Assembly: GCA_947088345.1 (NCBI GenBank)
Contig: CAMUGE010000009.1
Location: 1-64,000, forward strand
Length of the DNA: 64,000 nt
Reading direction: 5' to 3'
From: an uncultured Roseburia sp.
Lineage (GTDB): Bacteria > Bacillota > Clostridia > Lachnospirales > Lachnospiraceae
The notes under the pieces are model-generated. The model did not search any database. It saw only the letters and a program-made list of their open reading frames with translations, and was not told the origin of the DNA. Made by a program: the position numbers and the translations under genes. This document shows positions 1 to 64,000 of this stretch, piece by piece. How positions within the stretch are numbered: position 1 is the stretch's first letter; each line of letters starts with the position of its first letter.

Positions 1-122
1 CCATGGGCAGGAAAGGGCCGAACTTTTTCTATGTGTACAACGACCAGTACCGTTATGACACATAATATGATAAATAGTATCCGCATTTTCTTTTTTATTG
101 TTCTAAGTAAAATTCCTTTCAT
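1..122 (-). CDS. N-terminus of a membrane-anchored protein, cut by window edge
   Basis: Only about the first 40 residues are inside the window. They begin with a basic stretch (MKGILLRTIKKKMR) followed by one strongly hydrophobic segment (roughly residues 14-31), as in an uncleaved signal anchor or signal peptide. The start lies 6 bases after the TetR stop codon, with GAGG 11 bases upstream, so the two genes are probably co-transcribed and this protein is a likely TetR target. The family cannot be named from what is visible. Confidence 0.55.
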   Translation of the reverse strand, partial: MKGILLRTIKKKMRILFIILCVITVLVVVHIEKVRPFPAH

Positions 123-128
123 TAAAAT

Positions 129-740
129 TTATACCTCTGTAATGTTCGATATAATAGATGGAATATCTAAATCTACATCTGTTAGGGAAAACAAATCAGC
201 CGCAAAATCTTTTACTATTGAATACACTTGTTCTTTGGTACAATTCAATACACCTGCTACAACCAAAGATACAATTCCGTGTGTATATACAAGCATTCTT
301 TGAAACAGCATATCTGCCTGTTCTCGACTAATATTAAGATATTGATGTAATTTATCTATCAAAGCAGCATTTCCTTTGTCTGTTAAGATAGAGTTAAATC
401 CGCCCCTGCAATAGTTCTTGCTTTCTCCCATATATACAAAACGAAACAAATTCGGGGTGTCAAATGCTAAATTGATATACGCATAGCCAATCTGCCAAAA
501 TGCTTCTATGCAATTTGTTGAAGTTGGCATCATTTTTTGATTTGCATAGATAACAGCTTCTTGTGTTAGAGCTTCCCTCATATTATCCATATTGCCATAT
601 TGCCAAGCTATCGGTTGTGTGGAACATTTCAATTCTTTCGCAATACTTTTAATATTTACTGCGTAATATCCGTCACGGATAAGAATATCTATTGCTGCTG
701 TGAGAATTTTCTCTTTTGTGATTTGAACGCTTCTTGGCAT
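129..740 (-). CDS. TetR/AcrR family transcriptional regulator
   Basis: A 203-residue DNA-binding repressor. The N-terminus reads RSVQITKEKILTAAIDILI, followed by a helix-turn-helix around residues 25-47 (VNIKSIAKELKCSTQPIAWQYG), the usual TetR layout. The C-terminal half is helical and would bind an unknown ligand. I chose the ATG at 740 because GGAGG stands 6 bases upstream. A longer in-frame start at 767 would put translation inside the palindromic operator. A consensus promoter and a 14-bp palindrome lie directly upstream, so autoregulation is likely. A membrane protein gene follows on the same strand. Confidence 0.85.
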   Translation of the reverse strand: MPRSVQITKEKILTAAIDILIRDGYYAVNIKSIAKELKCSTQPIAWQYGNMDNMREALTQEAVIYANQKMMPTSTNCIEAFWQIGYAYINLAFDTPNLFRFVYMGESKNYCRGGFNSILTDKGNAALIDKLHQYLNISREQADMLFQRMLVYTHGIVSLVVAGVLNCTKEQVYSIVKDFAADLFSLTDVDLDIPSIISNITEV

Positions 741-759
741 AATGCACCTCCACAATAAA

Positions 760-773
760 ATAAACATGTTTAT
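760..773. promoter_or_regulatory. Palindromic operator in the tetR leader
   Basis: Perfect 14-bp palindrome ATAAACATGTTTAT between the predicted transcription start and the tetR ribosome binding site. Size, symmetry and position fit an autoregulatory TetR operator. Function is inferred. Confidence 0.55.
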
Positions 774-787
774 ATAATGCCATTTAT

Positions 788-815
788 ATTATAATGCGTT
801 TTGCAGATTTGTCAA
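788..815 (-). promoter_or_regulatory. Sigma-A promoter of the tetR gene
   Basis: On the minus strand TTGACA (815-810) and TATAAT (793-788) are both perfect consensus hexamers with a 16-bp spacer. Transcription would start near 781, just upstream of the palindrome. Confidence 0.7.
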
Positions 816-956
816 TCCCTCTGGATGAAAGGCAGTTTAGTATTTCCATAACTGGAACAAAATGCCGAACAAATATTCGTTAATCTATTGACGTTAGTAA
901 ACATACGTTCTATACTTATCTTCGTTGAAACATAAAAACTGCTATATAAACATAAA

Positions 957-1009
957 GACCCATCCAATTCATACAAACGGTGTTGGCGCACCTCTGAATT
1001 GGACAGGTC
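957..1009. repeat. Long imperfect inverted repeat in a gene-poor stretch
   Basis: GACC (957-960) and CCAATTCA (964-971) pair with TGAATTGG (995-1002) and GGTC (1006-1009), with matched 3-base internal loops and an inner GGTG/CACC pairing. It lies in the 816-1276 stretch, which has no convincing intact gene. It could be the end of a decayed insertion element, but no transposase is recognisable. Confidence 0.35.
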
Positions 1010-1070
1010 TTCATACATACAAATTCAATGTCGAAATGACTAAGAATTTGAAGCGCAGAAACGCTATTGA

Positions 1071-1223
1071 AGCTATTATTACATATTGGAAACTGTTTAT
1101 AAGGATGAAGCAAAATTACGAAGTGATTTTGAAGAAATGAAATTACAGAGATTAGGACTAAACGATAGAGTTGTAGAGGCCCTATATAAAAATGCTCAGG
1201 TTAATTCTAAGTATAATAACTAA
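1071..1223 (+). pseudogene. Possible 3' remnant of a coding region
   Basis: The frame ending at the TAA at 1221-1223 reads as a soluble helical protein tail (for example DEAKLRSDFEEMKLQRLGL and VVEALYKNAQVNSKYNN), but it is closed upstream by a stop at 1068-1070 and has no start codon with a ribosome binding site. The composition looks protein-like, so this may be the surviving C-terminus of a deleted gene. The parent family is not recognised and chance is not excluded. Confidence 0.25.
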
Positions 1224-1276
1224 GAAAGGAAAAATCCGGATGCTTTTTCTGGTTTTTGCAGTAAAATAAAAATATT

Positions 1277-1306
1277 GGGACGTTTTATGATTTCTCTCCG
1301 TCTAAT
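1277..1306 (+). promoter_or_regulatory. ECF-type promoter upstream of the sigma factor gene
   Basis: GGGACGTTTT (1277-1286) and CGTCTAAT (1299-1306) resemble the -35 (AAC-TTT) and -10 (CGTC) elements of ECF sigma-dependent promoters in Bacillota. The position, about 25 bases before the ECF sigma start codon, suggests autoregulation. No sigma-A promoter is obvious here. Confidence 0.5.
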
Positions 1307-1331
1307 AGTTAGAAAAGGAGGTAAAGTACAG

Positions 1332-1832
1332 ATGAACAAGCTGATTAAACGGGCGCAGGAGAGGGATGCGGATGCATTTACACAGTTGATGCAGTCGCAG
1401 ATGCAAAATATGTACAAGACAGCGCGGGCGCTTTTAAACAATGATGAGGATGTGGCGGACGCCATATCGGAAACAATTCTTGCCTGCTGGGAAAAATTGG
1501 GACAGCTGCAGAAAACGCAGTTTTTCCGTACATGGATGACACGCATCCTGATCAACAAGTGCAATGATATTTTAAGGCAGAAAAAAGAGTTCTGTCTTGT
1601 GGAGGAGGTTCGGGAACAGGCGGCGTCTTCCTGTGAATATGAGAATGTCGAGTGGTTGGAGACAATGAAGAATCTGGACGACAAATACAGGATGGTAATG
1701 ATCCTGCACTATGTAATCGGGCTGAAAGCGTCGGAGATCAGTTCAATCCTGGAAATTCCGGCCAGTACAGTGAGGACGCGTTTGTCGCGCGGAAGAGAAC
1801 AGATGGCATTGGTTTATAAACTGGAAGCGTGA
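1332..1832 (+). CDS. ECF (sigma-70 family) RNA polymerase sigma factor
   Basis: A 166-residue group 4 sigma factor. Region 2 covers roughly residues 10-75 (ARALLNNDEDVADAISETI, then FFRTWMTRILINKC). Region 4 covers residues 110-160 and carries the helix-turn-helix ASEISSILEIPASTVRTRLS. There is no region 1 or 3, as usual for the ECF group. The ATG at 1332 follows AGGAGGT with a 9-base spacer; an upstream in-frame start at 1275 would overlap the promoter. The next gene encodes a single-pass membrane protein of the DUF4179 type, the usual anti-sigma partner, so this sigma is probably held at the membrane until an envelope signal. The signal and regulon are unknown. Confidence 0.88.
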   Translation: MNKLIKRAQERDADAFTQLMQSQMQNMYKTARALLNNDEDVADAISETILACWEKLGQLQKTQFFRTWMTRILINKCNDILRQKKEFCLVEEVREQAASSCEYENVEWLETMKNLDDKYRMVMILHYVIGLKASEISSILEIPASTVRTRLSRGREQMALVYKLEA

Positions 1833-1846
1833 AGGAGGGAATGAAG

Positions 1847-3001
1847 ATGAGAGAAAGAGAGATTATTGAAAATTTACAGAAAGAAATTACAGTACCATCG
1901 ATTGTGCAGATGAAAGCAGACTGGGCGTTTGACCAGATAAAAAACGGGGAAAAAAGAAGCAGAGTATATCAAAGGAAAAACAGATTTCGGGCAGTGCGCG
2001 CAGCTGTCGCGGCGGCAGCGCTTGTATGCGGAACGGTGACCGTAGGCGCCGCCGTATATATGAACTGGAGCAAAGGGATGGATGCACAGCTGAAAGCAAC
2101 GAACGAGCAGAAACTGTTTTTAGAGGAAAAGCAGATTGCCACCCCGCAGAATACAAGCGCTACCGATGCGGGCATTACGGTCACGGCACAGCAGAGTATT
2201 GTGGACAGCCGTTTTGCACACCTTTCCTTTAAGGTGGAGGGTTATCCGCTTGCCGAGGGACAAGAACCGGGGTTTGAATCTATTGACGTTACAGTGGGCG
2301 GCAGAAATGATTTTTCGTGGTCGGGAAACTTTTTTAACGGGATTACAAGCGATGAAAACGGGAATCCTGTTTTTGCGGACGGCACGCCGCTTGGCGATGA
2401 CTGGGCCGAAGTATTTGTGGCGGAAGACGGCAGCATGGAGTTTGACTTAAGTCTGTCTGCAGGAGAGAACGAGGGGGCGTTTATCGATGCGCCGATCCAT
2501 GTGGAATTTAAAAATCTGGGAACATTGAAAAAAGCCGAATATTTCCCTGATTTAACGGGAACCTGGGTATTGGATTTTACATTGCAGGGCTCCGATCAGA
2601 TTCGCCGGTTTACGATGAACGAAGCTCTGGGGGATACCGGCTGTTACGTGATAGAGGCGGAGATTTCCCCGATTTCACTCCAGGCAAAATATCGTATGCC
2701 GGTGGAGACGGAGGAGATCGAAGCCGTCGACGAAAACGGAAATCCGATTACGTCGACTGTTTACAAAGAGCCGCCTGCTTTCATGGGCGTTCGCTTAAAA
2801 GACGGCACACTGCTTCCCTGTCTTCGGAACGGGGGATCGGAAGGGTTTGAGGACTTAGATGCCGGCATCTATAAAGTTACGTTTGCGACAGATCATGTGT
2901 TAAATGCGGACGAGGTTGACGCGCTGTTATTTATGAAGCCCGCTTTGACAGGCGAGGGGCCGCTGACGGAGGAGAATTTTTATATTGTACCGCTGCAGTA
3001 G
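1847..3001 (+). CDS. DUF4179-type membrane protein, probable anti-sigma factor
   Basis: A 384-residue protein. Residues 1-45 are a charged cytoplasmic part, residues 48-70 form one membrane segment (RAAVAAAALVCGTVTVGAAV), and the remaining 300 residues would face outward and are beta-rich. This is the layout of DUF4179 proteins found next to ECF sigma genes. The ATG at 1847 is 8 bases from AAGGAGG; the GTG at 1829, which overlaps the sigma stop, lies inside that signal. Tight coupling to the sigma gene supports a sigma/anti-sigma pair, with the N-terminus binding sigma and the outer domain sensing. No catalytic motif is visible and the assignment rests on context and architecture. Confidence 0.75.
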   Translation: MREREIIENLQKEITVPSIVQMKADWAFDQIKNGEKRSRVYQRKNRFRAVRAAVAAAALVCGTVTVGAAVYMNWSKGMDAQLKATNEQKLFLEEKQIATPQNTSATDAGITVTAQQSIVDSRFAHLSFKVEGYPLAEGQEPGFESIDVTVGGRNDFSWSGNFFNGITSDENGNPVFADGTPLGDDWAEVFVAEDGSMEFDLSLSAGENEGAFIDAPIHVEFKNLGTLKKAEYFPDLTGTWVLDFTLQGSDQIRRFTMNEALGDTGCYVIEAEISPISLQAKYRMPVETEEIEAVDENGNPITSTVYKEPPAFMGVRLKDGTLLPCLRNGGSEGFEDLDAGIYKVTFATDHVLNADEVDALLFMKPALTGEGPLTEENFYIVPLQ

Positions 3002-3071
3002 GCGAAACTTACGATTGGCAGATTCGTAATGCGAAAGAATGCCAGGCACAAATTTAGATAGGCTGATAAAA

Positions 3072-3108
3072 AACTCTGTGGGTTGTTTTGTGCCCGCAGA
3101 GTTTTTTG
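3072..3108 (+). terminator. Rho-independent terminator after the sigma/anti-sigma pair
   Basis: AACTCTGTGGG (3072-3082) pairs with CCCGCAGAGTT (3093-3103) with one G-U type pair and a 10-base loop, followed by a run of T. Confidence 0.8.
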
Positions 3109-3205
3109 TTTTCAGCTGGCGTGCAGTATGATATACTGGAGGAAGTACAGGCAAAAGAGAGCCAAAGGAGTTACCCTTTGACTGGTTTGCGGCGCAAATT
3201 CGGCG

Positions 3206-3287
3206 AGGGAAACGCTGATGAAAGCGTTTCCCTGAGTCTCTGTGTTGATTTGAGTCGCGGCAAAGCCGCGATATGGAGGTTGGAATG
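3206..3287 (+). repeat. Double-hairpin leader element, copy A (in front of sbcD)
   Basis: Hairpin 1 pairs AGGGAAACGC (3206-3215) with GCGTTTCCCT (3224-3233) around an 8-base loop. Then come the spacer GATTTGAGT and hairpin 2, TCGCGGC (3255-3261) with GCCGCGA (3265-3271) around a 3-base loop, and then ATGGAGGTTGGAATG, which contains the sbcD ribosome binding site and start codon. The same order, loop sizes and flanking words occur at 43500-43574, with different but still paired bases in hairpin 1. It is either a mobile palindromic repeat or a cis-acting RNA element. Confidence 0.7.
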
Positions 3288-4409
3288 AAATTATTACATT
3301 TGGGTGATTTGCATATCGGCAAAACAGTGAATGATTTTAGTATGATAGAAGATCAGGCGTACCAGTTAGATCGTGTTGTTGACCTGGTGAGGGAGAGGCG
3401 GATTGACGCGGTTTTGGTAGCAGGGGATGTTTATGACAGGTCTGTGCCGGGCGAGGAGGCGGTAAAACTATTGGATCGGTTTTTTAACAAAATTTCCTCC
3501 GCAGGCGCAAAGCTTTTTTTAATCAGCGGCAACCATGATTCGGAGGAGCGGTTGAATTTTGGAAGCAGCCTGTTTGAGGCAAGCCATATTCATATCTCGG
3601 CAAAGTATAACGGTACGATCATGAAGAGAACCGTGAAAGATGAGTTTGGAGCGGTTAATTTCTATCTGCTGCCGTTTGTGAAAGCGTCTCAGGTAAAGCA
3701 CTTTTATCCGGATGCACAGATACAGACTTACGAGGATGCGGTCCGATGTGCACTGGCACATTCGGAAATTGACTGTTCGCAGCGCAATATCCTCTTAGCG
3801 CATCAGTTTGTCACAGGAGGGTGCGCCGACCCCAGAACAGGGGGGTCGGAGAGTGCGGCGGCTCTTTGCGTCGGTACGGTTGAAAAAGTTGCGGCGGATT
3901 GTTTTTGCGACTTTGATTATGTGGCGCTTGGTCATATCCATTCGCCGCAGAAAGTCGGAAAAGAGACAGTGAGATACGCCGGTTCGCTGTTAAAATACTC
4001 CTTAGGCGAGGTTAACGACAGCAAATCGGCCCCGCTTGTCACGCTTGGAGAGAAAGGGCAGATTGATATTGAACTGCTTCCTCTGAAGCCGCTTCGGGAA
4101 ATGCGCCATTTGAAAGGAAAATTGAGACAGCTGCTTGCGCATGTAAGTGATCCGGACGATTATATTTATGCGACGCTGACAGAGGAAGCGCCGGTCAGCA
4201 ATGTCATGCATATATTTCGGCAATATTATCCCAATACGATGCAGATTATGTATGACAATGCATACACAGAAGAAATGCCTGAAACAGTACAGCTGCAGGC
4301 GTCGGAGGAAAAAACGTTTGAGCAGATTTTTTCGGATTTTTACCGTGCGATGTACGGATGTGAGATCAGCGACGAAGAACTTGCGCTTATAACAGAACTA
4401 TCACTGTAA
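3285..4409 (+). CDS. sbcD: Exonuclease SbcCD, nuclease subunit SbcD
   Basis: A 374-residue Mre11-type metallophosphoesterase that works with SbcC to cut hairpins and DNA ends during repair and replication. Metal-binding motifs appear in order: GDLHIGK (residues 7-13), AGDVYD, SGNHDSEERLNFG and LGHIHSPQ. The length is normal. The ATG at 3285 follows GGAGGT by 4 bases; the ATG at 3273 overlaps that signal. The leader is a dispersed double-hairpin repeat. SbcD normally sits directly before sbcC and often overlaps it. Here sbcC lies 17 kb downstream beyond a pectin-degradation locus. Confidence 0.93.
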   Translation: MKLLHLGDLHIGKTVNDFSMIEDQAYQLDRVVDLVRERRIDAVLVAGDVYDRSVPGEEAVKLLDRFFNKISSAGAKLFLISGNHDSEERLNFGSSLFEASHIHISAKYNGTIMKRTVKDEFGAVNFYLLPFVKASQVKHFYPDAQIQTYEDAVRCALAHSEIDCSQRNILLAHQFVTGGCADPRTGGSESAAALCVGTVEKVAADCFCDFDYVALGHIHSPQKVGKETVRYAGSLLKYSLGEVNDSKSAPLVTLGEKGQIDIELLPLKPLREMRHLKGKLRQLLAHVSDPDDYIYATLTEEAPVSNVMHIFRQYYPNTMQIMYDNAYTEEMPETVQLQASEEKTFEQIFSDFYRAMYGCEISDEELALITELSL

Positions 4410-4422
4410 AAAGTCAGTTCCT

Positions 4423-4458
4423 GAAATCGGTGCGGCAAGGAATTGCTGCACCGATTTC
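4423..4458 (+). terminator. Hairpin terminator after sbcD
   Basis: GAAATCGGTGC (4423-4433) pairs perfectly with GCACCGATTTC (4448-4458), 14 bases after the sbcD stop. There is no strong T tail. The rest of the interval up to 4745 holds nothing else I can support. Confidence 0.55.
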
Positions 4459-4745
4459 GTACAGGCGGCAGTTCCCGTATCACGAAAAATGCAGCAGAGG
4501 GCAGAGGCTGTGCAGTTGTTTTTTTCCAGTAGCATGTATATGTAAATGACAGTTATTTTCGTCCTGTTTGTCTGATAACAGGATATTTTTTCTCATATTT
4601 TCCCCCAAAAAAGAAAAAGAATAGCAGAACATCCGAAAAGCATAGTGGCAGATGGATCAAATGGCAGGTCTCTTTTGTTCATAGAAGCTGTCGTTTTTAA
4701 CCATAGTTGTTTTTTTGCAAAGAGAGTAAGATAAATGTATAAGAA

Positions 4746-4790
4746 ATATCAGACAGAATAAGCACCGTATCACAGTATTCTGCCTGATAT
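4746..4790. promoter_or_regulatory. Inverted repeat upstream of the first GH42 gene
   Basis: ATATCAGACAGAATA (4746-4760) and TATTCTGCCTGATAT (4776-4790) are complementary except for one position, with a 15-base loop. The repeat ends 38 bases before the GH42 ribosome binding site. It could be an operator for the AraC regulator of the cluster, a leader stem-loop or a terminator. No T tail follows. Confidence 0.5.
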
Positions 4791-4838
4791 ATTGTTCGCG
4801 GTCACTGTGCGGTAAACTGATTTGAAATGGAGAAAATT

Positions 4839-6866
4839 ATGGTAGAGTATGAAAAAGTAAAACAGATTCCGTTTGGCGGGGATTACAATCCGGAACAATG
4901 GCCCGAGGAAACATGGGAGGATGACTTTCACCTGCTGAAAAAAGCGCATATCAATATTATGACATTGAACGTGTTTAATTGGGCGCTGCTGCAGCCGGAT
5001 GAGACGACATACTGTTTTGACAAGCTTGATAAAGTGATGGAACTGACAAAAAAATATGGCGTCAATGTCTGCATGGCGACGTCTACCGGTGCGCATCCGG
5101 CGTGGATGGCAAGAAAATATCCGGATATCCTGCGCGTTACGGCAGACGGAAAGCGCAGAAAGTATGGCAGACGCCATAATGCCTGCCAGAACAGCCCTAC
5201 ATACCGTAAATATGCAAAGGCGCTGACAGAGCAGCTGGCAGCGCGTTATGCAGATTGCGGCAATATCGTGGCATGGCATATTTCCAATGAGTACGGCGGC
5301 GTCTGCTACTGTGAAAACTGTGAAAAAAAATTCCGCATCTGGCTGCAGAAAAAATACAAAACGACAGAAGAATTAAACCGGGTCTGGAACCTGAATTTCT
5401 GGAGCCACACGATGTATGACTGGGAAGATGTCGTCGTTCCCAATCTGCTCTCGGAAGAATTTGAGGATGACGGAATCCGCACGATGTTTCAGGGGATATC
5501 GCTCGACTATGCAAGATTTAACTCGGACGGAATGCTCGAATGCTTCAATATGGAAAAAGAAATCGTAAAGAAATATATGCCGGATGTTCCCGTTACAACG
5601 AACTTTATGGGGGCATATAAACCGATTGATTACCAGAAATGGGGAGAGTCTCTCGATTTTGTCTCATGGGACAATTACCCGAATTATGATGACGGGCCGG
5701 CGGAAATTGCAATGCGTCATGATCTGATGCGCGGTTTAAAAAACGGAAAGCCGTTCGCGCTGATGGAGCAGACGCCTGGCGTAAGCAACTGGCAGGAAGT
5801 CTGTAAACTGAAACGGCCGGGAGTCCTGCGGCTCTGGAGTTATCAGGCCGTTGCGCATGGGTCGGATACAGTCATGTTTTTCCAGATGAAACAAAATATC
5901 GGCGCCTGTGAAAAATTCCATACCGCGTTTATCAATCATGTCGGAACCGGAGAGACAAGAGTTTTTCGGGAGGCGAGTGAGCTTGGGGCCGAGCTGGAAA
6001 AAAAGATAAAAGGGCTGACACTTGGCGCCCGTACGGATGCGAAAATTGCAATTATATTTGACTGGGATAACTGGTGGGCGGCAGAAAATTCGGCGGGGCC
6101 AAGCAGACGGATCCGTTATGTGGAAGAGGCCATACAATACTACAAAGCATTGTATGAAATGAATTATCCGGTAGACATAATTTCGGTCGAAACAGAGCTG
6201 TCCGGCTATCAGTTTGTGATTGCACCGTTGCTTTATATGTGTAAAACAGGATTTGATGAAAAAGTACGCAACTTTGTCAGAGAGGGAGGAACATTTTTAA
6301 CGACTTATTTCAGCGGTTATGTAGAGGAGCATGATCTTGTTGTCTGCGGAGGGTATCCCGGAAAATTAAAAGATATTCTGGGTATCTGGGTAGAGGAATC
6401 GGACGCACTGCCAAAGGAAGAAGAAAATTGTTTTTCTTACGGAGGAAATAAGGTGCTGGCGCGCATACTCTGTGATCTGCTTCATCTGCAGGGAGCAGAG
6501 GCGCTCGGTGTTTACGAAAAAGATTTTTATGCAGGTATGCCGGCGGTGACAAAAAACAAATTTGGACAGGGCAATGCCTATTATGTGGGGACCAGGGCAG
6601 ATGAAAGTTTTTACCGCGGCTTTTTAAAAGAAATCTGTGACGAACTTAGGATCAAGCCGGCAGCCTGTACAAATCCCGGCATAGAGGCGGCGGTAAGGAA
6701 AAATGCAAACGGAACATTTTTGTTTCTGCTGAATCATAATTCGTATGAAACATCTTATACAGTGGAGCGGCCAGGGCTTGAGCTGCTTGGCGGTAAAAAT
6801 TATTCGGTTGGAGAGGAACTAAAACTTGGCGCTTATGATGTCAGAATTTTGCTGGAAGCAGAATAA
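4839..6866 (+). CDS. Beta-galactosidase, glycoside hydrolase family 42
   Basis: A 675-residue enzyme that releases galactose from beta-galactosides such as short galactans. The N-terminal motif GGDYNPEQWP is typical of GH42. The acid/base glutamate lies in WHISNEYGG and the nucleophile glutamate in ALMEQTPGVSNWQ. The trimerisation domain (AKIAIIFDWDNWWA) and a small C-terminal domain follow. There is no signal peptide, so it acts in the cytoplasm on imported oligosaccharides. The ATG at 4839 follows GGAG by 6 bases; the ATG at 4827 overlaps that signal. It stands first in a run of RG-I genes and ends 22 bases before the next start. Arabinogalactan or galacto-oligosaccharide side chains of pectin are the likely substrate. 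Confidence 0.93.
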   Translation: MVEYEKVKQIPFGGDYNPEQWPEETWEDDFHLLKKAHINIMTLNVFNWALLQPDETTYCFDKLDKVMELTKKYGVNVCMATSTGAHPAWMARKYPDILRVTADGKRRKYGRRHNACQNSPTYRKYAKALTEQLAARYADCGNIVAWHISNEYGGVCYCENCEKKFRIWLQKKYKTTEELNRVWNLNFWSHTMYDWEDVVVPNLLSEEFEDDGIRTMFQGISLDYARFNSDGMLECFNMEKEIVKKYMPDVPVTTNFMGAYKPIDYQKWGESLDFVSWDNYPNYDDGPAEIAMRHDLMRGLKNGKPFALMEQTPGVSNWQEVCKLKRPGVLRLWSYQAVAHGSDTVMFFQMKQNIGACEKFHTAFINHVGTGETRVFREASELGAELEKKIKGLTLGARTDAKIAIIFDWDNWWAAENSAGPSRRIRYVEEAIQYYKALYEMNYPVDIISVETELSGYQFVIAPLLYMCKTGFDEKVRNFVREGGTFLTTYFSGYVEEHDLVVCGGYPGKLKDILGIWVEESDALPKEEENCFSYGGNKVLARILCDLLHLQGAEALGVYEKDFYAGMPAVTKNKFGQGNAYYVGTRADESFYRGFLKEICDELRIKPAACTNPGIEAAVRKNANGTFLFLLNHNSYETSYTVERPGLELLGGKNYSVGEELKLGAYDVRILLEAE

Positions 6867-6888
6867 GAAAGAAGGAGGGTTTTACAGA

Positions 6889-9800
6889 ATGAACAGACAG
6901 AGCAAGAAATTTTATGCGAAATACGGATGTCGTTTTGCGGCTTTTGCACTTGCTGCGGCAATGACAGTCGGGGAACTGCATGCAGGTACGGTCTTTGTAT
7001 CCGCAGAAGAGACAGGCGGCGTGTGGAAGAAAGAGATAGAGTCCGCACTGCATGGCGTACAGAAAGCAGAAAGCGAAGCAGGGGATTATGCCGGCGCCAA
7101 AGATGCATTAAAAAAAGCATATGATTCCTTAGAGGGCGCAAGGCATGTCGACGGACTTAAGGTTTCCGAGGTGGGTACAGACTACATAAAGCTGCAGTGG
7201 AACGCGTTTGACATGACGGGGAATCTGTTTACAGACGATGACGAATTATTGGGCTACAATGTCTACTGGGCGGACACAAATGAAGAAACGACGAAATTCC
7301 AGCTTCTTGATGCAAACGGAAATAACTATAACGGCAGTAATCCAACGATTGCCGCAGGCGATGCACAGGTTAGCGGCGGCGTCGTGACATTTACGGTAAA
7401 AATGCCCACATTCAGACATCTTTATTTTAAGGTGGCGATCGTGACAAAGGCGCTTGGGGCGGAAACACAGACAGATGCCGTTATGTCTCCGACTGCAGTT
7501 GATTACGATACGCAGATAGAAAGCTTAAGCCGCGGCATGACCGCAACCGTGGTTTCAAACGGAATCTATTTAAACTGGAGATATCTTATTGATGATCTGG
7601 ACGGCGGATACACTGCGACAGGACTTACAGGCAATACATTTCATGTATACCGCAAACGTAACGGCGCCGCAGACAGCGCCGAAGAATCCCAAAAATGGAT
7701 CAAAATCGCAGAGGTAAAAAACAGCACCAACTATCTGGACGAGGGCAGGACTGTTTTAAAAGAGGATACCTATAAACTTGTTCCGGTAGATCAAAACGGG
7801 CAGGAAATTTCCGGACTGGCAGTCACAGATTATACGATATTCAAAGAAGAGACGACATATAATGCCGGAAAAGACGTCGCATATCTGGAAATACCGTTGC
7901 AAAAACCACAGGCCACGACAATCCGGGAGACATACGGAGTGACAGAATTATCACTGGGGAAAAATTTAGGAGACAACCCGGTTTCGGAAGCCGGATATCG
8001 GACTGCAGACGATGAGATTACTTACAGCGCAAAAGATACGACGGTAGTCGATGTGGACAATGACGGTGAATATGAATATCTGGTAGAGTGGGACCCGTCT
8101 TACGGAACGGATGTATCCACACAGGGTTACACCGGAAAACAGTACATAGACTGCTATGAGCTGGACGGAACACTGCGCTGGAGACTTGATCTTGGCGTCA
8201 ATATTCGATCCGGATCGCATTATACCGAGATGGGCGCGTTCGACTATGAGGGTGACGGAAAAGCGGAACTGATGATAAAGACAGCGCCGGGCAGCAGGGT
8301 GATACGCTATGCGCTGAACGCAGACGGGAAAAATGAATTAAACGACGACGGAAGCTTAAAAGTCGTATCGGAGGATTATATCACGATACCGGCGGAAGAC
8401 AAAGCGGCCGGCGTCACAGATCAGAGCAGCTATGTATACACCGCATCGGATTACAGAAACCATCTGATTGAAATGTTCAAAGACTGGGGCACATGGGGCA
8501 GTTATTCGGAGGAAACGAGGAAAGCTGCCATTATGGGACATTGGGATGCAAATCTGGTCAATCTGCTTACCGTTTCCGAAAAATGGAACGAGAGCACATT
8601 TTATACCGGGATCGCCAAATTCGGCGGGGATACAAACGGAAATGTGACAATTGAGCTGACCGGTGAGAAAGAAGCAGATCTGGAAAACCTTGAGAAAGTC
8701 ATTGCAGCAAATCAGATCGGGCAGGAGGAAGCGGATAAACTGCGCAGTTCTGTTTGCGCACACTATGACGAGGGAGCCGCGCTGGTAAATGTCAGCGTGC
8801 GCGACGAAAACGGCGATCTGCAGTATACGATGCAAAACAGTGCAAAAGTAAGCCAGTATCCGCTTATGAAGACAGTGCTGGTCAGCGAAGTAAAAAATTA
8901 TCCGACAGGCGAGGGCAAATCGGTTGATCTTTCCGGCGTGGCAGAAAAAAGCGGTGGTTATACGCAGGAAGAAGCAGAGCTCCTCGCCGATTATTTCCTC
9001 GGACATTATCAGTACCGGATGCCAAAACATGACTTAAATGCATGGGAGGGTTATATCATTTCAGGGCCGGAATATATCACGCTGTTTGACTGCGAGACAG
9101 GCGCGGAGCTGGATACGCAGCCCTGGTATTACGGGCGTGAAGATGACGGAATGCTCTGGGGCGATTATGCATTGAATAATATTGAGCCAGGCAACCGCTG
9201 CGACCGATTTAACGTTGCAATGGCATATCTGGACGGTAAGACGCCTGCCTGTGTTATGGGACGAGGTTATTATACGAGAACAACAATGGCTGCATATAAT
9301 GTCATTCGTGAAAATGGCCAAAGAAAACTGAATGTCGTAGATGCGATTGATTCCGGATGGACCGTAATGGATAACCCGTTTAATTCCAATCCGCACGGCA
9401 TGGACGGATGCGATGAAAAGAACGGGGAACTTGCAAGTCAGGGGGATCATTACATCGCAGTAGCCGATGTCAATCTTGACGGACGCCAGGATATTATCAA
9501 CGGCGGAGCGATTGTATCTTATGATATGGCATTGAAAAAACTCTACGTGTACAGTTCCGGCGGCGATTACTTAGACGGCGGAAACGACGATCCGGAAACG
9601 ACAAGAGGATGGGCAAAATACGGTCATGGGGATGCGATCCATATTACCGATATGGATCCGGATCACCCGGGGCTTGAGATTGCATCCTGTTTCGAGGGCG
9701 CTATGGCAGCGCCGTATAACTGGGCAGTGCGTGATGCAAGGACAAATACCGTATTGTTTGGCGACCCGGGAACGGAAGATTTTGCACGTCTGATGATCGG

Positions 9801-12800
9801 CGATGTTATGCCTGATGTCAAAGGACTGGAAGTGACAACAGGCTATGCGGCAAACGGAGAAAAAATCACATTGCCGAACCGCAGCATGCACACCAACATG
9901 AATATCCGCTGGGCAGCCGATATGACAACGCAGTTTTTCGGCGGTGAGGGAAACCGGGACAATGTTGTGATACTCGGAGCAAAAGACGGCGTCAGATATG
10001 ATTTTGTCACCTTAAAAGGCTGTGGCGTAAACGGTACAAAAGGTACGCCGGATCTTATGGCGGATTTGTTTGGAGATGCAAGGGATGAGATACTGATACG
10101 TACATTGGATTCTTCTGCGCTGCGTATCTATATGAATACGGAAGTATCCAAACACAAGAATTATACACTGATGCAGAATCCGCAGTATCGCGCAGGCGCG
10201 GCATCCCAAAATTCTTCCTACAGTCAGCCGCCGTATCCGGATTACTATTATGCAAGTGATACAAACTGGAAATATGTCACGATTCCGAATCAGAAGAAAG
10301 ACCAGGAGCCGGGGGCAGTGACAAAAGTGTGGACGGACGACAGAGAGAAAGAAGCAGGGCAGGACTGGCAGATTGACAAAGCCGATGACGAAGAAGAGAT
10401 GCCGGAGCCTGAGGCGCCGGATCCTGACGAAGCGACAGGCGCACTGCTCTGGTCGGAAGATTTTGAGGGTGAAACACATCGGTTTCAGCTGCTTACGGCA
10501 GGAAACAGCGCCAATGAATGGCATGAGATGGATACGGCAATCGTCAATCAAAATAAGAGCGGCCGGATCTATGGAGTCGGCGCAAACGGCAGTGCAAATG
10601 TCGGTACACAGGCGGCAGGGCTTAGCCGGACAGACGGGATAAAGGATGCGGACAGTGTTGTGGTGTCGTTAGATATCCGGCTGGATGCGATTGAAAAATG
10701 GTCGGGCAGGAAATCATTTTTCTCCCTTTTGGGAACGGCACAGGAAAATGAAGTGACGGCTTCCGGAGATTATACGCTGAATAATGAAAGCCAGATTTTG
10801 ACAATTGCAGCATCCGGTTCGGACGGCACAGGCAACAACACCGGAGACGGCTGGTGGGAGACGATTACATTAAATGTGGAAAACATCAGAGAGAAAGCCA
10901 TTGTCGGAGGATACGGCACACAAAACACAAGCAATGGGGAATCCGGAGGAAAAGGCGGCTTAAATCGGGATACAACCGGATGGATGCGCCTGATCGCGGC
11001 GATTGACTTTCAAAATGCACAGGTGGACGTCGTATTAAAGCGCATCTCGGATAAAAGTGATATTTTCAGGGGTACCGTTCCGTTTGTAAACAGCGGTGTC
11101 AGCCAGTTAGACAGTATTTTTATGAGCGCTTCCAGATCAAAATACGGCGGTGTATTTATCGATAATATTTCGGTCAGGGCAAATGATGCAGCAGAAGCAG
11201 ACATCAATATAGAAAGCCTGTCGATTCATCAGGACAGGGCGGTTGCAAAAGAAGCGGGAAAAACATATAGTGCAGCGGCATGGGCAAATGCCGATACGCA
11301 GGTTGCGGCAATGCTTGTAAAGCTTGGAATGTTTGCGGATAACAGCACGGCAGACGACTATGATGCCGTACTTGTGAACCGGATGCTTTCTACAAAAGAA
11401 GCGCTTGATGCGGTATTGGGTATGCCTTTGGCAGATACGACAGAAGGTGACAGTATTTATGCACTGGCAGAGCAGAAAGTGGATGACGTTAAATATTCGC
11501 AGTCAAGCAGGAACAGACTGGATGCGGCAATGAAGTCATACAAAAATGTGAAAGAGTCTTTGGATATCGCACCATCCGTACAGGCAGCCTGTGAGGTGAC
11601 GGCAGCATGGCTGGCAGGAGTTGATACAGAACATATAACTGCGGCATATTCGAATTACTTTGATTTTAATTATACTGCTGGTGATGAATTTAATGCGATT
11701 GGATGGACGGCAGTCAATGCCGCAAACGAAGACGGACTTTACACTGCAAAAAAAGGTTACGGTGTTATTGAGCGGAGTGCATCCATCGGACGGACCAGAA
11801 ATTCAAATGATCCGCTGTTAAGGGATTTTATGCTGGACGGAGCCTTTACGGCCGATTTGCCGGCAGGCGATTATCAGGCAGTCTTTTATACAGGAGATGA
11901 GGACGCCGGCGGCGATTTTAAGGCGGCGCTGTATACCGATTATGTAAGCGCGGAAAATCCGGGTAAGCTGCTCAAAGAATCGGAGTCCATAAGGACAGCG
12001 GCTGCAAACTATGGAACGGTTACGGTACCGTTTACAATCCGGGTGGCAAAACCGGTGACAATGAAACTTAAGGGACGTATGAACGCCCTGATTTTAGAGC
12101 AGATTGTCCCGCTCAAAGAAAAGGCGCGCACGATTGAGGATCTGCGGGAGCTTGTCGAGGCAATTGAAGAAGTTGAGATGGAAGAATCGGATTATACGGC
12201 AGCATCCTGGGCTGCGTACAGGCAGGCAGAAGATGCAGCAAAAGCGATTCTGGTACAGGTCATTACCAATCATGAAGCGGTTGGTGAGGAAGAGATCACA
12301 GCAGCTTATCAGGCATTGGACAAAGCATTTGCAAATCTGGCTGATATGACCGGTTTATGGGCAGCAATTGCAGCAGCGGGCAGACTGGACGAAACAGAGT
12401 ATACGCCGGAAAGCTATGCAGCGGTAATGAATGCGCTTGCAGCGGCAAATCAGATACTGGCGAAGGAAAATGCGACAAAAGAAGAACTGGACGCAGCAGC
12501 AGCGGCGTTAAATAACGCCATAGAATCACTGGTAAAAAAAGATCCGTCCGGGGGAGAGGAAACAAAAGCCGATAAGAGCAAACTGGACGCGGCGATCCTT
12601 GCGGCAGGCAACCTTGCGGAAGCAGACTATACACCGGAAAGCTACGCAAAGGTAACGGAAGCGCTGGCAGAAGCAAACAGAGTGAAGGCAGATGACAATG
12701 CAGAGCAGGCAGAAGTGGACGTAGCGGCGAAAGCATTAAACAACGCGATCGCATCGCTTGTAAAGAAAGATCCGTCCGGGGGAGAGGAAACAAAAGCCGA

Positions 12801-13989
12801 TAAGAGCAAACTGGACGCGGCGATCCTTGCGGCAGGCAACCTTGCGGAAGCAGACTATACACCGGAAAGCTACGCAAAGGTAACGGAAGCGCTGGCAGAA
12901 GCAAACAGAGTGAAGGCAGATGACAATGCAGAGCAGGCAGAAGTGGACGTAGCGGCGAAAGCATTAAACAACGCGATCGCATCGCTTGTAAAGAAAGATC
13001 CGTCCGGGGGAGAGGAAACAAAAGCCGATAAGAGCAAACTGGACGCGGCGATCCTTGCGGCAGGAAACCTTGCGGAAGCAGACTATACGCCGGAAAGCTA
13101 CGCAAAGGTAACGGAAGCGCTGGCGGAAGCGACTCGAGTGAAAGCAGATGAAACGGCAACGCAGGCGGTTGTAGATGCGGCGGCGAAAGCATTAAACGAT
13201 GCGATTGCAGGACTTGTGAAAAAAACGGCAGGTTCGTCGGGAACGACAGGAAACACACCGGCGAAAGGAGAGAAACTCATTCCGGCAAGCGGCGATTTAA
13301 AAGCTTCTTATATTGTAACCTCGACGGGAAAGAACAAAACCGTTGAGTATAAGGGCACTAAAGCGGCAAAAGCTGTAATCCCAGCCACTGTTAAGGGCGC
13401 AGACGGTACAATTTATAAAGTAACATCCATAGCGACAAGTGCATGCAAAGGCAGTAAGCAGATCAAATCTGTTACCATCGGCAGCAATGTAACAAAAATC
13501 GGAAAAAATGCATTTGCAAATTGTACAAAACTGGAAAACGTTACCATCGGGAAGAGCGTGACGTCCATAGGGGTAAGTGCATTCAGCGGAAATAAAAAAT
13601 TAACGACGGTAAAGTTTGGCGCGAAAGTAACATCCATTGGATCAGGCGCATTCAAAGGATGTACGTCATTAAAGACAGTATCTCTCCCGAACAGCGTAAA
13701 AACCATCGGTGCAAACGCTTTTTCCGGATGTACAACACTGAAAAAAGTTACAATGGGAACAACTAAAAAATCAGCGCTGCAGACGATTGGCAAATCAGCG
13801 TTTCGCGGGGATACGAAACTTGGTACAGTGGTGATTAAATCCACAAAAGTAAAGAGCATCGGGGCAGGTGCATTTAAAAATATCAAAAAGACAGCAAAAT
13901 TTACGGTTCCGAAGAATAAGAAAAAGAATTATACCACATATCTGAAAAAGGCCGGAGTGACTTCAAAGATGAAGATTATCGGTAAATAA
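6889..13989 (+). CDS. Secreted multidomain rhamnogalacturonan lyase, PL11 family
   Basis: A 2366-residue secreted protein. It has a signal peptide with probable cleavage after VSA near residue 44, an FN3-like region (about 80-330), and a PL11 rhamnogalacturonan lyase domain (about 340-1135). The PL11 domain shows TVVDVDNDGEYEYLVEWDPS, RSGSHYTEMGAFDYEGDGKAE and GHGDAIHITDMDPDHPGLE, calcium-loop repeats typical of YesW/YesX. A jelly-roll carbohydrate-binding module follows (about 1190-1440), then a second binding-like module (about 1585-1740), four or more FIVAR helical repeats (about 1745-2120) and a BspA-type LRR_5 domain (2125-2366). No LPXTG sorting signal is present; surface retention may use the basic C-terminus or the repeats. 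PL11 enzymes cleave the RG-I backbone by beta-elimination. The start has GGAGGG at 9 bases. Confidence 0.9.
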   Translation: MNRQSKKFYAKYGCRFAAFALAAAMTVGELHAGTVFVSAEETGGVWKKEIESALHGVQKAESEAGDYAGAKDALKKAYDSLEGARHVDGLKVSEVGTDYIKLQWNAFDMTGNLFTDDDELLGYNVYWADTNEETTKFQLLDANGNNYNGSNPTIAAGDAQVSGGVVTFTVKMPTFRHLYFKVAIVTKALGAETQTDAVMSPTAVDYDTQIESLSRGMTATVVSNGIYLNWRYLIDDLDGGYTATGLTGNTFHVYRKRNGAADSAEESQKWIKIAEVKNSTNYLDEGRTVLKEDTYKLVPVDQNGQEISGLAVTDYTIFKEETTYNAGKDVAYLEIPLQKPQATTIRETYGVTELSLGKNLGDNPVSEAGYRTADDEITYSAKDTTVVDVDNDGEYEYLVEWDPSYGTDVSTQGYTGKQYIDCYELDGTLRWRLDLGVNIRSGSHYTEMGAFDYEGDGKAELMIKTAPGSRVIRYALNADGKNELNDDGSLKVVSEDYITIPAEDKAAGVTDQSSYVYTASDYRNHLIEMFKDWGTWGSYSEETRKAAIMGHWDANLVNLLTVSEKWNESTFYTGIAKFGGDTNGNVTIELTGEKEADLENLEKVIAANQIGQEEADKLRSSVCAHYDEGAALVNVSVRDENGDLQYTMQNSAKVSQYPLMKTVLVSEVKNYPTGEGKSVDLSGVAEKSGGYTQEEAELLADYFLGHYQYRMPKHDLNAWEGYIISGPEYITLFDCETGAELDTQPWYYGREDDGMLWGDYALNNIEPGNRCDRFNVAMAYLDGKTPACVMGRGYYTRTTMAAYNVIRENGQRKLNVVDAIDSGWTVMDNPFNSNPHGMDGCDEKNGELASQGDHYIAVADVNLDGRQDIINGGAIVSYDMALKKLYVYSSGGDYLDGGNDDPETTRGWAKYGHGDAIHITDMDPDHPGLEIASCFEGAMAAPYNWAVRDARTNTVLFGDPGTEDFARLMIGDVMPDVKGLEVTTGYAANGEKITLPNRSMHTNMNIRWAADMTTQFFGGEGNRDNVVILGAKDGVRYDFVTLKGCGVNGTKGTPDLMADLFGDARDEILIRTLDSSALRIYMNTEVSKHKNYTLMQNPQYRAGAASQNSSYSQPPYPDYYYASDTNWKYVTIPNQKKDQEPGAVTKVWTDDREKEAGQDWQIDKADDEEEMPEPEAPDPDEATGALLWSEDFEGETHRFQLLTAGNSANEWHEMDTAIVNQNKSGRIYGVGANGSANVGTQAAGLSRTDGIKDADSVVVSLDIRLDAIEKWSGRKSFFSLLGTAQENEVTASGDYTLNNESQILTIAASGSDGTGNNTGDGWWETITLNVENIREKAIVGGYGTQNTSNGESGGKGGLNRDTTGWMRLIAAIDFQNAQVDVVLKRISDKSDIFRGTVPFVNSGVSQLDSIFMSASRSKYGGVFIDNISVRANDAAEADINIESLSIHQDRAVAKEAGKTYSAAAWANADTQVAAMLVKLGMFADNSTADDYDAVLVNRMLSTKEALDAVLGMPLADTTEGDSIYALAEQKVDDVKYSQSSRNRLDAAMKSYKNVKESLDIAPSVQAACEVTAAWLAGVDTEHITAAYSNYFDFNYTAGDEFNAIGWTAVNAANEDGLYTAKKGYGVIERSASIGRTRNSNDPLLRDFMLDGAFTADLPAGDYQAVFYTGDEDAGGDFKAALYTDYVSAENPGKLLKESESIRTAAANYGTVTVPFTIRVAKPVTMKLKGRMNALILEQIVPLKEKARTIEDLRELVEAIEEVEMEESDYTAASWAAYRQAEDAAKAILVQVITNHEAVGEEEITAAYQALDKAFANLADMTGLWAAIAAAGRLDETEYTPESYAAVMNALAAANQILAKENATKEELDAAAAALNNAIESLVKKDPSGGEETKADKSKLDAAILAAGNLAEADYTPESYAKVTEALAEANRVKADDNAEQAEVDVAAKALNNAIASLVKKDPSGGEETKADKSKLDAAILAAGNLAEADYTPESYAKVTEALAEANRVKADDNAEQAEVDVAAKALNNAIASLVKKDPSGGEETKADKSKLDAAILAAGNLAEADYTPESYAKVTEALAEATRVKADETATQAVVDAAAKALNDAIAGLVKKTAGSSGTTGNTPAKGEKLIPASGDLKASYIVTSTGKNKTVEYKGTKAAKAVIPATVKGADGTIYKVTSIATSACKGSKQIKSVTIGSNVTKIGKNAFANCTKLENVTIGKSVTSIGVSAFSGNKKLTTVKFGAKVTSIGSGAFKGCTSLKTVSLPNSVKTIGANAFSGCTTLKKVTMGTTKKSALQTIGKSAFRGDTKLGTVVIKSTKVKSIGAGAFKNIKKTAKFTVPKNKKKNYTTYLKKAGVTSKMKIIGK
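12541..13224 (+). repeat. Three tandem 228-bp repeats within the PL11 gene
   Basis: Units start at 12541, 12769 and 12997, each encoding a 76-residue FIVAR repeat. Units 1 and 2 look identical by eye. Unit 3 is the same until about 13125, then diverges. The in-frame period and near identity point to recent duplication or gene conversion. Confidence 0.92.
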
Positions 13990-14148
13990 AAATAGTAATG
14001 CATGGCGCACATGGTTCTCCTTTTGAATTATATGGTTATCAGACTTATAATGCAAAAGGGTGCCATATGCGCTATTGCAGAATATGAACTGTTATTTAAT
14101 TTTTTGAAAAAATACAGGCGCAGGGCATTGCGCGGAAATGAGGAAGAC

Positions 14149-16152
14149 ATGGCGCTATATATCGGAGCAAATTACCATCCGCATGACTGGGACAAAAAAC
14201 GGTGGGAAACAGATATTGCGTTAATGAAACAGGCGGGCTTTACCACAATACGGGTCGGACATTTATGCTGGGACAGCTTTGAACCGGACGAGGGCGTATA
14301 CACATTTGAGTGGTTCGATAAATTTATGGATTTGCTGGATGTGGCCGGAATCGGGGCAGTGCTGGATGTATCCATGCGCCCGGCGCCCGTCTGGGTGCAC
14401 AAACTTTGTCCAGGCTGTAATCTATACAGCAAAGGCGGCAATATGCAGCCATCCATCCACCGCTATATGGAAGATGTGGCCGACCCTTCCTATCAGCATT
14501 ATGCGTTTCGGTTTGCAAAAATTCTTACAAATCGTTACAAAAATCATCCGGCGTTGGCGGCATTTGGCCTGTGCAACGAGATCGGAAGCGGAGCGTTATC
14601 TTTTTCCCCACAGAGCAGGCAGCGGTTTATACAGTGGTTAAAACATAAATACGCTACGGTGGAACAGCTGAACCGTGCATGGGCCACAAGACGCTGGTGC
14701 AGAAAGCTGACGGCTTTTGAGGATGTGGTATTTCCGGAAAATGAGCTCTTTTTGGGCGCTCCGGAGGCATGGCTTGATATGCGGCGGTTTTTTGCCGAGA
14801 TGACTGGCGATTTTATGGTAAAATTAAAAGAAACCGTTGAGGAATGCGGGATAAATGTTTCGCATTCTTCCAACCATTATGCCGAATTTGATACAAACGG
14901 ATTTGATTACTTAAATACATATGACAAATTTGTGGAATATCCCGGAATCGGTTTTTATCCCGGATATAAAATTACAGAAAAATATTACAGCCTGATGAGC
15001 ACATACAACCAGAGGCTTGCAGAAACAGACAAACCTATGTGGTGTCTGGAATTTCAGTCGGGAAGCGAAGGATGGCATCACGGCCCCTATGGCGCGGTGC
15101 GTATGATGGCAATGCTCTGCCTGCAGAACAGGGCGCAGATGATTTTAGGCTGGACATGGCGTACGATGCTTGCGGGGGAAGAACAATATCTTTCCGGCAT
15201 CTTAGGGCACGACGGACTGCCAACCGTAAATTATCAGGAATACAGACAGATTGCCTCCGACATGAAAAAACTGGAAAAATATGCTTTTCCCTATGTCCCG
15301 GTTCCGGATACGGCTGTGGCATTCAGTTCTGATAACGATTATGTCATCCAGTATGGAACCAGACATTACAAACAAACCTATAGACAGACAAAAACAGAAA
15401 TCCAGAAAACGTTCTTTGATTTAAACAGAGATTATAATGTAATTGGCTTAAAAAACAGAAAGCACGATTACAAACTGCTCATTCTTCCGCAGTATGTACT
15501 GATGTCGCAGGAAGAAGCAGATGAAATACGTAATTTTGTAAAAAACGGGGGCAATGTCATTATGACGGCATACTCCGCAACGGTTGACGAACACAGTCAG
15601 GCGTTTGCCACGCCGCGGCCGGGGCATCTGCAAGATGTATTTGGTATCCGCGTTGCAGGCTTTGACAGAACAGGCGGGGAATGGAAAGAATTTTCGGAAA
15701 ATGTCCGGTTCACAGAAAACGAAAACGGAAAGCATGAATTATTAAAAGTGGCTTCGGATGAGGAATTTTACATTGATGTAGATTATTACGAAGAACTTGA
15801 ACTCCACACCGCCGCGGAATATGCGGCATTTCCCGAGAAAAGATTATGCGCCGTTTCCGTAAACGAGTATGGAAAAGGCAGGGCATATTATATGGCGGCC
15901 GAGACAGATGCAGAATTTTTAAAATGGCTGTTAAGAAAGCTGACACCGGAACTCGGTTTATATGGCGGTCTTTCTGTGCCTGAGGGAATACAGGCAAGGG
16001 AAATCGCAAAGGGACAGAAATTTTATGTGAATACAACCGCTCAGACAATCAAGATATCGTTGGGAAAACCAGGATTTGGCGTATTGTCAGAGAAAGAATA
16101 TGCGGATAAACTCATATTAAAACCTTACGATGCAGAATTAATTATGAACTAA
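14149..16152 (+). CDS. Second GH42-type beta-galactosidase
   Basis: A 667-residue cytoplasmic enzyme of the same family as the one at 4839, though clearly diverged. The N-terminus is IGANYHPHDWDKKRWE. The acid/base glutamate is in FGLCNEIGSG and the nucleophile is probably the glutamate in MWCLEFQSGSEGWHHGP. A trimerisation domain and a short C-terminal domain follow. The ATG at 14149 is preceded by AGGAAG; in-frame codons further upstream lack such a signal and encode an unlikely hydrophobic lead. There is no signal peptide. The GH42 pocket may favour another linkage or an alpha-L-arabinopyranoside, so the two enzymes may divide RG-I side chains between them. The activity difference is inferred only. 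Confidence 0.88.
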   Translation: MALYIGANYHPHDWDKKRWETDIALMKQAGFTTIRVGHLCWDSFEPDEGVYTFEWFDKFMDLLDVAGIGAVLDVSMRPAPVWVHKLCPGCNLYSKGGNMQPSIHRYMEDVADPSYQHYAFRFAKILTNRYKNHPALAAFGLCNEIGSGALSFSPQSRQRFIQWLKHKYATVEQLNRAWATRRWCRKLTAFEDVVFPENELFLGAPEAWLDMRRFFAEMTGDFMVKLKETVEECGINVSHSSNHYAEFDTNGFDYLNTYDKFVEYPGIGFYPGYKITEKYYSLMSTYNQRLAETDKPMWCLEFQSGSEGWHHGPYGAVRMMAMLCLQNRAQMILGWTWRTMLAGEEQYLSGILGHDGLPTVNYQEYRQIASDMKKLEKYAFPYVPVPDTAVAFSSDNDYVIQYGTRHYKQTYRQTKTEIQKTFFDLNRDYNVIGLKNRKHDYKLLILPQYVLMSQEEADEIRNFVKNGGNVIMTAYSATVDEHSQAFATPRPGHLQDVFGIRVAGFDRTGGEWKEFSENVRFTENENGKHELLKVASDEEFYIDVDYYEELELHTAAEYAAFPEKRLCAVSVNEYGKGRAYYMAAETDAEFLKWLLRKLTPELGLYGGLSVPEGIQAREIAKGQKFYVNTTAQTIKISLGKPGFGVLSEKEYADKLILKPYDAELIMN

Positions 16153-16197
16153 AACCGGCGAAAGACGAAAGCGATAAAATGGAGGAGGACAGGGGAA

Positions 16198-19100
16198 ATG
16201 AAAAAACGGTTTATGGCAATGCTGCTGGCGGCATGTGTGGTGGGAATCAGCCTGTTTTCGGACGATGTGTCGGTATCGGCTTTTTGGGGAATTACTGATT
16301 TAACGGCACAGACCACAGAAAAAGACACAGCCGCATTATACCGCCAGAGTTTTGACAGCGCCGATGCGGTCGGCGAAAACGGAATACCTGACGGGTGGAA
16401 AACAGCCGGCACAATCGGGGACGGAAAGGGAAATCTGACCATTGCAACAGAGGGGGAACGTTCTTACTTTTCCGTCGATGCGACAACCGGAGTGCCAAAA
16501 TATTTGGGGGTGGTACTCTCCGGAGTGCCGCATACAGGCACAATAGAGTATGATATATACTTAAAAAAGGCATCTCCCACAAAAGATATCGGATTATCTT
16601 TTTATCCGAGTGCAGTAAATACAGGCAATATCGCAATACGCGGAAACATTACAAAAGATGGGGACGTTACATTTTTTAACGGTGGCAGCAAAGTGACTGT
16701 TGCGTCAATAAAAGATGCAGGATGGGTACATTTTAAATATGAATACAATGACTATGAAAGCGCTTATACAGTAGAAATTACAACGGAGGCGGGAGAACTG
16801 CTCGGGAAGACGGAGCGTGCGTTTTCTTATAATAAAGAAGAAAGCCTGGTCGGAGCGTTTTCTTTTAGTATGGAAGAAACAGGCGCAATACTTGGAATCG
16901 ATGAGATTGTTGTACGGGAAACAATTATGGAGGAACCGGGGGAAACAGAGACGCCGGGAGGGAGCGAATCGCCGGGAGAAACGGAGATGCCGGGAGCAGA
17001 AGAGCCGGAGATGCCGGATGTAACGGTTGCCGAAATACCGGACGGAGTGGAAGAAATCATTTTTTATCGCCAGAGTTTTGAGGATGCAAAGCAGCTGAAT
17101 GATAACGGTCTGCCAAACGGTTGGGCAGCGGCAGGGCAGATTGAGAATAATTCGTCTAAGGTTGGAGAAAAAAGTATCAAAACAGAGGGAGAGCGGTCTT
17201 ATTATTATGTAGATGCTAAGGGAAGCGATCCGAGATACATCGGAAAGGTTTTGACCGGAATATCAAAGACGGGCTGGATTGAGTATGATATTTATTTTTG
17301 GAAAGCTTCGGAAGGGATCGGACTCTCTTCGTATCCGGGATCCGTCAATTCGGGGAATATTGCGATACGCGGCAATATCGGCGCAAACGGCGACGTATCT
17401 TATTATAACGGAAGAACAAATACGAAAGTTGCAAACATTCAAAAGAGCGGATGGGTGCACTTTCGATATGAATTTAATAACAAACAAAAGAAATTTGCGG
17501 TAAAGATTACAGATGCGGAAACGGGAAAAACGATCGGAAAGACAACAGAGGCGTTTGACTATAACAATGCATCGGGGCAGGTCGGGGCATTCTCGTTTTC
17601 CGTAAACAGTAACCAGACGGCTGCGTTTGGCGTTGATGAAATTACGGTACATGGATATCCGACGCCGTTTACATTTGAACCGGAGATCGAACCGCTTGTA
17701 CAGACCGGTAAAGTCGTTTTGGAGGAGAATGACAGCGAGTTTATACTGAAAAATGATTACTGCAAAGTTGTAATTGATAAAAAGAAAGCCGTGATAAAGA
17801 AATTCTATACGAAAGAAGGAAATGAAATGTGCGGCAGCGGCGGCGACGGTTCCTATCTGCTCAATTATACGGACAGCGTACATATCGGCAGCGGAAAACA
17901 GGAGATGACACTGAAAAACTGTACAGGAACCGTGATACGGCAGACCGATGATTTATGTGAAGTTTCCGTAAAAGAGATAAGACTTCAAAAAGATGAAGAA
18001 AATATACTTCCGATTGACCTTGATTTTCGGTTTGTACTAAAAAAAGATGCGCCGGGGCTTTACATGTATGCAATTCTCGACGAAAATTATTCGAAAGAAG
18101 ATATTGCAGCCGGAAGGGCTTTTAACTTCGGCCAGTCCAGATATTCCATCAAGTTCGACTATGATCGTCTGCCGTACAGCGTGGTGCAGGGAGGCGAGAT
18201 TGGGGGACAGCTTGTCAAAATGCCGGGGCCTTTAGATTTCAATGAGGATATACCGGAAGCTACCGGAAGCCACGGGATGCTGTTTGATTCCACCTATGTC
18301 TTAAAAGACGGAAGCATTTTTACAAAATATAATAATCTTTCCTATCAGTACAGCAATATCATGACAGGAGCATTCAGCGACGAGGGAGGCCTTTCGCTGC
18401 TGACTCCGAGCAGAGACTGGGCGGGAGGCGGTTATGCAAAACAGGATATTGATGTACATGGCGGAACAGGGAATACATTTATTGTAAGCTGGCATCTTGA
18501 AACCGGCCATAACGGCACAAAAGGCGTGGATGTTGAGGAGGGATACCGAAAAGTTTACGGTCCCGTTATGTGGTATGCGACAACTGACGACAGTATCACA
18601 TCAAAAGAAGAGGCTTATGAGCAGACATACGGGCAGGCTTTAAAGGAAATGGAAAAGTGGCCGTATGACTGGATGGAGGAGGAAACCTATCCGAATGCGA
18701 AACATTGTCCGAAAGATTACCAGGCAGCGGCACGCGGCAGCTTAAAAGGGACATTTTCTGTCAAAAACGGAACAATCAATAAAGAAATCAAAAATGACCT
18801 TACCGCTTCCGTTTTGAAAGAGGACGGAACGAAAGAAAATTCCATCGGGTGGGCTGTATTATCGGATGAGAGAAGCGAGTACTGGGCGCTTGACAATGAC
18901 TATTATGAGTTTTACGCGCCGATTGGACAGGACGGTACATTTGAAATCAAAAATATTATTCCTGGTACTTATAAATTGAATATCAATGTCAACGGCATTA
19001 TGGACGAGTATGAAGAGCACAATATTATAATCGGGGAAAAAGAACAGAAAGATCTGGGAAATATTGTCTGGGAGGATCCAGTTTATGGAAAAACGCTTTG

Positions 19101-20517
19101 GACAATTGGTATTCCGGATAAGACGGCGGAGGAATATGCCTATGCATATCCATGCAGATACTGGGGATCCCATCTTTTATTCAACTCACTGTTTCCGGAG
19201 GGCGTTGATTTTAAAATAGGCGAGAGCGACGAGTCCAAAGACTGGTTTTTTGTCCACATGGCAAGTCAGACAGCAGGGCATAAGGGACATTATAACGGAG
19301 CTTTTTATTTTGACGAAAATACGCGCAAAGTCAAATATGATGCATCAAGAGCCGTTGCAATGGAAGAAGAGGATTCCCGATGGAGAGGGAATGAGTCTGC
19401 GGTATATAAAATACGATTTGACAGCGATGCTGCCTATAGAGACGGTACCGCCACACTTCTGATCAACGTATGCGGTAATCGTTTCGGTTCCATTCGCGCG
19501 ACAATAAACGGGACTAACATTGTGAATGCGGCGGGGAAAGTGACGATAAACAACGAACCGGCAACAGAAGCGGGATCGAATACGGATGTAGTATATTTGT
19601 ATACCGACGGAAGTGTTGCACGAAGCGGACTGGTCGGGATCAATCAACTGGTGAAAATCGAATTTGACGCTTCCCTTATGAAAGCCGGAGAAAATGTCAT
19701 CGTATTGACACATGATCATCCGGCGTATCAGGAGGATAATAAAACGCCGTGGGAAAATTCGGATTATACGATCTATGCGGGAAATATCTATGACGCGATA
19801 CGTCTGGACGTAAACGGCAGCGAAGAAAACGAAACAAAGCCGGAAAATCCGGACGATGTGGATGGAAAGCCCGAAGCAAATCCGGAAAATCCTGACAATA
19901 CGACTGATAATTCGAGCGAAACGCCTGGCATGAAAGATAACGGAGAACAAAAACCTCCATCTACAATTGTATTAAAAAACAAAACTGCAGTCTATCAAAA
20001 GAAAGCCATAGAGATCGGAAAAGCGTCGGTCGGCGGTTCAACAGGAACTGTCACTTATACATATTATACAGATGCTGCCTGCACCCAAAAGACAACCAAA
20101 AAGGCGAACAAGGCAGCCGGGACGGGAATGGCGCCTCAAAACGCCGGAACCTATTACGTGATTGCGAGAGTTGCCGCTGATTCGCAGTATCTGTCAGCAG
20201 TCAGCAGTCCGGCCAAACTGACGATTCAAAAAGCCGCTTCCAAAATAAAGTTAAAAAAACAGACGTCAAAATACACCGGAAAGCCTGTTTCCATAAAAAA
20301 GGCGTCGGTCAGCGGCTCAACCGGTAAAGTAACTTATACTTATTACAAAGATAAAAAATGCAAAATCAAAACGACAAAGAAAAACGCCGGAGCGAAGAAA
20401 AAAGGAGCAGCGCCGAAAAAAGCGGGCACATACTATGTAAAAGCGTCGGTGAAAGCGGATAAAAATTATAATGCAGCAACATCAAAGGCAGTGAAACTGA
20501 TGATCAGAGAAAAGTAA
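16198..20517 (+). CDS. Secreted multidomain rhamnogalacturonan lyase, PL4 family
   Basis: A 1439-residue secreted protein with a signal peptide (cleavage near VSVSA, residue 28). Two related jelly-roll modules follow (about 45-240 and 285-490, both starting YRQSF), separated by a Pro/Glu/Gly linker. The PL4 rhamnogalacturonate lyase core runs from about 500 to 1205, with the three-part layout of catalytic beta-sandwich, FN3-like (EIKNIIPGTYKLNINVNGI) and galactose-binding-like domain. A linker and two lysine-rich Ig-like (MBG-type) repeats end the protein (1260-1439). GGAGGAGG lies 9 bases before the ATG. It cuts the RG-I backbone as does the PL11 enzyme upstream, so the pair probably acts on differently decorated substrate. 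No sortase signal; the very basic C-terminus may bind the wall. Confidence 0.88.
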   Translation: MKKRFMAMLLAACVVGISLFSDDVSVSAFWGITDLTAQTTEKDTAALYRQSFDSADAVGENGIPDGWKTAGTIGDGKGNLTIATEGERSYFSVDATTGVPKYLGVVLSGVPHTGTIEYDIYLKKASPTKDIGLSFYPSAVNTGNIAIRGNITKDGDVTFFNGGSKVTVASIKDAGWVHFKYEYNDYESAYTVEITTEAGELLGKTERAFSYNKEESLVGAFSFSMEETGAILGIDEIVVRETIMEEPGETETPGGSESPGETEMPGAEEPEMPDVTVAEIPDGVEEIIFYRQSFEDAKQLNDNGLPNGWAAAGQIENNSSKVGEKSIKTEGERSYYYVDAKGSDPRYIGKVLTGISKTGWIEYDIYFWKASEGIGLSSYPGSVNSGNIAIRGNIGANGDVSYYNGRTNTKVANIQKSGWVHFRYEFNNKQKKFAVKITDAETGKTIGKTTEAFDYNNASGQVGAFSFSVNSNQTAAFGVDEITVHGYPTPFTFEPEIEPLVQTGKVVLEENDSEFILKNDYCKVVIDKKKAVIKKFYTKEGNEMCGSGGDGSYLLNYTDSVHIGSGKQEMTLKNCTGTVIRQTDDLCEVSVKEIRLQKDEENILPIDLDFRFVLKKDAPGLYMYAILDENYSKEDIAAGRAFNFGQSRYSIKFDYDRLPYSVVQGGEIGGQLVKMPGPLDFNEDIPEATGSHGMLFDSTYVLKDGSIFTKYNNLSYQYSNIMTGAFSDEGGLSLLTPSRDWAGGGYAKQDIDVHGGTGNTFIVSWHLETGHNGTKGVDVEEGYRKVYGPVMWYATTDDSITSKEEAYEQTYGQALKEMEKWPYDWMEEETYPNAKHCPKDYQAAARGSLKGTFSVKNGTINKEIKNDLTASVLKEDGTKENSIGWAVLSDERSEYWALDNDYYEFYAPIGQDGTFEIKNIIPGTYKLNINVNGIMDEYEEHNIIIGEKEQKDLGNIVWEDPVYGKTLWTIGIPDKTAEEYAYAYPCRYWGSHLLFNSLFPEGVDFKIGESDESKDWFFVHMASQTAGHKGHYNGAFYFDENTRKVKYDASRAVAMEEEDSRWRGNESAVYKIRFDSDAAYRDGTATLLINVCGNRFGSIRATINGTNIVNAAGKVTINNEPATEAGSNTDVVYLYTDGSVARSGLVGINQLVKIEFDASLMKAGENVIVLTHDHPAYQEDNKTPWENSDYTIYAGNIYDAIRLDVNGSEENETKPENPDDVDGKPEANPENPDNTTDNSSETPGMKDNGEQKPPSTIVLKNKTAVYQKKAIEIGKASVGGSTGTVTYTYYTDAACTQKTTKKANKAAGTGMAPQNAGTYYVIARVAADSQYLSAVSSPAKLTIQKAASKIKLKKQTSKYTGKPVSIKKASVSGSTGKVTYTYYKDKKCKIKTTKKNAGAKKKGAAPKKAGTYYVKASVKADKNYNAATSKAVKLMIREK

Positions 20518-20521
20518 TGAC

Positions 20522-20570
20522 AAAAAAGATTATAGCACAGATAACGGTATGTGTTATAATCTTTTTGTTT
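20522..20570 (+). terminator. Rho-independent terminator after the PL4 gene
   Basis: AAAAGATTATAGCAC (20524-20538) pairs with GTGTTATAATCTTTT (20551-20565) with one mismatch, then more T. It ends the lyase transcript and lies before the AraC gene start, which therefore needs its own promoter or read-through. Confidence 0.75.
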
Positions 20571-20603
20571 CTTATAGTGATTTTTTTGGCGGAGGAAAAA
20601 CAG

Positions 20604-21458
20604 ATGAGCAGGACAGAGCGTGTGTTGCATGAGGAATTGTACGACGCATTTGAGGTTGTACATAAGACAGAAAGCGGCATATTCACCATGCCGCCGCATA
20701 CGCATAATGGGGTGGAAGTTTATCTTAATTTGACCGATGTGCCCAATATTCTTCTGGGTACAAAGGTAGTGCCATTCTGTAAAAATACGCTTCTGCTGAT
20801 TCCGGCATACTGTATCCATAAAGTGATTGCACCGGAATCGCTGGTTTATGAGCGGTATATTATGACCATACATATGGCATGGCTTGAAAATGTTATAGGA
20901 GAAGAGTTTGAACGGCAGTATGCTTATTTTAAGGATGCACAAAATCCGCTGGTTTTTCATCTGGAAGAAGAGGAAACAAACAGATTTGTTGATTATTTTG
21001 CGGCCCTGTTGCAATGTGCGGATTCATTGAAATTTGAGAAACTGCATATTTTTTTCTCAATTCTCAGCCAGATCCATCAAATAGCAAAGAGCGATACGGG
21101 AACGGTAACAGAATATGATGCGGCGCAGGCAGTGGGAACGGCAGGATTGGTTTCTGCAATGATAAATTATATCAATGCGCATTTGAATGAAAATATTACA
21201 GTGGAGGATATTGCGGACAGCCTGTATCTGAACCATGATTATGCCGCAAGGATTTTTAAAAAATATGTTAACACAACAATCAAACAGTTTGTTGTTTTGC
21301 AGCGCATGACTAAAGCAAAGCAATTGCTGCTGGAGGGAAAATCCGTTGCCGAAACACAAAAGATTCTTGGGTATAACAGTTACGAACATTTTTTTAAAAC
21401 ATTTAAAAAAGTGACAGGAATGACACCGAAAGAATACAGGGAATTATATCGGGCATGA
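20604..21458 (+). CDS. AraC family transcriptional regulator of the pectin locus
   Basis: A 284-residue regulator. Residues 1-150 form a cupin-like sensor (MPPHTHNGVEVYLNL, then LLIPAYCIHKV). The C-terminal 100 residues carry the double helix-turn-helix of AraC (ENITVEDIADSLYLNHDYAA and the second helix near SYEHFFKTFKKVTGMTPKEY). I chose the ATG at 20604 with GGAGG 8 bases upstream; a longer frame from 20517 would run through the terminator hairpin. It is the only regulator in the RG-I cluster, so it probably activates the lyase and GH42 genes in response to a pectin-derived sugar. The ligand is unknown. Confidence 0.85.
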   Translation: MSRTERVLHEELYDAFEVVHKTESGIFTMPPHTHNGVEVYLNLTDVPNILLGTKVVPFCKNTLLLIPAYCIHKVIAPESLVYERYIMTIHMAWLENVIGEEFERQYAYFKDAQNPLVFHLEEEETNRFVDYFAALLQCADSLKFEKLHIFFSILSQIHQIAKSDTGTVTEYDAAQAVGTAGLVSAMINYINAHLNENITVEDIADSLYLNHDYAARIFKKYVNTTIKQFVVLQRMTKAKQLLLEGKSVAETQKILGYNSYEHFFKTFKKVTGMTPKEYRELYRA

Positions 21459-21537
21459 TACGGGTGTCTGTCAGGCAGACGGCGGGGATTTTGTCAGACT
21501 GCATGAAACAGATATCGTTTGGGAGCGCCGTCGTGCT

Positions 21538-21565
21538 TTTACATCGGGAGAATATGTGTTATACT
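21538..21565 (+). promoter_or_regulatory. Candidate sigma-A promoter of sbcC
   Basis: TTTACA (21538-21543) and TATACT (21560-21565) with a 16-bp spacer, 63 bases before the sbcC start. It implies that sbcC is transcribed apart from the AraC gene and sbcD. Confidence 0.5.
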
Positions 21566-21628
21566 GAGCCTCAGATAAATCGGCCGCTCAATATAACAGG
21601 ATAAAATATTATAAAACAGGGGGATTTG

Positions 21629-24600
21629 ATGAAACCGTTGAAATTAGTGATCAGCGCGTTTGGGCCTTATGCGGGCACGGCGCCGGAAATCAATTTTGAA
21701 CAATTTGAAAACAGGGGGCTTTTTTTGATCTGCGGGGACACCGGAGCCGGCAAGACCACTATTTTTGACGCAGTTTGTTTTGCGCTTTACGGGGAGACAA
21801 GCGGCGCTTATCGCGATACCAAAAATCTGCGCAGCGAGTATGCAGACACGTGTGTGGAAAGTTATGTGGAATTTTCGTTTCTGCATCAGGGAAAAAATTA
21901 CCGCATTTACCGTCAGCCGTCCTATGAGCGTCCAAAGCAGCGCGGTGAGGGGCTTATTACTGTGAAAGAGAAAGCGGCGCTCTACCGAGAAGACTGTATT
22001 CCGTTTGAGGGCGCTGCGGCGGTCAACGCTGCGGTAAAGGAGCTGCTTGGCATTGATTTTAAGCAGTTTAAGCAGATTGCAATGATTGCGCAGGGAGAGT
22101 TTTGGGAGCTGTTAAATGCAACTACTGACGATCGGACAAAGATCTTAAGATCTATTTTTATGACAGATTGTTACCGTGATCTGGAGCGTCGCCTGAAAGA
22201 AAAGAGAGACAGGGCATTTCTTAAAAAGAGCAGGGCGGAAGAGAGCATCCTGCAATATTTTAAGGACGCTTTGGCAGGACCGGGGAGCGATTTGGGTGAG
22301 TTACTGGGTTCGATGCAGGAAACTGCCCAAAAGAGCGGCAGCGCCTGGAATACGGATGAAATGACAGAACTGCTTGCTAAAATTATCGCGCAGGATACGG
22401 CGGCGTATGAAGCGGGGATGGAGCGGTTGGCGCAAAAGCAGGTTGAGTTGGAGCGGCAGCAGAAAGCGCTGCATCATGCGTGTATCAACAATGAGTTTGT
22501 GAGGCGCCTGCAGTCGTTTCAAAATGAGAAAGAAGCGCTTGATCAGAGGAAAGGTGAAATCGAACATCTGGAAAATGTGACAAAGCGTCAAAAGGCGGCG
22601 GTTCGCATTGTAAAACCTGTTTTTGACCTTTATGATAAGGAAGAAAAAGAGATAAGGGAAACGACAAAAAAAATAGAAGCGGCTAAGAACAGAACAATTG
22701 AGTGCGAGCGTAAACTGGCTTACTGGGAGGAGTTATCGCTCGATTGCCAAAAAAGACAGCAGGAGGCTGAAGAGCTGAAAATGCAGGCCCAAAAGCTTGA
22801 GGAAGAGAGCGGAAAATATGAAATAAGAGATGCGCTGGCAAAGACAGTCGGTTTGCTTGAGAAAGAGGCCGGGGAGCTTTTGGAAGAAGAACGGCGTTTA
22901 GAGAGGGATGAACTGGATCTTAGACAAAAAATTTTAAATTTGGAACTGACAGTATCGGAATATAAAAACAGCTTACAACAGCTGGTCATGGTACAAAGCA
23001 AAAACAGCGCGTTTGGGGCGTTAAAAAAAGAACTGTCTTATTTTTCCGAAACGGCATATCCTGCATATCAGTCAGCGAAAGAGAGTTTAAAAAAGAAGCA
23101 GGATCTGTTTGCTAAGGCGCAGGAACGTTTTATTCTGTTGGAGGAACAGAGAGCGCACTGTGAGAAAATGTTGGAATTAAGTCGAGCGGGTATGCTTGCA
23201 CGCCAGTTGAGGGAGGGGGACGCCTGTCCGGTCTGCGGCAGCACAAGTCACCCCAGTCCGGCTGCAATGCCGCCTGGGGCAGTCTCGGAGGAGGAATATA
23301 AAAACAGGAGAGAAGCCGCCGAATGTGCAAAAGAAGAAAAGGAGCTGGCGCTGATCGCGGCGGAAAAGGAAAAGTCAGCCTTAGAGCAGAAAGAGGCGAT
23401 CCTTTACAACGGCATGGTGGATTGTATGGAAAATGAGCTTGTTTCCTCGAAACCAGAGGAAAACAATTCTATAGAAGATGTTTTCTGCCTGATTTTGCTG
23501 GAACAAAAACGAATTGGGGAACAGATTGTTTTTTATCAAAATGAGGAGGAGCAGTTAAGGAAAAACGCAGCCCTGTTTGAACGGGCGACTGCAGATCTGG
23601 AACGCGCGAGAGGCAGGGAGATGGAGACGCTTACAAAAAAGCGTGATGCATTTCGGATAAGGACAGAGAAAAACGTCATAGCGCTCGCGGAGAAAAAGAC
23701 GGCGTTAAAAGAATTTGAGAAGCTGCCGTTTGCGGATTTAGAGACTGCGCAGACAGAGAAAAGAAAAGCGTTGGAGAGGGCCGGCCAGATTCTTATGCAG
23801 TTGGAGGAGACGCGAAAGAGCAGGCAGAGCGCGGAAAATGATAAGACGCGGGCAGTCTCGCTTCTGGCGGCCCTGCAGGAATCCGTTTTCGCGCAGAAAG
23901 AGCAGATTCAGTTGGATCTTAAAAAATTTGAGTTCCTTTTATCAGAAGAACAGTTTTCCTCGAAAGAGGAGTTTTTCAGGTATCTGACGGACGAAAAGAC
24001 AATCGCACAGAGCGAGGCGGACGTGATAGCATACCGGCAGGCGGTTTCTGCAAATGAAAAGCAGTTTGCGCAGGCGAAAAAAGATGCGGAGGGAAAGGAA
24101 AGTGTAGATCAGACAGCGCTTGCCGATGCGGTCAGATGTACAGCAGAAGTTGTTGAGCAGATCAGGGAAGAAAATACACAGGTGAAATTTCGTCTTGAAA
24201 AAAACAGGGAGATCAGGGACAGAATAACAGAGAAAAGAGACATTCTGGAAAAGTATATCAGGGAAAGCAGCCTCTGCGGCAGGCTTTATCAGCTGGTGAT
24301 CGGAACAATTCCGGACCGTGCAAAAGTGACATTTGAACAATACATACAGGCGGCGGGATTTGACCGGATTATTGCAGCGGCAAACAGGCGTCTTCTTCCG
24401 ATGAGCGACGGACGGTACGAGCTTTTTCGCAGTGGTGATTCCGGGGAAAAGAGAAGTAAATCTATCCTGAATCTTTCTGTACAGGATCATTTTACCGGAC
24501 ATGCACGGCCTGTCGGGAATCTCTCCGGCGGAGAGAGTTTTCAGGCATCGCTTAGCCTTGCGCTTGGACTTTCGGATACTGTTTCCTCCAATCTCGGCGG

Positions 24601-24817
24601 CATACAGATGGACGTGCTTTTTGTGGATGAAGGGTTTGGCACGTTGGATCAAAGCGCCGTTGAAAAAGCAATGGATATCCTGCTTGGTCTTTCCGGAGCC
24701 GGGAAACTTGTCGGCGTCATCAGCCATCGCGAGGAGCTCAAAGAAAATATTCCGCAGCAGATCCGTGTCAGAAAAGCCAGGGACGGAAGCCGTATTGAGA
24801 TTGACCCCGGTTTATAG
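21629..24817 (+). CDS. sbcC: Exonuclease SbcCD, ATPase subunit SbcC
   Basis: A 1062-residue Rad50-type SMC ATPase, partner of SbcD in DNA-end and hairpin processing. The Walker A motif GDTGAGKTT lies near residue 37. Long coiled-coil arms follow, with a zinc hook CPVCGSTSHP near residue 532. The ABC signature LSGGESF is near 965 and the Walker B MDVLFVDEGFGTLD near 994. The length is typical. The ATG at 21629 has AGGGGG 5 bases upstream; a TTG just before it is a weaker alternative. The gene stands 17 kb from sbcD and directly after the AraC regulator of an RG-I locus. Confidence 0.93.
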   Translation: MKPLKLVISAFGPYAGTAPEINFEQFENRGLFLICGDTGAGKTTIFDAVCFALYGETSGAYRDTKNLRSEYADTCVESYVEFSFLHQGKNYRIYRQPSYERPKQRGEGLITVKEKAALYREDCIPFEGAAAVNAAVKELLGIDFKQFKQIAMIAQGEFWELLNATTDDRTKILRSIFMTDCYRDLERRLKEKRDRAFLKKSRAEESILQYFKDALAGPGSDLGELLGSMQETAQKSGSAWNTDEMTELLAKIIAQDTAAYEAGMERLAQKQVELERQQKALHHACINNEFVRRLQSFQNEKEALDQRKGEIEHLENVTKRQKAAVRIVKPVFDLYDKEEKEIRETTKKIEAAKNRTIECERKLAYWEELSLDCQKRQQEAEELKMQAQKLEEESGKYEIRDALAKTVGLLEKEAGELLEEERRLERDELDLRQKILNLELTVSEYKNSLQQLVMVQSKNSAFGALKKELSYFSETAYPAYQSAKESLKKKQDLFAKAQERFILLEEQRAHCEKMLELSRAGMLARQLREGDACPVCGSTSHPSPAAMPPGAVSEEEYKNRREAAECAKEEKELALIAAEKEKSALEQKEAILYNGMVDCMENELVSSKPEENNSIEDVFCLILLEQKRIGEQIVFYQNEEEQLRKNAALFERATADLERARGREMETLTKKRDAFRIRTEKNVIALAEKKTALKEFEKLPFADLETAQTEKRKALERAGQILMQLEETRKSRQSAENDKTRAVSLLAALQESVFAQKEQIQLDLKKFEFLLSEEQFSSKEEFFRYLTDEKTIAQSEADVIAYRQAVSANEKQFAQAKKDAEGKESVDQTALADAVRCTAEVVEQIREENTQVKFRLEKNREIRDRITEKRDILEKYIRESSLCGRLYQLVIGTIPDRAKVTFEQYIQAAGFDRIIAAANRRLLPMSDGRYELFRSGDSGEKRSKSILNLSVQDHFTGHARPVGNLSGGESFQASLSLALGLSDTVSSNLGGIQMDVLFVDEGFGTLDQSAVEKAMDILLGLSGAGKLVGVISHREELKENIPQQIRVRKARDGSRIEIDPGL

Positions 24818-24930
24818 TATATTATAGAGAAGTTTTTAAGTATACAGTCTACTTTGTGCTCAGTCGTTTGGCGACATTCTACAGCATTTGGAAAAGGCGG
24901 CGCAAATGATTGGTATCAGGAGGAAAGGCA

Positions 24931-25293
24931 GTGAAATTAAAGAATATTTTGATTGTCGTGAAAGAAATTGAAAAATCCAGGCAGTTTTATCATGACCTGT
25001 TTGGTCTTGATTTGGTACTTGACAATGATGGTAATATGATTTTAACAGAAGGTCTTGTACTTCAGGAAGAGAAAATATGGAAGAAGTTTCTGGGGAAAGA
25101 TATTATTCCCAACAGTAACTCCTGCGAACTTTATTTTGAAGAACAGGATATCGAAGCGTTTGCAGAAAAACTGGAGGCGTTATATCCCTCGACCCAATAT
25201 GTCAACCGGCTTATGACGCATACCTGGGGGCAAAAGATAATTCGTTTTTATGATTTGGACGGTAATTTGATTGAAGTAGGAACACCGATGTAA
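24931..25293 (+). CDS. VOC/glyoxalase family protein
   Basis: A 120-residue protein of the vicinal oxygen chelate fold. It begins KNILIVVKEIEKSRQFYHDL, has one beta-alpha-beta-beta-beta module per half and ends FYDLDGNLIEVGTPM, the usual C-terminal metal-side strand of glyoxalase/bleomycin-resistance-like proteins. A GTG start at 24931 follows AGGAGGAAAGG closely. The substrate cannot be told from sequence. A MerR regulator gene follows 54 bases later on the same strand and may be functionally linked. Confidence 0.8.
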   Translation: MKLKNILIVVKEIEKSRQFYHDLFGLDLVLDNDGNMILTEGLVLQEEKIWKKFLGKDIIPNSNSCELYFEEQDIEAFAEKLEALYPSTQYVNRLMTHTWGQKIIRFYDLDGNLIEVGTPM

Positions 25294-25347
25294 TCGGAGC
25301 GTTATGGTCTTTTCAATAGTTTATAAGGAAAACAAAAATAAATTGCG

Positions 25348-26169
25348 ATGAAAAAGAAACAATTTTTATATTCAACGGGGAAGTTTGCAAAACTCAATGG
25401 GATAAATAAACGCACATTGCATTATTATGATGAAATAGGGCTTTTTTCGCCAGAATTTAAAGACGAAAACGGGTATCGTTATTACACCTGTTTTCAGTCA
25501 GTTCAACTGGAACTGATTTTGATATTGAGGAAAATCGGTTTATCAATTGAAGAAATCATTCGTTATCAGCAGAGTCCCTCCGGCGCCTCCCTCGCGGAGC
25601 TGATCACGGAAAAAAAGCGCCTGATTGATCAATCCGTTCAGGAACTGCTGCGTACGAAAACGTTTTTGGAACAGAAATCGGACAAACTTTCCCTGAGTCT
25701 GACGGCAGAGCACGCAAAGGTGGAGATGATCACACTTCCAAAACAGCGCATATTGCTCAGCGGTCCAATTACAGGGGCGTTCGACGACGACGATTTTGCA
25801 GTTGCCGGAGAGTTTTCTCTGCGCCTGAAAGAGGTATTCGGCCTCTATGATAATTTTGGAAGCCGGATTCAGGCAGAGCAGATTTTAAGCGGAAACTGCC
25901 ATAATTATGATTGTTTTTTCGCCTATGGCAGAGCGGATATAGATATTTATGATACGATAAGACCGGCCGGTTCTTACCTTAGAACCTTTTGTGTTGGCGG
26001 CTGGGAGAGACTGGAGGAAGTGTATCGGATTCTTTGCAGATTTGCAGAGTACAACCATCTGGAATTATCCGGCTATGCCTATGAAGAAGGGCTCAATGAG
26101 ATGTCCCTGAAAGACAGGGATGGTTATATCACTATGATTTTGGTTGGATGTAACAAAATACGTACGTGA
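25348..26169 (+). CDS. MerR family transcriptional regulator with GyrI-like effector domain
   Basis: A 273-residue regulator. The N-terminal winged helix reads YSTGKFAKLNGINKRTLHYY then GLFSPEFKDENGYRYY, the standard MerR DNA-binding part. A long dimerisation coiled coil follows (residues 75-125). The last 150 residues form a GyrI/Bmr-type ligand-binding domain, as in multidrug sensors such as BmrR. The ribosome binding site is weak (AAGGAA well upstream). The C-terminal residues after GYITMILVG look unusual for the family and the gene abuts an accessory patch, so the last few residues may have been replaced. Ligand unknown. Confidence 0.8.
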   Translation: MKKKQFLYSTGKFAKLNGINKRTLHYYDEIGLFSPEFKDENGYRYYTCFQSVQLELILILRKIGLSIEEIIRYQQSPSGASLAELITEKKRLIDQSVQELLRTKTFLEQKSDKLSLSLTAEHAKVEMITLPKQRILLSGPITGAFDDDDFAVAGEFSLRLKEVFGLYDNFGSRIQAEQILSGNCHNYDCFFAYGRADIDIYDTIRPAGSYLRTFCVGGWERLEEVYRILCRFAEYNHLELSGYAYEEGLNEMSLKDRDGYITMILVGCNKIRT

Positions 26170-26254
26170 TTGCACTGCTTTCTGATTTGTAACACTTCTA
26201 AGGTTATCATAAAAGCAAACAGCCCCGAACGGCAGCACAGGCGACCTTTGAATT

Positions 26255-26437
26255 TCAACCAGCAGGGAGGCGGAGCCTGCCAACAATCCCGCTCCCCTCG
26301 GAGCGCAGACAATCGGAGACCGCCTCCTGTGTGTTCTCAAATGTGGTTCCTGCTGCCCTCACTGTCATTGTGAGCTTTACACGCCCCCACGCTTTCTCGA
26401 ATGCCTCTGACAGAGAATAGCCAATATTGACGACAAT
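26255..26437 (-). pseudogene. Possible coding remnant between the MerR gene and the accessory patch
   Basis: The minus strand holds an open frame reading NIGYSLSEAFEKAWGRVK then EAVSDCLRSEGSGIV and ending at 26255. The composition is protein-like and similar small proteins occur on Bacillota mobile elements, but I cannot name a family and there is no convincing start codon with a ribosome binding site. It may be a fragment left by the insertion that brought the toxin-antitoxin genes. The other bases of 26170-26426 hold nothing else I can support. Confidence 0.25.
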
Positions 26438-26455
26438 AGAAGGATCATGTATACT
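26427..26455 (+). promoter_or_regulatory. Sigma-A promoter of the accessory RHH/toxin-antitoxin genes
   Basis: TTGACG (26427-26432) and TATACT (26450-26455) with a 17-bp spacer; TATAAT-like bases follow. It lies 56 bases before the ribbon-helix-helix gene. Confidence 0.65.
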
Positions 26456-26510
26456 ATAATCATACTGTGAGAGGTGGCAAGATAAAAGGCTGCCCCGTTG
26501 GAGGTGAAAA

Positions 26511-26918
26511 ATGGCAACAACAAAAGCACAGCAAAAAGCAGTAGATAAATACGTCAAAGCAAATTATGATCGCATTGAATTTAAAGCACCAAAAGGCCGC
26601 AAAGCCGAAATAAAAGCCCACGCAGAGGCACGGGGCGAAAGTGTTAATAGCTTCATAGGCCGGGCGGTTGATGAAACTATAGAACGAGACACAAGAATGC
26701 CCGCAGAGGCCACAGGGCAGCTCCCGGCGGCTGCCGCCCTACTGTCCCCGGACATTTTGGCGGAGGCACAGAACGCCGCAGAGCGCACGGGCGAGGCCGT
26801 CCCGGAGTTTGTTACAAGGGCTGTAAAGGCACAGGCAAAACGGGACGAAACAACCCGGCGCATGGGACTAAACCCGGTCACAGGCAGCAAGCTGGGGCAG
26901 GACAGCGAAACGGAATAG
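26511..26918 (+). CDS. Ribbon-helix-helix (Arc-like) DNA-binding protein
   Basis: A 135-residue protein. Residues 16-60 fit a ribbon-helix-helix repressor: a beta strand (YDRIEFKAPKG) followed by two helices (AEIKAHAEARGESVNSFIGR and AVDETIERD). A second, Ala-rich helical half (residues 65-115) partly repeats the pattern (LAEAQNAAERTGEAVPEFVT). Such proteins are common on integrative elements and next to toxin genes in Bacillota. GGAGGTG lies 4 bases before the ATG. Codon choice is richer in GCC/CCG than the neighbours, suggesting transfer. It may regulate the toxin-antitoxin pair 45 bases downstream or act as an antitoxin itself. Confidence 0.75.
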   Translation: MATTKAQQKAVDKYVKANYDRIEFKAPKGRKAEIKAHAEARGESVNSFIGRAVDETIERDTRMPAEATGQLPAAAALLSPDILAEAQNAAERTGEAVPEFVTRAVKAQAKRDETTRRMGLNPVTGSKLGQDSETE

Positions 26919-26963
26919 ATCGCACACAACCGCATACAATAACCACGAAAGGAAGTGTATACC

Positions 26964-27173
26964 ATGAGTAGCAGGGAATTAGCGAAAAACCTTATAGACC
27001 AAATACCAGAAAGCAAAATGTATTATATCATTGCCTACCTACAGGGGGCAGCAGTCCCGGACGAAACGCCGAACGCCGAAACATTAGAGGCTATGCAGGA
27101 ATTAGAAAACGGCGGCGGTGAAATATTTGACGGCTCCGCACATGATTTCTTAAAAATGATGTTGGAGGACTGA
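26964..27173 (+). CDS. Small antitoxin-like protein (RelB/DUF-type)
   Basis: A 69-residue acidic helical protein (SSRELAKNLIDQIPESKMYY, later LEAMQELENGGGE). The ATG at 26964 follows AGGAAG by about 8 bases; an in-frame GTG at 26955 is an alternative. It lies 4 bases before a YafQ/RelE-family toxin gene, the classic antitoxin-toxin order. The C-terminal half would wrap the toxin. The N-terminal half has no evident ribbon-helix-helix, so DNA-binding may come from the upstream protein. The antitoxin call rests on size, charge and position. Confidence 0.7.
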   Translation: MSSRELAKNLIDQIPESKMYYIIAYLQGAAVPDETPNAETLEAMQELENGGGEIFDGSAHDFLKMMLED

Positions 27174-27177
27174 AAAA

Positions 27178-27450
27178 ATGCTAAAGATTAAGTATTCTGG
27201 AAAGATAAAAAAAGACTTAAAAACATGCCAGAAAAGAGGTTATGATTTTACCCTGTTTGAAAAAGTTCTGGAAAAGCTACAAGTGCCGGAACCGCTTGAC
27301 ATCAAAAACCAAGACCACAATTTAAAGGGAAATTATACAGGCTTCCGAGAATGCCATATATCGCCGGACTGGTTATTGATATACCGTTTTAGTGACGACT
27401 GCTTAGAATTGTCCAGAACAGGCACACATGTCGATTTGTTCGGATTATAG
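27178..27450 (+). CDS. YafQ/RelE family mRNA interferase toxin
   Basis: A 90-residue basic protein of the RelE/ParE fold, YafQ branch. It begins LKIKYSGKIKKDLKTCQKRG, has the central LDIKNQDHNLKGNYTGFREC motif and ends DWLLIYRFSDDCLEL then LSRTGTHVDLFG. The histidines of HNLKG, the ECHI segment and the final GTHVDLF fit the YafQ active site layout. It would cleave mRNA at the ribosome when freed from its antitoxin. GGAGG lies in the end of the antitoxin gene, giving translational coupling. Confidence 0.88.
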   Translation: MLKIKYSGKIKKDLKTCQKRGYDFTLFEKVLEKLQVPEPLDIKNQDHNLKGNYTGFRECHISPDWLLIYRFSDDCLELSRTGTHVDLFGL

Positions 27451-27612
27451 GGCAGGTATAAGCCCTGTTGATTTCCTATACTGGCAGCAGACCAAACTGC
27501 TAAGCCCAAATCCCGTCCCAGTAAACCCACTCGACAAAGATGGGGATTAGTGAAAACCATAGAATTACTATTTTGTAAAATCTGGCAGAACAAACAATAT
27601 ACACGAAACCGC

Positions 27613-27644
27613 AGGCCGGGAATCGAAAGACAGGTTCCCGGCCT
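27613..27644 (+). terminator. Strong stem-loop after the toxin gene
   Basis: AGGCCGGGAA (27613-27622) pairs perfectly with TTCCCGGCCT (27635-27644). No T run follows, so it may be a terminator of reduced strength or a structural element at the patch border. The rest of 27451-27612 holds no gene that I can support. Confidence 0.45.
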
Positions 27645-27675
27645 TAAATGATGCGTATGGGGCGCGCCCAGAATG

Positions 27676-27707
27676 AGAGTAACGACCAGGACATGGTCAT
27701 TTACTCT
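27676..27707. repeat. Inverted repeat near the right border of the accessory patch
   Basis: AGAGTAA (27676-27682) and GACCA (27684-27688) pair with TGGTC (27694-27698) and TTACTCT (27701-27707), a small bulge between the two helices. It is flanked by GC-rich words (GGCGCGCCC at 27661-27669 and CCCGCGCGCG near 27714). It could be a recombination or attachment feature, but no integrase is present. Confidence 0.35.
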
Positions 27708-27771
27708 GCTATACCCGCGCGCGTCCTTGTCAATGGAGGGTATGCTGTTCGCTGGAAACTTTTGAAGTGAC

Positions 27772-27800
27772 TTGAAAGCAGTTGTTTTTTATGATACAAT
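27772..27800 (+). promoter_or_regulatory. Promoter touching the histidine kinase start codon
   Basis: TTGAAA (27772-27777) and TACAAT (27795-27800) with a 17-bp spacer. Transcription would begin about 27807, at the ATG of the kinase at 27808. This would give a leaderless or nearly leaderless mRNA. Confidence 0.5.
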
Positions 27801-27807
27801 CATGCAT

Positions 27808-29310
27808 ATGAAAAGAATCAGTTCAGGAAATCTAAAAAAGAGAACCATACCGCTTACTGCAGAGATAGCCGCCATCATTATCAGTCTGGTTGTCGGTACG
27901 CTGCTGCTCTGCTGGTTTTTAAATACGGCGCTCTTAGAGCGGTATTATGTGTTAAATCAGCAGAATACACTGTTAAAAGGATTTAAGGGCATCGACATGG
28001 CGAGCTCGCAAAATTCGCTTGATTCCAGCGAATTTCAGGTGCAGTTTGATAATCTGTGCGCTAACAGCAATATTACAATTATGATTATCAGTCCGAATCA
28101 GACGATTATAAGGTCGTCGGTCAATGATACTTATCAGATGCTTCTTGATTTCCGCGATATTATCTTCAATAGAAATGCGTCCAGAACAGTGATTCTGGCA
28201 CAGGAGGAGAACTATGTAATGCAGCGCCGCACCGATGACAGGCTTCAGGCGGAATATCTTGTGTTATATGGGATACTTTCCGACGGCAATCTGATTTTGA
28301 TGCGTTCTGCGTTAGAGAGTATACGCGGAAGTGTTTCCATTTCGAACCAGTTTCTTCTGTATGTTGGAGCGGCGGTTATGCTGGTCAGTATTTTTGTTGC
28401 GTTTGTAGCATCAAAGCGCATTACCACGCCGATTGTCGAATTGACAGATATTTCAAAACGAATGACGGAGCTTGATTTTGAGGCAAAATTTTGTCCGCGC
28501 AAAAAACACAGGAACGAGATTGACGAGTTGGGCGAACATATGAACGGTTTGTCTAATACGCTGGAGGAGACGATTTCGGAGTTAAAGAGCGCAAACAATG
28601 AGCTGCAGATTGATATTGAGAAAAAAATACAGATTGACGAGATGCGAAAAGATTTTCTCTCCAATGTTTCTCATGAGCTGAAAACGCCGCTTGCATTGAT
28701 TCAGGGATATGCGGAGGGGCTGAAAGAATGTATCAATGAAGATGCCGAGAGCAGAGAGTTTTACTGTGAAGTGATTATGGATGAAGCGGACAAGATGAAC
28801 CGCATGGTCAAAAAACTTCTGACGCTCAACCAGTTGGAATTTGGCAACGAAGCCGTCTCTATGGAGCGTTTTAATTTAACGGAGCTGATCTGGGGCGTCG
28901 TACATGCATCTGATATCCTGTTAAATCAAAACGGGATAGAACTTATGTTTGACGAGAGAGATCTTTACGTTTGGGCGGATGAATTTATGGTGGAGGAAGT
29001 TGTGACAAATTATCTGAGCAATGCGATCCACTATGCGCAGAATGAGAAGAAAATCATAATTTCTTACACGTTGGAGGATAAGAAAGTCCGGGTAAGCGTC
29101 TTTAATACCGGAAATCGGATTCCGGAAGAAGAAGTCGACAATGTCTGGATTAAATTTTATAAAGTAGACAAAGCGCGTACCCGGGAATACGGAGGAAGCG
29201 GGATCGGTCTTTCCATTGTGAAAGCCGTGATGGAAACCCACCATCAGCAGTGCGGCGTAAAGAATCATTCAGACGGAGTGGAATTTTATTTTGAACTGGA
29301 CGCCGGATAG
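27808..29310 (+). CDS. Membrane sensor histidine kinase (orphan)
   Basis: A 500-residue kinase. One membrane segment at about residues 15-38, an extracellular sensor of about 140 residues, a second membrane segment at 181-202 and a HAMP domain (SKRITTPIVELTDISKRM) are followed by the kinase core. The phosphorylated histidine is about H289 in FLSNVSHELKTPLALIQGYA. The N box is NYLSNAIHYA and the G box GGSGIGLSIVKA. The ATG at 27808 has no ribosome binding site and sits at the predicted transcription start; an ATG at 27802 is the alternative. Such kinases normally follow an OmpR-type response regulator gene. None is present here, and the toxin-antitoxin patch sits where it would be. A lipoprotein gene follows. 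Confidence 0.9.
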   Translation: MKRISSGNLKKRTIPLTAEIAAIIISLVVGTLLLCWFLNTALLERYYVLNQQNTLLKGFKGIDMASSQNSLDSSEFQVQFDNLCANSNITIMIISPNQTIIRSSVNDTYQMLLDFRDIIFNRNASRTVILAQEENYVMQRRTDDRLQAEYLVLYGILSDGNLILMRSALESIRGSVSISNQFLLYVGAAVMLVSIFVAFVASKRITTPIVELTDISKRMTELDFEAKFCPRKKHRNEIDELGEHMNGLSNTLEETISELKSANNELQIDIEKKIQIDEMRKDFLSNVSHELKTPLALIQGYAEGLKECINEDAESREFYCEVIMDEADKMNRMVKKLLTLNQLEFGNEAVSMERFNLTELIWGVVHASDILLNQNGIELMFDERDLYVWADEFMVEEVVTNYLSNAIHYAQNEKKIIISYTLEDKKVRVSVFNTGNRIPEEEVDNVWIKFYKVDKARTREYGGSGIGLSIVKAVMETHHQQCGVKNHSDGVEFYFELDAG

Positions 29311-29329
29311 AAAAAATTTAAATTTATGG

Positions 29330-29358
29330 TTGCCATATTAGATCGAAAATGTTAACAT
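29330..29358 (+). promoter_or_regulatory. Candidate promoter of the lipoprotein gene
   Basis: TTGCCA (29330-29335) and TAACAT (29353-29358) with a 17-bp spacer, 41 bases before the start codon. The match is moderate. Confidence 0.35.
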
Positions 29359-29399
29359 AATATATATATTTGGTATGGAAAAATACAGTGAGGGAGCAT

Positions 29400-30131
29400 A
29401 TGAAAAAAACAAAATTACGAGTCGCAGCGGCGATTCTCCTGTGTGCCATGCTTCTGGGAGGATGCGGCGAGCCGCTCTATAATCTTACGGAGAACGAAAA
29501 AAATATTATCGTTGACTACTCCGCCCATCTCATATCCAAGTTTAATGCAAGACAGACAAACGGAATTGTATGGGTGGATTATGAGGCGGAGGCAGAGAAA
29601 GCGGCCGAGCTTGCGGCGCGTCTGGAACAGGAGGTTGTGGAGGAAACCGAGGAGACACAGGATTCCGAAAATACCGGGGAGTCAGGCGGATCTGACACGC
29701 AAAACAAAGAAGAACAGGGGCGCTCGGCAACACTTAATGAATTATTCGGAATGCAGGGCATTTCTATTGAGTATACAGGGGCAGCTCTGATGGACGATTA
29801 TGTGCAGGATACATATTATGCGATGTACCCGGAAGCCGGGAATAAATTTTTGGTATTGCAGATTGATGTTGCAAATACGGCCGGTGTTGACGTAGAGGTA
29901 GACAATCTCGTGCTGAAAGCCAGATTTTATGCAGTCGTAAACGGCGGCGGGGAGGTTCCGTCCGAACTTAGCATTCTGCAGGAAGATTTTGCACAGCTGC
30001 AGAGTACGGTTGCGGCAGATACGGTTACACAGGCGGTACTGTTATTTCAGGTGCCGGAGTCAGTGACGGATATTGCGGATTTACAGCTGTATGTCATGAT
30101 GAACGGAGAAAAATCTCAGATAATTTTGTAA
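29400..30131 (+). CDS. Predicted lipoprotein, DUF4352/DUF5067-like
   Basis: A 243-residue exported protein. The N-terminus has a lysine/arginine head, a hydrophobic core and the lipobox LLGGC, so the cysteine at about residue 22 would be lipidated. An acidic, disordered segment (residues 65-115) leads to an immunoglobulin-like beta domain (KFLVLQIDVANTAGVDVEVD, later QAVLLFQVPESVTDI) of the kind seen in DUF4352 telokin-like lipoproteins. GAGGGAG precedes the ATG. Its position right after the histidine kinase suggests an accessory sensor or output on the outside of the membrane, which is an inference from context. Confidence 0.78.
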   Translation: MKKTKLRVAAAILLCAMLLGGCGEPLYNLTENEKNIIVDYSAHLISKFNARQTNGIVWVDYEAEAEKAAELAARLEQEVVEETEETQDSENTGESGGSDTQNKEEQGRSATLNELFGMQGISIEYTGAALMDDYVQDTYYAMYPEAGNKFLVLQIDVANTAGVDVEVDNLVLKARFYAVVNGGGEVPSELSILQEDFAQLQSTVAADTVTQAVLLFQVPESVTDIADLQLYVMMNGEKSQIIL

Positions 30132-30157
30132 AAAAAAGTGTATTTTATATGAATTTA

Positions 30158-30166
30158 TGATATAAT
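30158..30166 (+). promoter_or_regulatory. Extended -10 promoter of cheV
   Basis: TGATATAAT is a perfect -10 hexamer with the extended TGN motif. The -35 region is poor. It lies 98 bases before the cheV start codon. Confidence 0.5.
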
Positions 30167-30264
30167 GGGCGAAGAGAGTCAGACAGCCTGTATGACTGGC
30201 GGACAGCGGGTCATGGAAAAATTATAAAATGGTGGAAATATATGCGCAGGAGGAGAAGAGCGGA

Positions 30265-31173
30265 ATGGATACAAATATTTTATTGGAATCTGGAACAAAT
30301 GAACTGGAAGTTCTGGAGTTTACGTTAGGGGACAATCACTACGGAATTAATGTAGCGAAAATTCGTGAAATTCTGGTTTACCAGCCTGTAACGCCAGTGC
30401 CAAATTCACATCCGAGTGTAGAGGGCATTTTTATGCCGCGGGATGTGATGATGACAGTTATTAATTTGAAACAGTGTCTTGGGATGGAACAGGAAGAGAA
30501 AGACAAGGGGCTGTTTATCATCACAAACTTTAACAAACTTAATATTGCTTTTCATGTGGATGCAGTACTGGGAATCCACAGGGTATCCTGGGAGTCGATC
30601 ATTAAGCCGGATTCCACGATCAATACAGAGGAGAACAGCGCGTCTACCGGTGTGATTAAAATGGACGACAAGCTGATTATCATCCTTGATTTTGAGCAGA
30701 TTGTCACGAATATCAGTCCGGAAACAGGTCTTAAAGTATCAGATCTCGATGATATGGACAGGGAGCGGTGCGAGTCGCCAATCCTGATCGCAGAGGACTC
30801 GCCGCTTCTGAGCAGACTGATTACAGATTGTTTGAAGAAATCGGGATATACCAATCTGATTATCACAATGAACGGACAGGAAGCCTGGGAAAAACTGACA
30901 GAGTATAAGAAAGAGGGCATGGTGCGTGAAAAAGTTCATTGTATTATTACGGATATTGAGATGCCATTGATGGACGGACACCGCCTGACCAAATTAGTAA
31001 AAGAAGATGATATCATGAAAAAGATACCACTGATCATCTTTTCCTCACTTGTAAACGAAGAGATGCGGCGAAAAGGGGAGCGTCTTGGCGCCGATGCACA
31101 GTTGACCAAACCTGAAATCGGCAATCTTGTCGCAGCGATCGACCGGTTAATTGATAAAAGTTTTGAAGATTGA
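30265..31173 (+). CDS. cheV: Chemotaxis coupling protein CheV (CheW-receiver fusion)
   Basis: A 302-residue two-domain protein. The N-terminal CheW domain (residues 10-155) shows LEFTLGDNHYGINVAKIREI and couples chemoreceptors to the kinase CheA. The C-terminal receiver domain (about 170-300) has the acidic pair in LIAEDSP, the phospho-acceptor at about D230 in TDIEMPLMDGH and the switch lysine in QLTKPE. The start MDTNILLESGTNELE is the usual CheV beginning; AGGAGGAG lies upstream. An in-frame ATG at 30229 is less likely. CheV tunes receptor arrays for adaptation. No other che genes are near, so it works with a distant chemotaxis operon; this implies motility. Confidence 0.92.
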   Translation: MDTNILLESGTNELEVLEFTLGDNHYGINVAKIREILVYQPVTPVPNSHPSVEGIFMPRDVMMTVINLKQCLGMEQEEKDKGLFIITNFNKLNIAFHVDAVLGIHRVSWESIIKPDSTINTEENSASTGVIKMDDKLIIILDFEQIVTNISPETGLKVSDLDDMDRERCESPILIAEDSPLLSRLITDCLKKSGYTNLIITMNGQEAWEKLTEYKKEGMVREKVHCIITDIEMPLMDGHRLTKLVKEDDIMKKIPLIIFSSLVNEEMRRKGERLGADAQLTKPEIGNLVAAIDRLIDKSFED

Positions 31174-31181
31174 AACGAAGA

Positions 31182-31208
31182 GGGGATGTGATGTTTCGTC
31201 ACATCCCC
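31182..31208 (+). terminator. Stem-loop after cheV
   Basis: GGGGATGTGA (31182-31191) pairs perfectly with TCACATCCCC (31199-31208) around a 7-base loop, 9 bases after the cheV stop. There is no T tail, so read-through into the next gene is possible. Confidence 0.5.
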
Positions 31209-31241
31209 GAATTAAGTTAAAAGATCAGTGGAGGTGCCGTG

Positions 31242-32966
31242 ATGAGCAGAACGGAAGATTATCTTGATGAATTACTGCATTCTGTTTCAAATACAGACGA
31301 GGGAGGAAAGCGAAGATCCGGAAAGAAAAAGATGCAGCAGGAGGATGAAGATTTCTTAAGCGCGTTCGAGGAAGAAATCCTCTCAAGTGACGATTCAGAT
31401 AATTTTATCAGGCAGTTTGAGGAAGAATTGGATTTAGGCGGCAAAGGATTTCGGGGTTCCGCTGCGGCCGGAGAAAATATGGAATTTATGCAGTCCGGTT
31501 TGAAAGAAAACGCGCAGAGCCAGTCGGTTTCAGAAGAAAACGCTTTCGATTCGCAGGATTTGGACAGTCTGTTAAGCGATGCCAAAGAGAAAATGGATGG
31601 AGCAGGCAAAGAAAATTTCGAGGAGCAGCAGGAAAGCTGGCCGTTTGGGGAAAGCGCAGAATCACCGCAGGCGGATGAACCGCAGATAAAGGATTGGCCT
31701 GCAGAAGAACCGGAAGCATTGCAGTCAGAAAGCAGTGCGGAATGGAACGCAAAGGAGTTGGATAAGGGCGCCGATCTGTTTCCGTCGGAGGAAACGGCTG
31801 CAGACTGGCCGACCGACGACGCGTCGGGAGAATCAAATCAGCAGGAAGCGCCGCGGGACGATCTGTTTGGCGGTATGGACATTATGGTCGATACGCTTGA
31901 CGATATGTCGGAACAGAACGGACAGGAATCAGGCACCGTTTCCGAATTGGAACAGCGGTTGGGCAGCCTTGCGGGGGCGGCGGGCGATCTGGGCGATTTT
32001 AGCGAACTGGGGGAAGAATTTGCACGTGATCAATTTGATGAAGAAATGATGCCCGAGGAGGAATCTGTGATGCCCGAGAGCGAGCCGGCAGAGGAAGAAC
32101 AGGATCTGAAAAAGAAAAAACGGTTTCGAAAGAGAAAAAAGAAAGAGAAGAAGAAAGAAAATATGAGTGAAAGCGATTCGATTGAAAACGGCAAGGAGAA
32201 AACCGGATTCTTCCAGAAGTTATCGAAAACGATGTTTGGAGAGGACGAGAAAGAGGAAGAAAACGCCCAGAGCGAGAAGCTTTCGAAAGAGGCAAAGGCC
32301 GCCGAGAAAGAAAAGAAAAAGAAAGAAAAAGAAGAAAAAAAGAAAAAGAAAGAAAAAGAGAAAAAACCGAAAAAAGAAAAAAAACCAAAGCCGCCAAAAC
32401 CAAAGAAAGAGAAAAAACCAAAGCCGCCGAAACAAAAGGATTTAACACCCCCGCTTCCCAAAGTGCCGGTGATTCTGATTTGTATTATGTCCGCATCTTT
32501 TCTTGGACTTGTATTGACCGGGACAAATCTTGTGGGATATTCCAGTCAGCTTGCAAAGGCGCAGGAGTATTTTGAACTTGGCGATTATACAAATGCGTAC
32601 AGCGCGGTGCGCGGCATGGAAATGAAAGAAAAAGACCAGCCTGCATACGATAAATACAGGGTATTGGCTCTTGTTTCCGGTGAGTTTGAGGCATATCAGA
32701 GTTTTATGGAATCTTCTATTTACGATATGGCTCTGGATTCTCTTGTGCGCGCGGTCGGCAGATGTCAGAAATACCGTGCGGACGCAGAAACATATGAGTG
32801 TGCTGCGCAGCTGGATGCGCTGGAGGAAAAAGCGGTTGGCGCATTGAGCGGATTTGGTATCAGCCAGGAACGCGCAGTAGAACTTTTTGAAATTGAGGAT
32901 AAGACACAGTATTCAATTGAGATTGACAATATATTAGTTGGCGCAGGGTTGGTGACAGAAAATTGA
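31242..32966 (+). CDS. Large charge-block single-pass membrane protein, function unknown
   Basis: A 574-residue protein I cannot assign. Residues 1-285 are strongly acidic and low in complexity, with repeated Trp-Pro and Asp-Trp-Pro motifs (ESWPFGE, IKDWPAEE, AADWPTDD). Residues 289-400 are almost entirely lysine, glutamate and proline, with two KPKPPK blocks. One membrane helix follows (about 407-430, VPVILICIMSASFLGLVLTG). The final 140 residues form a helical, TPR-like outer domain (AKAQEYFELGDYTNAYSAVR). The cytoplasmic part is thus an acidic block followed by a basic block. ATG at 31242 has GGAGGTG upstream. The stop overlaps the hisH start. A role as a membrane scaffold is possible but unproven. 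Confidence 0.8.
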   Translation: MSRTEDYLDELLHSVSNTDEGGKRRSGKKKMQQEDEDFLSAFEEEILSSDDSDNFIRQFEEELDLGGKGFRGSAAAGENMEFMQSGLKENAQSQSVSEENAFDSQDLDSLLSDAKEKMDGAGKENFEEQQESWPFGESAESPQADEPQIKDWPAEEPEALQSESSAEWNAKELDKGADLFPSEETAADWPTDDASGESNQQEAPRDDLFGGMDIMVDTLDDMSEQNGQESGTVSELEQRLGSLAGAAGDLGDFSELGEEFARDQFDEEMMPEEESVMPESEPAEEEQDLKKKKRFRKRKKKEKKKENMSESDSIENGKEKTGFFQKLSKTMFGEDEKEEENAQSEKLSKEAKAAEKEKKKKEKEEKKKKKEKEKKPKKEKKPKPPKPKKEKKPKPPKQKDLTPPLPKVPVILICIMSASFLGLVLTGTNLVGYSSQLAKAQEYFELGDYTNAYSAVRGMEMKEKDQPAYDKYRVLALVSGEFEAYQSFMESSIYDMALDSLVRAVGRCQKYRADAETYECAAQLDALEEKAVGALSGFGISQERAVELFEIEDKTQYSIEIDNILVGAGLVTEN

Positions 32967-33565
32967 TTGCAATAATTGATTATGATGCGGGCAATTTAAA
33001 GAGTGTGGAAAAGGCATTGTCGGCGCTTTCAAAAGAGTGCGTGTCGACAAGGGACTTTCGGGAAATTAAGAAAGCGGATAAAGTCATCCTTCCGGGGGTG
33101 GGATCGTTCGGCAATGCGATGGAGCAGCTGAAGAAATACGAACTGGATAAAGTTTTACGGGAAGTGTGGGAGTTAAAGATTCCTCTGCTTGGCATCTGTC
33201 TGGGGCAGCATCTGCTGTTTGAAGGAAGCGATGAATCTTCCGGTATCGAAGGTTTAAATTTTCTTGCCGGTCACATTCAAAAGATACCCGATACAAAAGG
33301 ACTTAAGATCCCGCATATCGGCTGGAATTCGTTGTGTCTGCAAAATAATGGGAAATTGTTTCGCGGACTGCAAAACAATCCTTATGTCTATTTTGTCCAT
33401 TCTTATTATTTAAAAGCCGATGAGGAGTCCATTGTGACTGCGACAGCAGAATATGGTGTTACGATTCATGCGGCCATAGAGAAAGAACAACTATATGCAT
33501 GCCAGTTCCATCCGGAAAAAAGCGGAGCGGCCGGTTTGCAGATTTTAAAAAATTTTGCCGATTAA
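32963..33565 (+). CDS. hisH: Imidazole glycerol phosphate synthase, glutaminase subunit HisH
   Basis: A 200-residue class I glutamine amidotransferase that feeds ammonia to HisF in histidine biosynthesis. It begins IAIIDYDAGNLKSVEKAL, the family N-terminus. The catalytic cysteine is in LLGICLGQHLLFEGS and the histidine-glutamate pair in CQFHPEKSG. The start is a TTG at 32963 that overlaps the TGA of the preceding gene (ATTGA), so translation is coupled to the unknown membrane protein. hisF follows 12 bases later. The rest of the his operon is not in this window. Confidence 0.93.
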   Translation: MIAIIDYDAGNLKSVEKALSALSKECVSTRDFREIKKADKVILPGVGSFGNAMEQLKKYELDKVLREVWELKIPLLGICLGQHLLFEGSDESSGIEGLNFLAGHIQKIPDTKGLKIPHIGWNSLCLQNNGKLFRGLQNNPYVYFVHSYYLKADEESIVTATAEYGVTIHAAIEKEQLYACQFHPEKSGAAGLQILKNFAD

Positions 33566-33577
33566 CGGAGGAACGTC

Positions 33578-34339
33578 ATGTTTACAAAGAGGATCATACC
33601 CTGTCTGGACGTAAAGAACGGCCGTGTAGTAAAAGGCGTTAATTTTGTGGATCTGCGCGATGCGGGCGATCCGGTTGAGATTGCGGCAGCCTATGACAGG
33701 GCGGGGGCAGACGAGTTGATATTTCTGGACATCACAGCAACTTCGGATGCGCGAAAGACTGTCGTGGATATGGTACGCCGGGTAGCGGAGAAAGTATTTA
33801 TTCCGTTTACAGTCGGGGGAGGAATACGCACGGTTGATGATTTTAAAGAATTGCTGCGCGAGGGAGCGGACAAAATTGCAATTAATTCCTCTGCGATTAA
33901 CCGACCGGAACTGATTTCGGAGGCGGCCGATAAATTTGGAAGTCAGTGTGTGGTTGTTGCAATTGACGCGAAGCGCCGTTCGGACGGTTCGGGTTGGAAT
34001 ATATACAAAAACGGAGGCCGCATAGATGTCGGGATGGATGCAGTTGAATGGGCAATGAAAGCAGATCAGTTGGGCGCCGGTGAAATATTGCTGACAAGTA
34101 TGGACTGCGATGGGACAAAAGCGGGATATGATCTTTTGCTGACAAGCCGGATCGCCAGGAATGTGTCCATTCCGGTTATTGCGTCCGGAGGAGCCGGGAC
34201 AAAAGAACATTTTTACGAAGCGTTGACGGAAGGAGAGGCGGATGCAGCGCTTGCAGCTTCTCTGTTTCATTACAGGGAACTGGAAATTTCGGAGTTAAAA
34301 AACTATCTGGCAGACCGCGGTATATCGGTTCGCCGGTAA
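33578..34339 (+). CDS. hisF: Imidazole glycerol phosphate synthase, cyclase subunit HisF
   Basis: A 253-residue TIM barrel that makes imidazole glycerol phosphate and AICAR from PRFAR and ammonia. The catalytic aspartates are seen in [14 protein letters not shown] (residue 11) and [12 protein letters not shown] (near residue 130). Phosphate-binding loops are [13 protein letters not shown] and [18 protein letters not shown] lies 7 bases before the ATG. The length is normal. It forms one complex with HisH. Confidence 0.95.
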
Positions 34340-34363
34340 AACGACAAAGAGGGTGAAAAACAA

Positions 34364-35053
34364 ATGGCAATGCTGTCAAACGACTGGTCCAAAGCAGTAG
34401 CGGAGGAGTTTAAAAAGCCTTATTACAAAGAATTGTACCAGTTTGTCAGAGAGGAATACGCAAAGACGGTAATCTATCCGCCGGCAGATGATATTTTTAA
34501 TGCGATGCATTTTACGCCGCTGAAAAATGTAAAGGCGTTGATATTGGGGCAGGACCCGTATCACAATGTCAACCAGGCGCACGGACTTTCCTTTTCCGTG
34601 CCGCTTTCACAAAAAGAAATACCGCCGTCGCTTGTGAATATCTATAAGGAACTGCAGGACGATCTTGGATGTTACATACCGAATCACGGATATCTTAAGA
34701 AATGGGCGGATCAGGGCGTGCTGTTATTGAACACGGTGCTCACGGTGCGTGCGCACCAGGCAAATTCTCATCAGGGGAAAGGCTGGGAAAAGTTTACGGA
34801 CGCCATTATACAGGCAGTCAATGCGCAGGATCGTCCGATCGTCTGTCTGCTGTGGGGCAAACCGGCGCAGAGCAAGGCTTCTATGCTGACAAATCCAAAG
34901 CATCTTGTGCTGAAAGCGCCGCACCCGAGTCCGCTTTCTGCATACCGGGGATTTTTTGGATGCCGTCATTTTAGTCAGGCAAATGAGTTTCTTGTGGCAA
35001 ACGGCGTGGAGCCGATTGACTGGCAGATTGAAAACAGCGAATCGAATACATAG
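34364..35053 (+). CDS. ung: Uracil-DNA glycosylase
   Basis: A 229-residue family 1 enzyme that removes uracil from DNA. The water-activating loop is ILGQDPYHNVNQAHGLSFSV, with the catalytic aspartate and tyrosine, and the minor-groove loop is KAPHPSPLSAYRGFFGCRHF with the catalytic histidine. Phenylalanine-serine and asparagine contacts for uracil are present (GLSFSV, LLNTVLTV). GAGGGTG precedes the ATG. It is the last gene before a strong bidirectional terminator. Confidence 0.96.
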   Translation: MAMLSNDWSKAVAEEFKKPYYKELYQFVREEYAKTVIYPPADDIFNAMHFTPLKNVKALILGQDPYHNVNQAHGLSFSVPLSQKEIPPSLVNIYKELQDDLGCYIPNHGYLKKWADQGVLLLNTVLTVRAHQANSHQGKGWEKFTDAIIQAVNAQDRPIVCLLWGKPAQSKASMLTNPKHLVLKAPHPSPLSAYRGFFGCRHFSQANEFLVANGVEPIDWQIENSESNT

Positions 35054-35063
35054 ATTTACGCAT

Positions 35064-35121
35064 AAAAAGCCCGACAGAAAAGAGGCGCCGCAAAAAGGCG
35101 GTCAGATCTGTCGGGCTTTTT
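35064..35121. terminator. Strong terminator between ung and the small opposite-strand gene
   Basis: AAAAAGCCCGACAGA (35064-35078) pairs perfectly with TCTGTCGGGCTTTTT (35107-35121). With A runs on one side and T runs on the other it can end transcripts from both directions. The loop carries a second small GGCGCC-type pairing. Confidence 0.88.
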
Positions 35122-35147
35122 GACGGATGCGCCGTCAGTCAGAATGC

Positions 35148-35339
35148 CTAAGCTCTTGAATCAAATCCGTTTGATTCTGTGTCTTTGGTACTCATCGTCA
35201 TAGCCAGAAGCTGCGCAAATGCGTTTCTCTGCTGGTCGGACTGACGCGAATCGCGTCTTACCGGGGTGATCCGCTCGATGCGGACAACCGGGTTAACAGG
35301 TGTCCATAAAATGTTGTTTACGTATGCTGCGACAATCAT
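35148..35339 (-). CDS. Small conserved-looking protein of unknown function
   Basis: A 63-residue protein beginning MIVAAYVNNILWTPVNPVVR, followed by an Arg/Gln-rich polar part (RRDSRQSDQQRNAFAQLLA). A perfect AAGGAGG directly abuts the ATG at 35339 with no spacer, so the true initiation codon is uncertain; a TTG at 35351 is the in-frame alternative. It is alone on this strand and ends just before the shared terminator. The strong ribosome binding site, the terminator and the sequence complexity suggest a real gene. I do not recognise a family. Confidence 0.55.
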   Translation of the reverse strand: MIVAAYVNNILWTPVNPVVRIERITPVRRDSRQSDQQRNAFAQLLAMTMSTKDTESNGFDSRA

Positions 35340-35413
35340 CCTCCTTGACAAAAGTGCGTATTCCTGACCTGTTTACTGTTACATAAAATATATCGGACAA
35401 TTCAGAAAATTTG

Positions 35414-35442
35414 TTTACAGGGAAAATCCTCTGTGTTAAACT
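35414..35442 (+). promoter_or_regulatory. Promoter of the arabinose operon
   Basis: TTTACA (35414-35419) and TAAACT (35437-35442) with a 17-bp spacer, 34 bases before the GH27 start codon. No regulator gene or clear operator lies beside it. Confidence 0.55.
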
Positions 35443-35476
35443 GGTAGTAGAGTGAGAGGGCGTGGAGGCGGAACAA

Positions 35477-36796
35477 ATGAAAGCTATGAGTAAACGTGCA
35501 CCAATGGGCTGGAACAGTTACGACTATTATGATACATCGGTTACGGAAGCAGATGTGAGAGCAAATGCCGATTATATGGCAAATCATCTGAAAGAATACG
35601 GCTGGGAATATATTGTAGTGGACATTCAGTGGTATGCAAAAAAGACAGGTTCCATGCGGGATAAATATCAGTATATTCCATTTGGCGGGATTGAAATGGA
35701 CGAGTTTGGCAGGTTGTGGCCCGATCCGGAGAAATTTCCCTCTGCAGTGCGCAAAGACGGAGCAAAAAGCGGATTTGGGCCGCTTGCGGATTATGTGCAC
35801 AGCCTTGGACTGAAATTTGGAATACATATGATGCGCGGCATACCAAGAGAAGCGGCGCATCGTCATCTTAAGATCATGGGATCTATGGCGCTTGCCAGCG
35901 AGATTGCGGACCCGCATTCCATCTGTGCATGGAACCCCGATATGTATGGAATACGAAAAGATGCAAACGGGGCGCAGGATTACTATGATTCCGTGATACA
36001 GCTCTATGCGGATTGGGGCGTCGACTTTATCAAATGCGACGACATCTGTACGACAAATATGAACCTGTTGCACCCGTATGCCGCTGCGCATGAAGTAGAG
36101 ATGATTGCAAAGGCGATCGAAAAATGCGGTCGTCCTGTTATGTTCTCGCTCTCGCCCGGTCCGGCTGTTGTAAGCCGTGCTTCTCATTATGGCAGATATG
36201 CGAATATGTGGCGCATTACCGATGATTTCTGGGACAGCTGGGATCATCTTTTGCATATGTTTTATCAATGTGAAAAATGGCAGAATTACGTGCAGGAAGG
36301 GTCTTATCCTGACTGCGATATGCTTCCGGTTGGAATGATCGGAAAAGGTTTTGGGAAAGAGCGCAGAACAAACTTTACATGGGAAGAACAGAAAACCATG
36401 ATGACGCTCTGGTGTATGTTCGGTTCCCCGCTGATGATCGGGGCCGAGCTTACAAAACTGGATTCGGAGACGACGACGCTTTTGACAAACAGAGAAGTCT
36501 TAAAACTGCTCTCCAATGATTATGTGGGCAGGCAGGCCGAACTGGAGCGGGACTATGCAGTATGGAGCAGCCTTAATAAAAAGACCAGTGAGAAATATAT
36601 CGCACTTTTTAATCTTGCGGAAGAGGAACGGCAGATTGGCATATCGATCGGACAGATTCAGCAGTTTAACGGGGAATTGATCCAGAAGACAGGTATGGCT
36701 TATGAACTTTGGTCCGGTGAATCCTGTCGGATTGAAAACGGATATATCGGTGCAAAGATACCGGAGCATGGGGTGAAAATATTTCAAATAAAATAA
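35477..36796 (+). CDS. GH27 glycosidase, probable beta-L-arabinopyranosidase
   Basis: A 439-residue family 27 enzyme without a signal peptide. It begins RAPMGWNSYDYYDTSVTEAD, the GH27 hallmark. The nucleophile is about D188 in DFIKCDDIC and the acid/base about D250 in MWRITDDFWDSWD. True alpha-galactosidases carry two adjacent aspartates in the strand-2 motif (DDCW) that hold the galactose C6 side. Here the motif reads VVDIQW, with isoleucine at residue 50. From memory, the Geobacillus GH27 beta-L-arabinopyranosidase carries isoleucine at this place. This enzyme heads an operon for L-arabinose catabolism, so arabinopyranosidase activity is the better guess and alpha-galactosidase the alternative. 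ATG at 35477 follows GGAGGCGG. Confidence 0.82.
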   Translation: MKAMSKRAPMGWNSYDYYDTSVTEADVRANADYMANHLKEYGWEYIVVDIQWYAKKTGSMRDKYQYIPFGGIEMDEFGRLWPDPEKFPSAVRKDGAKSGFGPLADYVHSLGLKFGIHMMRGIPREAAHRHLKIMGSMALASEIADPHSICAWNPDMYGIRKDANGAQDYYDSVIQLYADWGVDFIKCDDICTTNMNLLHPYAAAHEVEMIAKAIEKCGRPVMFSLSPGPAVVSRASHYGRYANMWRITDDFWDSWDHLLHMFYQCEKWQNYVQEGSYPDCDMLPVGMIGKGFGKERRTNFTWEEQKTMMTLWCMFGSPLMIGAELTKLDSETTTLLTNREVLKLLSNDYVGRQAELERDYAVWSSLNKKTSEKYIALFNLAEEERQIGISIGQIQQFNGELIQKTGMAYELWSGESCRIENGYIGAKIPEHGVKIFQIK

Positions 36797-36811
36797 AAAG
36801 GAGAAAGGATT

Positions 36812-38416
36812 ATGGAGCAGGCAAAACAACTGATTGAAAATGGCGGCGCCGTCCTTGGATTGGAGTTTGGCTCTACGCGCATCAAGGCGGTATTAATCGG
36901 AGAAAAAGGGGAACCGCTTGCCGCAGGCGCGCATGACTGGGAAAACAGACTGGAGGACGGTATCTGGACTTACCGGATGGAGGATATCCGTACGGGACTG
37001 CAGAATTGTTATGCCGACCTTTTGTCGGACGTAGACAAAAAATTTGGCATTGTGATCAAAAAACTCGCGGCAATCGGTTTCTCGGGAATGATGCATGGTT
37101 ATATGCCGTTTGACGGGAAAGGGGAATTACTGGTTCCCTTCCGCACATGGAGAAACACGATAACCGGGGAAGCTGCCGGGATACTGACAAATGAATTTCA
37201 GTTTAATATTCCGCAGCGCTGGAGCATAGCTCATCTGTATCAGGCGATTTTAAACAAGGAAGCGCATGTATCGGATATCCGGTATATTACGACGCTGGCA
37301 GGTTATATTCACTGGAAGCTGACCGGAGAAAAAGTCCTTGGCGTCGGCGAGGCGTCCGGTATGTTTCCGATTGATGCAAAGACACGCGATTATAACGGCG
37401 CAATGATCGAAGCGTTCGACCGGCTTACGGCTGTTGAAAATTTCCCGTGGAAATTAAAAGAAATTCTGCCGCGGGTACTTACCGCAGGGGAAGCGGCGGG
37501 TACGCTTACTGCGGAAGGGGCCGAATTCCTTGATGTGAGTGGAAATCTGTCGGCGGGTATCCCGCTGTGTCCGCCGGAAGGGGACGCCGGAACCGGGATG
37601 GCGGCGACAAATTCGGTTGCAGTGAGAACTGGGAATGTGTCGGCAGGTACTTCCGTATTTGCAATGGTTGTATTGGAAGAGGAGTTAAAGGCGCTGCATG
37701 AGGAACTTGACATGGTGACCACGCCGTCCGGCGATACGGTTGCCATGGTACACTGCAATAACTGTACTTCAGACCTGAATGCCTGGGTCGGTCTGTTTGG
37801 TGAGTTTGCGGAAGTTTTTGGAATAAAGGCGGACAAAGACCAGTTGTTTGGCACACTATACCGCAAAGCGACAGAGGGTGAGAAAGACTGCGGCGGCATG
37901 GTTGCGTTCAATTATTTTTCCGGAGAGCCGATCACTGGATTAAATGAGGGGCGGCCGTTGTTTGTGCGAAAACCCGATGCAAAACTTGGACTTGCCAATT
38001 TTATGCGCGCACATTTATACGCGTCGCTTGCGACTCTAAAACTTGGACTTGATATTCTGATGAAAGAAGAAAAGGTAAAAGTGGACCGCATTTACGGCCA
38101 CGGCGGATTGTTTAAGACGGAAGGAGTCGGGCAGAGTATTCTTGCGGCTGCTATGAATGCGCCTGTCGCCGTAATGAAGACAGCCGGCGAGGGAGGCCCA
38201 TGGGGGATGGCGCTTCTGGCTTCCTATATGGTTCAAAAAGATGACAAAGAGTCACTGGAACATTATCTGAACGAAAAAATATTTGCTTCAAAAGACGGGA
38301 CGGACGTTGGCGTTATCTTAGAGCCGGATCAGGACGATGCGGCGGGATTTGACGCTTATATTGAAAATTATCGCAGAGTGCTTGCTGCGGAGACCGCGGC
38401 AGTGGAATCATTTTAG
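36812..38416 (+). CDS. FGGY-family carbohydrate kinase, probable L-ribulokinase
   Basis: A 534-residue sugar kinase. The N-terminal phosphate loop is [16 protein letters not shown] and the catalytic region includes [12 protein letters not shown]. The C-terminal adenosine loop is [20 protein letters not shown]. It resembles xylulokinase-like FGGY members rather than classic AraB, but it stands directly before araA and with araD in the operon. L-ribulose is therefore the likely substrate, giving L-ribulose 5-phosphate. AAGGAG precedes the ATG at 36812. Xylulose as substrate is the alternative. Confidence 0.85.
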
Positions 38417-38453
38417 TGTGTAATAAAAATAATATAGATGCAGGAGGACAAAG

Positions 38454-39950
38454 ATGTTAGCACCAAAAAATTATAAGTTCTGGTTTTGCACCGGGTCACA
38501 GGATCTGTACGGGGAGGAATGCCTGAATCATGTAGCGGAACATTCCAGGATTATTGTGGCAAAATTAAACGAGTCGGGTTTGCTGCCCTATGAAGTAGTA
38601 TGGAAACCGACGCTGATTACAAATGAATTGATTCGTAAAACATTTAACGAAGCGAATGTGGACGAAGAATGCGCGGGCGTCATCACATGGATGCATACAT
38701 TTTCCCCTGCAAAATCCTGGATTTTGGGATTGCAGGAGTATAGGAAGCCGCTGCTTCATTTACATACACAATTTAATGAAGAAATTCCGTATGATTCCAT
38801 CGACATGGATTTTATGAATGAGAACCAGTCTGCACACGGCGACAGAGAGTACGGCCATATTGTGACTCGCATGGGCATCGAGCGCAAGGTTGTTGTCGGC
38901 CACTGGTCAGACGAGGCTGTGCAGGGGCGTATTGCTTCCTGGATGCGCACCGCAGTCGGCGTCATTGAGAGCAGCCATATTCGCGTGATGCGCGTTGCCG
39001 ACAATATGCGCAATGTTGCAGTGACAGAGGGCGATAAAGTCGAAGCGCAGCTGAAATTTGGATGGGAAGTCGACACTTATCCGGTTAACGAGATTGCGGA
39101 GGCGGTAGCAGCAGTAACCGACGCCGATACAAACGCGCTTGTCGATGAGTATTACAGTAAATATGAGATACTGCTGGAGGGCAGAGATCCTGAGGAATTT
39201 AAACGTCATGTCGCGGTGCAGGCTCAGATTGAAATCGGGTTCGAGCGCTTTCTGGAGGAGAAAAACTATCAGGCCATTGTCACGCATTTCGGAGATCTTG
39301 GCGCTCTAAAACAGCTTCCGGGACTTGCAATTCAAAGACTGATGCAAAAAGGATATGGCTTTGGTGCAGAAGGCGACTGGAAAGTGGCAGCAATGGTGCG
39401 TCTGATGAAGATTATGACAGAAGGCGTGAAAGATGCAAAAGGAACATCAATGCTGGAAGATTACACCTACAATTTCGTAAAGGGCAAAGAGGGTATTCTG
39501 GAAGCGCATATGCTTGAGATCTGTCCGTCTATTGCAGAAGGGCCGATCAGCATTAAGTGTCAGCCGCTTACCATGGGCGACAGAGAAGATCCGGCAAGAC
39601 TTGTCTTTACCTCAAAGGAGGGCAAAGGAATAGCAGTTTCGTTAATTGACCTTGGCACGCGGTTCCGCCTGATTATCAATGATGTAGACTGCAAAAAGAA
39701 CGAAAAACCGATGCCAAAACTCCCGACAGCAACGAATTTCTGGATGCCGCAGCCAGATCTCTACACAGGGGCCGAAGCATGGATTCTTGCAGGCGGCGCG
39801 CATCATACTGCGTTTACCTATGACCTTGACGCAGAGCAGATGGGCGATTGGGCCGCAGCGATGGGAATTGAGGCTGTCTTTATCGACAAAGACACAACGA
39901 TACGCAATTTTAAGAAAGATCTGATGCTGGGAAGCGTCGTATACCGTTAA
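38454..39950 (+). CDS. araA: L-arabinose isomerase
   Basis: A 498-residue enzyme converting L-arabinose to L-ribulose in the cytoplasm. The manganese ligands appear in GYGFGAEGDWKVA, EAHMLEICPS and LAGGAHHTAFT, matching the family's two glutamates and two histidines. The N-terminus FWFCTGSQDLYGEE is typical. AGGAGGACAAAG lies just before the ATG. The length matches known AraA enzymes. Confidence 0.96.
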   Translation: MLAPKNYKFWFCTGSQDLYGEECLNHVAEHSRIIVAKLNESGLLPYEVVWKPTLITNELIRKTFNEANVDEECAGVITWMHTFSPAKSWILGLQEYRKPLLHLHTQFNEEIPYDSIDMDFMNENQSAHGDREYGHIVTRMGIERKVVVGHWSDEAVQGRIASWMRTAVGVIESSHIRVMRVADNMRNVAVTEGDKVEAQLKFGWEVDTYPVNEIAEAVAAVTDADTNALVDEYYSKYEILLEGRDPEEFKRHVAVQAQIEIGFERFLEEKNYQAIVTHFGDLGALKQLPGLAIQRLMQKGYGFGAEGDWKVAAMVRLMKIMTEGVKDAKGTSMLEDYTYNFVKGKEGILEAHMLEICPSIAEGPISIKCQPLTMGDREDPARLVFTSKEGKGIAVSLIDLGTRFRLIINDVDCKKNEKPMPKLPTATNFWMPQPDLYTGAEAWILAGGAHHTAFTYDLDAEQMGDWAAAMGIEAVFIDKDTTIRNFKKDLMLGSVVYR

Positions 39951-39973
39951 TATAGAAAGGAAAGAAGAGAATA

Positions 39974-40627
39974 ATGAAATTATTTATTGACACAGCGAAT
40001 GTGGAGGATATTAAAAAGGCGAACGATATGGGCGTGATCTGCGGCGTAACAACGAATCCGTCGCTGATCGCGAAAGAGGGCAGAGATTTTGCCGAGGTGA
40101 TCAAAGAGATCACAACGATTGTGGACGGACCGATCAGCGGGGAAGTAAAAGCGACGACTGTTGACGCAGCGACTATGATCAAAGAGGGGCGCGAGATTGC
40201 AGCGATTCATCCGAACATGGTAGTAAAAATTCCGATGACCATCGAGGGATTGAAAGCAGTTAAGGTACTTGCGAAAGAGGGTATAAAGACAAACGTAACG
40301 CTTGTCTTTACCGCAAACCAGGCGCTTCTGGCAGCAAGAGCCGGCGCTTCCTATGTCTCTCCGTTTCTTGGCAGACTGGACGATATCAGCGTGACAGGCG
40401 TGCAGTTGATAGAGGATATTGTACAGATTTTTGATAATTATGGGTTTGAGACAGAAATTATTGCGGCTTCGATCCGCAATCCGATCCATGTGACGGACTG
40501 TGCGCTTGCAGGAGCACATATTGCGACAATTCCGTATGGCGTAATTGAGCAGATGACGAAACATCCGCTGACAGATGCAGGCATTGCAAAATTCCAGGCA
40601 GATTACAGAGCGGTATTTGGAGAATAA
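39974..40627 (+). CDS. Transaldolase (small TalC/MipB type)
   Basis: A 217-residue class I aldolase of the short transaldolase / fructose-6-phosphate aldolase group. It begins [20 protein letters not shown]. The Schiff-base lysine is in [15 protein letters not shown] (about residue 85). The C-terminal [20 protein letters not shown] is typical of the transaldolase branch. In this operon it would recycle pentose phosphates made from arabinose into hexose and triose phosphates together with the transketolase encoded next. Confidence 0.93.
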
Positions 40628-40687
40628 AAACAGACTGCAGGTTGAGACGGATGCAACATTCGTTTTTATGCAGAGATGAGGAGAACT

Positions 40688-41524
40688 ATGACTGATTTAG
40701 AATTAAAGCAGGCGGCGCTTTTGGTCCGGAAAGGAATTATCGAAGGCGTACACAGCGCGAAAGCCGGACATCCGGGCGGATCTCTTTCCGCGGCGGAACT
40801 CTTTACATACCTTTATTTCGAGGAAATGAATATAGATCCCAGGAATCCCAAAGACCCGGATCGCGATCGTTTCGTGCTCTCTAAGGGCCATACTGCGCCG
40901 GGACTTTATTCCACTCTTGCAAACCGGGGATATTTTCCTGTGGAAGATCTTCTGACATTGCGTCATACGGGATCGTATTTACAGGGACATCCCGATATGA
41001 AGCATATTCCGGGGGTTGATATGTCCTCCGGTTCTCTTGGACAGGGATTGTCTGCAGCGGCGGGCATGGCGCTTGCCGGGAAATTAAATAAAAAGGATTA
41101 CCGCGTGTACGTATTGTGCGGCGACGGTGAGATTGAGGAAGGACAGATCTGGGAAGCTGCAATGTTTTCCGGATTCCGTAAACTTGACAATCTCTGTGTG
41201 ATTGTGGACAACAACAATCTGCAGATTGACGGGCCGATTGATCAGGTATGTTCGCCGTATCCGATTGATAAAAAATTTGAGAGCTTTCATTTTCATGTGA
41301 TTAATATTGACGGAAATGATTTTGGCGAGATAAGAAGTGCCTTTGAAGAGGCGAAGCAGACAAAGGATAAGCCGACGGCAATTATTGCGCATACACTGAA
41401 AGGAAAGGATATTTCCTTTATGGAGAACAGCGTAGACTGGCACGGAAAAGCTCCCAATGACGAAGAGTATGAGATTGCCATGGAGGACTTGAGAAAGGTA
41501 GGTGAAGCGTTATGTCAGAAGTAA
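40688..41524 (+). CDS. Transketolase, N-terminal subunit
   Basis: A 278-residue thiamine-diphosphate-binding half of a split transketolase. It contains AGHPGGSLSAAEL and the ThDP motif GDGEIEEGQIWEAAMFSGFRKL ending in an NNN motif. The split into two genes is common in Clostridia. The ATG at 40688 follows GAGGAG; the ATG at 40676 overlaps the signal. The gene overlaps the next by 13 bases, which suggests balanced synthesis of the two halves. Confidence 0.94.
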   Translation: MTDLELKQAALLVRKGIIEGVHSAKAGHPGGSLSAAELFTYLYFEEMNIDPRNPKDPDRDRFVLSKGHTAPGLYSTLANRGYFPVEDLLTLRHTGSYLQGHPDMKHIPGVDMSSGSLGQGLSAAAGMALAGKLNKKDYRVYVLCGDGEIEEGQIWEAAMFSGFRKLDNLCVIVDNNNLQIDGPIDQVCSPYPIDKKFESFHFHVINIDGNDFGEIRSAFEEAKQTKDKPTAIIAHTLKGKDISFMENSVDWHGKAPNDEEYEIAMEDLRKVGEALCQK

Positions 41525-42453
41525 AAAAAGCGGCTACCCGGGAGAGTTACGGCAATGCATTGGTAGAGCTTGGCAGAGAACATGAAAATCTGATTGTTCT
41601 GGACGCGGATTTGGCGGCGGCTACAAAGACAGGCGTTTTTCGCAAAGCGTTTCCGGAACGTCATATTGACTGCGGTATCGCCGAGGCAAATATGACGGGC
41701 GTTGCGGCCGGTTTGTCTACCTGCGGTTTTGTACCGTTTATCAGCACATTTGCAATGTTTGCGGCAGGGCGCTCCTATGAGCAGGTGAGAAATTCCATCG
41801 GCTATCCTCATTTGAATGTGAAGATCGGCGCGACGCATGCGGGAATTTCTGTCGGCGAGGACGGCGCTTCGCACCAGTGCCTTGAGGATATTGCGCTGAT
41901 GAGGGCGATTCCGGGTATGGTTGTGATCAATCCGAGCGACGATGTTGAGGCGAGAGCGGCGGTGCGCGCAGCTTATGAATATGATGGGCCTGTCTACCTG
42001 CGTTTTGGCCGGCTGGCCATTCCGGTGATGAACGATGGGTCGGATTATCGATTTGAGATCGGAAAAGGCGTAGTTTTGCGCGAAGGAAAAGATCTGACCA
42101 TTATCGCAACCGGACTCTGTGTCCACGAATCTATGCTTGCGTCAGAGAAGCTTGCAAAGAAAGGGATTGACGCGCAGGTGATCAATATCCATACCATTAA
42201 ACCGCTTGACGAGGATCTTGTGCTGAGAGCGGCAAAACAGACAGGGCGTATTTTTACAGTGGAGGAACATTCCATTGTCGGCGGCCTTGGCGGTGCAGTT
42301 GCCGAAGCGCTAAGCGAGAAATGTCCGACAAAACTGACGCGCATCGGTGTAAACGATGTGTTCGGAGAATCAGGCCCCGCAAAGGAGCTGCTGCACAAAT
42401 ATAAACTGGATGCAGAGGGAATCGCAGAGCGCATACAGGAGGAATTGGCTTAA
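41512..42453 (+). CDS. Transketolase, C-terminal subunit
   Basis: A 313-residue partner with the pyrimidine-binding and C-terminal domains. It contains [15 protein letters not shown], then [20 protein letters not shown] with the glutamate that activates thiamine, and the C-terminal [20 protein letters not shown]. It overlaps the N-terminal subunit gene by 13 bases. Together they move two-carbon units between pentose and hexose phosphates. Confidence 0.94.
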
Positions 42454-42454
42454 T

Positions 42455-43150
42455 ATGTTAGAAGAATTAAAACAGCAGGTATATGAGGCGAATATGGAGC
42501 TGCCAAGGCGTGGTCTGATTACCTATACATGGGGCAATGTCAGCGGCATTGACAGAAAGACCGGTTATTTTGTAATCAAACCAAGCGGTGTTGATTATGA
42601 TGCGTTAAAGCCAAAGGATATGGTTGTGATGGATTTGGAGGGAAATAAGATTGAAGGGGATTATAAGCCTTCCTCAGATACTCCGACACATCTGGAACTG
42701 TACAGAAAATATAAAGAAATCGGCGGTATTGTGCATACGCACTCTCCGGAAGCGGTTGCGTGGGCGCAGGCGGGCAGGGATATCCCGCTCTATGGCACGA
42801 CGCATGCAGATTATTTTTTCGGTCCGATTCCCTGTGCGAGAAATCTTACGCCGGAGGAGATTGACGCGGCATACGAAAAAAATACGGGACTTGTGATTAT
42901 TGAGACATTTGAGCAAAGGCAGATCAACCCGGCCTATACGCCGGCTGTTCTCTGTGCGAATCATGGGCCGTTTACCTGGGGGCGTGATGCGGCGGTGGCT
43001 GTTCACAATGCCGTTGTGCTGGAAGAAGTTGCAAAAATGGCCAGAAATACCGAAGCGATCCGCCCGGATGTAAAACCGGCGCCGGATTGTATCAAAGAAA
43101 AGCATTTTTATCGAAAACATGGAGAAAATGCTTATTATGGGCAGAATTAA
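42455..43150 (+). CDS. araD: L-ribulose-5-phosphate 4-epimerase
   Basis: A 231-residue class II aldolase-fold zinc enzyme converting L-ribulose 5-phosphate to D-xylulose 5-phosphate. Zinc histidines are in [16 protein letters not shown], and further sites are in YGTTHADYF and [12 protein letters not shown]. The N-terminus ([19 protein letters not shown]) is typical of AraD. The ATG at 42455 begins one base after the transketolase stop; AGGAGG lies about 12 bases upstream. It closes the arabinose operon. Confidence 0.95.
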
Positions 43151-43166
43151 TTAAATTTCATTGCTA

Positions 43167-43201
43167 AAAACAGGCGGGATGCAAAGCGTCCCGCCTGTTT
43201 T
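43167..43201 (+). terminator. Terminator of the arabinose operon
   Basis: AAAACAGGCGGGA (43167-43179) pairs perfectly with TCCCGCCTGTTTT (43189-43201). The group II intron fragment begins three bases further on. Confidence 0.9.
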
Positions 43202-43203
43202 AT

Positions 43204-43372
43204 GTGCGCCCAGTATGGGCGCAATCTAATCGGTGAAAGTCCGTAACACGCCTTAGTAGTGGGAAGTGTATAGCCAAGAGCAAGGGTGTCCATCGTGAGG
43301 TGGAATCTGAAGAAAGCTGGAGGCAAAACTCTGGTCTGACGAACAGAAATCACATCAGGCTACAATTAGGGA
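43204..43372 (+). mobile_element. 5' fragment of a bacterial group II intron (domain I only)
   Basis: The stretch starts with GTGCG, the group II intron 5' consensus. It continues with domain I words shared by many bacterial introns, such as GGTGAAAGTCCG, GCAAGGGTGTCC, GTGAGGTGGAATCTGAAG and GTCTGACGAACAGAAA. Sequence resemblance fades near 43360-43380. There is no intron-encoded reverse transcriptase and no domain V hairpin, so this is a dead fragment. Its placement right after a terminator hairpin matches the target choice of class C introns. The right end is approximate. Confidence 0.75.
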
Positions 43373-43417
43373 TATTTCAATTGGTGGCATGGCAGGAATG
43401 GCGGCATATGATATTAA

Positions 43418-43498
43418 TGTGAGAAGTACTTCTAATCACTCGCAGCAAAGGCGCTAACGTGAAACAGGTTCGCGCGCGAAGAAGTTCTAAGGCTCACA
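43418..43498 (+). repeat. Multi-helix palindromic element, copy 1
   Basis: TGTGAG (43418-43423) pairs with CTCACA (43493-43498). AGTACTTCT (43425-43433) pairs with AGAAGTTCT (43480-43488) with one mismatch. Inside are a small CGC/GCG hairpin and CGTGAA (43458-43463) paired with TTCGCG (43469-43474) around the loop ACAGG. Copy 2 has the same architecture with altered pairs. Confidence 0.7.
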
Positions 43499-43499
43499 C

Positions 43500-43574
43500 T
43501 GAGAAATGCCTGAAATACGGCATTTCTCATCCGGATTTGAGTAGCGGCAGAGCCGCGACATGGAAGTTGGCGTG
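43500..43574 (+). repeat. Double-hairpin leader element, copy B
   Basis: Hairpin 1 pairs TGAGAAATGCC (43500-43510) with GGCATTTCTCA (43519-43529) around an 8-base loop. The spacer GGATTTGAG leads to hairpin 2, GCGGC (43544-43548) with GCCGC (43552-43556) around a 3-base loop, then ATGGAAGTTGGCGTG. Order, loop sizes and flanks match copy A at 3206-3287. Confidence 0.7.
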
Positions 43575-43651
43575 AAAAGTACTTGTAAGGCTCATGCCAA
43601 AGGGCAAAACGCGAAACAGGTTCGCGCGCTAACAAGTACTAAGTTTCACGC
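43570..43651 (+). repeat. Multi-helix palindromic element, copy 2
   Basis: GCGTGAAA (43570-43577) pairs perfectly with TTTCACGC (43644-43651). AGTACTTGT (43578-43586) pairs perfectly with ACAAGTACT (43632-43640). Inside lie TGCC/GGCA around an AAAG tetraloop (43595-43606) and CGCGAA/TTCGCG around ACAGG (43610-43626). This is a three-way-junction layout shared with copy 1. Confidence 0.75.
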
Positions 43652-43653
43652 TC

Positions 43654-43696
43654 TGGATATGAGATTCCGCGGAGCAAAATCATGGAGGTTAGAATG
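43654..43696 (+). repeat. Degenerate double-hairpin element leading into the ferritin-like gene
   Basis: GGATATGAG (43655-43663) and ATCATGGAGGTTAGAATG (43679-43696) match the spacer and the ribosome-binding end of copies A and B. The intervening hairpin is decayed (TTCCGCGGAGC). It supplies the start signals of the next gene. Confidence 0.55.
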
Positions 43697-44233
43697 GAAA
43701 AGAATAGTAACCCGATGGTCAATGACTGCAATCTGCAGGGAATAAGACCGATTATGGTGGATCTTGCGTATCCGCCTGTTCAGATCAGGGAAAAAAATCC
43801 CCGGTATGCGGATCTGTTGCTGGTTGATTATTGCGGGCCGGTATCAGAGTTGTCTGCAATATTACAATATATTAATAATGAAAACAGGATGTCCGGAGAG
43901 TATTGTTCTCTGATTCGCACGATACTTGGGATTGCAATGGCAGAGATGATGCATCTGCAAAAACTTGGGGAGCTGATCCACTTGCTCGGCGGAAACGTAT
44001 GCTTTGAGACAAAACAGCCAAATGGTCGGTGGTCCCCAGCCTGTCTGACACTGCCCAATTCCATTCCGCATATGCTCAGAGCAGATCTGGAAGCAGAGAA
44101 AGCCGCGATCCGGCAATATAAAATGCATATGAATGCCATCCAGGATGATTGTATTAACCGTGAGTTAAAACGTATTATTCAGGATGAAGAGTACCATATC
44201 ATGATTTTACAGTCACTTATGAAAAACGACTGA
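43694..44233 (+). CDS. Ferritin-like diiron protein
   Basis: A 179-residue four-helix protein. Metal ligands are suggested by GEYCSLIRTILGIAMAEMMH (glutamate, then EMMH) in one helix pair and LEAEKAAIRQYKMHM with IIQDEEYHIMIL in the other, the E-(x)n-ExxH pattern of ferritin/rubrerythrin-like proteins. It may handle iron or oxygen stress, or be akin to Mn-catalase-like CotJC proteins; the exact class is not clear. The ATG at 43694 has GGAGG 5 bases upstream, provided by the repeat element in its leader. Confidence 0.75.
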   Translation: MEKNSNPMVNDCNLQGIRPIMVDLAYPPVQIREKNPRYADLLLVDYCGPVSELSAILQYINNENRMSGEYCSLIRTILGIAMAEMMHLQKLGELIHLLGGNVCFETKQPNGRWSPACLTLPNSIPHMLRADLEAEKAAIRQYKMHMNAIQDDCINRELKRIIQDEEYHIMILQSLMKND

Positions 44234-44294
44234 TTTTTACTGGTCATTGAAAAGCGGTGAGAGAAATATTACTTAAAAAAATTAAAATATATGC

Positions 44295-44323
44295 TTGCAT
44301 CATGGCACTAAATGTTGTATGAT
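44295..44323 (+). promoter_or_regulatory. Promoter of the J-domain gene, with adjacent dyad
   Basis: TTGCAT (44295-44300) and TATGAT (44318-44323) with a 17-bp spacer. A dyad, AAACAT (44325-44330) and ATGTTT (44332-44337), lies at the predicted start site and could bind a regulator. Confidence 0.45.
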
Positions 44324-44426
44324 GAAACATAATGTTTACCTTATATGGTAGTATGCCATGGCGGTACACAGAGAATTCATTGATGGGAGCTATGTGGTGG
44401 TTTTTTAAAGTAAGGAGATGGGTGTC

Positions 44427-44945
44427 GTGAATCAGTCAGCAGTAAAGGCAGATGACACAAATATAGTATACGGGCAGTGGCGTTTGAGTGAGCCGTCAGA
44501 GACAGAACGCACGGGAAAGAAACTATCGGAAGAGCGCAGAAAATTTGAAGAGGAACGCAGGCAGTTTGAACAGGAGAAAAAAGCCTTTTTCCTTGAAAAG
44601 AGCATGGAGAGCAAGCGGATTGAGACGGAGCGCCATTTGTTTGAAATGAAATGGAAAGTGCTTGAGACAGAGCTTAGAAAACTTGCAAGCGAAAAAGAAC
44701 AGGTAGAGCGGCAGCGCGATTTTTATAAAAGCGTAAACAAATTTGACGAAAAGCTTTCGTCCGATGCAAAAAAGGGAATTATTTCCGGCCGAATTTTTTT
44801 TGCGGGAGTCGGCAGCGAACAGTCGTTAAAGAAGAGATACAAAGATCTGATAAAAATTTATCATCCGGATAATATGGACGGTGATACAGGAGCAATACAG
44901 GTAATCAACAGGGAGTATGACAAATTAAAACAGCAGTATGAATAA
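44427..44945 (+). CDS. Coiled-coil protein with C-terminal J domain
   Basis: A 172-residue protein. Residues 25-110 form a continuous charged coiled coil (KKLSEERRKFEEERRQFEQE). The last 55 residues fit a J domain, with the DnaK-activating HPD motif in LIKIYHPDNMDGDTG and the flanking helices LKKRYKDLIKI and AIQVINREYDKLKQQY. The J domain at the C-terminus, rather than the N-terminus, is unusual. The GTG at 44427 sits 10 bases after GGAG; the ATG at 44418 is too close to it. The client protein recruited to DnaK is unknown. Confidence 0.78.
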   Translation: MNQSAVKADDTNIVYGQWRLSEPSETERTGKKLSEERRKFEEERRQFEQEKKAFFLEKSMESKRIETERHLFEMKWKVLETELRKLASEKEQVERQRDFYKSVNKFDEKLSSDAKKGIISGRIFFAGVGSEQSLKKRYKDLIKIYHPDNMDGDTGAIQVINREYDKLKQQYE

Positions 44946-44953
44946 AAGGAAGC

Positions 44954-44975
44954 GCGGCCTGTCTTCACAGGCCGC
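44954..44975. terminator. Shared hairpin between the J-domain gene and luxS
   Basis: GCGGCCTGT (44954-44962) pairs perfectly with ACAGGCCGC (44967-44975) around a 4-base loop. The two genes converge here. No long T run is present. Confidence 0.6.
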
Positions 44976-45027
44976 TAAATAACGGCATTTTGTATGAACC
45001 CGCCGTATATGGAAAAACATATCGGTT

Positions 45028-45507
45028 TTATTGCGGATAGATCAGGTGCGCGTCGTCGATTTCATATAAGGTGCGGTCGAGATAACGTTTTGCCAGATAA
45101 TTAGCCATACCCAGATTCATATCCAGATAATTGCCGCAGTCTTTCGGGGAAGCGCCCGGCACTTCGTCGTGATAGTCGCGGATAAATTCAAACAATTCAA
45201 TCATCAGGGGTACAATATCTTTTGATTCGTAATCTCCTGCCAGCAGCAGGTAAAAACCTGTGCGGCATCCCATGGGGCCGAAATAGATTGTCTTTTCCCC
45301 ATATTCCGCATGATTTCTTAAAAAAGTGGCGGCAAGATGTTCCATGGTGTGCATCTCGGCTGTATTCATGACAGGCTCTTCGTTCGGGGAAGTAATGCGC
45401 AGGTCAAATGTAGTGATTATGCCTGCTGCGACCTTATCTTTGCGGGAGACGTAAACACCCGGCTGTAATTTGATATGGTCAATTGTAAAGCTTGTAATCT
45501 TTTCCAT
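45028..45507 (-). CDS. luxS: S-ribosylhomocysteine lyase LuxS
   Basis: A 159-residue enzyme that splits S-ribosylhomocysteine to homocysteine and the precursor of autoinducer 2. The metal site HTMEHLAATFLRNH holds the HxxxH histidines, the catalytic cysteine is in FGPMGCRTGFY, and the third ligand is in the C-terminal PKDCGNYLDMNLGMA. ATG at 45507 follows GAGGATTTAT. A longer in-frame start at 45615 would add a hydrophobic lead absent from the family. The leader contains a 28-codon open frame with its own ribosome binding site. Confidence 0.96.
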   Translation of the reverse strand: MEKITSFTIDHIKLQPGVYVSRKDKVAAGIITTFDLRITSPNEEPVMNTAEMHTMEHLAATFLRNHAEYGEKTIYFGPMGCRTGFYLLLAGDYESKDIVPLMIELFEFIRDYHDEVPGASPKDCGNYLDMNLGMANYLAKRYLDRTLYEIDDAHLIYPQ

Positions 45508-45515
45508 ATAAATCC

Positions 45516-45602
45516 TCATTTCTGCGCTGCTTTTGCAAATAAGCGATTTTGCGGCAAGCAGCGCGCAGACACAAATCGCCGTGCGAAAAATATATTTTTC
45601 AC
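45516..45602 (-). CDS. Possible luxS leader peptide (28 residues)
   Basis: A GTG at 45602 lies 6 bases after a perfect GGAGG. It opens a 28-codon frame that starts VKNIFFARRFVS and ends KAAQK, with the TGA 8 bases before the luxS ATG and inside the luxS ribosome binding site region. Within it GCGCTGC and GCAGCGC can form a stem. Translation of this frame could control access to luxS. It could also be chance: no conservation can be tested here. Confidence 0.4.
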   Translation of the reverse strand: MKNIFFARRFVSARCLPQNRLFAKAAQK

Positions 45603-45620
45603 ATGAATCCTCCATATTCA

Positions 45621-45649
45621 AAAATAAAACAGTTGCCGGATTTCGTCAA
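45621..45649 (-). promoter_or_regulatory. Promoter of luxS
   Basis: On the minus strand TTGACG (45649-45644) and TATTTT (45626-45621) with a 17-bp spacer, giving a leader of roughly 105 bases that includes the possible leader peptide. Confidence 0.5.
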
Positions 45650-45666
45650 GATAAAAATACATATAT

Positions 45667-45695
45667 TTGCAACTTTTCAAACATTATGCTACAAT
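45667..45695 (+). promoter_or_regulatory. Promoter of the prmA operon
   Basis: TTGCAA (45667-45672) and TACAAT (45690-45695) with a 17-bp spacer, 43 bases before prmA. Confidence 0.6.
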
Positions 45696-45737
45696 TGCAA
45701 GGGATATTGAGAAACATGGTTACGGGAGGTCTTACCC

Positions 45738-46718
45738 ATGAAATGGAATAAATATACCATAGAGACAACAACGCAGGCCGAAGAATATATGAGTTCCATG
45801 CTGATGGAACTTGGAATTTTTGGCATTGAGATTGAGGATAAAATACCGTTGTCCGCTTCGGATCAGTCGGCGATGTTTATTGATTTTTTGCCGGAGCTGC
45901 CGCCGGACGACGGGGTCAGCTATGTCAGTTTTTATCTTGAAGAGGACGGAACTGACCATACAAAACTGCTTGAAAAAGTGGCGCAGTCGCTGGAGCAATT
46001 AAGGAAAACAGTAGAGATCGGAAGCGGCGGCATTACATCAGATCAGACGCAGGACCTTGACTGGATCAATAACTGGAAAAAATATTTCAGTTCATTTACG
46101 ATAGAAGATATTTTAATCAAGCCGACCTGGGAGGAATTAAAAGAGACAGATCGGGATAAAACATTAATAGAGATTGATCCCGGCGTTTCTTTTGGTACAG
46201 GAAAGCATGAGACGACGCAGCTTTGTATTCGGGGGCTGATCAAATACATACGGCGGATGAAACAGCAGAACGCGCCAAAAGTCCTGGATGTCGGTTTTGG
46301 CAGCGGGATACTGTCTATTGCTGCGTTAAAGCTTGGGGCAGGCCGCGTCACCGGGACAGATTTAGATCCCGCATGTCTTGCTTCAGCAATAGAAAATCTT
46401 AAGACGAACCGGATCGACAGCGGCCTTGCGACGTTTTATATCGGAAATCTGCTGGAAGATACAAAACTGATGGAAGCGGTCGGAAGTGATTACGATATTG
46501 TTGTTGCCAATATTCTGGCTGATGTGATTATACCGATGGCGCCGGCTGCTTTTTCGGTGTTAAAACCGGGCGGATACTTTATTACCTCCGGTATCATTGA
46601 TTTCAAGGAAGAAGAGGTATCAGGCGCTGTACGGCAGGCCGGATTTGTGGTGGAAGAAGTCAGCCGCCAGGGCGAATGGGTCGGCATAACGGCTAAGAAG
46701 CAGCAGACAGAATTTTAA
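45738..46718 (+). CDS. prmA: Ribosomal protein L11 methyltransferase
   Basis: A 326-residue enzyme that trimethylates L11. The N-terminal substrate-recognition domain covers about 1-110. The SAM-binding loop is VLDVGFGSGILSIAALKLGA, followed by the acidic D of TGTDLDPACLASA, and the catalytic-side motif VVANILADVI. GGGAGG lies upstream of the ATG. It heads an operon with rsmE, a cysteine desulfurase and thiI, all acting on the translation apparatus. Confidence 0.95.
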   Translation: MKWNKYTIETTTQAEEYMSSMLMELGIFGIEIEDKIPLSASDQSAMFIDFLPELPPDDGVSYVSFYLEEDGTDHTKLLEKVAQSLEQLRKTVEIGSGGITSDQTQDLDWINNWKKYFSSFTIEDILIKPTWEELKETDRDKTLIEIDPGVSFGTGKHETTQLCIRGLIKYIRRMKQQNAPKVLDVGFGSGILSIAALKLGAGRVTGTDLDPACLASAIENLKTNRIDSGLATFYIGNLLEDTKLMEAVGSDYDIVVANILADVIIPMAPAAFSVLKPGGYFITSGIIDFKEEEVSGAVRQAGFVVEEVSRQGEWVGITAKKQQTEF

Positions 46719-46735
46719 AAAAGAAAGAGCAGACA

Positions 46736-47503
46736 ATGTACCAGTTTTTTGTAGAGGAAAAAAATGTATCCGAAACGGAAGTTTTAATCGAGGGTAATGA
46801 TGTCAGATATATCAGAAATGTGATACGTCTCCGGTGCGGGGAGCAGATTCGCGTCAGCGCGCCGTCCGAGAATTATCTCTGTAAAATAAACGAGGTGTCG
46901 GAGTATTTTGTGCGGGCACAGATTGTCGCAGACAAGATTGGCGGGACAGAGCTTTCAAACCGTATTGTGCTGTTTCAGGGACTGCCAAAGGGCGATAAGA
47001 TGGAGCTGATTATTCAAAAGGCAGTTGAGCTTGGCGTCTCGGAGATAGTCCCGGTTGCGATGAAGCACTGCGTTGTGCGGCTTGATGAAAAAAAAGCAGC
47101 GGCAAAGACAGTAAGGTGGCAGACTATAGCAGAGAACGCTGCAAAGCAGTCAAAACGAAGCGTGATACCGCGCGTGTCAAGTCCCATGGAGTTTGCGCAG
47201 GCCGCTGCCGCAGCACTGGAACTTGACCATCGCCTGGTTCCGTATGAAAACGAAAACGGGATGCACGGGACAAAGGAGGCGCTCTCGCGTATTACGGCCG
47301 GCAGTTCGGTCGGTATTTTTATCGGCCCGGAAGGGGGATTTGCCGCGGAGGAAATTGCATCGGTAAAAGATCGGATGAGCCTGATTTCGCTGGGGAAGCG
47401 CATTTTGCGCACGGAGACGGCAGGGCTTGCGGCGCTTGCGGTACTGATGTATCATCTGGAAATAAAGCAGGAGGAATGGCAGGATGCAGGCATATCTGGA
47501 TAA
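46736..47503 (+). CDS. rsmE: 16S rRNA m3U1498 methyltransferase RsmE
   Basis: A 255-residue SPOUT-family enzyme. The N-terminal PUA-like domain carries IEGNDVRYIRNVIRLRCGE. The SAM-binding knot shows GIFIGPEGGFAAEEIAS and LGKRILRTETAGLAAL, the family hallmarks. The prmA-rsmE order is conserved in Bacillota. The end overlaps the next start by 20 bases, implying translational coupling. Confidence 0.95.
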   Translation: MYQFFVEEKNVSETEVLIEGNDVRYIRNVIRLRCGEQIRVSAPSENYLCKINEVSEYFVRAQIVADKIGGTELSNRIVLFQGLPKGDKMELIIQKAVELGVSEIVPVAMKHCVVRLDEKKAAAKTVRWQTIAENAAKQSKRSVIPRVSSPMEFAQAAAAALELDHRLVPYENENGMHGTKEALSRITAGSSVGIFIGPEGGFAAEEIASVKDRMSLISLGKRILRTETAGLAALAVLMYHLEIKQEEWQDAGISG

Positions 47504-48638
47504 TTCCGCGACCACACGCTGCTGTGATCGTGCAAAAGAGCGTATGATCCGCCTTTTGACAGAGGATTACGGGAATCCGTCTTCGCTGCACGTAATGGGA
47601 AAGACAGCGGAGGACTATGTCAGGGAGGCAAGGAGAAAAATTGCAAAAACATTAAAGGCAGAAGAAAAAGAAATTGTTTTTACCTCCGGGGGGACGGAGT
47701 CAAACAATATGGCTCTTTTTGGGAGCCTGGCGGCGAATCCGCGTAACGGAAAGCATATTGTTACAACGCCGATCGAGCATGCGTCCGTATATGCGCCGAT
47801 TTGCTGTTTCAAAGAGCAGGGGTATGAGATCACGTATCTTGATGTGGACAGTGAGGGAAAAATTTCTCTTTCACAGTTAAAAGATGCCGTCCGCGAGGAT
47901 ACGGCGCTGGTTTCTGTTATGATGGTAAATAATGAGATAGGCACAGTGGAACCGGTTGCGGCTGCAGCGCAGGTGATAAAAGAAAAAAATCCGCGCACGC
48001 TGTTCCATGTCGATGCGATTCAGGGATATGGAAAATATCGTATTTATCCGAAGAAAACAGGGATTGACCTGCTTTCCGTCAGCGGTCATAAAATACATGC
48101 GCCAAAGGGCGTCGGGTTTTTATATATCAAAGACAAAGTTAAAGTAAAGCCGTTTGTTTACGGCGGCGGCCAGCAGAACGGAATGCGCTCCGGAACCGAG
48201 AATGTATGCGGTATTTCAGCGCTTGGGGAAGCGGCAGAAGAGGCGTATGAGAATTTCGATCAGAAAGCAGAACATATGGCTCAGTTGAGAAAAAGGTTTT
48301 TATGCGGAATGGCAGAGATTCCTTCCGTACTCGTAAACGGCGGCAGAGGAGCGGATGCGGCTCCTCATATCGTAAGTGTCAGTATCGAGGGCGTAAGAAG
48401 CGAAGTTATGCTGCATGCCCTGGAAGAAAAGCAGATCTATGTTTCAGCCGGAAGCGCATGTTCTTCCAACAAACCGGCCGTCAGCCGTACGCTTACCGGG
48501 ATTGGACTGGCTGCAAAATATCTGGACGCAACGATTCGTTTCAGCTTCTGTGCGTACACGACAGAGGAAGAAATTGATTATGCAGTGGCCGTTATGAAAG
48601 AGCTGATACCGAAACTACAAAAATATACCCATCATTAG
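47484..48638 (+). CDS. Cysteine desulfurase paired with ThiI
   Basis: A 384-residue PLP enzyme of the NifS/IscS class that takes sulfur from cysteine. It begins AYLDNSATTRCCDRA. The PLP lysine is in LLSVSGHKIHAPKGVGFLYI, and the mobile catalytic cysteine in SAGSACSSNKPAVS. It lies 17 bases before thiI. In Bacillus a dedicated desulfurase (NifZ) next to ThiI supplies sulfur for 4-thiouridine in tRNA, and this gene fits that role. AGGAGGAATGGCAGG precedes the ATG. Confidence 0.94.
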   Translation: MQAYLDNSATTRCCDRAKERMIRLLTEDYGNPSSLHVMGKTAEDYVREARRKIAKTLKAEEKEIVFTSGGTESNNMALFGSLAANPRNGKHIVTTPIEHASVYAPICCFKEQGYEITYLDVDSEGKISLSQLKDAVREDTALVSVMMVNNEIGTVEPVAAAAQVIKEKNPRTLFHVDAIQGYGKYRIYPKKTGIDLLSVSGHKIHAPKGVGFLYIKDKVKVKPFVYGGGQQNGMRSGTENVCGISALGEAAEEAYENFDQKAEHMAQLRKRFLCGMAEIPSVLVNGGRGADAAPHIVSVSIEGVRSEVMLHALEEKQIYVSAGSACSSNKPAVSRTLTGIGLAAKYLDATIRFSFCAYTTEEEIDYAVAVMKELIPKLQKYTHH

Positions 48639-48655
48639 TTTGAGGAGAAATTCCA

Positions 48656-49834
48656 ATGTATTATAAATCTTTTTTAATTAAATATGCGGAGATTGCAATT
48701 AAGGGAAAGAACCGCTATCTGTTTGAGAATGCGCTGATAAAGCAGATTAAAATTGCATTAGATGATGTGGAGGGCGACTTTTATATTCGGAAAGAACAGG
48801 GGCGTATCTATGTGGATGCGCAGGGGGGATACGATTATGACGATGCAGTGGACGCGTTAAGGCATGTATTTGGAATTGTGGGGATCTGTCCTCTGGTGCA
48901 GCTGGCTGACAATGGATTTTCGGTGCTTGCGGAAGATGTTGCCGGTTATCTAGACCGTGTATATCCGGACAAGCATTTTACTTTTAAAGTTAACGCCAGG
49001 CGTGCGCGTAAAGATTATCCGATGGAATCCATGGAAATCAACGCCGCGCTGGGGGAAAAGCTGCTGGAAGCGTTTCCCGATTTAAGTGTGGATGTGCATC
49101 ACCCGGATGTAACGCTCTGTGTGGAAATACGCGATCAGATTAATGTGTATTCAGAGGTTATCAAAGGCCCCGGCGGTATGCCGGTAGGAACAAACGGAAA
49201 AGCGATGCTGTTGCTGTCCGGAGGGATCGACAGTCCGGTGGCCGGCTATATGATTGCAAAACGGGGCGTTTCTATTGACGCCGTATACTTTCATGCGCCG
49301 CCTTACACATCGGAACGCGCAAAGCAGAAAGTGATTGACCTTGCAAAAATTATTTCCGCGTACACAGGCCCGATCTGTCTGCATATTGTAAACTTCACCG
49401 AAATACAGCTCGCCATTTATGATCGTTGTCCGCATGCAGAACTGACCATTATCATGCGTCGGTATATGATGAAAATTGCGGAATATTTTGCGAAAGAGAG
49501 TGGCTGTCTCGGACTGATTACAGGCGAGAGTATCGGACAGGTAGCAAGCCAGACAATGCAGTCGCTTGCGGCGACAAATGAGGTGTGTACCATTCCGGTT
49601 TACCGTCCCCTGATTGGATTTGACAAACAGGAAATTGTAGAGATTTCGGAGAAGATCAGAACATACGAGACGTCCATACTGCCGTATGAAGACTGCTGTA
49701 CGATTTTTGTGGCAAAGCATCCCGTGACAAAGCCAAGTCTTAATGTGATTCATAAAGATGAAATGAAACTGTCAGATCAAATAGACCATATGGTTTCGGA
49801 AGCAATTGAGACGGCCGAAAAAGTCTATGTATAA
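48656..49834 (+). CDS. thiI: tRNA 4-thiouridine synthetase ThiI (no rhodanese domain)
   Basis: A 392-residue enzyme. An N-terminal ferredoxin-like domain and THUMP domain (about 1-165) bind tRNA. The PP-loop AMLLLSGGIDSPVAGYMIA adenylates U8. The C-terminus keeps the catalytic-cysteine region PYEDCCTIFVAKHPVTKP and stops there, lacking the rhodanese domain of the E. coli protein. Such short forms rely on a partner desulfurase, which is encoded directly upstream. GAGGAG lies before the ATG. Confidence 0.95.
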   Translation: MYYKSFLIKYAEIAIKGKNRYLFENALIKQIKIALDDVEGDFYIRKEQGRIYVDAQGGYDYDDAVDALRHVFGIVGICPLVQLADNGFSVLAEDVAGYLDRVYPDKHFTFKVNARRARKDYPMESMEINAALGEKLLEAFPDLSVDVHHPDVTLCVEIRDQINVYSEVIKGPGGMPVGTNGKAMLLLSGGIDSPVAGYMIAKRGVSIDAVYFHAPPYTSERAKQKVIDLAKIISAYTGPICLHIVNFTEIQLAIYDRCPHAELTIIMRRYMMKIAEYFAKESGCLGLITGESIGQVASQTMQSLAATNEVCTIPVYRPLIGFDKQEIVEISEKIRTYETSILPYEDCCTIFVAKHPVTKPSLNVIHKDEMKLSDQIDHMVSEAIETAEKVYV

Positions 49835-49839
49835 TAAAA

Positions 49840-49863
49840 AACCACAGGAATATTCCTGTGGTT
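49840..49863. terminator. Perfect palindrome between thiI and the HPr-like gene
   Basis: AACCACAGGAAT and ATTCCTGTGGTT are directly adjacent and fully complementary (24 bp), preceded by a run of A. The two genes converge, so it may end both transcripts. Confidence 0.65.
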
Positions 49864-49930
49864 GTCAGATCCGGATGATAGCAGGTAAAGCTGTCAAAAT
49901 GTAATAGCTTTTGTAGCGCTCATGATTTGC

Positions 49931-50164
49931 TTACTCTGCAAGATACGGTTTTAAAACTTCCATGATTTCGTCAACGCCGTTTTCGGTATGGATTGCCAGA
50001 TCAATCGGTTTGGAGAGATCAAGGCTGAAGATACCCATGATGGATTTTGCATCAATAACATATCTTCCGGAAATTAAATCGAAGTCATATTCATACTGTG
50101 TGATTGCATTGACAAAGGATTTTACCTTGTCAATAGAATTTAAAGAAATCTGTACTGTTTTCAT
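49931..50164 (-). CDS. HPr-like protein without the active-site histidine
   Basis: A 77-residue protein with the HPr fold of the phosphotransferase system. The regulatory-serine region is kept (YVIDAKSIMGIFSLDLSKPI, compare KSIMGVMSLG in HPr). The N-terminal GLHARP segment that carries the phosphorylated His15 is replaced by NSIDKVKSFVNAI. It therefore cannot relay phosphate to sugars, but could be a regulator comparable to Crh, in which Ser46 phosphorylation is kept. GGAGG lies 8 bases before the ATG. It stands alone on its strand. Confidence 0.82.
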   Translation of the reverse strand: MKTVQISLNSIDKVKSFVNAITQYEYDFDLISGRYVIDAKSIMGIFSLDLSKPIDLAIHTENGVDEIMEVLKPYLAE

Positions 50165-50375
50165 CGGAAAAACCTCCTTAAGCTGTCCGTTTGACGGACT
50201 TTATAGTTACCCTTATAGTAATGGTTTTTTATGGAAAAGTCAACACTTATGTGAAAATGCATGGATAAATATAAATGCTGAGCAGGCGTTCACGCAGGTC
50301 TGTGGAAGCATTGCACAGACCGTAAAAAAGTGGAACAGTAACAATAGTATCGCGAAAAAGGAATGTGAGAAAAAG

Positions 50376-51692
50376 ATGAAAAAAGCAGCGCTTCATAATC
50401 TGGGCTGCAAAGTGAATGCCTACGAGACAGAGGCAATGCAGCAGATGTTAGAGGAAGCGGGATATGCAATTGTCCCGTTTGACGAGTACGCCGACGTCTA
50501 TGTGATCAATACATGTTCTGTAACCAATATTGCAGACCGAAAGTCAAGACAGATGCTGCGTCGTGCGAAAAAGCTGAATCCGAATGCCATTGTGGTAGGG
50601 ACTGGCTGTTATGTACAGACAAAATCCGAGAGGGAAGGAGAGTCTTTTGAGCAGGAATATATTGATATCGCGATAGGGAATAATCAGAAACATAAACTGG
50701 TTTCACTGTTGGAGGAATGTCAGAGTACACATAGGAGGCAGCAGAGTATCTGTGCCATTAACAGGGGCGCGCAGCCCTATGAAATGCTTTCAATAAGAAG
50801 AACGGATCAGCATACCAGAGCGTTTTTGAAAGTACAGGACGGCTGCAACCAGTTCTGCAGCTACTGCATTATCCCTTTTGCGCGCGGGCGCGTGCGCAGC
50901 AGGCCGGTGCAGGAAGTGATTGAAGAGACAAAAAAGCTCGCCGCGTCCGGCTGCAGGGAGATTGTTCTGACAGGAATCCATCTGTCTTCGTACGGGCTTG
51001 ATACGGACGATTCACTGATTCGTCTGATCCAAAAGCTTCATTGTGTCGAAGGCATCTGCCGCATCCGGCTTGGCAGTTTGGAGCCTCGCATTGTCACGGA
51101 GGCGTTTGTAAAGCAGCTTGCCTCATTGGAAAAGGTATGCGCACATTTTCACCTTTCGCTGCAGAGCGGATGCGACACGGTGCTCGATCGGATGAATCGC
51201 CGTTATACAACCGAAGAGTATGAACATGGCTGCCAGTTACTTCGCCGTTATTATACGCATCCTGCCATTACAACAGATGTCATCACCGGGTTTCCGCAGG
51301 AGACGGAGGAAGAATTTGAGCAGACGAAAGAGTTTGTCAGAAAAATTCGTTTTTATGAAATGCATATTTTTAAATATTCCGCGCGCGCCGGTACAAAAGC
51401 GGCGGTTATGGACGGACAGATCGCCGAGCAGGTGAAAGCGTGCCGCAGCAATGAACTTTTTGTACTCGGGGAGCAGATGTCGGAAGAGTTTCGGGAATAT
51501 TATATGGGAAGATATGTGACGGCGCTTCTGGAGGAACCGTTTCAGTTCGAAGGAAAACGTTATATGGCAGGATATACGCGGGAATATGTAAAGGTTGCAT
51601 ACGAAACGCCGGAAAATCTGCAGAATGTGATAAAGACAGGCAAAATTACGCGGCGATTGACCGCAGACATATATCTTTTAGTTGAATTTTAG
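50376..51692 (+). CDS. mtaB: tRNA t6A37 methylthiotransferase MtaB
   Basis: A 438-residue radical-SAM enzyme that adds a methylthio group to t6A37 of tRNA. The N-terminal cluster cysteines are in LGCKVNAYETEAM, VINTCSVTNIADRKS and GTGCYVQ. The radical-SAM cluster motif is GCNQFCSYCIIPFARGR. A short TRAM-like end follows (TALLEEPFQFEGKRYMAGYT). The sequence fits the MtaB (YqeV) branch better than MiaB. ATG at 50376 was chosen because the family starts MKKAALHNLGCKVN. The ribosome binding site (AAAGGAA) is rather distant. Confidence 0.93.
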   Translation: MKKAALHNLGCKVNAYETEAMQQMLEEAGYAIVPFDEYADVYVINTCSVTNIADRKSRQMLRRAKKLNPNAIVVGTGCYVQTKSEREGESFEQEYIDIAIGNNQKHKLVSLLEECQSTHRRQQSICAINRGAQPYEMLSIRRTDQHTRAFLKVQDGCNQFCSYCIIPFARGRVRSRPVQEVIEETKKLAASGCREIVLTGIHLSSYGLDTDDSLIRLIQKLHCVEGICRIRLGSLEPRIVTEAFVKQLASLEKVCAHFHLSLQSGCDTVLDRMNRRYTTEEYEHGCQLLRRYYTHPAITTDVITGFPQETEEEFEQTKEFVRKIRFYEMHIFKYSARAGTKAAVMDGQIAEQVKACRSNELFVLGEQMSEEFREYYMGRYVTALLEEPFQFEGKRYMAGYTREYVKVAYETPENLQNVIKTGKITRRLTADIYLLVEF

Positions 51693-51742
51693 GACAAACT
51701 ATATTAAAATAAAAAAGATTGAAACAGCAAAAGGTGATGAAT

Positions 51743-52030
51743 ATGCAGAATATCAATAATACACAGTTTTTTAAAGTAGAGAAAGGCCCGGAACTTAAAG
51801 TCAGCGATGTGCTGGCGATTGTTTACCAGGCGCTAAGTGAAAAGGGATATAATCCTGTCAATCAGATTGTAGGATATATTATGTCAGGCGACCCTACCTA
51901 TATCACAAGCCATAACAATGCGAGAAGCCTGATTATGAAAGTGGAGCGCGACGAACTTGTAGAAGAAGTGCTTCGGTCATACATCAGAAATAACAGACTC
52001 GACGAATGGAAAAACAGTGTGCAGAATTAG
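51743..52030 (+). CDS. ireB: IreB family regulatory phosphoprotein (UPF0297)
   Basis: A 95-residue small protein of the UPF0297/YrzL family. Typical parts are [32 protein letters not shown] and the C-terminal helix with [10 protein letters not shown]. In enterococci IreB is phosphorylated by the PASTA kinase IreK and acts in cell-wall stress control. The ATG at 51743 lies 6 bases from AAGGTG; the ATG at 51737 is an alternative. It heads the conserved block ireB-ruvX-DUF1292. Confidence 0.92.
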
Positions 52031-52048
52031 TGAGGGATACATTTTATA

Positions 52049-52507
52049 ATGCGTATATTAGGATTGGATTTCGGTTCAAAAACGGTAGGCGTGGCGGTCA
52101 GCGACGAACTATTGCTTACGGCGCAGGGACTTTGTGTGCTCAGGCGCAAATCTCCCGATAAACTCAGACAGACGCTGGCAGGGATTGAGGCTCTGATTGC
52201 CGAATACGGCGTGGAGCGTATTGTGCTTGGATATCCTAAAAATATGAATAACACGGAAGGCGAACGCTGTGAAAAAACAAATGAGTTTAAAGAGATGCTT
52301 ACGCGCCGCAGCGGGCTGCCCGTTATCTTATGGGACGAGAGATTGACAACCGTTGCGGCGGATCGTCATATGATAGAAGCGGGCATGCGCAGGGAAGACA
52401 GAAAACAGATTGTAGACGAGGTTGCGGCAGTTCTGATATTGCAGGGATATCTGGATTATCTGAAAATTTCGGAGGAGAGCAAAAAGCAGGCGCCTGCCTG
52501 TGAATAG
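52049..52507 (+). CDS. ruvX: RuvX/YqgF family nuclease
   Basis: A 152-residue RNase H-fold protein. The acidic residues lie in [33 protein letters not shown] and [17 protein letters not shown], with the conserved WDERLTT motif. Family members act in pre-16S rRNA end processing and are annotated as putative Holliday junction resolvases. GAGGGA is present, though about 13 bases upstream. Confidence 0.94.
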
Positions 52508-52540
52508 ATCATTCTGCGCTCGGAAAGGCAAGTATTTTAT

Positions 52541-52798
52541 ATGGAAAAAATAACGTTTGTAAATCCGGATACATTAGAAGAGGATGAATTTTTTGTTGTC
52601 GAGGAGACAAAAGTAAACGGGACGAAATATCTGTTTGTGACGGAGAAAGAAGACGAGGACTGCGACGCATATATTTTAAAAGAGGTGGAGCAGGGCGAAG
52701 ACGAGCTTGTATATGAGATGGTAGAAGAGGATACGGAACTGTCCGCTGTCGGCAAGATTTTTGCGGAGCTGATTGAGGACGCCGATGTTAAATATTAA
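52541..52798 (+). CDS. DUF1292 family protein
   Basis: An 85-residue very acidic protein of the DUF1292/YrzB family, with the central KYLFVTEKEDEDCDAYIL. Function is unknown in general; the gene almost always follows ruvX in Bacillota, as here. Confidence 0.88.
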   Translation: MEKITFVNPDTLEEDEFFVVEETKVNGTKYLFVTEKEDEDCDAYILKEVEQGEDELVYEMVEEDTELSAVGKIFAELIEDADVKY

Positions 52799-52812
52799 TA
52801 TGGAGGTAGCGA

Positions 52813-54477
52813 GTGAAGAAAGAAAAAACTGAAAAGCTGAAGATCATTCCGTTGGGGGGAGTAGATCGGATAGGAATGAATATTACTGCCTTTGAATTTG
52901 GAGACAGTATTATTGTGGTAGACTGCGGATTGTCATTTCCCGAGGACGATATGTACGGAATTGATCTGGTTATCCCTGATGTCACATATTTAAAGGAAAA
53001 TATGGACAGAGTAAAGGGATTTTTTATTACGCACGGGCATGAAGACCATATCGGCGCGATTCCCTATGTGCTTCGTGAAATCAATGTGCCCATTTATGCG
53101 ACAAAGCTGACGATCGGCATTATCGAGCATAAACTGCGCGAGCACAATATGCTGACAAAAGTAAAACGCAAGGTCGTAAAATACGGACAGCACATTAACT
53201 GCGGATGTTTTCGAGTGGAGTTTATCCGTACAAATCACAGTATCCAGGGCGCGGCGTCGCTTGCCATTTATTCGCCGGTCGGTACAGTCGTTCACACAGG
53301 CGATTTTAAGGTTGATTACACGCCGGTTTACGGAGATGCCATTGATCTGCAGCGGTTTGGAGAGATCGGAAAAAAAGGCGTGCTGGCGCTGATGTGCGAC
53401 AGTACTAATGCGGAGCGGCAGGGATTTACCAAATCAGAGAAGACAGTCGGAAAAACGTTTGACGAATTGTTTGCAGAGAATAAGAACAGCCGTATTATTG
53501 TGGCCACGTTTGCTTCTAATGTAGACCGCGTGCAGCAGGTAATCAATACGGCTTATAAATACGGGCGCAAGGTGACGATCGAGGGGAGGAGCATGGTTAC
53601 GATTATCGGAATTGCCTCCGAACTCGGCTATATCAATATTCCGGACAATACGCTGATTGATATTGAAGAGGTAAAACGTTACCCGGACGAACAGACTGTT
53701 TTGATTACTACCGGGAGCCAGGGAGAGGAGATGGCGGCTCTTTCCCGTATGGCGAGCGGTATGCATAAAAAAATTGTGATTACCCCAAAAGATACGATTG
53801 TATTGAGTTCAAACCCGATTCCGGGCAATGAAAAGGCTGTATCAAAGATTATCAATGAACTGTTGATGAAAGGCGCAAATGTCATTTTTCAGGATGTGCA
53901 TGTATCGGGTCATGCCTGTCAGGAGGAGATCAAACTGATCTATTCGCTTGTGCGGCCGAAATATGCAATTCCGGTGCATGGGGAGCACCGCCATCTGATT
54001 GCACAGAAGAAAGTGGCGGAAGAACTTGGCATTGCAAAGGAAAATATATTTATCTTAAACAACGGCGATATGCTTGAGATTGATGATAAGAGCGCAGGAA
54101 TCCATGGCAGAGCGCCGGTTGGCGCGGTGATGGTAGACGGGCTTGGCGTCGGCGACGTCGGCAATATCGTGCTGCGCGACAGACAGCATCTGGCGGAAGA
54201 CGGCGTCATTATTGTTGTGATGACACTGGAAAACGGATCGGGGCAGGTGCTTGCGGGGCCGGATATTGTTTCGCGGGGATTTGTCTATGTGCGCGAGTCG
54301 GAGAGCCTGCTGGAGGAGGCAAAACATGTACTGATTGCCTGTGTCGACCACTGTATGCAGAATAATATTTCGGACTGGACCCGCCTGAAAGCGGAGATCA
54401 AAGATTGCTTAAGCGAATTTGTATGGAAGGAAACAAAGAGAAGGCCGATGATTATACCGGTTTTCACTGAAGTATAA
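52813..54477 (+). CDS. rnj: Ribonuclease J
   Basis: A 554-residue metallo-beta-lactamase/beta-CASP ribonuclease with endo- and 5'-exonuclease activity, central to mRNA decay and rRNA maturation. Metal ligands are in FITHGHEDHIGAIPYVL, and further motifs are VHTGDFKVDYTP, LMCDSTNAERQG, VHVSGHACQEE and IPVHGEHRHL. The C-terminal domain is present and the length is standard. The start is a GTG at 52813 after GGAGG. Confidence 0.96.
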   Translation: MKKEKTEKLKIIPLGGVDRIGMNITAFEFGDSIIVVDCGLSFPEDDMYGIDLVIPDVTYLKENMDRVKGFFITHGHEDHIGAIPYVLREINVPIYATKLTIGIIEHKLREHNMLTKVKRKVVKYGQHINCGCFRVEFIRTNHSIQGAASLAIYSPVGTVVHTGDFKVDYTPVYGDAIDLQRFGEIGKKGVLALMCDSTNAERQGFTKSEKTVGKTFDELFAENKNSRIIVATFASNVDRVQQVINTAYKYGRKVTIEGRSMVTIIGIASELGYINIPDNTLIDIEEVKRYPDEQTVLITTGSQGEEMAALSRMASGMHKKIVITPKDTIVLSSNPIPGNEKAVSKIINELLMKGANVIFQDVHVSGHACQEEIKLIYSLVRPKYAIPVHGEHRHLIAQKKVAEELGIAKENIFILNNGDMLEIDDKSAGIHGRAPVGAVMVDGLGVGDVGNIVLRDRQHLAEDGVIIVVMTLENGSGQVLAGPDIVSRGFVYVRESESLLEEAKHVLIACVDHCMQNNISDWTRLKAEIKDCLSEFVWKETKRRPMIIPVFTEV

Positions 54478-54480
54478 AAC

Positions 54481-54972
54481 ATGGGTGCGAACAAAATTAT
54501 TTTAAGGTTTGTCAGTATCAGTTTTTCAATCCTGATCCTGCTCCTGATCGGAATCGGTCTGATACGTGTGGGAGAGTACTGTTATGGTTTTGGCTTCCGG
54601 GTCTTTACAGAGCCGCCGATGGCAGAGGAACCGGGGGAGGATATCGTTGTACTGCTGACAGATGATATGTCAGAACTGGAAGTCGGCCAGATGCTGGAGG
54701 AGAAAAATCTGATTCGTGACAGTTATCTTTTTTATACGCAGCTGAAATTATCTGCTTATTCCGGGAAGCTGTTGAGCGGAACATATGTCTTAAATACGTC
54801 AATGACGCCGCGCGAAATGATGATTGTTCTCTCTGCCGGACAGCTGGAGGATACGGAAACCGAAGAACCGTCCGAGGAAGAGCCGACAGAGTCTCTGACA
54901 GATGGGACGGAAATGCTGCCGGAGGGGACAGAGATGTTAAATGATACACAGGATACGGAGGCGGCTTTGTGA
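54481..54972 (+). CDS. Truncated MltG-like membrane protein
   Basis: A 163-residue protein. One membrane helix (about residues 8-32) is followed by an extracytoplasmic module resembling the N-terminal LysM-like part of MltG/YceG (VGQMLEEKNLIRDSYLFYTQ, later GTYVLNTSMTPREMMIVLSAG). A Thr/Glu-rich tail ends the protein. The catalytic lytic transglycosylase domain with its glutamate is missing. mltG stands at this place (before yrrM) in Bacillus, so this looks like the same locus reduced to a non-catalytic form. It overlaps the next start by 4 bases. Confidence 0.75.
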   Translation: MGANKIILRFVSISFSILILLLIGIGLIRVGEYCYGFGFRVFTEPPMAEEPGEDIVVLLTDDMSELEVGQMLEEKNLIRDSYLFYTQLKLSAYSGKLLSGTYVLNTSMTPREMMIVLSAGQLEDTETEEPSEEEPTESLTDGTEMLPEGTEMLNDTQDTEAAL

Positions 54973-55649
54973 TTTTGGACGAGAGGCTTACTGCCTTTAT
55001 TAACGCGATGGATGCCGGAAATACGCCATTGTTAGATGAGTTGGAACGGGAGGCTGTGGCGGCGTTTGTTCCGATTATCCGCAAAGATATGCAAAGTTTT
55101 TTAAAAGTCCTGCTTGCCGTCAAACGGCCGGCCCGTATCCTGGAGGTTGGGACGGCTGTCGGATTTTCGGCGCTTTTTATGGCCGAATATAATCCGGCGC
55201 CCTGTCATATCACAACGATTGAAAACTACGAAAAAAGGATTCCGATTGCACAAAACAATTTTAAACGGGCAGGAAGAGAAAAACAGATCAGGCTGTTGTC
55301 CGGGGATGCGGCCGATCTGTTAAAGACGTTGGAAGAGCCGTTTGATTTCATTTTTATGGATGCGGCTAAGGGACAGTATATTCGGTTTTTACCGGAAGTA
55401 AAGCGGCTTTTAAATGACGGAGGCGTGCTTCTGTCGGATAATGTGCTGATGGAGGGGGAGATTCTGGAATCACGTTATATTGTGACGCGGCGTAATCGAA
55501 CGATTCACAGACGTATGCGGGAATATCTGTACCAGCTGACGCACTGCAAAGATCTGACAACGGCGCTTCTTCCTGTCGGGGACGGCATTACGGTCAGTAT
55601 AAAAAATGAACATGGCGCGATAGGTAAGGAGTTGACGGGAGGAGAGTAA
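54969..55649 (+). CDS. trmR: SAM-dependent O-methyltransferase, TrmR/YrrM type
   Basis: A 226-residue catechol-OMT-like methyltransferase. The SAM loop is RILEVGTAVGFSALFMAEY, followed by TTIENYEKRI and the metal-binding FIFMDAAKGQYIRFLPEV with the later LSDNVLMEGEI. In Bacillus YrrM (TrmR) makes 5-methoxyuridine at tRNA position 34. The GTG start overlaps the preceding stop (GTGA). The neighbours match the yrrL-yrrM-yrrN/O order. Confidence 0.88.
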   Translation: MILDERLTAFINAMDAGNTPLLDELEREAVAAFVPIIRKDMQSFLKVLLAVKRPARILEVGTAVGFSALFMAEYNPAPCHITTIENYEKRIPIAQNNFKRAGREKQIRLLSGDAADLLKTLEEPFDFIFMDAAKGQYIRFLPEVKRLLNDGGVLLSDNVLMEGEILESRYIVTRRNRTIHRRMREYLYQLTHCKDLTTALLPVGDGITVSIKNEHGAIGKELTGGE

Positions 55650-56881
55650 TGATGAATAAAAAACCGGAACTATTAGTTCCTGCCGGCAGCCTTGAGGTAT
55701 TAAAAGTAGCCGTAATTTATGGCGCGGATGCCGTATATATCGGCGGGGGCGAGTATGGACTGCGCGCAAAGGCGAAGAATTTTTCTCCCGGGGAGATGAG
55801 CGAGGGAATATCGTTTGCACATGACCATGGGGTAAAGGTTTACGTGACGGTCAATATATTTGCGCATAACGACGATATGGAAGGTGTGCGCGATTATCTT
55901 ACGGCGCTGAAAAAGATTGCCCCGGATGCGCTGATTATCTCGGACCCGGGCATCTATCGGATGGCGCAGGAGATTTGTCCCGATATTGAGCGCCATATCA
56001 GCACACAGGCGAATAATACGAATTACGAGACATTTCTGTTTTGGCGGGGGCTTGGCGCAAAACGTATTGTTGCTGCCAGAGAATTATCTTTGGACGAACT
56101 GAAAACGATTCGTCATAAGATACCAAAAGATCTGGAGATTGAGACATTTATCCATGGTGCGATGTGTATCTCCTACTCGGGAAGATGTCTGATGTCAAAT
56201 TATTTTACCGGACGCGATGCAAATCAGGGTGCCTGTACACATCCGTGCCGCTGGAAATATGCGGTAATGGAGGAGACAAGGCCAGGCGAGTATTTGCCGG
56301 TCTATGAAAATGAGAGAGGCACATATATCTTTAACTCGAAAGATCTGTGTATGATTTCGCATATCCCGGAGTTGATTGATGCGGGGATTGACAGTTTTAA
56401 AATTGAAGGCAGGATGAAAACGGCGCTTTATGTTGCGACAGTGGCAAGAACTTATCGTAAGGCAATTGACGATTATCTGGACTCGCCCGGACTGTATCAC
56501 GAAAATATGGATTGGTATACCGATCAGATTTCAAATTGTACTTACCGACAGTTTACGACGGGATTCTTTTTCGGAAAACCGGATGCACAGACACAGATTT
56601 ATGACAATAATACTTATATCAGGGAATATACTTATCTGGGGCTTGTGGAGGATGTGCAGAACGGGCGCTGCCGTATTACACAGCGAAATAAATTTTCGGT
56701 CGGAGATCAGATTGAAGTGATGAAGCCGGACGGGGCAAATATTGCGACTGTAGTCAGGAATATTTTTAACGAGGAGGGAGAACCGATGGAGTCGGCCCCG
56801 CATCCGAAACAGACGCTGTATGTGGAACTTGAAGCGGCGCCGGATCGTTTTGATATTCTGCGCAGGGAAGAAAAAGCATAA
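55649..56881 (+). CDS. U32 family peptidase / tRNA hydroxylation protein
   Basis: A 410-residue U32 protein. It begins PELLVPAGSLEVLKVAVIYG, the family start, and has the signature ETFIHGAMCISYSGRCLMSNYF followed by GACTHPCRW, with cysteines that bind an iron-sulfur cluster. A C-terminal beta-barrel follows. YrrO/TrhP-type relatives take part in 5-hydroxyuridine formation in tRNA, which would precede the methoxylation by the TrmR encoded just upstream; protease activity is the older annotation. Bacillus has two such genes here, this window one. GGAGG precedes the ATG, which overlaps the trmR stop. Confidence 0.9.
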   Translation: MMNKKPELLVPAGSLEVLKVAVIYGADAVYIGGGEYGLRAKAKNFSPGEMSEGISFAHDHGVKVYVTVNIFAHNDDMEGVRDYLTALKKIAPDALIISDPGIYRMAQEICPDIERHISTQANNTNYETFLFWRGLGAKRIVAARELSLDELKTIRHKIPKDLEIETFIHGAMCISYSGRCLMSNYFTGRDANQGACTHPCRWKYAVMEETRPGEYLPVYENERGTYIFNSKDLCMISHIPELIDAGIDSFKIEGRMKTALYVATVARTYRKAIDDYLDSPGLYHENMDWYTDQISNCTYRQFTTGFFFGKPDAQTQIYDNNTYIREYTYLGLVEDVQNGRCRITQRNKFSVGDQIEVMKPDGANIATVVRNIFNEEGEPMESAPHPKQTLYVELEAAPDRFDILRREEKA

Positions 56882-56892
56882 TCTCTGCCGCA

Positions 56893-56920
56893 TTGTATAA
56901 GGCAGTTTGCAAAATACAGT
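56893..56920 (+). promoter_or_regulatory. Candidate promoter of the lactonase-family gene
   Basis: TTGTAT (56893-56898) and TACAGT (56915-56920) with a 16-bp spacer, 33 bases before the GTG start. Moderate match. Confidence 0.35.
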
Positions 56921-56953
56921 TAAAATCCAGATTTCAGAAAGGGGGAACTGCCT

Positions 56954-58024
56954 GTGAAAGAGGACAGGTATGTTGCATATGTGGGAACCTATACCCACCA
57001 GAACAGTGTAGGAATCCATATCTATGATGTGGATGTGCCAAACGGAACTATGAGTGAGCGAAAAGTCGTGCCGATCAATAATCCGTCCGATCTGATTGTC
57101 TCCAAAAACCATAAGTTCCTGTATTCGATTGCGGACGAGGGCGTGAAAGCGTTTCGTATTTTGCCGGACGGCGATCTTGAGGCAATGAACCAGCAGTGGA
57201 TCGGAGGGATGCGCGGTTGTTATGTGGAGGTAGATCGGGAAAATCGTTATCTGTTTGTCGGCGGCCATCACGACGGACGTGTGAGTATGATGCATCTGAA
57301 TCGGGACGGCAGCATCGGAAGAGTAGCCGACGGCGTCTTCCATATCGGGATGGGCAGAAGTATTGCGCAGCGAAATTTTATTCCGCATGTGGATTGTGTC
57401 AAACTGACGCCGGATCAGAAATTCTTGTGCGCCATTGACAACGGGCTTGATCAGATGAAAGTTTACCGCGTCAATTATGAGCGCGGAAAACTGGAGGTCA
57501 TTGATATTATTCGCGGTCAGATTGAATCAGCGCCGCGTATGATCCGCTTTTCCAGAAACGGAAAATTTGCCTATATTTTGTATGAGTTATTTAATATGAT
57601 TGAAGTCTATAAATATGACGTGGTAAACGACGAACCTGTTTTTGAAAAAATTCAGACGGTCTCGACGATGCCGGGCAAATATGATGAAATCTGTGCCGCT
57701 TCCGGTATGGAGGTGTCAGAGAGCGGCAAATACCTGTTCTGCAGCAACGCGGGCGTCAATTCCGTAACCTGTTTTGAGATTGACGAGACGACAGGACTGC
57801 TCGAATGTCAGTTCAGCACAAAAGTAAACAGCGATTATCCGAAAGTGCTTGGGATTTTTCCGGATGAAAAACATTACATGACGTTAAATAACAATTCCGA
57901 TGATATTTATTTCTACGAAATTCATTACGATGAAAAGTATTCGCTTGTCAAAGGAAAGGGTATTCGTGTGGATAAGCCAAATTGTATCTATATTTTAAAG
58001 TTGGATGATCCGTCTGAATCGTAA
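56954..58024 (+). CDS. Lactonase-family beta-propeller protein (possible 6-phosphogluconolactonase)
   Basis: A 356-residue seven-bladed propeller of the Pgl/YbhE family. Blade motifs include VAYVGTYTHQNSVGIHIYDV, RYLFVGGHHDGRVSMMHL, FIPHVDCVKLTPDQKFLCAI and GKYLFCSNAGVNSVTCFEID. In E. coli such a protein hydrolyses 6-phosphogluconolactone, but many members have unknown substrates. The GTG start follows GGGGGAA. It is probably cytoplasmic, as there is no signal peptide. Confidence 0.82.
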   Translation: MKEDRYVAYVGTYTHQNSVGIHIYDVDVPNGTMSERKVVPINNPSDLIVSKNHKFLYSIADEGVKAFRILPDGDLEAMNQQWIGGMRGCYVEVDRENRYLFVGGHHDGRVSMMHLNRDGSIGRVADGVFHIGMGRSIAQRNFIPHVDCVKLTPDQKFLCAIDNGLDQMKVYRVNYERGKLEVIDIIRGQIESAPRMIRFSRNGKFAYILYELFNMIEVYKYDVVNDEPVFEKIQTVSTMPGKYDEICAASGMEVSESGKYLFCSNAGVNSVTCFEIDETTGLLECQFSTKVNSDYPKVLGIFPDEKHYMTLNNNSDDIYFYEIHYDEKYSLVKGKGIRVDKPNCIYILKLDDPSES

Positions 58025-58049
58025 TTTTATTTTTTAAAACAAAGAATGA

Positions 58050-58109
58050 TATCTCCATGTTTGGTAATGCTATCAAGGAACAGATTGATTAAAGAGAACA
58101 ATGGAGATA
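58050..58109 (+). promoter_or_regulatory. Inverted repeat able to mask the next ribosome binding site
   Basis: TATCTCCAT (58050-58058) is the exact complement of ATGGAGATA (58101-58109), which contains the GGAG ribosome binding site of the transporter-family gene starting at 58115. The loop is 42 bases. Pairing would block translation, so a switch is possible. Confidence 0.45.
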
Positions 58110-58114
58110 CGCAG

Positions 58115-59185
58115 ATGGAGAAAGAAAAAAGATACGAGACACAAAAGGCATTTCTGATAAAATGGATTTATTATGGGGTTTGGGCAGCCGCCGCTTATTT
58201 TCTGATCAGGCTGCTCGGCTCCGTGCTGCTTCCGTTTCTTGTTGCATTTCTGCTGGCATGGATCTTAAAATTCCCGACGGATTTTCTGACAAAAAGGATC
58301 AAAGTAAAGAGGAAAATTGCGGCAGTCTTTGTGCTGATCAGTTTTTTTGTTTTGATTGGATTCTCCTGTTTTCTGCTTGGAAGAAGCATGTTTGGGATGG
58401 CAAAGACAGCCTGGAGCGGATTTATGGAATTTTGTTCCGGAACGCTTATTCCTGTGATGGACTCGTTTACCGATATGTGTAAAGATCTGGGCGATACCTC
58501 GGACGGGACGGCCGTGATTGACGCGCGTTCGCTGCTTGCAGATGTGTCAGGAAATGTGGTGAGCGGCGTTTCGGGCGCCGTATCCTGTCTGCCCGCAGTC
58601 TGTATGAATCTTTTGATTATTATCATTGAGACAATTTTCCTGGAACTGGAATATCCGCAGATTATGAAATTTATCAGGAAGCGGACGCCAGAGAAATGGC
58701 ACAGTTATCTTGGAGAGAGCAAAAGAGCAATACATGGGATGTTTGGGAAATATGCTATGTCTTATGTTTTTATTTTTTTTCTGACATTTGTTGAGCTGTT
58801 TGTCGGGCTTTGGCTGCTTGGAATCAGGCAGGCATTTGCAACCGCGCTGTTTATTGCGATACTTGATATTCTGCCTGTACTTGGCACAGGGACGATACTG
58901 CTGCCATGGGGAGTGTTTGCGTTTTTTTGCAGGGACAGAATGCTTGGAGGCGGTATTCTGCTGCTGTATTTGTTTATTACGATTGTGCGCAATATTGTGG
59001 AGCCGCGCCTTGTCGGGAAACAGATGGGACTTTCACCGTCAGTGACGCTGCCGGCGATTCTGATTGGATATAAGTTTTTTGGGATACTGGGCGTCTTTTT
59101 ACTGCCGATCGGAGCCGCTGTATTTCAGTGCATCAACCGCGCCGGAATTTTGTCGAAAAACAGGGAAAAAAGTCCGAATTTGTAA
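58115..59185 (+). CDS. AI-2E (PerM/YtvI) family membrane protein
   Basis: A 356-residue polytopic protein with about seven to eight membrane helices, beginning with LIKWIYYGVWAAAAYFLIRL and LLPFLVAFLLAWILKFP and including the conserved GIRQAFATALFIAILDILPV and late GILGVFLLPIGAAVF. The family includes TqsA (AI-2 export), sodium/proton antiporters and the sporulation protein YtvI; the substrate here is unknown. ATG at 58115 is chosen because GGAG lies 8 bases upstream. Its ribosome binding site can pair with an upstream complement. Confidence 0.87.
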   Translation: MEKEKRYETQKAFLIKWIYYGVWAAAAYFLIRLLGSVLLPFLVAFLLAWILKFPTDFLTKRIKVKRKIAAVFVLISFFVLIGFSCFLLGRSMFGMAKTAWSGFMEFCSGTLIPVMDSFTDMCKDLGDTSDGTAVIDARSLLADVSGNVVSGVSGAVSCLPAVCMNLLIIIIETIFLELEYPQIMKFIRKRTPEKWHSYLGESKRAIHGMFGKYAMSYVFIFFLTFVELFVGLWLLGIRQAFATALFIAILDILPVLGTGTILLPWGVFAFFCRDRMLGGGILLLYLFITIVRNIVEPRLVGKQMGLSPSVTLPAILIGYKFFGILGVFLLPIGAAVFQCINRAGILSKNREKSPNL

Positions 59186-59262
59186 AAAAATGCAGACGGT
59201 TTGTTATATTTTACTTGCGCCGCGGCAGGAATTTGAGTATGATAAACAGGAAAGGAATTTCG

Positions 59263-59290
59263 TTGTAACAGTTCCGTTTTACGATATACT
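59263..59290 (+). promoter_or_regulatory. Promoter of glnS
   Basis: TTGTAA (59263-59268) and TATACT (59285-59290) with a 16-bp spacer. The leader of about 180 bases before the start codon shows no T-box consensus and no structure I can name. Confidence 0.5.
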
Positions 59291-59476
59291 ACAGGTGAAA
59301 TTGCTCTGTATGCGATTGCGGGAGTTATGCGAGCGCCGGAAAAGTGCGGCTTTGCAGCGTTTTTTGTGCATCAGGCATGACGGCGAATCCGAAAACGAAA
59401 CGGTTACATTTTGTCTATTAAATTTGGCGGCAGGGTTGAAAATGATTCGCGCCGTAAGGAGGAGTTTTTGCAGTTT

Positions 59477-61138
59477 ATGGAGAATGTTTCGAAAAATTTT
59501 ATTGAGACAGTAATAGAACAGGATATCAGGGAAGGGCGCTGCGATGAAGTATGCACACGGTTCCCTCCGGAACCAAACGGATATCTGCATATCGGACATG
59601 CAAAGTCCATATTATTGAATTACGGACTGGCACAGGAATATCAGGGCAAATTTCATGTGCGTTTTGACGATACGAATCCGACAAAGGAGAAACCGGAGTT
59701 TGTCGAGGCGATCAGGGCTGATATCGAATGGCTTGGCGCTGATTGTGAGGGAAATCTCTTTTATGCGTCCGATTATTTTGAGGAAATGTATGAGGCGGCC
59801 GTTAAGCTGATCAAAAAGAAAAAAGCATATGTATCCGATCTGACGGCGGATCAGATTCGGGAGTACCGCGGCACGCTGACGGAGCCGGGCAAAGAGGACC
59901 CGTATGCATCGCGCAGTGTGGAGGAGAATCTGCAGCTGTTTGCCGATATGAAAAAAGGGCGTGTGGCGGACGGCGAGAAAGTGCTTCGCGCAAGGATTGA
60001 CATGTCCTCATCCAATATCAACATGAGAGATCCTGTCATCTATCGTGTTGCGCACATGAAGCATCACAGGACAGGAGAACAGTGGTGCATTTACCCTATG
60101 TACGATTTTGCGCATCCGATTGAGGATGCGATTGAGCGGATTACGCACTCAATTTGTACGCTTGAGTTTGAGGACCACAGGCCTTTGTATGACTGGGTTG
60201 TGCGTGAACTGGAATACGAGAACCCGCCAAAGCAGATTGAGTTTGCAAAGTTGTATCTCACAAATGTAGTGACAGGAAAGCGTTATATTAAGCGTCTGGT
60301 GGAGGAGGGCATCGTGGACGGTTGGGACGACCCGCGTCTTGTGTCGATTGCCGCGTTAAAGAGACGCGGTTTTACGCCGGAATCCATTAAAAAATTTGTC
60401 GAACTCTGCGGTGTGTCAAAGGCGAACAGTTCCGTTGATTATGCAATGCTGGAATATTGTATCCGTGAAGATTTAAAGATGAAAAAACCGCGTATGATGG
60501 CGGTGCTTGATCCGGTTAAAGTTGTGATTGACAATTATCCCAAGGGACAGACAGAACAGCTTTGCGTAGTCAATAATCTGGAAAATGAAGCGCTTGGCGA
60601 GAGAACCGTGACTTTTTCACGGGAGATTTTTATTGAACGGGAAGATTTTATGGAGGAACCTCCGAAGAAATATTTTCGTATGTACCCCGGCAACGAAGTG
60701 CGTCTGATGAACGCCTATTTCGTAACCTGTACCGATTATATTAAGGACAGCGAGGGCAGGGTGACAGAGATACACTGTACGTATGATCCGGCATCCCGCG
60801 GCGGAAACAGCCCGGACGGGAGAAAAGTTAAAGGTACGATGCACTGGGTTTGCGCGTTAAGCGCAGTCAATGCGGAAGTACGTTTATATGAAAATATTGT
60901 AGACGAAGAAAAGGGCGTTTACAATGAGGACGGCAGTCTGAATCTGAACCCAAATTCGCTGACTGTTTTGAAAGACTGTATGTTGGAAGAAAATTTAAAA
61001 GATCTGAAAGCCTATGACAGCTTTCAATTTGTAAGGCAGGGTTTTTTCTGTGTGGACGCAAAAGATTCTACAAAAGAGCATCCGGTTTTTAACAGGATTG
61101 TCTCGCTGAAAAGTTCTTATAAACTGCCGAACGCATAA
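59477..61138 (+). CDS. glnS: Glutaminyl-tRNA synthetase
   Basis: A 553-residue class I synthetase charging tRNA-Gln. The HIGH motif lies in [19 protein letters not shown], and [17 protein letters not shown] and [13 protein letters not shown] are family signatures. The second class I motif, normally VMSKRKL, reads [12 protein letters not shown] here (about residues 264-275): the methionine-serine is replaced by threonine-glycine while KR remains. The anticodon-binding beta-barrels follow and the length is normal. AAGGAGGAG lies 11 bases before the ATG; an in-frame TTG at 59468 is an alternative start. Confidence 0.93.
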
Positions 61139-61156
61139 TAGAGAGGAGTAATTCGT

Positions 61157-62029
61157 ATGTTTGGATTTAAGAAAAAGACGGAAGCGGCGGAGTCCGCACA
61201 GGAGAAGAAACAGGAAGAACAAAAGCAGGAGACGGCGCAGCAGGACGGTGAAAAACAGCCGGAGGAGAAAAAAGCGCAGGAGATACCTCCGGAGGAGACA
61301 TTTCTATTGGACAGGACGGTTCGATGCGTTGTCTGTGACAAGGTATTTAAGTCAAAAGCGCTAAAGAGCAAATCGGCAACGCGTCTGGAGTCTGATCTGG
61401 ATTTGCGTCCCCGCTTCAAACAGCTGGATGCAATTAAATATGATGTTGTTGCCTGCCCGCACTGTGGGTACTCGGCGTTAAGCCAGTCGTTTGATCATCT
61501 TACGGGAGGACAGATTCATCTGGTAAAAGAAAATATCTGTTCAAAATTTCAGCCGTCTATCGATCTTAGCAGTTTAAAGTTTTACGACTACGAACTGGCA
61601 ATTGAACGCTACATAGCCGCATTGGAATGCGCGCGTGTAAAAAAGGCAAAGATCAGCGAGGTTGCCTATACGTCCTTAAAACTTGCATGGATTTACCGGG
61701 GCAAAGCGGAAACGCTTAAGGAGGCGGCCGCGGGGGCTTCGGCAGAGATCGGCCGGTTAAAGGAACTTGAGGAAAAATATTATACGGAGGCATACGACGG
61801 ATTTCTGGCAGCTGTTTCGCAGGAGAATTATCCGATCTGCGGGATGGACGAGTGCACGCTTGATTATCTGCTGGCAGTGATGTCATTTCATTTTAAAAAG
61901 TACGATACGGCGTCACAGTGTATTTCAAAGATCCAGACTTCTCCTTTTGCCACGAAGAGAATGAAAGACAAAGTATTTGATCTGAAAAACATGATACTAG
62001 AGGAGCGAAAAAAGGAAAAAGAAAGCTGA
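61157..62029 (+). CDS. DUF2225 zinc-ribbon protein
   Basis: A 290-residue protein. Residues 10-50 are Gln/Glu/Lys-rich and disordered. The DUF2225 part has two CxxC pairs, VRCVVCDKVFKSK and VVACPHCGYSALSQSF, forming one zinc site. The C-terminal 150 residues are helical and TPR-like (ELAIERYIAALECARV). Such proteins are common in Clostridia; function unknown. GAGAGGAG precedes the ATG. Confidence 0.85.
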   Translation: MFGFKKKTEAAESAQEKKQEEQKQETAQQDGEKQPEEKKAQEIPPEETFLLDRTVRCVVCDKVFKSKALKSKSATRLESDLDLRPRFKQLDAIKYDVVACPHCGYSALSQSFDHLTGGQIHLVKENICSKFQPSIDLSSLKFYDYELAIERYIAALECARVKKAKISEVAYTSLKLAWIYRGKAETLKEAAAGASAEIGRLKELEEKYYTEAYDGFLAAVSQENYPICGMDECTLDYLLAVMSFHFKKYDTASQCISKIQTSPFATKRMKDKVFDLKNMILEERKKEKES

Positions 62030-62038
62030 AAATAAGAC

Positions 62039-63466
62039 ATGATTGATATCATGGTAGATTTGGAGGGGAACCCAAAAGTTCCTTTGTACGAAAAAATATA
62101 TGAATATATCAGGCAGGATATGATGGACGGCAAAATCTTAGAGGGTGAGAAGTTGCCGTCCACCCGTTTGCTGGCAAAGAATCTTTCGGTCAGCCGCAGT
62201 ACGGTTGATTTGGCATACGGTCAGCTGATGGCGGAAGGATATATACAGGCGCAGCCATACAGGGGATATTTTGCATGTGATATCACGGAATTATATCGTT
62301 CCGGTGAAAAGCCAGACAGGAATGGCGCTGGGGCGGCGAAAACAGAAGTCTGTTCGGAGAATCTAATTGATTTTTCTCCCTATGGGATTGATTCGGAAAG
62401 TTTTCCATTCCGAGTGTGGAGAAAAATCAGCAGGGCGGTTCTGATTGACGACAGGGAGGAACTTCTCTATGCGAAAGACGGGCAGGGAGAACAGGACCTG
62501 CGGGAGGCGATCGCATCATATTTGCATCAGGCAAGGGGTGTAAACTGTGAATCGTCCGATATTATTGTAGGCGCGGGAAATGAATATCTGGAGATACTGC
62601 TGACGCAGATCTTAGGAGCAGGAAAAACCGTGCTTATGGACAATCCTGGTTATCCGCAGGCATATCACACATTTTCAAATATGGGATATCAGGTAGTAAC
62701 CGGTAATTTTGCGCAAAATCTTGCGGATGACGAGCTTTTGACAGACAAGTCGCCGGATCTCGTCTATCTGATGCCTTCTCACCAGTTTCCGCTTGGCAAT
62801 GTGCTGTCGTTGAAGCAGCGCATTGCATTGTTAAAATGGTCATATGCAAAAGAGGGACGCTATTTGATTGAGGATGACCACGACAGCGAGTACCGCTACC
62901 GCGGAAAGCCGATTCCGTCTATGCAGAGTATTGACCGGGAGGGAAAAGTGATTTACCTCGGAACGTTTTCCAAGAGTATTGCGCCGTCGCTGCGGGTCAG
63001 CTATATGGTGCTGCCGCCGCATCTGACAGAGCAGTATCGCAGAGACTGCGGATTTTACTCCGTGACTGTGCCAAAGATACAGCAGGAGATTCTCTGTACA
63101 TTTTTAAAGGAAGGTTATTTTGAGCGACATTTAAATAAAATGCGCGGCATATACCGATGCAAGCGTGACTTTCTGCTGGGCGAACTGAAGAAGTATGACT
63201 GGGCCAAATGTATCAGCGGCGACCAGGCGGGACTTCATGTGCTGGTGCATCTGCAGTCAGAGCTTGACGAGGAAGAACTATGCAGTCGTTTAGCCTGCGC
63301 GGGTGTGCGGGCTTTCGGGATTTATGAGTACCGTCTTGACAGGAAAGCGGAAAAAGCATTTGATATGCCGGTACTTTTACTTGGATATGGCAGGCCGGGT
63401 GAGACAGAGATGCGCAGAGGGCTTTTGATTCTTGATAAAATTATAAGAAATGCAACATTGCAATAA
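62039..63466 (+). CDS. MocR/PdxR-type GntR regulator with aminotransferase domain
   Basis: A 475-residue fusion. The winged helix (residues 12-80) is GntR-type (PLYEKIYEYIRQDMMDGKI, SRSTVDLAYGQLMAEGYI). The rest is a fold type I aminotransferase domain with the PLP lysine in YLGTFSKSIAPSLRVSYM and the pocket DNPGYPQAYHTF. MocR proteins sense PLP or amino compounds and control vitamin B6 or amino acid genes. No pdx gene lies nearby. The ribosome binding site is weak; the ATG at 62051 is an alternative start. Confidence 0.88.
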   Translation: MIDIMVDLEGNPKVPLYEKIYEYIRQDMMDGKILEGEKLPSTRLLAKNLSVSRSTVDLAYGQLMAEGYIQAQPYRGYFACDITELYRSGEKPDRNGAGAAKTEVCSENLIDFSPYGIDSESFPFRVWRKISRAVLIDDREELLYAKDGQGEQDLREAIASYLHQARGVNCESSDIIVGAGNEYLEILLTQILGAGKTVLMDNPGYPQAYHTFSNMGYQVVTGNFAQNLADDELLTDKSPDLVYLMPSHQFPLGNVLSLKQRIALLKWSYAKEGRYLIEDDHDSEYRYRGKPIPSMQSIDREGKVIYLGTFSKSIAPSLRVSYMVLPPHLTEQYRRDCGFYSVTVPKIQQEILCTFLKEGYFERHLNKMRGIYRCKRDFLLGELKKYDWAKCISGDQAGLHVLVHLQSELDEEELCSRLACAGVRAFGIYEYRLDRKAEKAFDMPVLLLGYGRPGETEMRRGLLILDKIIRNATLQ

Positions 63467-63518
63467 ACAGAGAAAACTGCTATAGTAGATAGAAGCAGTA
63501 AAAGAAGGAGGAAGAAAT

Positions 63519-64000
63519 ATGACATATTTTGAATTAGTAGACGCAGTAAGGGCTGCATATGCAAATGCGGACGCAAGTGAGATTGCAGAGCATATTGCGT
63601 TTCAGTTTAATATTGAAGGCGAAGGAGAAGGAGCTTTTTATCTGGAAATTAAAGACGGTAAAATCAACATTGAGCCATATGAATATTTTGACAGGGACGT
63701 ATTGATTACCACAACGGCAGAAACACTTTTAAAGATCGGTACCGGTAAACTCGATCCGATTGCGGCTTACACTTTGAGAAAAATTAAGGTTGACGGAAAT
63801 CTGGACAAGGCGCTTGTGTTAAAGAAGATTTCTCCAAAACCGTCTGATATTAAGGTTCCTGCAGCGGCAGACAGTGCAGCAGAAGCTTGTGCGGACGCGA
63901 AAGAAAAAGATCTGACAGACGCGTGTACATGCGCCGGAGACGACGCAAAAGCGGCGGAGTGTGATGAGTCGGAGGATGTCGATCTGACAGACGCGGACGG
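63519..64000 (+). CDS. SCP2 sterol-binding-domain protein, 3' end outside the window
   Basis: 160 codons are visible and the frame is still open at the window edge. Residues 1-105 fit an SCP2-like lipid-binding domain: IAFQFNIEGEGEGAFYLEIK, INIEPYEYFDRDVLITTTAE and IKVDGNLDKALVLKKI. A low-complexity acidic tail follows, with two LTDA motifs and several cysteines. AAGGAGGAAG stands 6 bases before the ATG. The ligand is unknown. Confidence 0.82.
   Translation, partial: MTYFELVDAVRAAYANADASEIAEHIAFQFNIEGEGEGAFYLEIKDGKINIEPYEYFDRDVLITTTAETLLKIGTGKLDPIAAYTLRKIKVDGNLDKALVLKKISPKPSDIKVPAAADSAAEACADAKEKDLTDACTCAGDDAKAAECDESEDVDLTDAD

Follow-up and report, generated by a model that had tools for sequence, protein, structure and literature searches.

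Two palindromic, multi-helix units stand in front of a gene for a ferritin-like protein in the 64,000-nucleotide stretch of DNA analysed here (the window), and the locus raises the question of whether their common shape reflects selection on an RNA fold or a mobile DNA that forms hairpins, the two readings that an earlier note on the sequence had proposed. Checking of the sequence located both copies of the hairpin unit (HP-A) where they had been placed (Table 1), with TGTGAG..CTCACA as the closing helix in copy 1 and GCGTGAAA..TTTCACGC in copy 2, and with the AGTACTT-type helix and the CGYGAA-ACAGG-TTCGCG hairpin in both; the T-G wobble pair described within the latter hairpin is present in copy 1. 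The copies do not lie end to end, as had been stated, since they follow each other with a period of 152 nt and a 71-nt linker intervenes, which holds two hairpins of its own (HP-B and another at about 43544-43556). The extent given for the element was thus right for the two HP-A copies, but the linking hairpins and the tail reaching to 43692 had been overlooked.

Layout of the repeat and its neighbours

The full module of approximately 152 nt consists of HP-A, HP-B and then a tail with the small hairpin HP-C, and the second module consists of HP-A and HP-C without HP-B. Folding of the stretch 43410-43660 gave z = -5.55, and 0 of 200 dinucleotide shuffles were equally stable. In other species the position of HP-B is taken by GGAGAATGCC..GGCATTCTCC. 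The gene downstream of the array matches Pfam PF00210 at residues 52-177 (E 1.7e-7), a match that is silent on the position of the start. Elsewhere in the window, a lone tail is located just before ATG 3285 of sbcD, and SbcD profiles align with this protein from residue 1; a GGGAAACGC..GCGTTTCCC hairpin precedes the lone tail.

Table 1. Coordinates of the repeat array, its parts and neighbouring features in the window
Feature	Position	Strand	Basis or remark
Truncated group II intron, 5′ fragment, after a terminator-like hairpin	43204..43376	+	Neighbour, outside the repeat
HP-A copy 1, hp1 subtype, long form, inner ACAGG hairpin	43418..43498	+	HMM E 1.1e-21; models R1 and R2 match
HP-B hairpin TGAGAAATGCC..GGCATTTCTCA, terminator-like, without T run	43500..43529	+	Sequence, pairing in fold
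Tail 1 (HP-C): TTTGAG, small hairpin GCGGCAGAGCCGC, CATGGAAGTTG; links modules 1 and 2	43530..43569	+	Tail HMM 43522-43568, E 5.3e-11
HP-A copy 2, hp2 subtype, long form	43570..43651	+	HMM E 2.6e-25; 108.1 bits with R1
Tail 2 (HP-C), 3′ end of the array	43652..43692	+	Tail HMM 43652-43691, E 1e-5; start codon at +2
Shine-Dalgarno-like GGAGG from tail 2	43684..43688	+	Sequence; 5 nt before the likely start 43694
Downstream ferritin-like protein gene	43694..44233	+	Start at ATG 43694 probable; mechanical ORF start 43682
Lone tail, HP-C with GGAGG 3275-3279, without HP-A	3237..3281	+	Tail HMM E 1.2e-9

The sole Rfam match in the window, RF02001 (43289-43418, 61.3 bits), was assigned to the intron fragment. 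A stretch 99% identical to this fragment was found at another locus (L004), where the intron copy is longer and no repeat adjoins it; there the fragment lies behind a terminator-like hairpin and a DnaJ-like ORF and contains an ORF remnant only, both as judged by eye. Derivation of the repeat from the group II intron was rejected, as blastn matches to the intron only (L004, L017, L039) are located apart from matches to the repeat only.

Distribution of the repeat

The repeat is dispersed, and its distribution differs between species. A query of 43200-43700, which includes the intron fragment, gave 76 matches in the genome containing the window (G000), and HMM mapping of the retrieved regions yielded 169 units in 124 arrays from 17 genomes, with 88 units in 54 arrays in G000, 39 units in 33 arrays in a sister species (G048) and the rest in 15 others. 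The search with covariance models that the earlier note had suggested gave matches to the long-form model (R1) in 17 of 60 genomes of the genus and to the short-form model (R2) in 15 of 200 genomes of the family, representing 200 genera, and in 3 of 293 genomes of a class sample, one of them outside the family; the own genome is included in all three counts. Within the genus the range is from 77 matches in one genome, a lower bound as these were all 77 scored candidates, down to none in 43 of the 60; since at most 77, 26 and 17 candidates per genome were scored in the genus, family and class searches, respectively, copy numbers per genome are lower bounds. Further copies and covarying helices (see below), the lack of which would have spoken against the proposal, were both found. 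The class-sample genome outside the family (G538) has two copies on one contig (L311 and L314), 7.6 kb apart, which could be due to contamination or to transfer by a mobile island.

The short form of HP-A measures mostly 58-67 nt and the long form mostly 79-83 nt, with a few longer. The other species listed have mostly the short form, of about 59-70 nt and without the ACAGG hairpin, and in one genome (G004, L083) a different extra hairpin is found where the ACAGG hairpin would be. Scanning named genomes with a pattern yielded at least 108 stretches; among the 80 of these that are listed, the titles are mostly Lachnospiraceae, the others being Roseburia, Acetatifactor, Parablautia, Lachnoclostridium, Ruminococcus sp., Clostridia bacterium and uncultured bacterium. 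The named-genome and genus sets share a few loci (e.g. L186, L223, L239 and L254 with contigs of G004, G020 and G048). From one compilation the window was omitted, together with L019 and L040 as duplicates. In one gene cluster, seen in both the own genome (L021, contig C29) and the sister species (L141, contig C73), modules occupy several intercistronic gaps with a content that differs by species. A recurrent extra piece was also observed at array ends in the own genome (e.g. L003, L021), namely a short GTGAAA..TTTCAC hairpin followed by GGCGATTTGTGTC..CACAAAGTCGC, a purine-rich stretch and then ATG.

Covariation of the helices

The helices covary, and the compensating base changes noted between the two window copies recur across the family. 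In an alignment of 51 short forms (A3), which is biased because the pattern of the named-genome scan fixes much of the 3′ arm in most rows, changes on both sides occur in 18 of 23 pairs, compared with a shuffled mean of 9.1 (sd 1.0; 0 of 500 as high); 94.6% of the cells are paired, and shifting the partner by 1-3 columns abolishes the signal. Double changes in this alignment amount to 177 cells versus 6 cells with a one-side wobble change. It combines 41 named units with 10 units of the own genus, 45 of the 135 named units having passed the length and similarity filter. Among 45 long-form units of the own genome, changes on both sides were found in 4 of 21 pairs, mostly between two subfamilies; this number of pairs is not above that of the shuffles (mean 3.6; 299 of 500 reach 4), and the number of double-change cells is in excess, with 68 versus 30.1 shuffled and 0 of 500 as many.

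A second alignment of 138 matches (A4; 124 distinct genus rows) is free of the pattern bias but fitted to the model. G-T pairs and A-C mismatches in the helices number 49 and 58, respectively, in A4 and 6 and 35 in A3. A constraint acting on RNA only should favour G-U, and G-T pairs that are no commoner than A-C therefore point to a palindrome at the DNA level. Judged from these sequences, the pairing may reflect a DNA-level constraint or arm correction more than a proven RNA fold, although the comparison is not decisive. As regards selection on an RNA fold, as proposed earlier, the evidence points both ways, the G-T and A-C counts towards the DNA level, while the sense bias reported in the next section shows that orientation in the operon matters. 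In short-form units the first A of the loop never varies, and the unpaired AA of the 3′ arm hardly does.

Position relative to stop codons and orientation

In 37 of the 124 arrays the stop of a long upstream sense ORF ends at +1, so that TA|G spans the boundary; it ends at +5 or +6 (TGA inside GYGTGA) in 12, and anywhere within -13..+6 in 75, while 10 arrays have no long-ORF stop within -200..+20. Of the named loci, with arrays starting before base 300 left out, 63 of 107 have a stop within -13..+6. A target-weighted null for the 64-kb window, limited to intergenic sites and gene ends, placed 7% at +1 and about 18% within -13..+6, the ORF minimum being 90 codons in the null and 60 (124-array set) or 80 (named loci) in the observed data; genes in all position and orientation counts are long ORFs, not curated calls. 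For 23 diverged copies from other genera, 9 are within -13..+6 of a long upstream ORF stop and 10 are without such a stop within 150 nt. Genes observed beside the arrays belong to unrelated kinds. At one locus of a named Lachnospiraceae MAG (L211, 2698-5023), the gap between an 885-codon upstream ORF and mutL holds an array of two units.

Between codirectional genes, 164 arrays are sense and 6 antisense; this tally of 241 arrays, drawn from slightly overlapping sets, excludes 24 convergent, 25 divergent and 21 incomplete cases and one inside an ORF. Furthermore, the element strand is the leading strand by GC skew in 18 of 20 regions of 20 kb in the own genome, with L331 mixed and L338 opposite (two of the 20 regions overlap and one array is counted in both). 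As the element strand is mostly the leading strand, gene direction and fork direction are confounded.

Boundaries and junctions

The left boundary was read from 186 distinct flanks, which show A at -1 in 95%, T at -2 in 66% and G at -7 in 57%, with a variable position -3, and the unit begins with G at position 0 in 87%. Only arrays with a YRTGA motif close to the beginning of the unit were used, and from these 217 a further 6 duplicates and 25 tail-like flanks were removed. A Shine-Dalgarno sequence is a weak candidate for the insertion target, being found in 30% of left flanks versus 16-23% of control windows.

Comparison of the own genome with the sister species revealed one empty site, the only one read, which follows livF in the sister species as GAATAG|GCAGACGG (also given as GAATAG|GCAGACGGAGG); at the matching livF TAG the own genome carries an array with two HP-A units. 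The right end is not sharp at this site, as about 40 nt from the last GTTAG to the shared flank are unmatched in the empty site. In 10 or 11 further matching region pairs both species have arrays (for the pair C14/C32 the alignment is limited to the repeat and its immediate sides). In one pair, extra module sequence of the own genome lies exactly between ..GCGAATA and the next G, and other pairs differ in the end of the array or in module content. Presence and absence at orthologous sites, a hallmark of mobile elements, is thus observed as one empty site and as module differences in further pairs. Together with the dispersed copies and the covarying helices, these findings favour the mobile-DNA side of the alternative put forward by the earlier note. 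At the empty site and in the module comparisons no long target duplication was found, the repeated bases being TA or TAG at most; nor were inverted terminal repeats seen by eye, as GYGTGA.. at one end is not the inverse of ..ATGGNGGTTA at the other. Modules begin with G and end in TTA (or TTC), so that every junction restores a target site, which explains the head-to-tail arrays.

The tail and the start of the next gene

In the genus regions, 17 of 76 terminal tails are followed by an ORF of 80 codons or more whose first start codon stands exactly at +2 after ..GGNGGTTA, other near offsets being +1 in two tails and +3 in one; for the named loci the start is at +2 in 6 of 28. Considering all terminal tails, GGAGG lies 5 nt before an ORF start in 23 of 104 and there is no start at +2 in 81, and no offset except +2 has more than 2 cases. 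Profiles of proteins from the tail-set starts align from residue 1 (RapZ, Pfam), 3 (FabD), 5 (thiamine diphosphokinase) and 6-7 (MurD). Such support for the start is absent for two tested proteins, the match of the window gene beginning at residue 52 and L032 giving no match. Among the diverged copies from other genera, several in one genome (G108) retain the tail. According to the tail HMM, only 3 congeners besides the own genome and the sister species have tails, yet in other congeners all 34 arrays between codirectional genes are sense, so that the supply of a Shine-Dalgarno sequence cannot explain the whole sense bias.

Search for a mobilizing enzyme

A match to the Y1 transposase profile (Y1_Tnp, PF01797) was not obtained in either of the two genomes richest in the repeat, G000 and G048, an absence that is not certain as these genomes are 90.5% and 87% complete, respectively. 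In the genus as a whole, 20 of 60 genomes have such a match, and these are not associated with the repeat (7 of 17 carriers versus 13 of 43 non-carriers). Mobilization by a RAYT is accordingly unsupported. For TnpB, two matches were found in each of the two richest genomes, and the retrieved flanks contained no unit or tail. The integron integrase profile TIGR02249 gave no match above the cut-off in these two genomes, both of which have weaker tyrosine-recombinase matches. One fragment of a tyrosine recombinase in the own genome (L340, contig C2, about 80405-80653; a 121-codon frame, below the integron cut-off) is located beside a degenerate unit and tail. In the search for an autonomous parent, 19 long stretches separating units or tails were listed, and the nine that were inspected contain host genes as judged by eye, one gene (MutL in L211) being checked against profiles. 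None of these searches found a transposase tied to the repeat.

Possible origin and maintenance of the repeat

The repeat is probably a mobile, non-autonomous family that is tolerated in operons because its ends supply translation signals. A module is composed of HP-A, an optional HP-B and HP-C with the tail ..ATGGNGGTTA, and inserts at (T)A|G, between the A and the G; copies persist mostly within operons and in sense orientation, directly at the stop codon of the upstream gene or shortly after it. In two frames the upstream gene receives a stop from the 5′ boundary (TA|G, or the TGA inside GYGTGA), and the tail can give the next gene the Shine-Dalgarno sequence GGAGG 5 nt before its start codon; with both signals supplied by the module, insertion need not break the translation of either gene. 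Mobilization presumably takes place in trans by an enzyme acting on the hairpins, and tolerance through the stop and the Shine-Dalgarno sequence would drive the position and the sense bias. A wider version, according to which family-wide "operon-joint" elements target the stop/start joint, carry a two-frame stop, hairpins and a spaced Shine-Dalgarno sequence, and spread in sense without silencing by means of unrecognized machinery, is more tentative and in our judgement falls slightly short of being probable. If true, a mobile element would here inhabit the operons of an abundant gut-bacterial family in a translation-aware manner, and many intercistronic regions of Lachnospiraceae would be explained.

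The 164:6 sense bias, the concentration at stop codons and the covarying structure could also be produced by a cis-acting RNA that serves the host, i.e. a hairpin behind the stop that tunes termination, mRNA ends or stability, or the gene ratio in the operon, with position and orientation under selection. The presence of arrays in both species at 10 or 11 matching region pairs is in line with such a role, as is the ribosome stalling reported, in the available part of that source, for REPs of E. coli that lie no more than 15 nt from a stop codon (PMC12306157). This explanation is nevertheless unlikely, for the helices show no preference for G-T over A-C, presence is patchy in both the family (15 of 200 genomes) and the genus (none in 43 of 60), module content differs at matching sites, and the genes observed beside the arrays are of unrelated kinds. 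A little less doubtful, although still on the unlikely side, is a special form of the mobile-element explanation, namely a strand-specific single-strand DNA element (IS200/IS605, REP-RAYT or attC-like) handled by an HUH-type or similar enzyme, whose orientation would follow the replication fork and, with genes on the leading strand, give rise to a sense bias. It agrees with the 18 of 20 regions on the leading strand, the mostly Watson-Crick arms, the junction that recreates the target and the hairpin near each module end. However, genes in those regions are themselves about 81% leading-strand by length (summed figures), from which the fork alone would predict more antisense arrays than the 6 of 170 counted in the wider genome set, and the two richest genomes gave no Y1 transposase.

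Covariation could even arise without selection, if palindromes were kept by template-switch (quasi-palindrome) correction and the dispersal were an old passive duplication. Counts of G-T about equal to or below those of A-C, and the predominance of double changes over one-side wobbles (177 versus 6 cells), are what arm correction would produce. It is nonetheless very improbable, since the module-exact differences and the position bias need more than arm correction, and the invariant first loop A and near-invariant unpaired AA also argue against it. Under the mobile-element explanation, which we prefer, the repeat offers a clear case for telling apart selection on palindromes at the RNA and at the DNA level, and it provides a search image for the mobilizing enzyme.

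Comparison with known systems

An Rfam match at gathering score was not found over a unit in the window, and among 11 short-form loci searched with E up to 5 there were 4 matches, none on units. A literature search, from which most subscription full texts were out of reach, did not turn up a Lachnospiraceae repeat of this kind, and both results agree with the statement of the earlier note that no named family has this layout. By the tests made, the repeat lacks defining features of the REP-RAYT system, the classical MITE and the integron attC site. The attC site is a folded palindrome just behind a stop codon, conserved in structure and variable in sequence, with the core boxes RYYYAAC and GTTRRRY. 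The junction GTTAGY departs from GTTRRRY at the third R, as judged by eye; the flanks are ordinary operon genes instead of a cassette array, and identity with attC is unsupported in view of the lack of an integron integrase above the cut-off in the two richest genomes. A MITE has terminal inverted repeats and a target duplication, which this repeat does not show.

REP, BIME and REPIN sequences are similar in being extragenic palindromes, some of them beside stop codons and in operons, and in having a tag before the hairpin, which is GTAG in REP and TAG in the Lachnospiraceae repeat. They differ in that a REP or REPIN has a GTAG (or CGTC) tag and a palindrome of 20-40 nt, whereas the unit described here measures at least 58 nt, has further hairpins and is variable at -3; moreover, REP-RAYT requires a Y1 transposase flanked by the repeat, and the own genome and the sister species contain no Y1 match. 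A search for the terms Firmicutes, Clostridi and Roseburia found no mention in PMC3733652. The bcr1-bcr18 repeats of the Bacillus cereus group are likewise dispersed and intergenic, some being MITE-like and some having a conserved structure, and are often found in UTRs or intercistronic mRNA (PMC3446304); they belong to another host, and the available part of this source describes no fit from stop to start.

The closest architecture is that of BOX (boxA-boxB-boxC) in Streptococcus pneumoniae, which according to the available text of PMC3049150 is modular, tandem, dispersed and predicted to be structured, has been proposed to be mobilized in trans, and supplies the stop codon of a gene in 36 cases. 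The resemblance concerns the modular, tandem, dispersed architecture and the stop codons in a different host, and is one of architecture only. BOX has terminal inverted repeats, while none were seen by eye in the HP-A family, and the same text describes neither a sense bias of the 164:6 type nor a tail that places a Shine-Dalgarno sequence. On the analysis as a whole, the repeat is thus best read as a modular, non-autonomous, BOX/REP-like mobile repeat.
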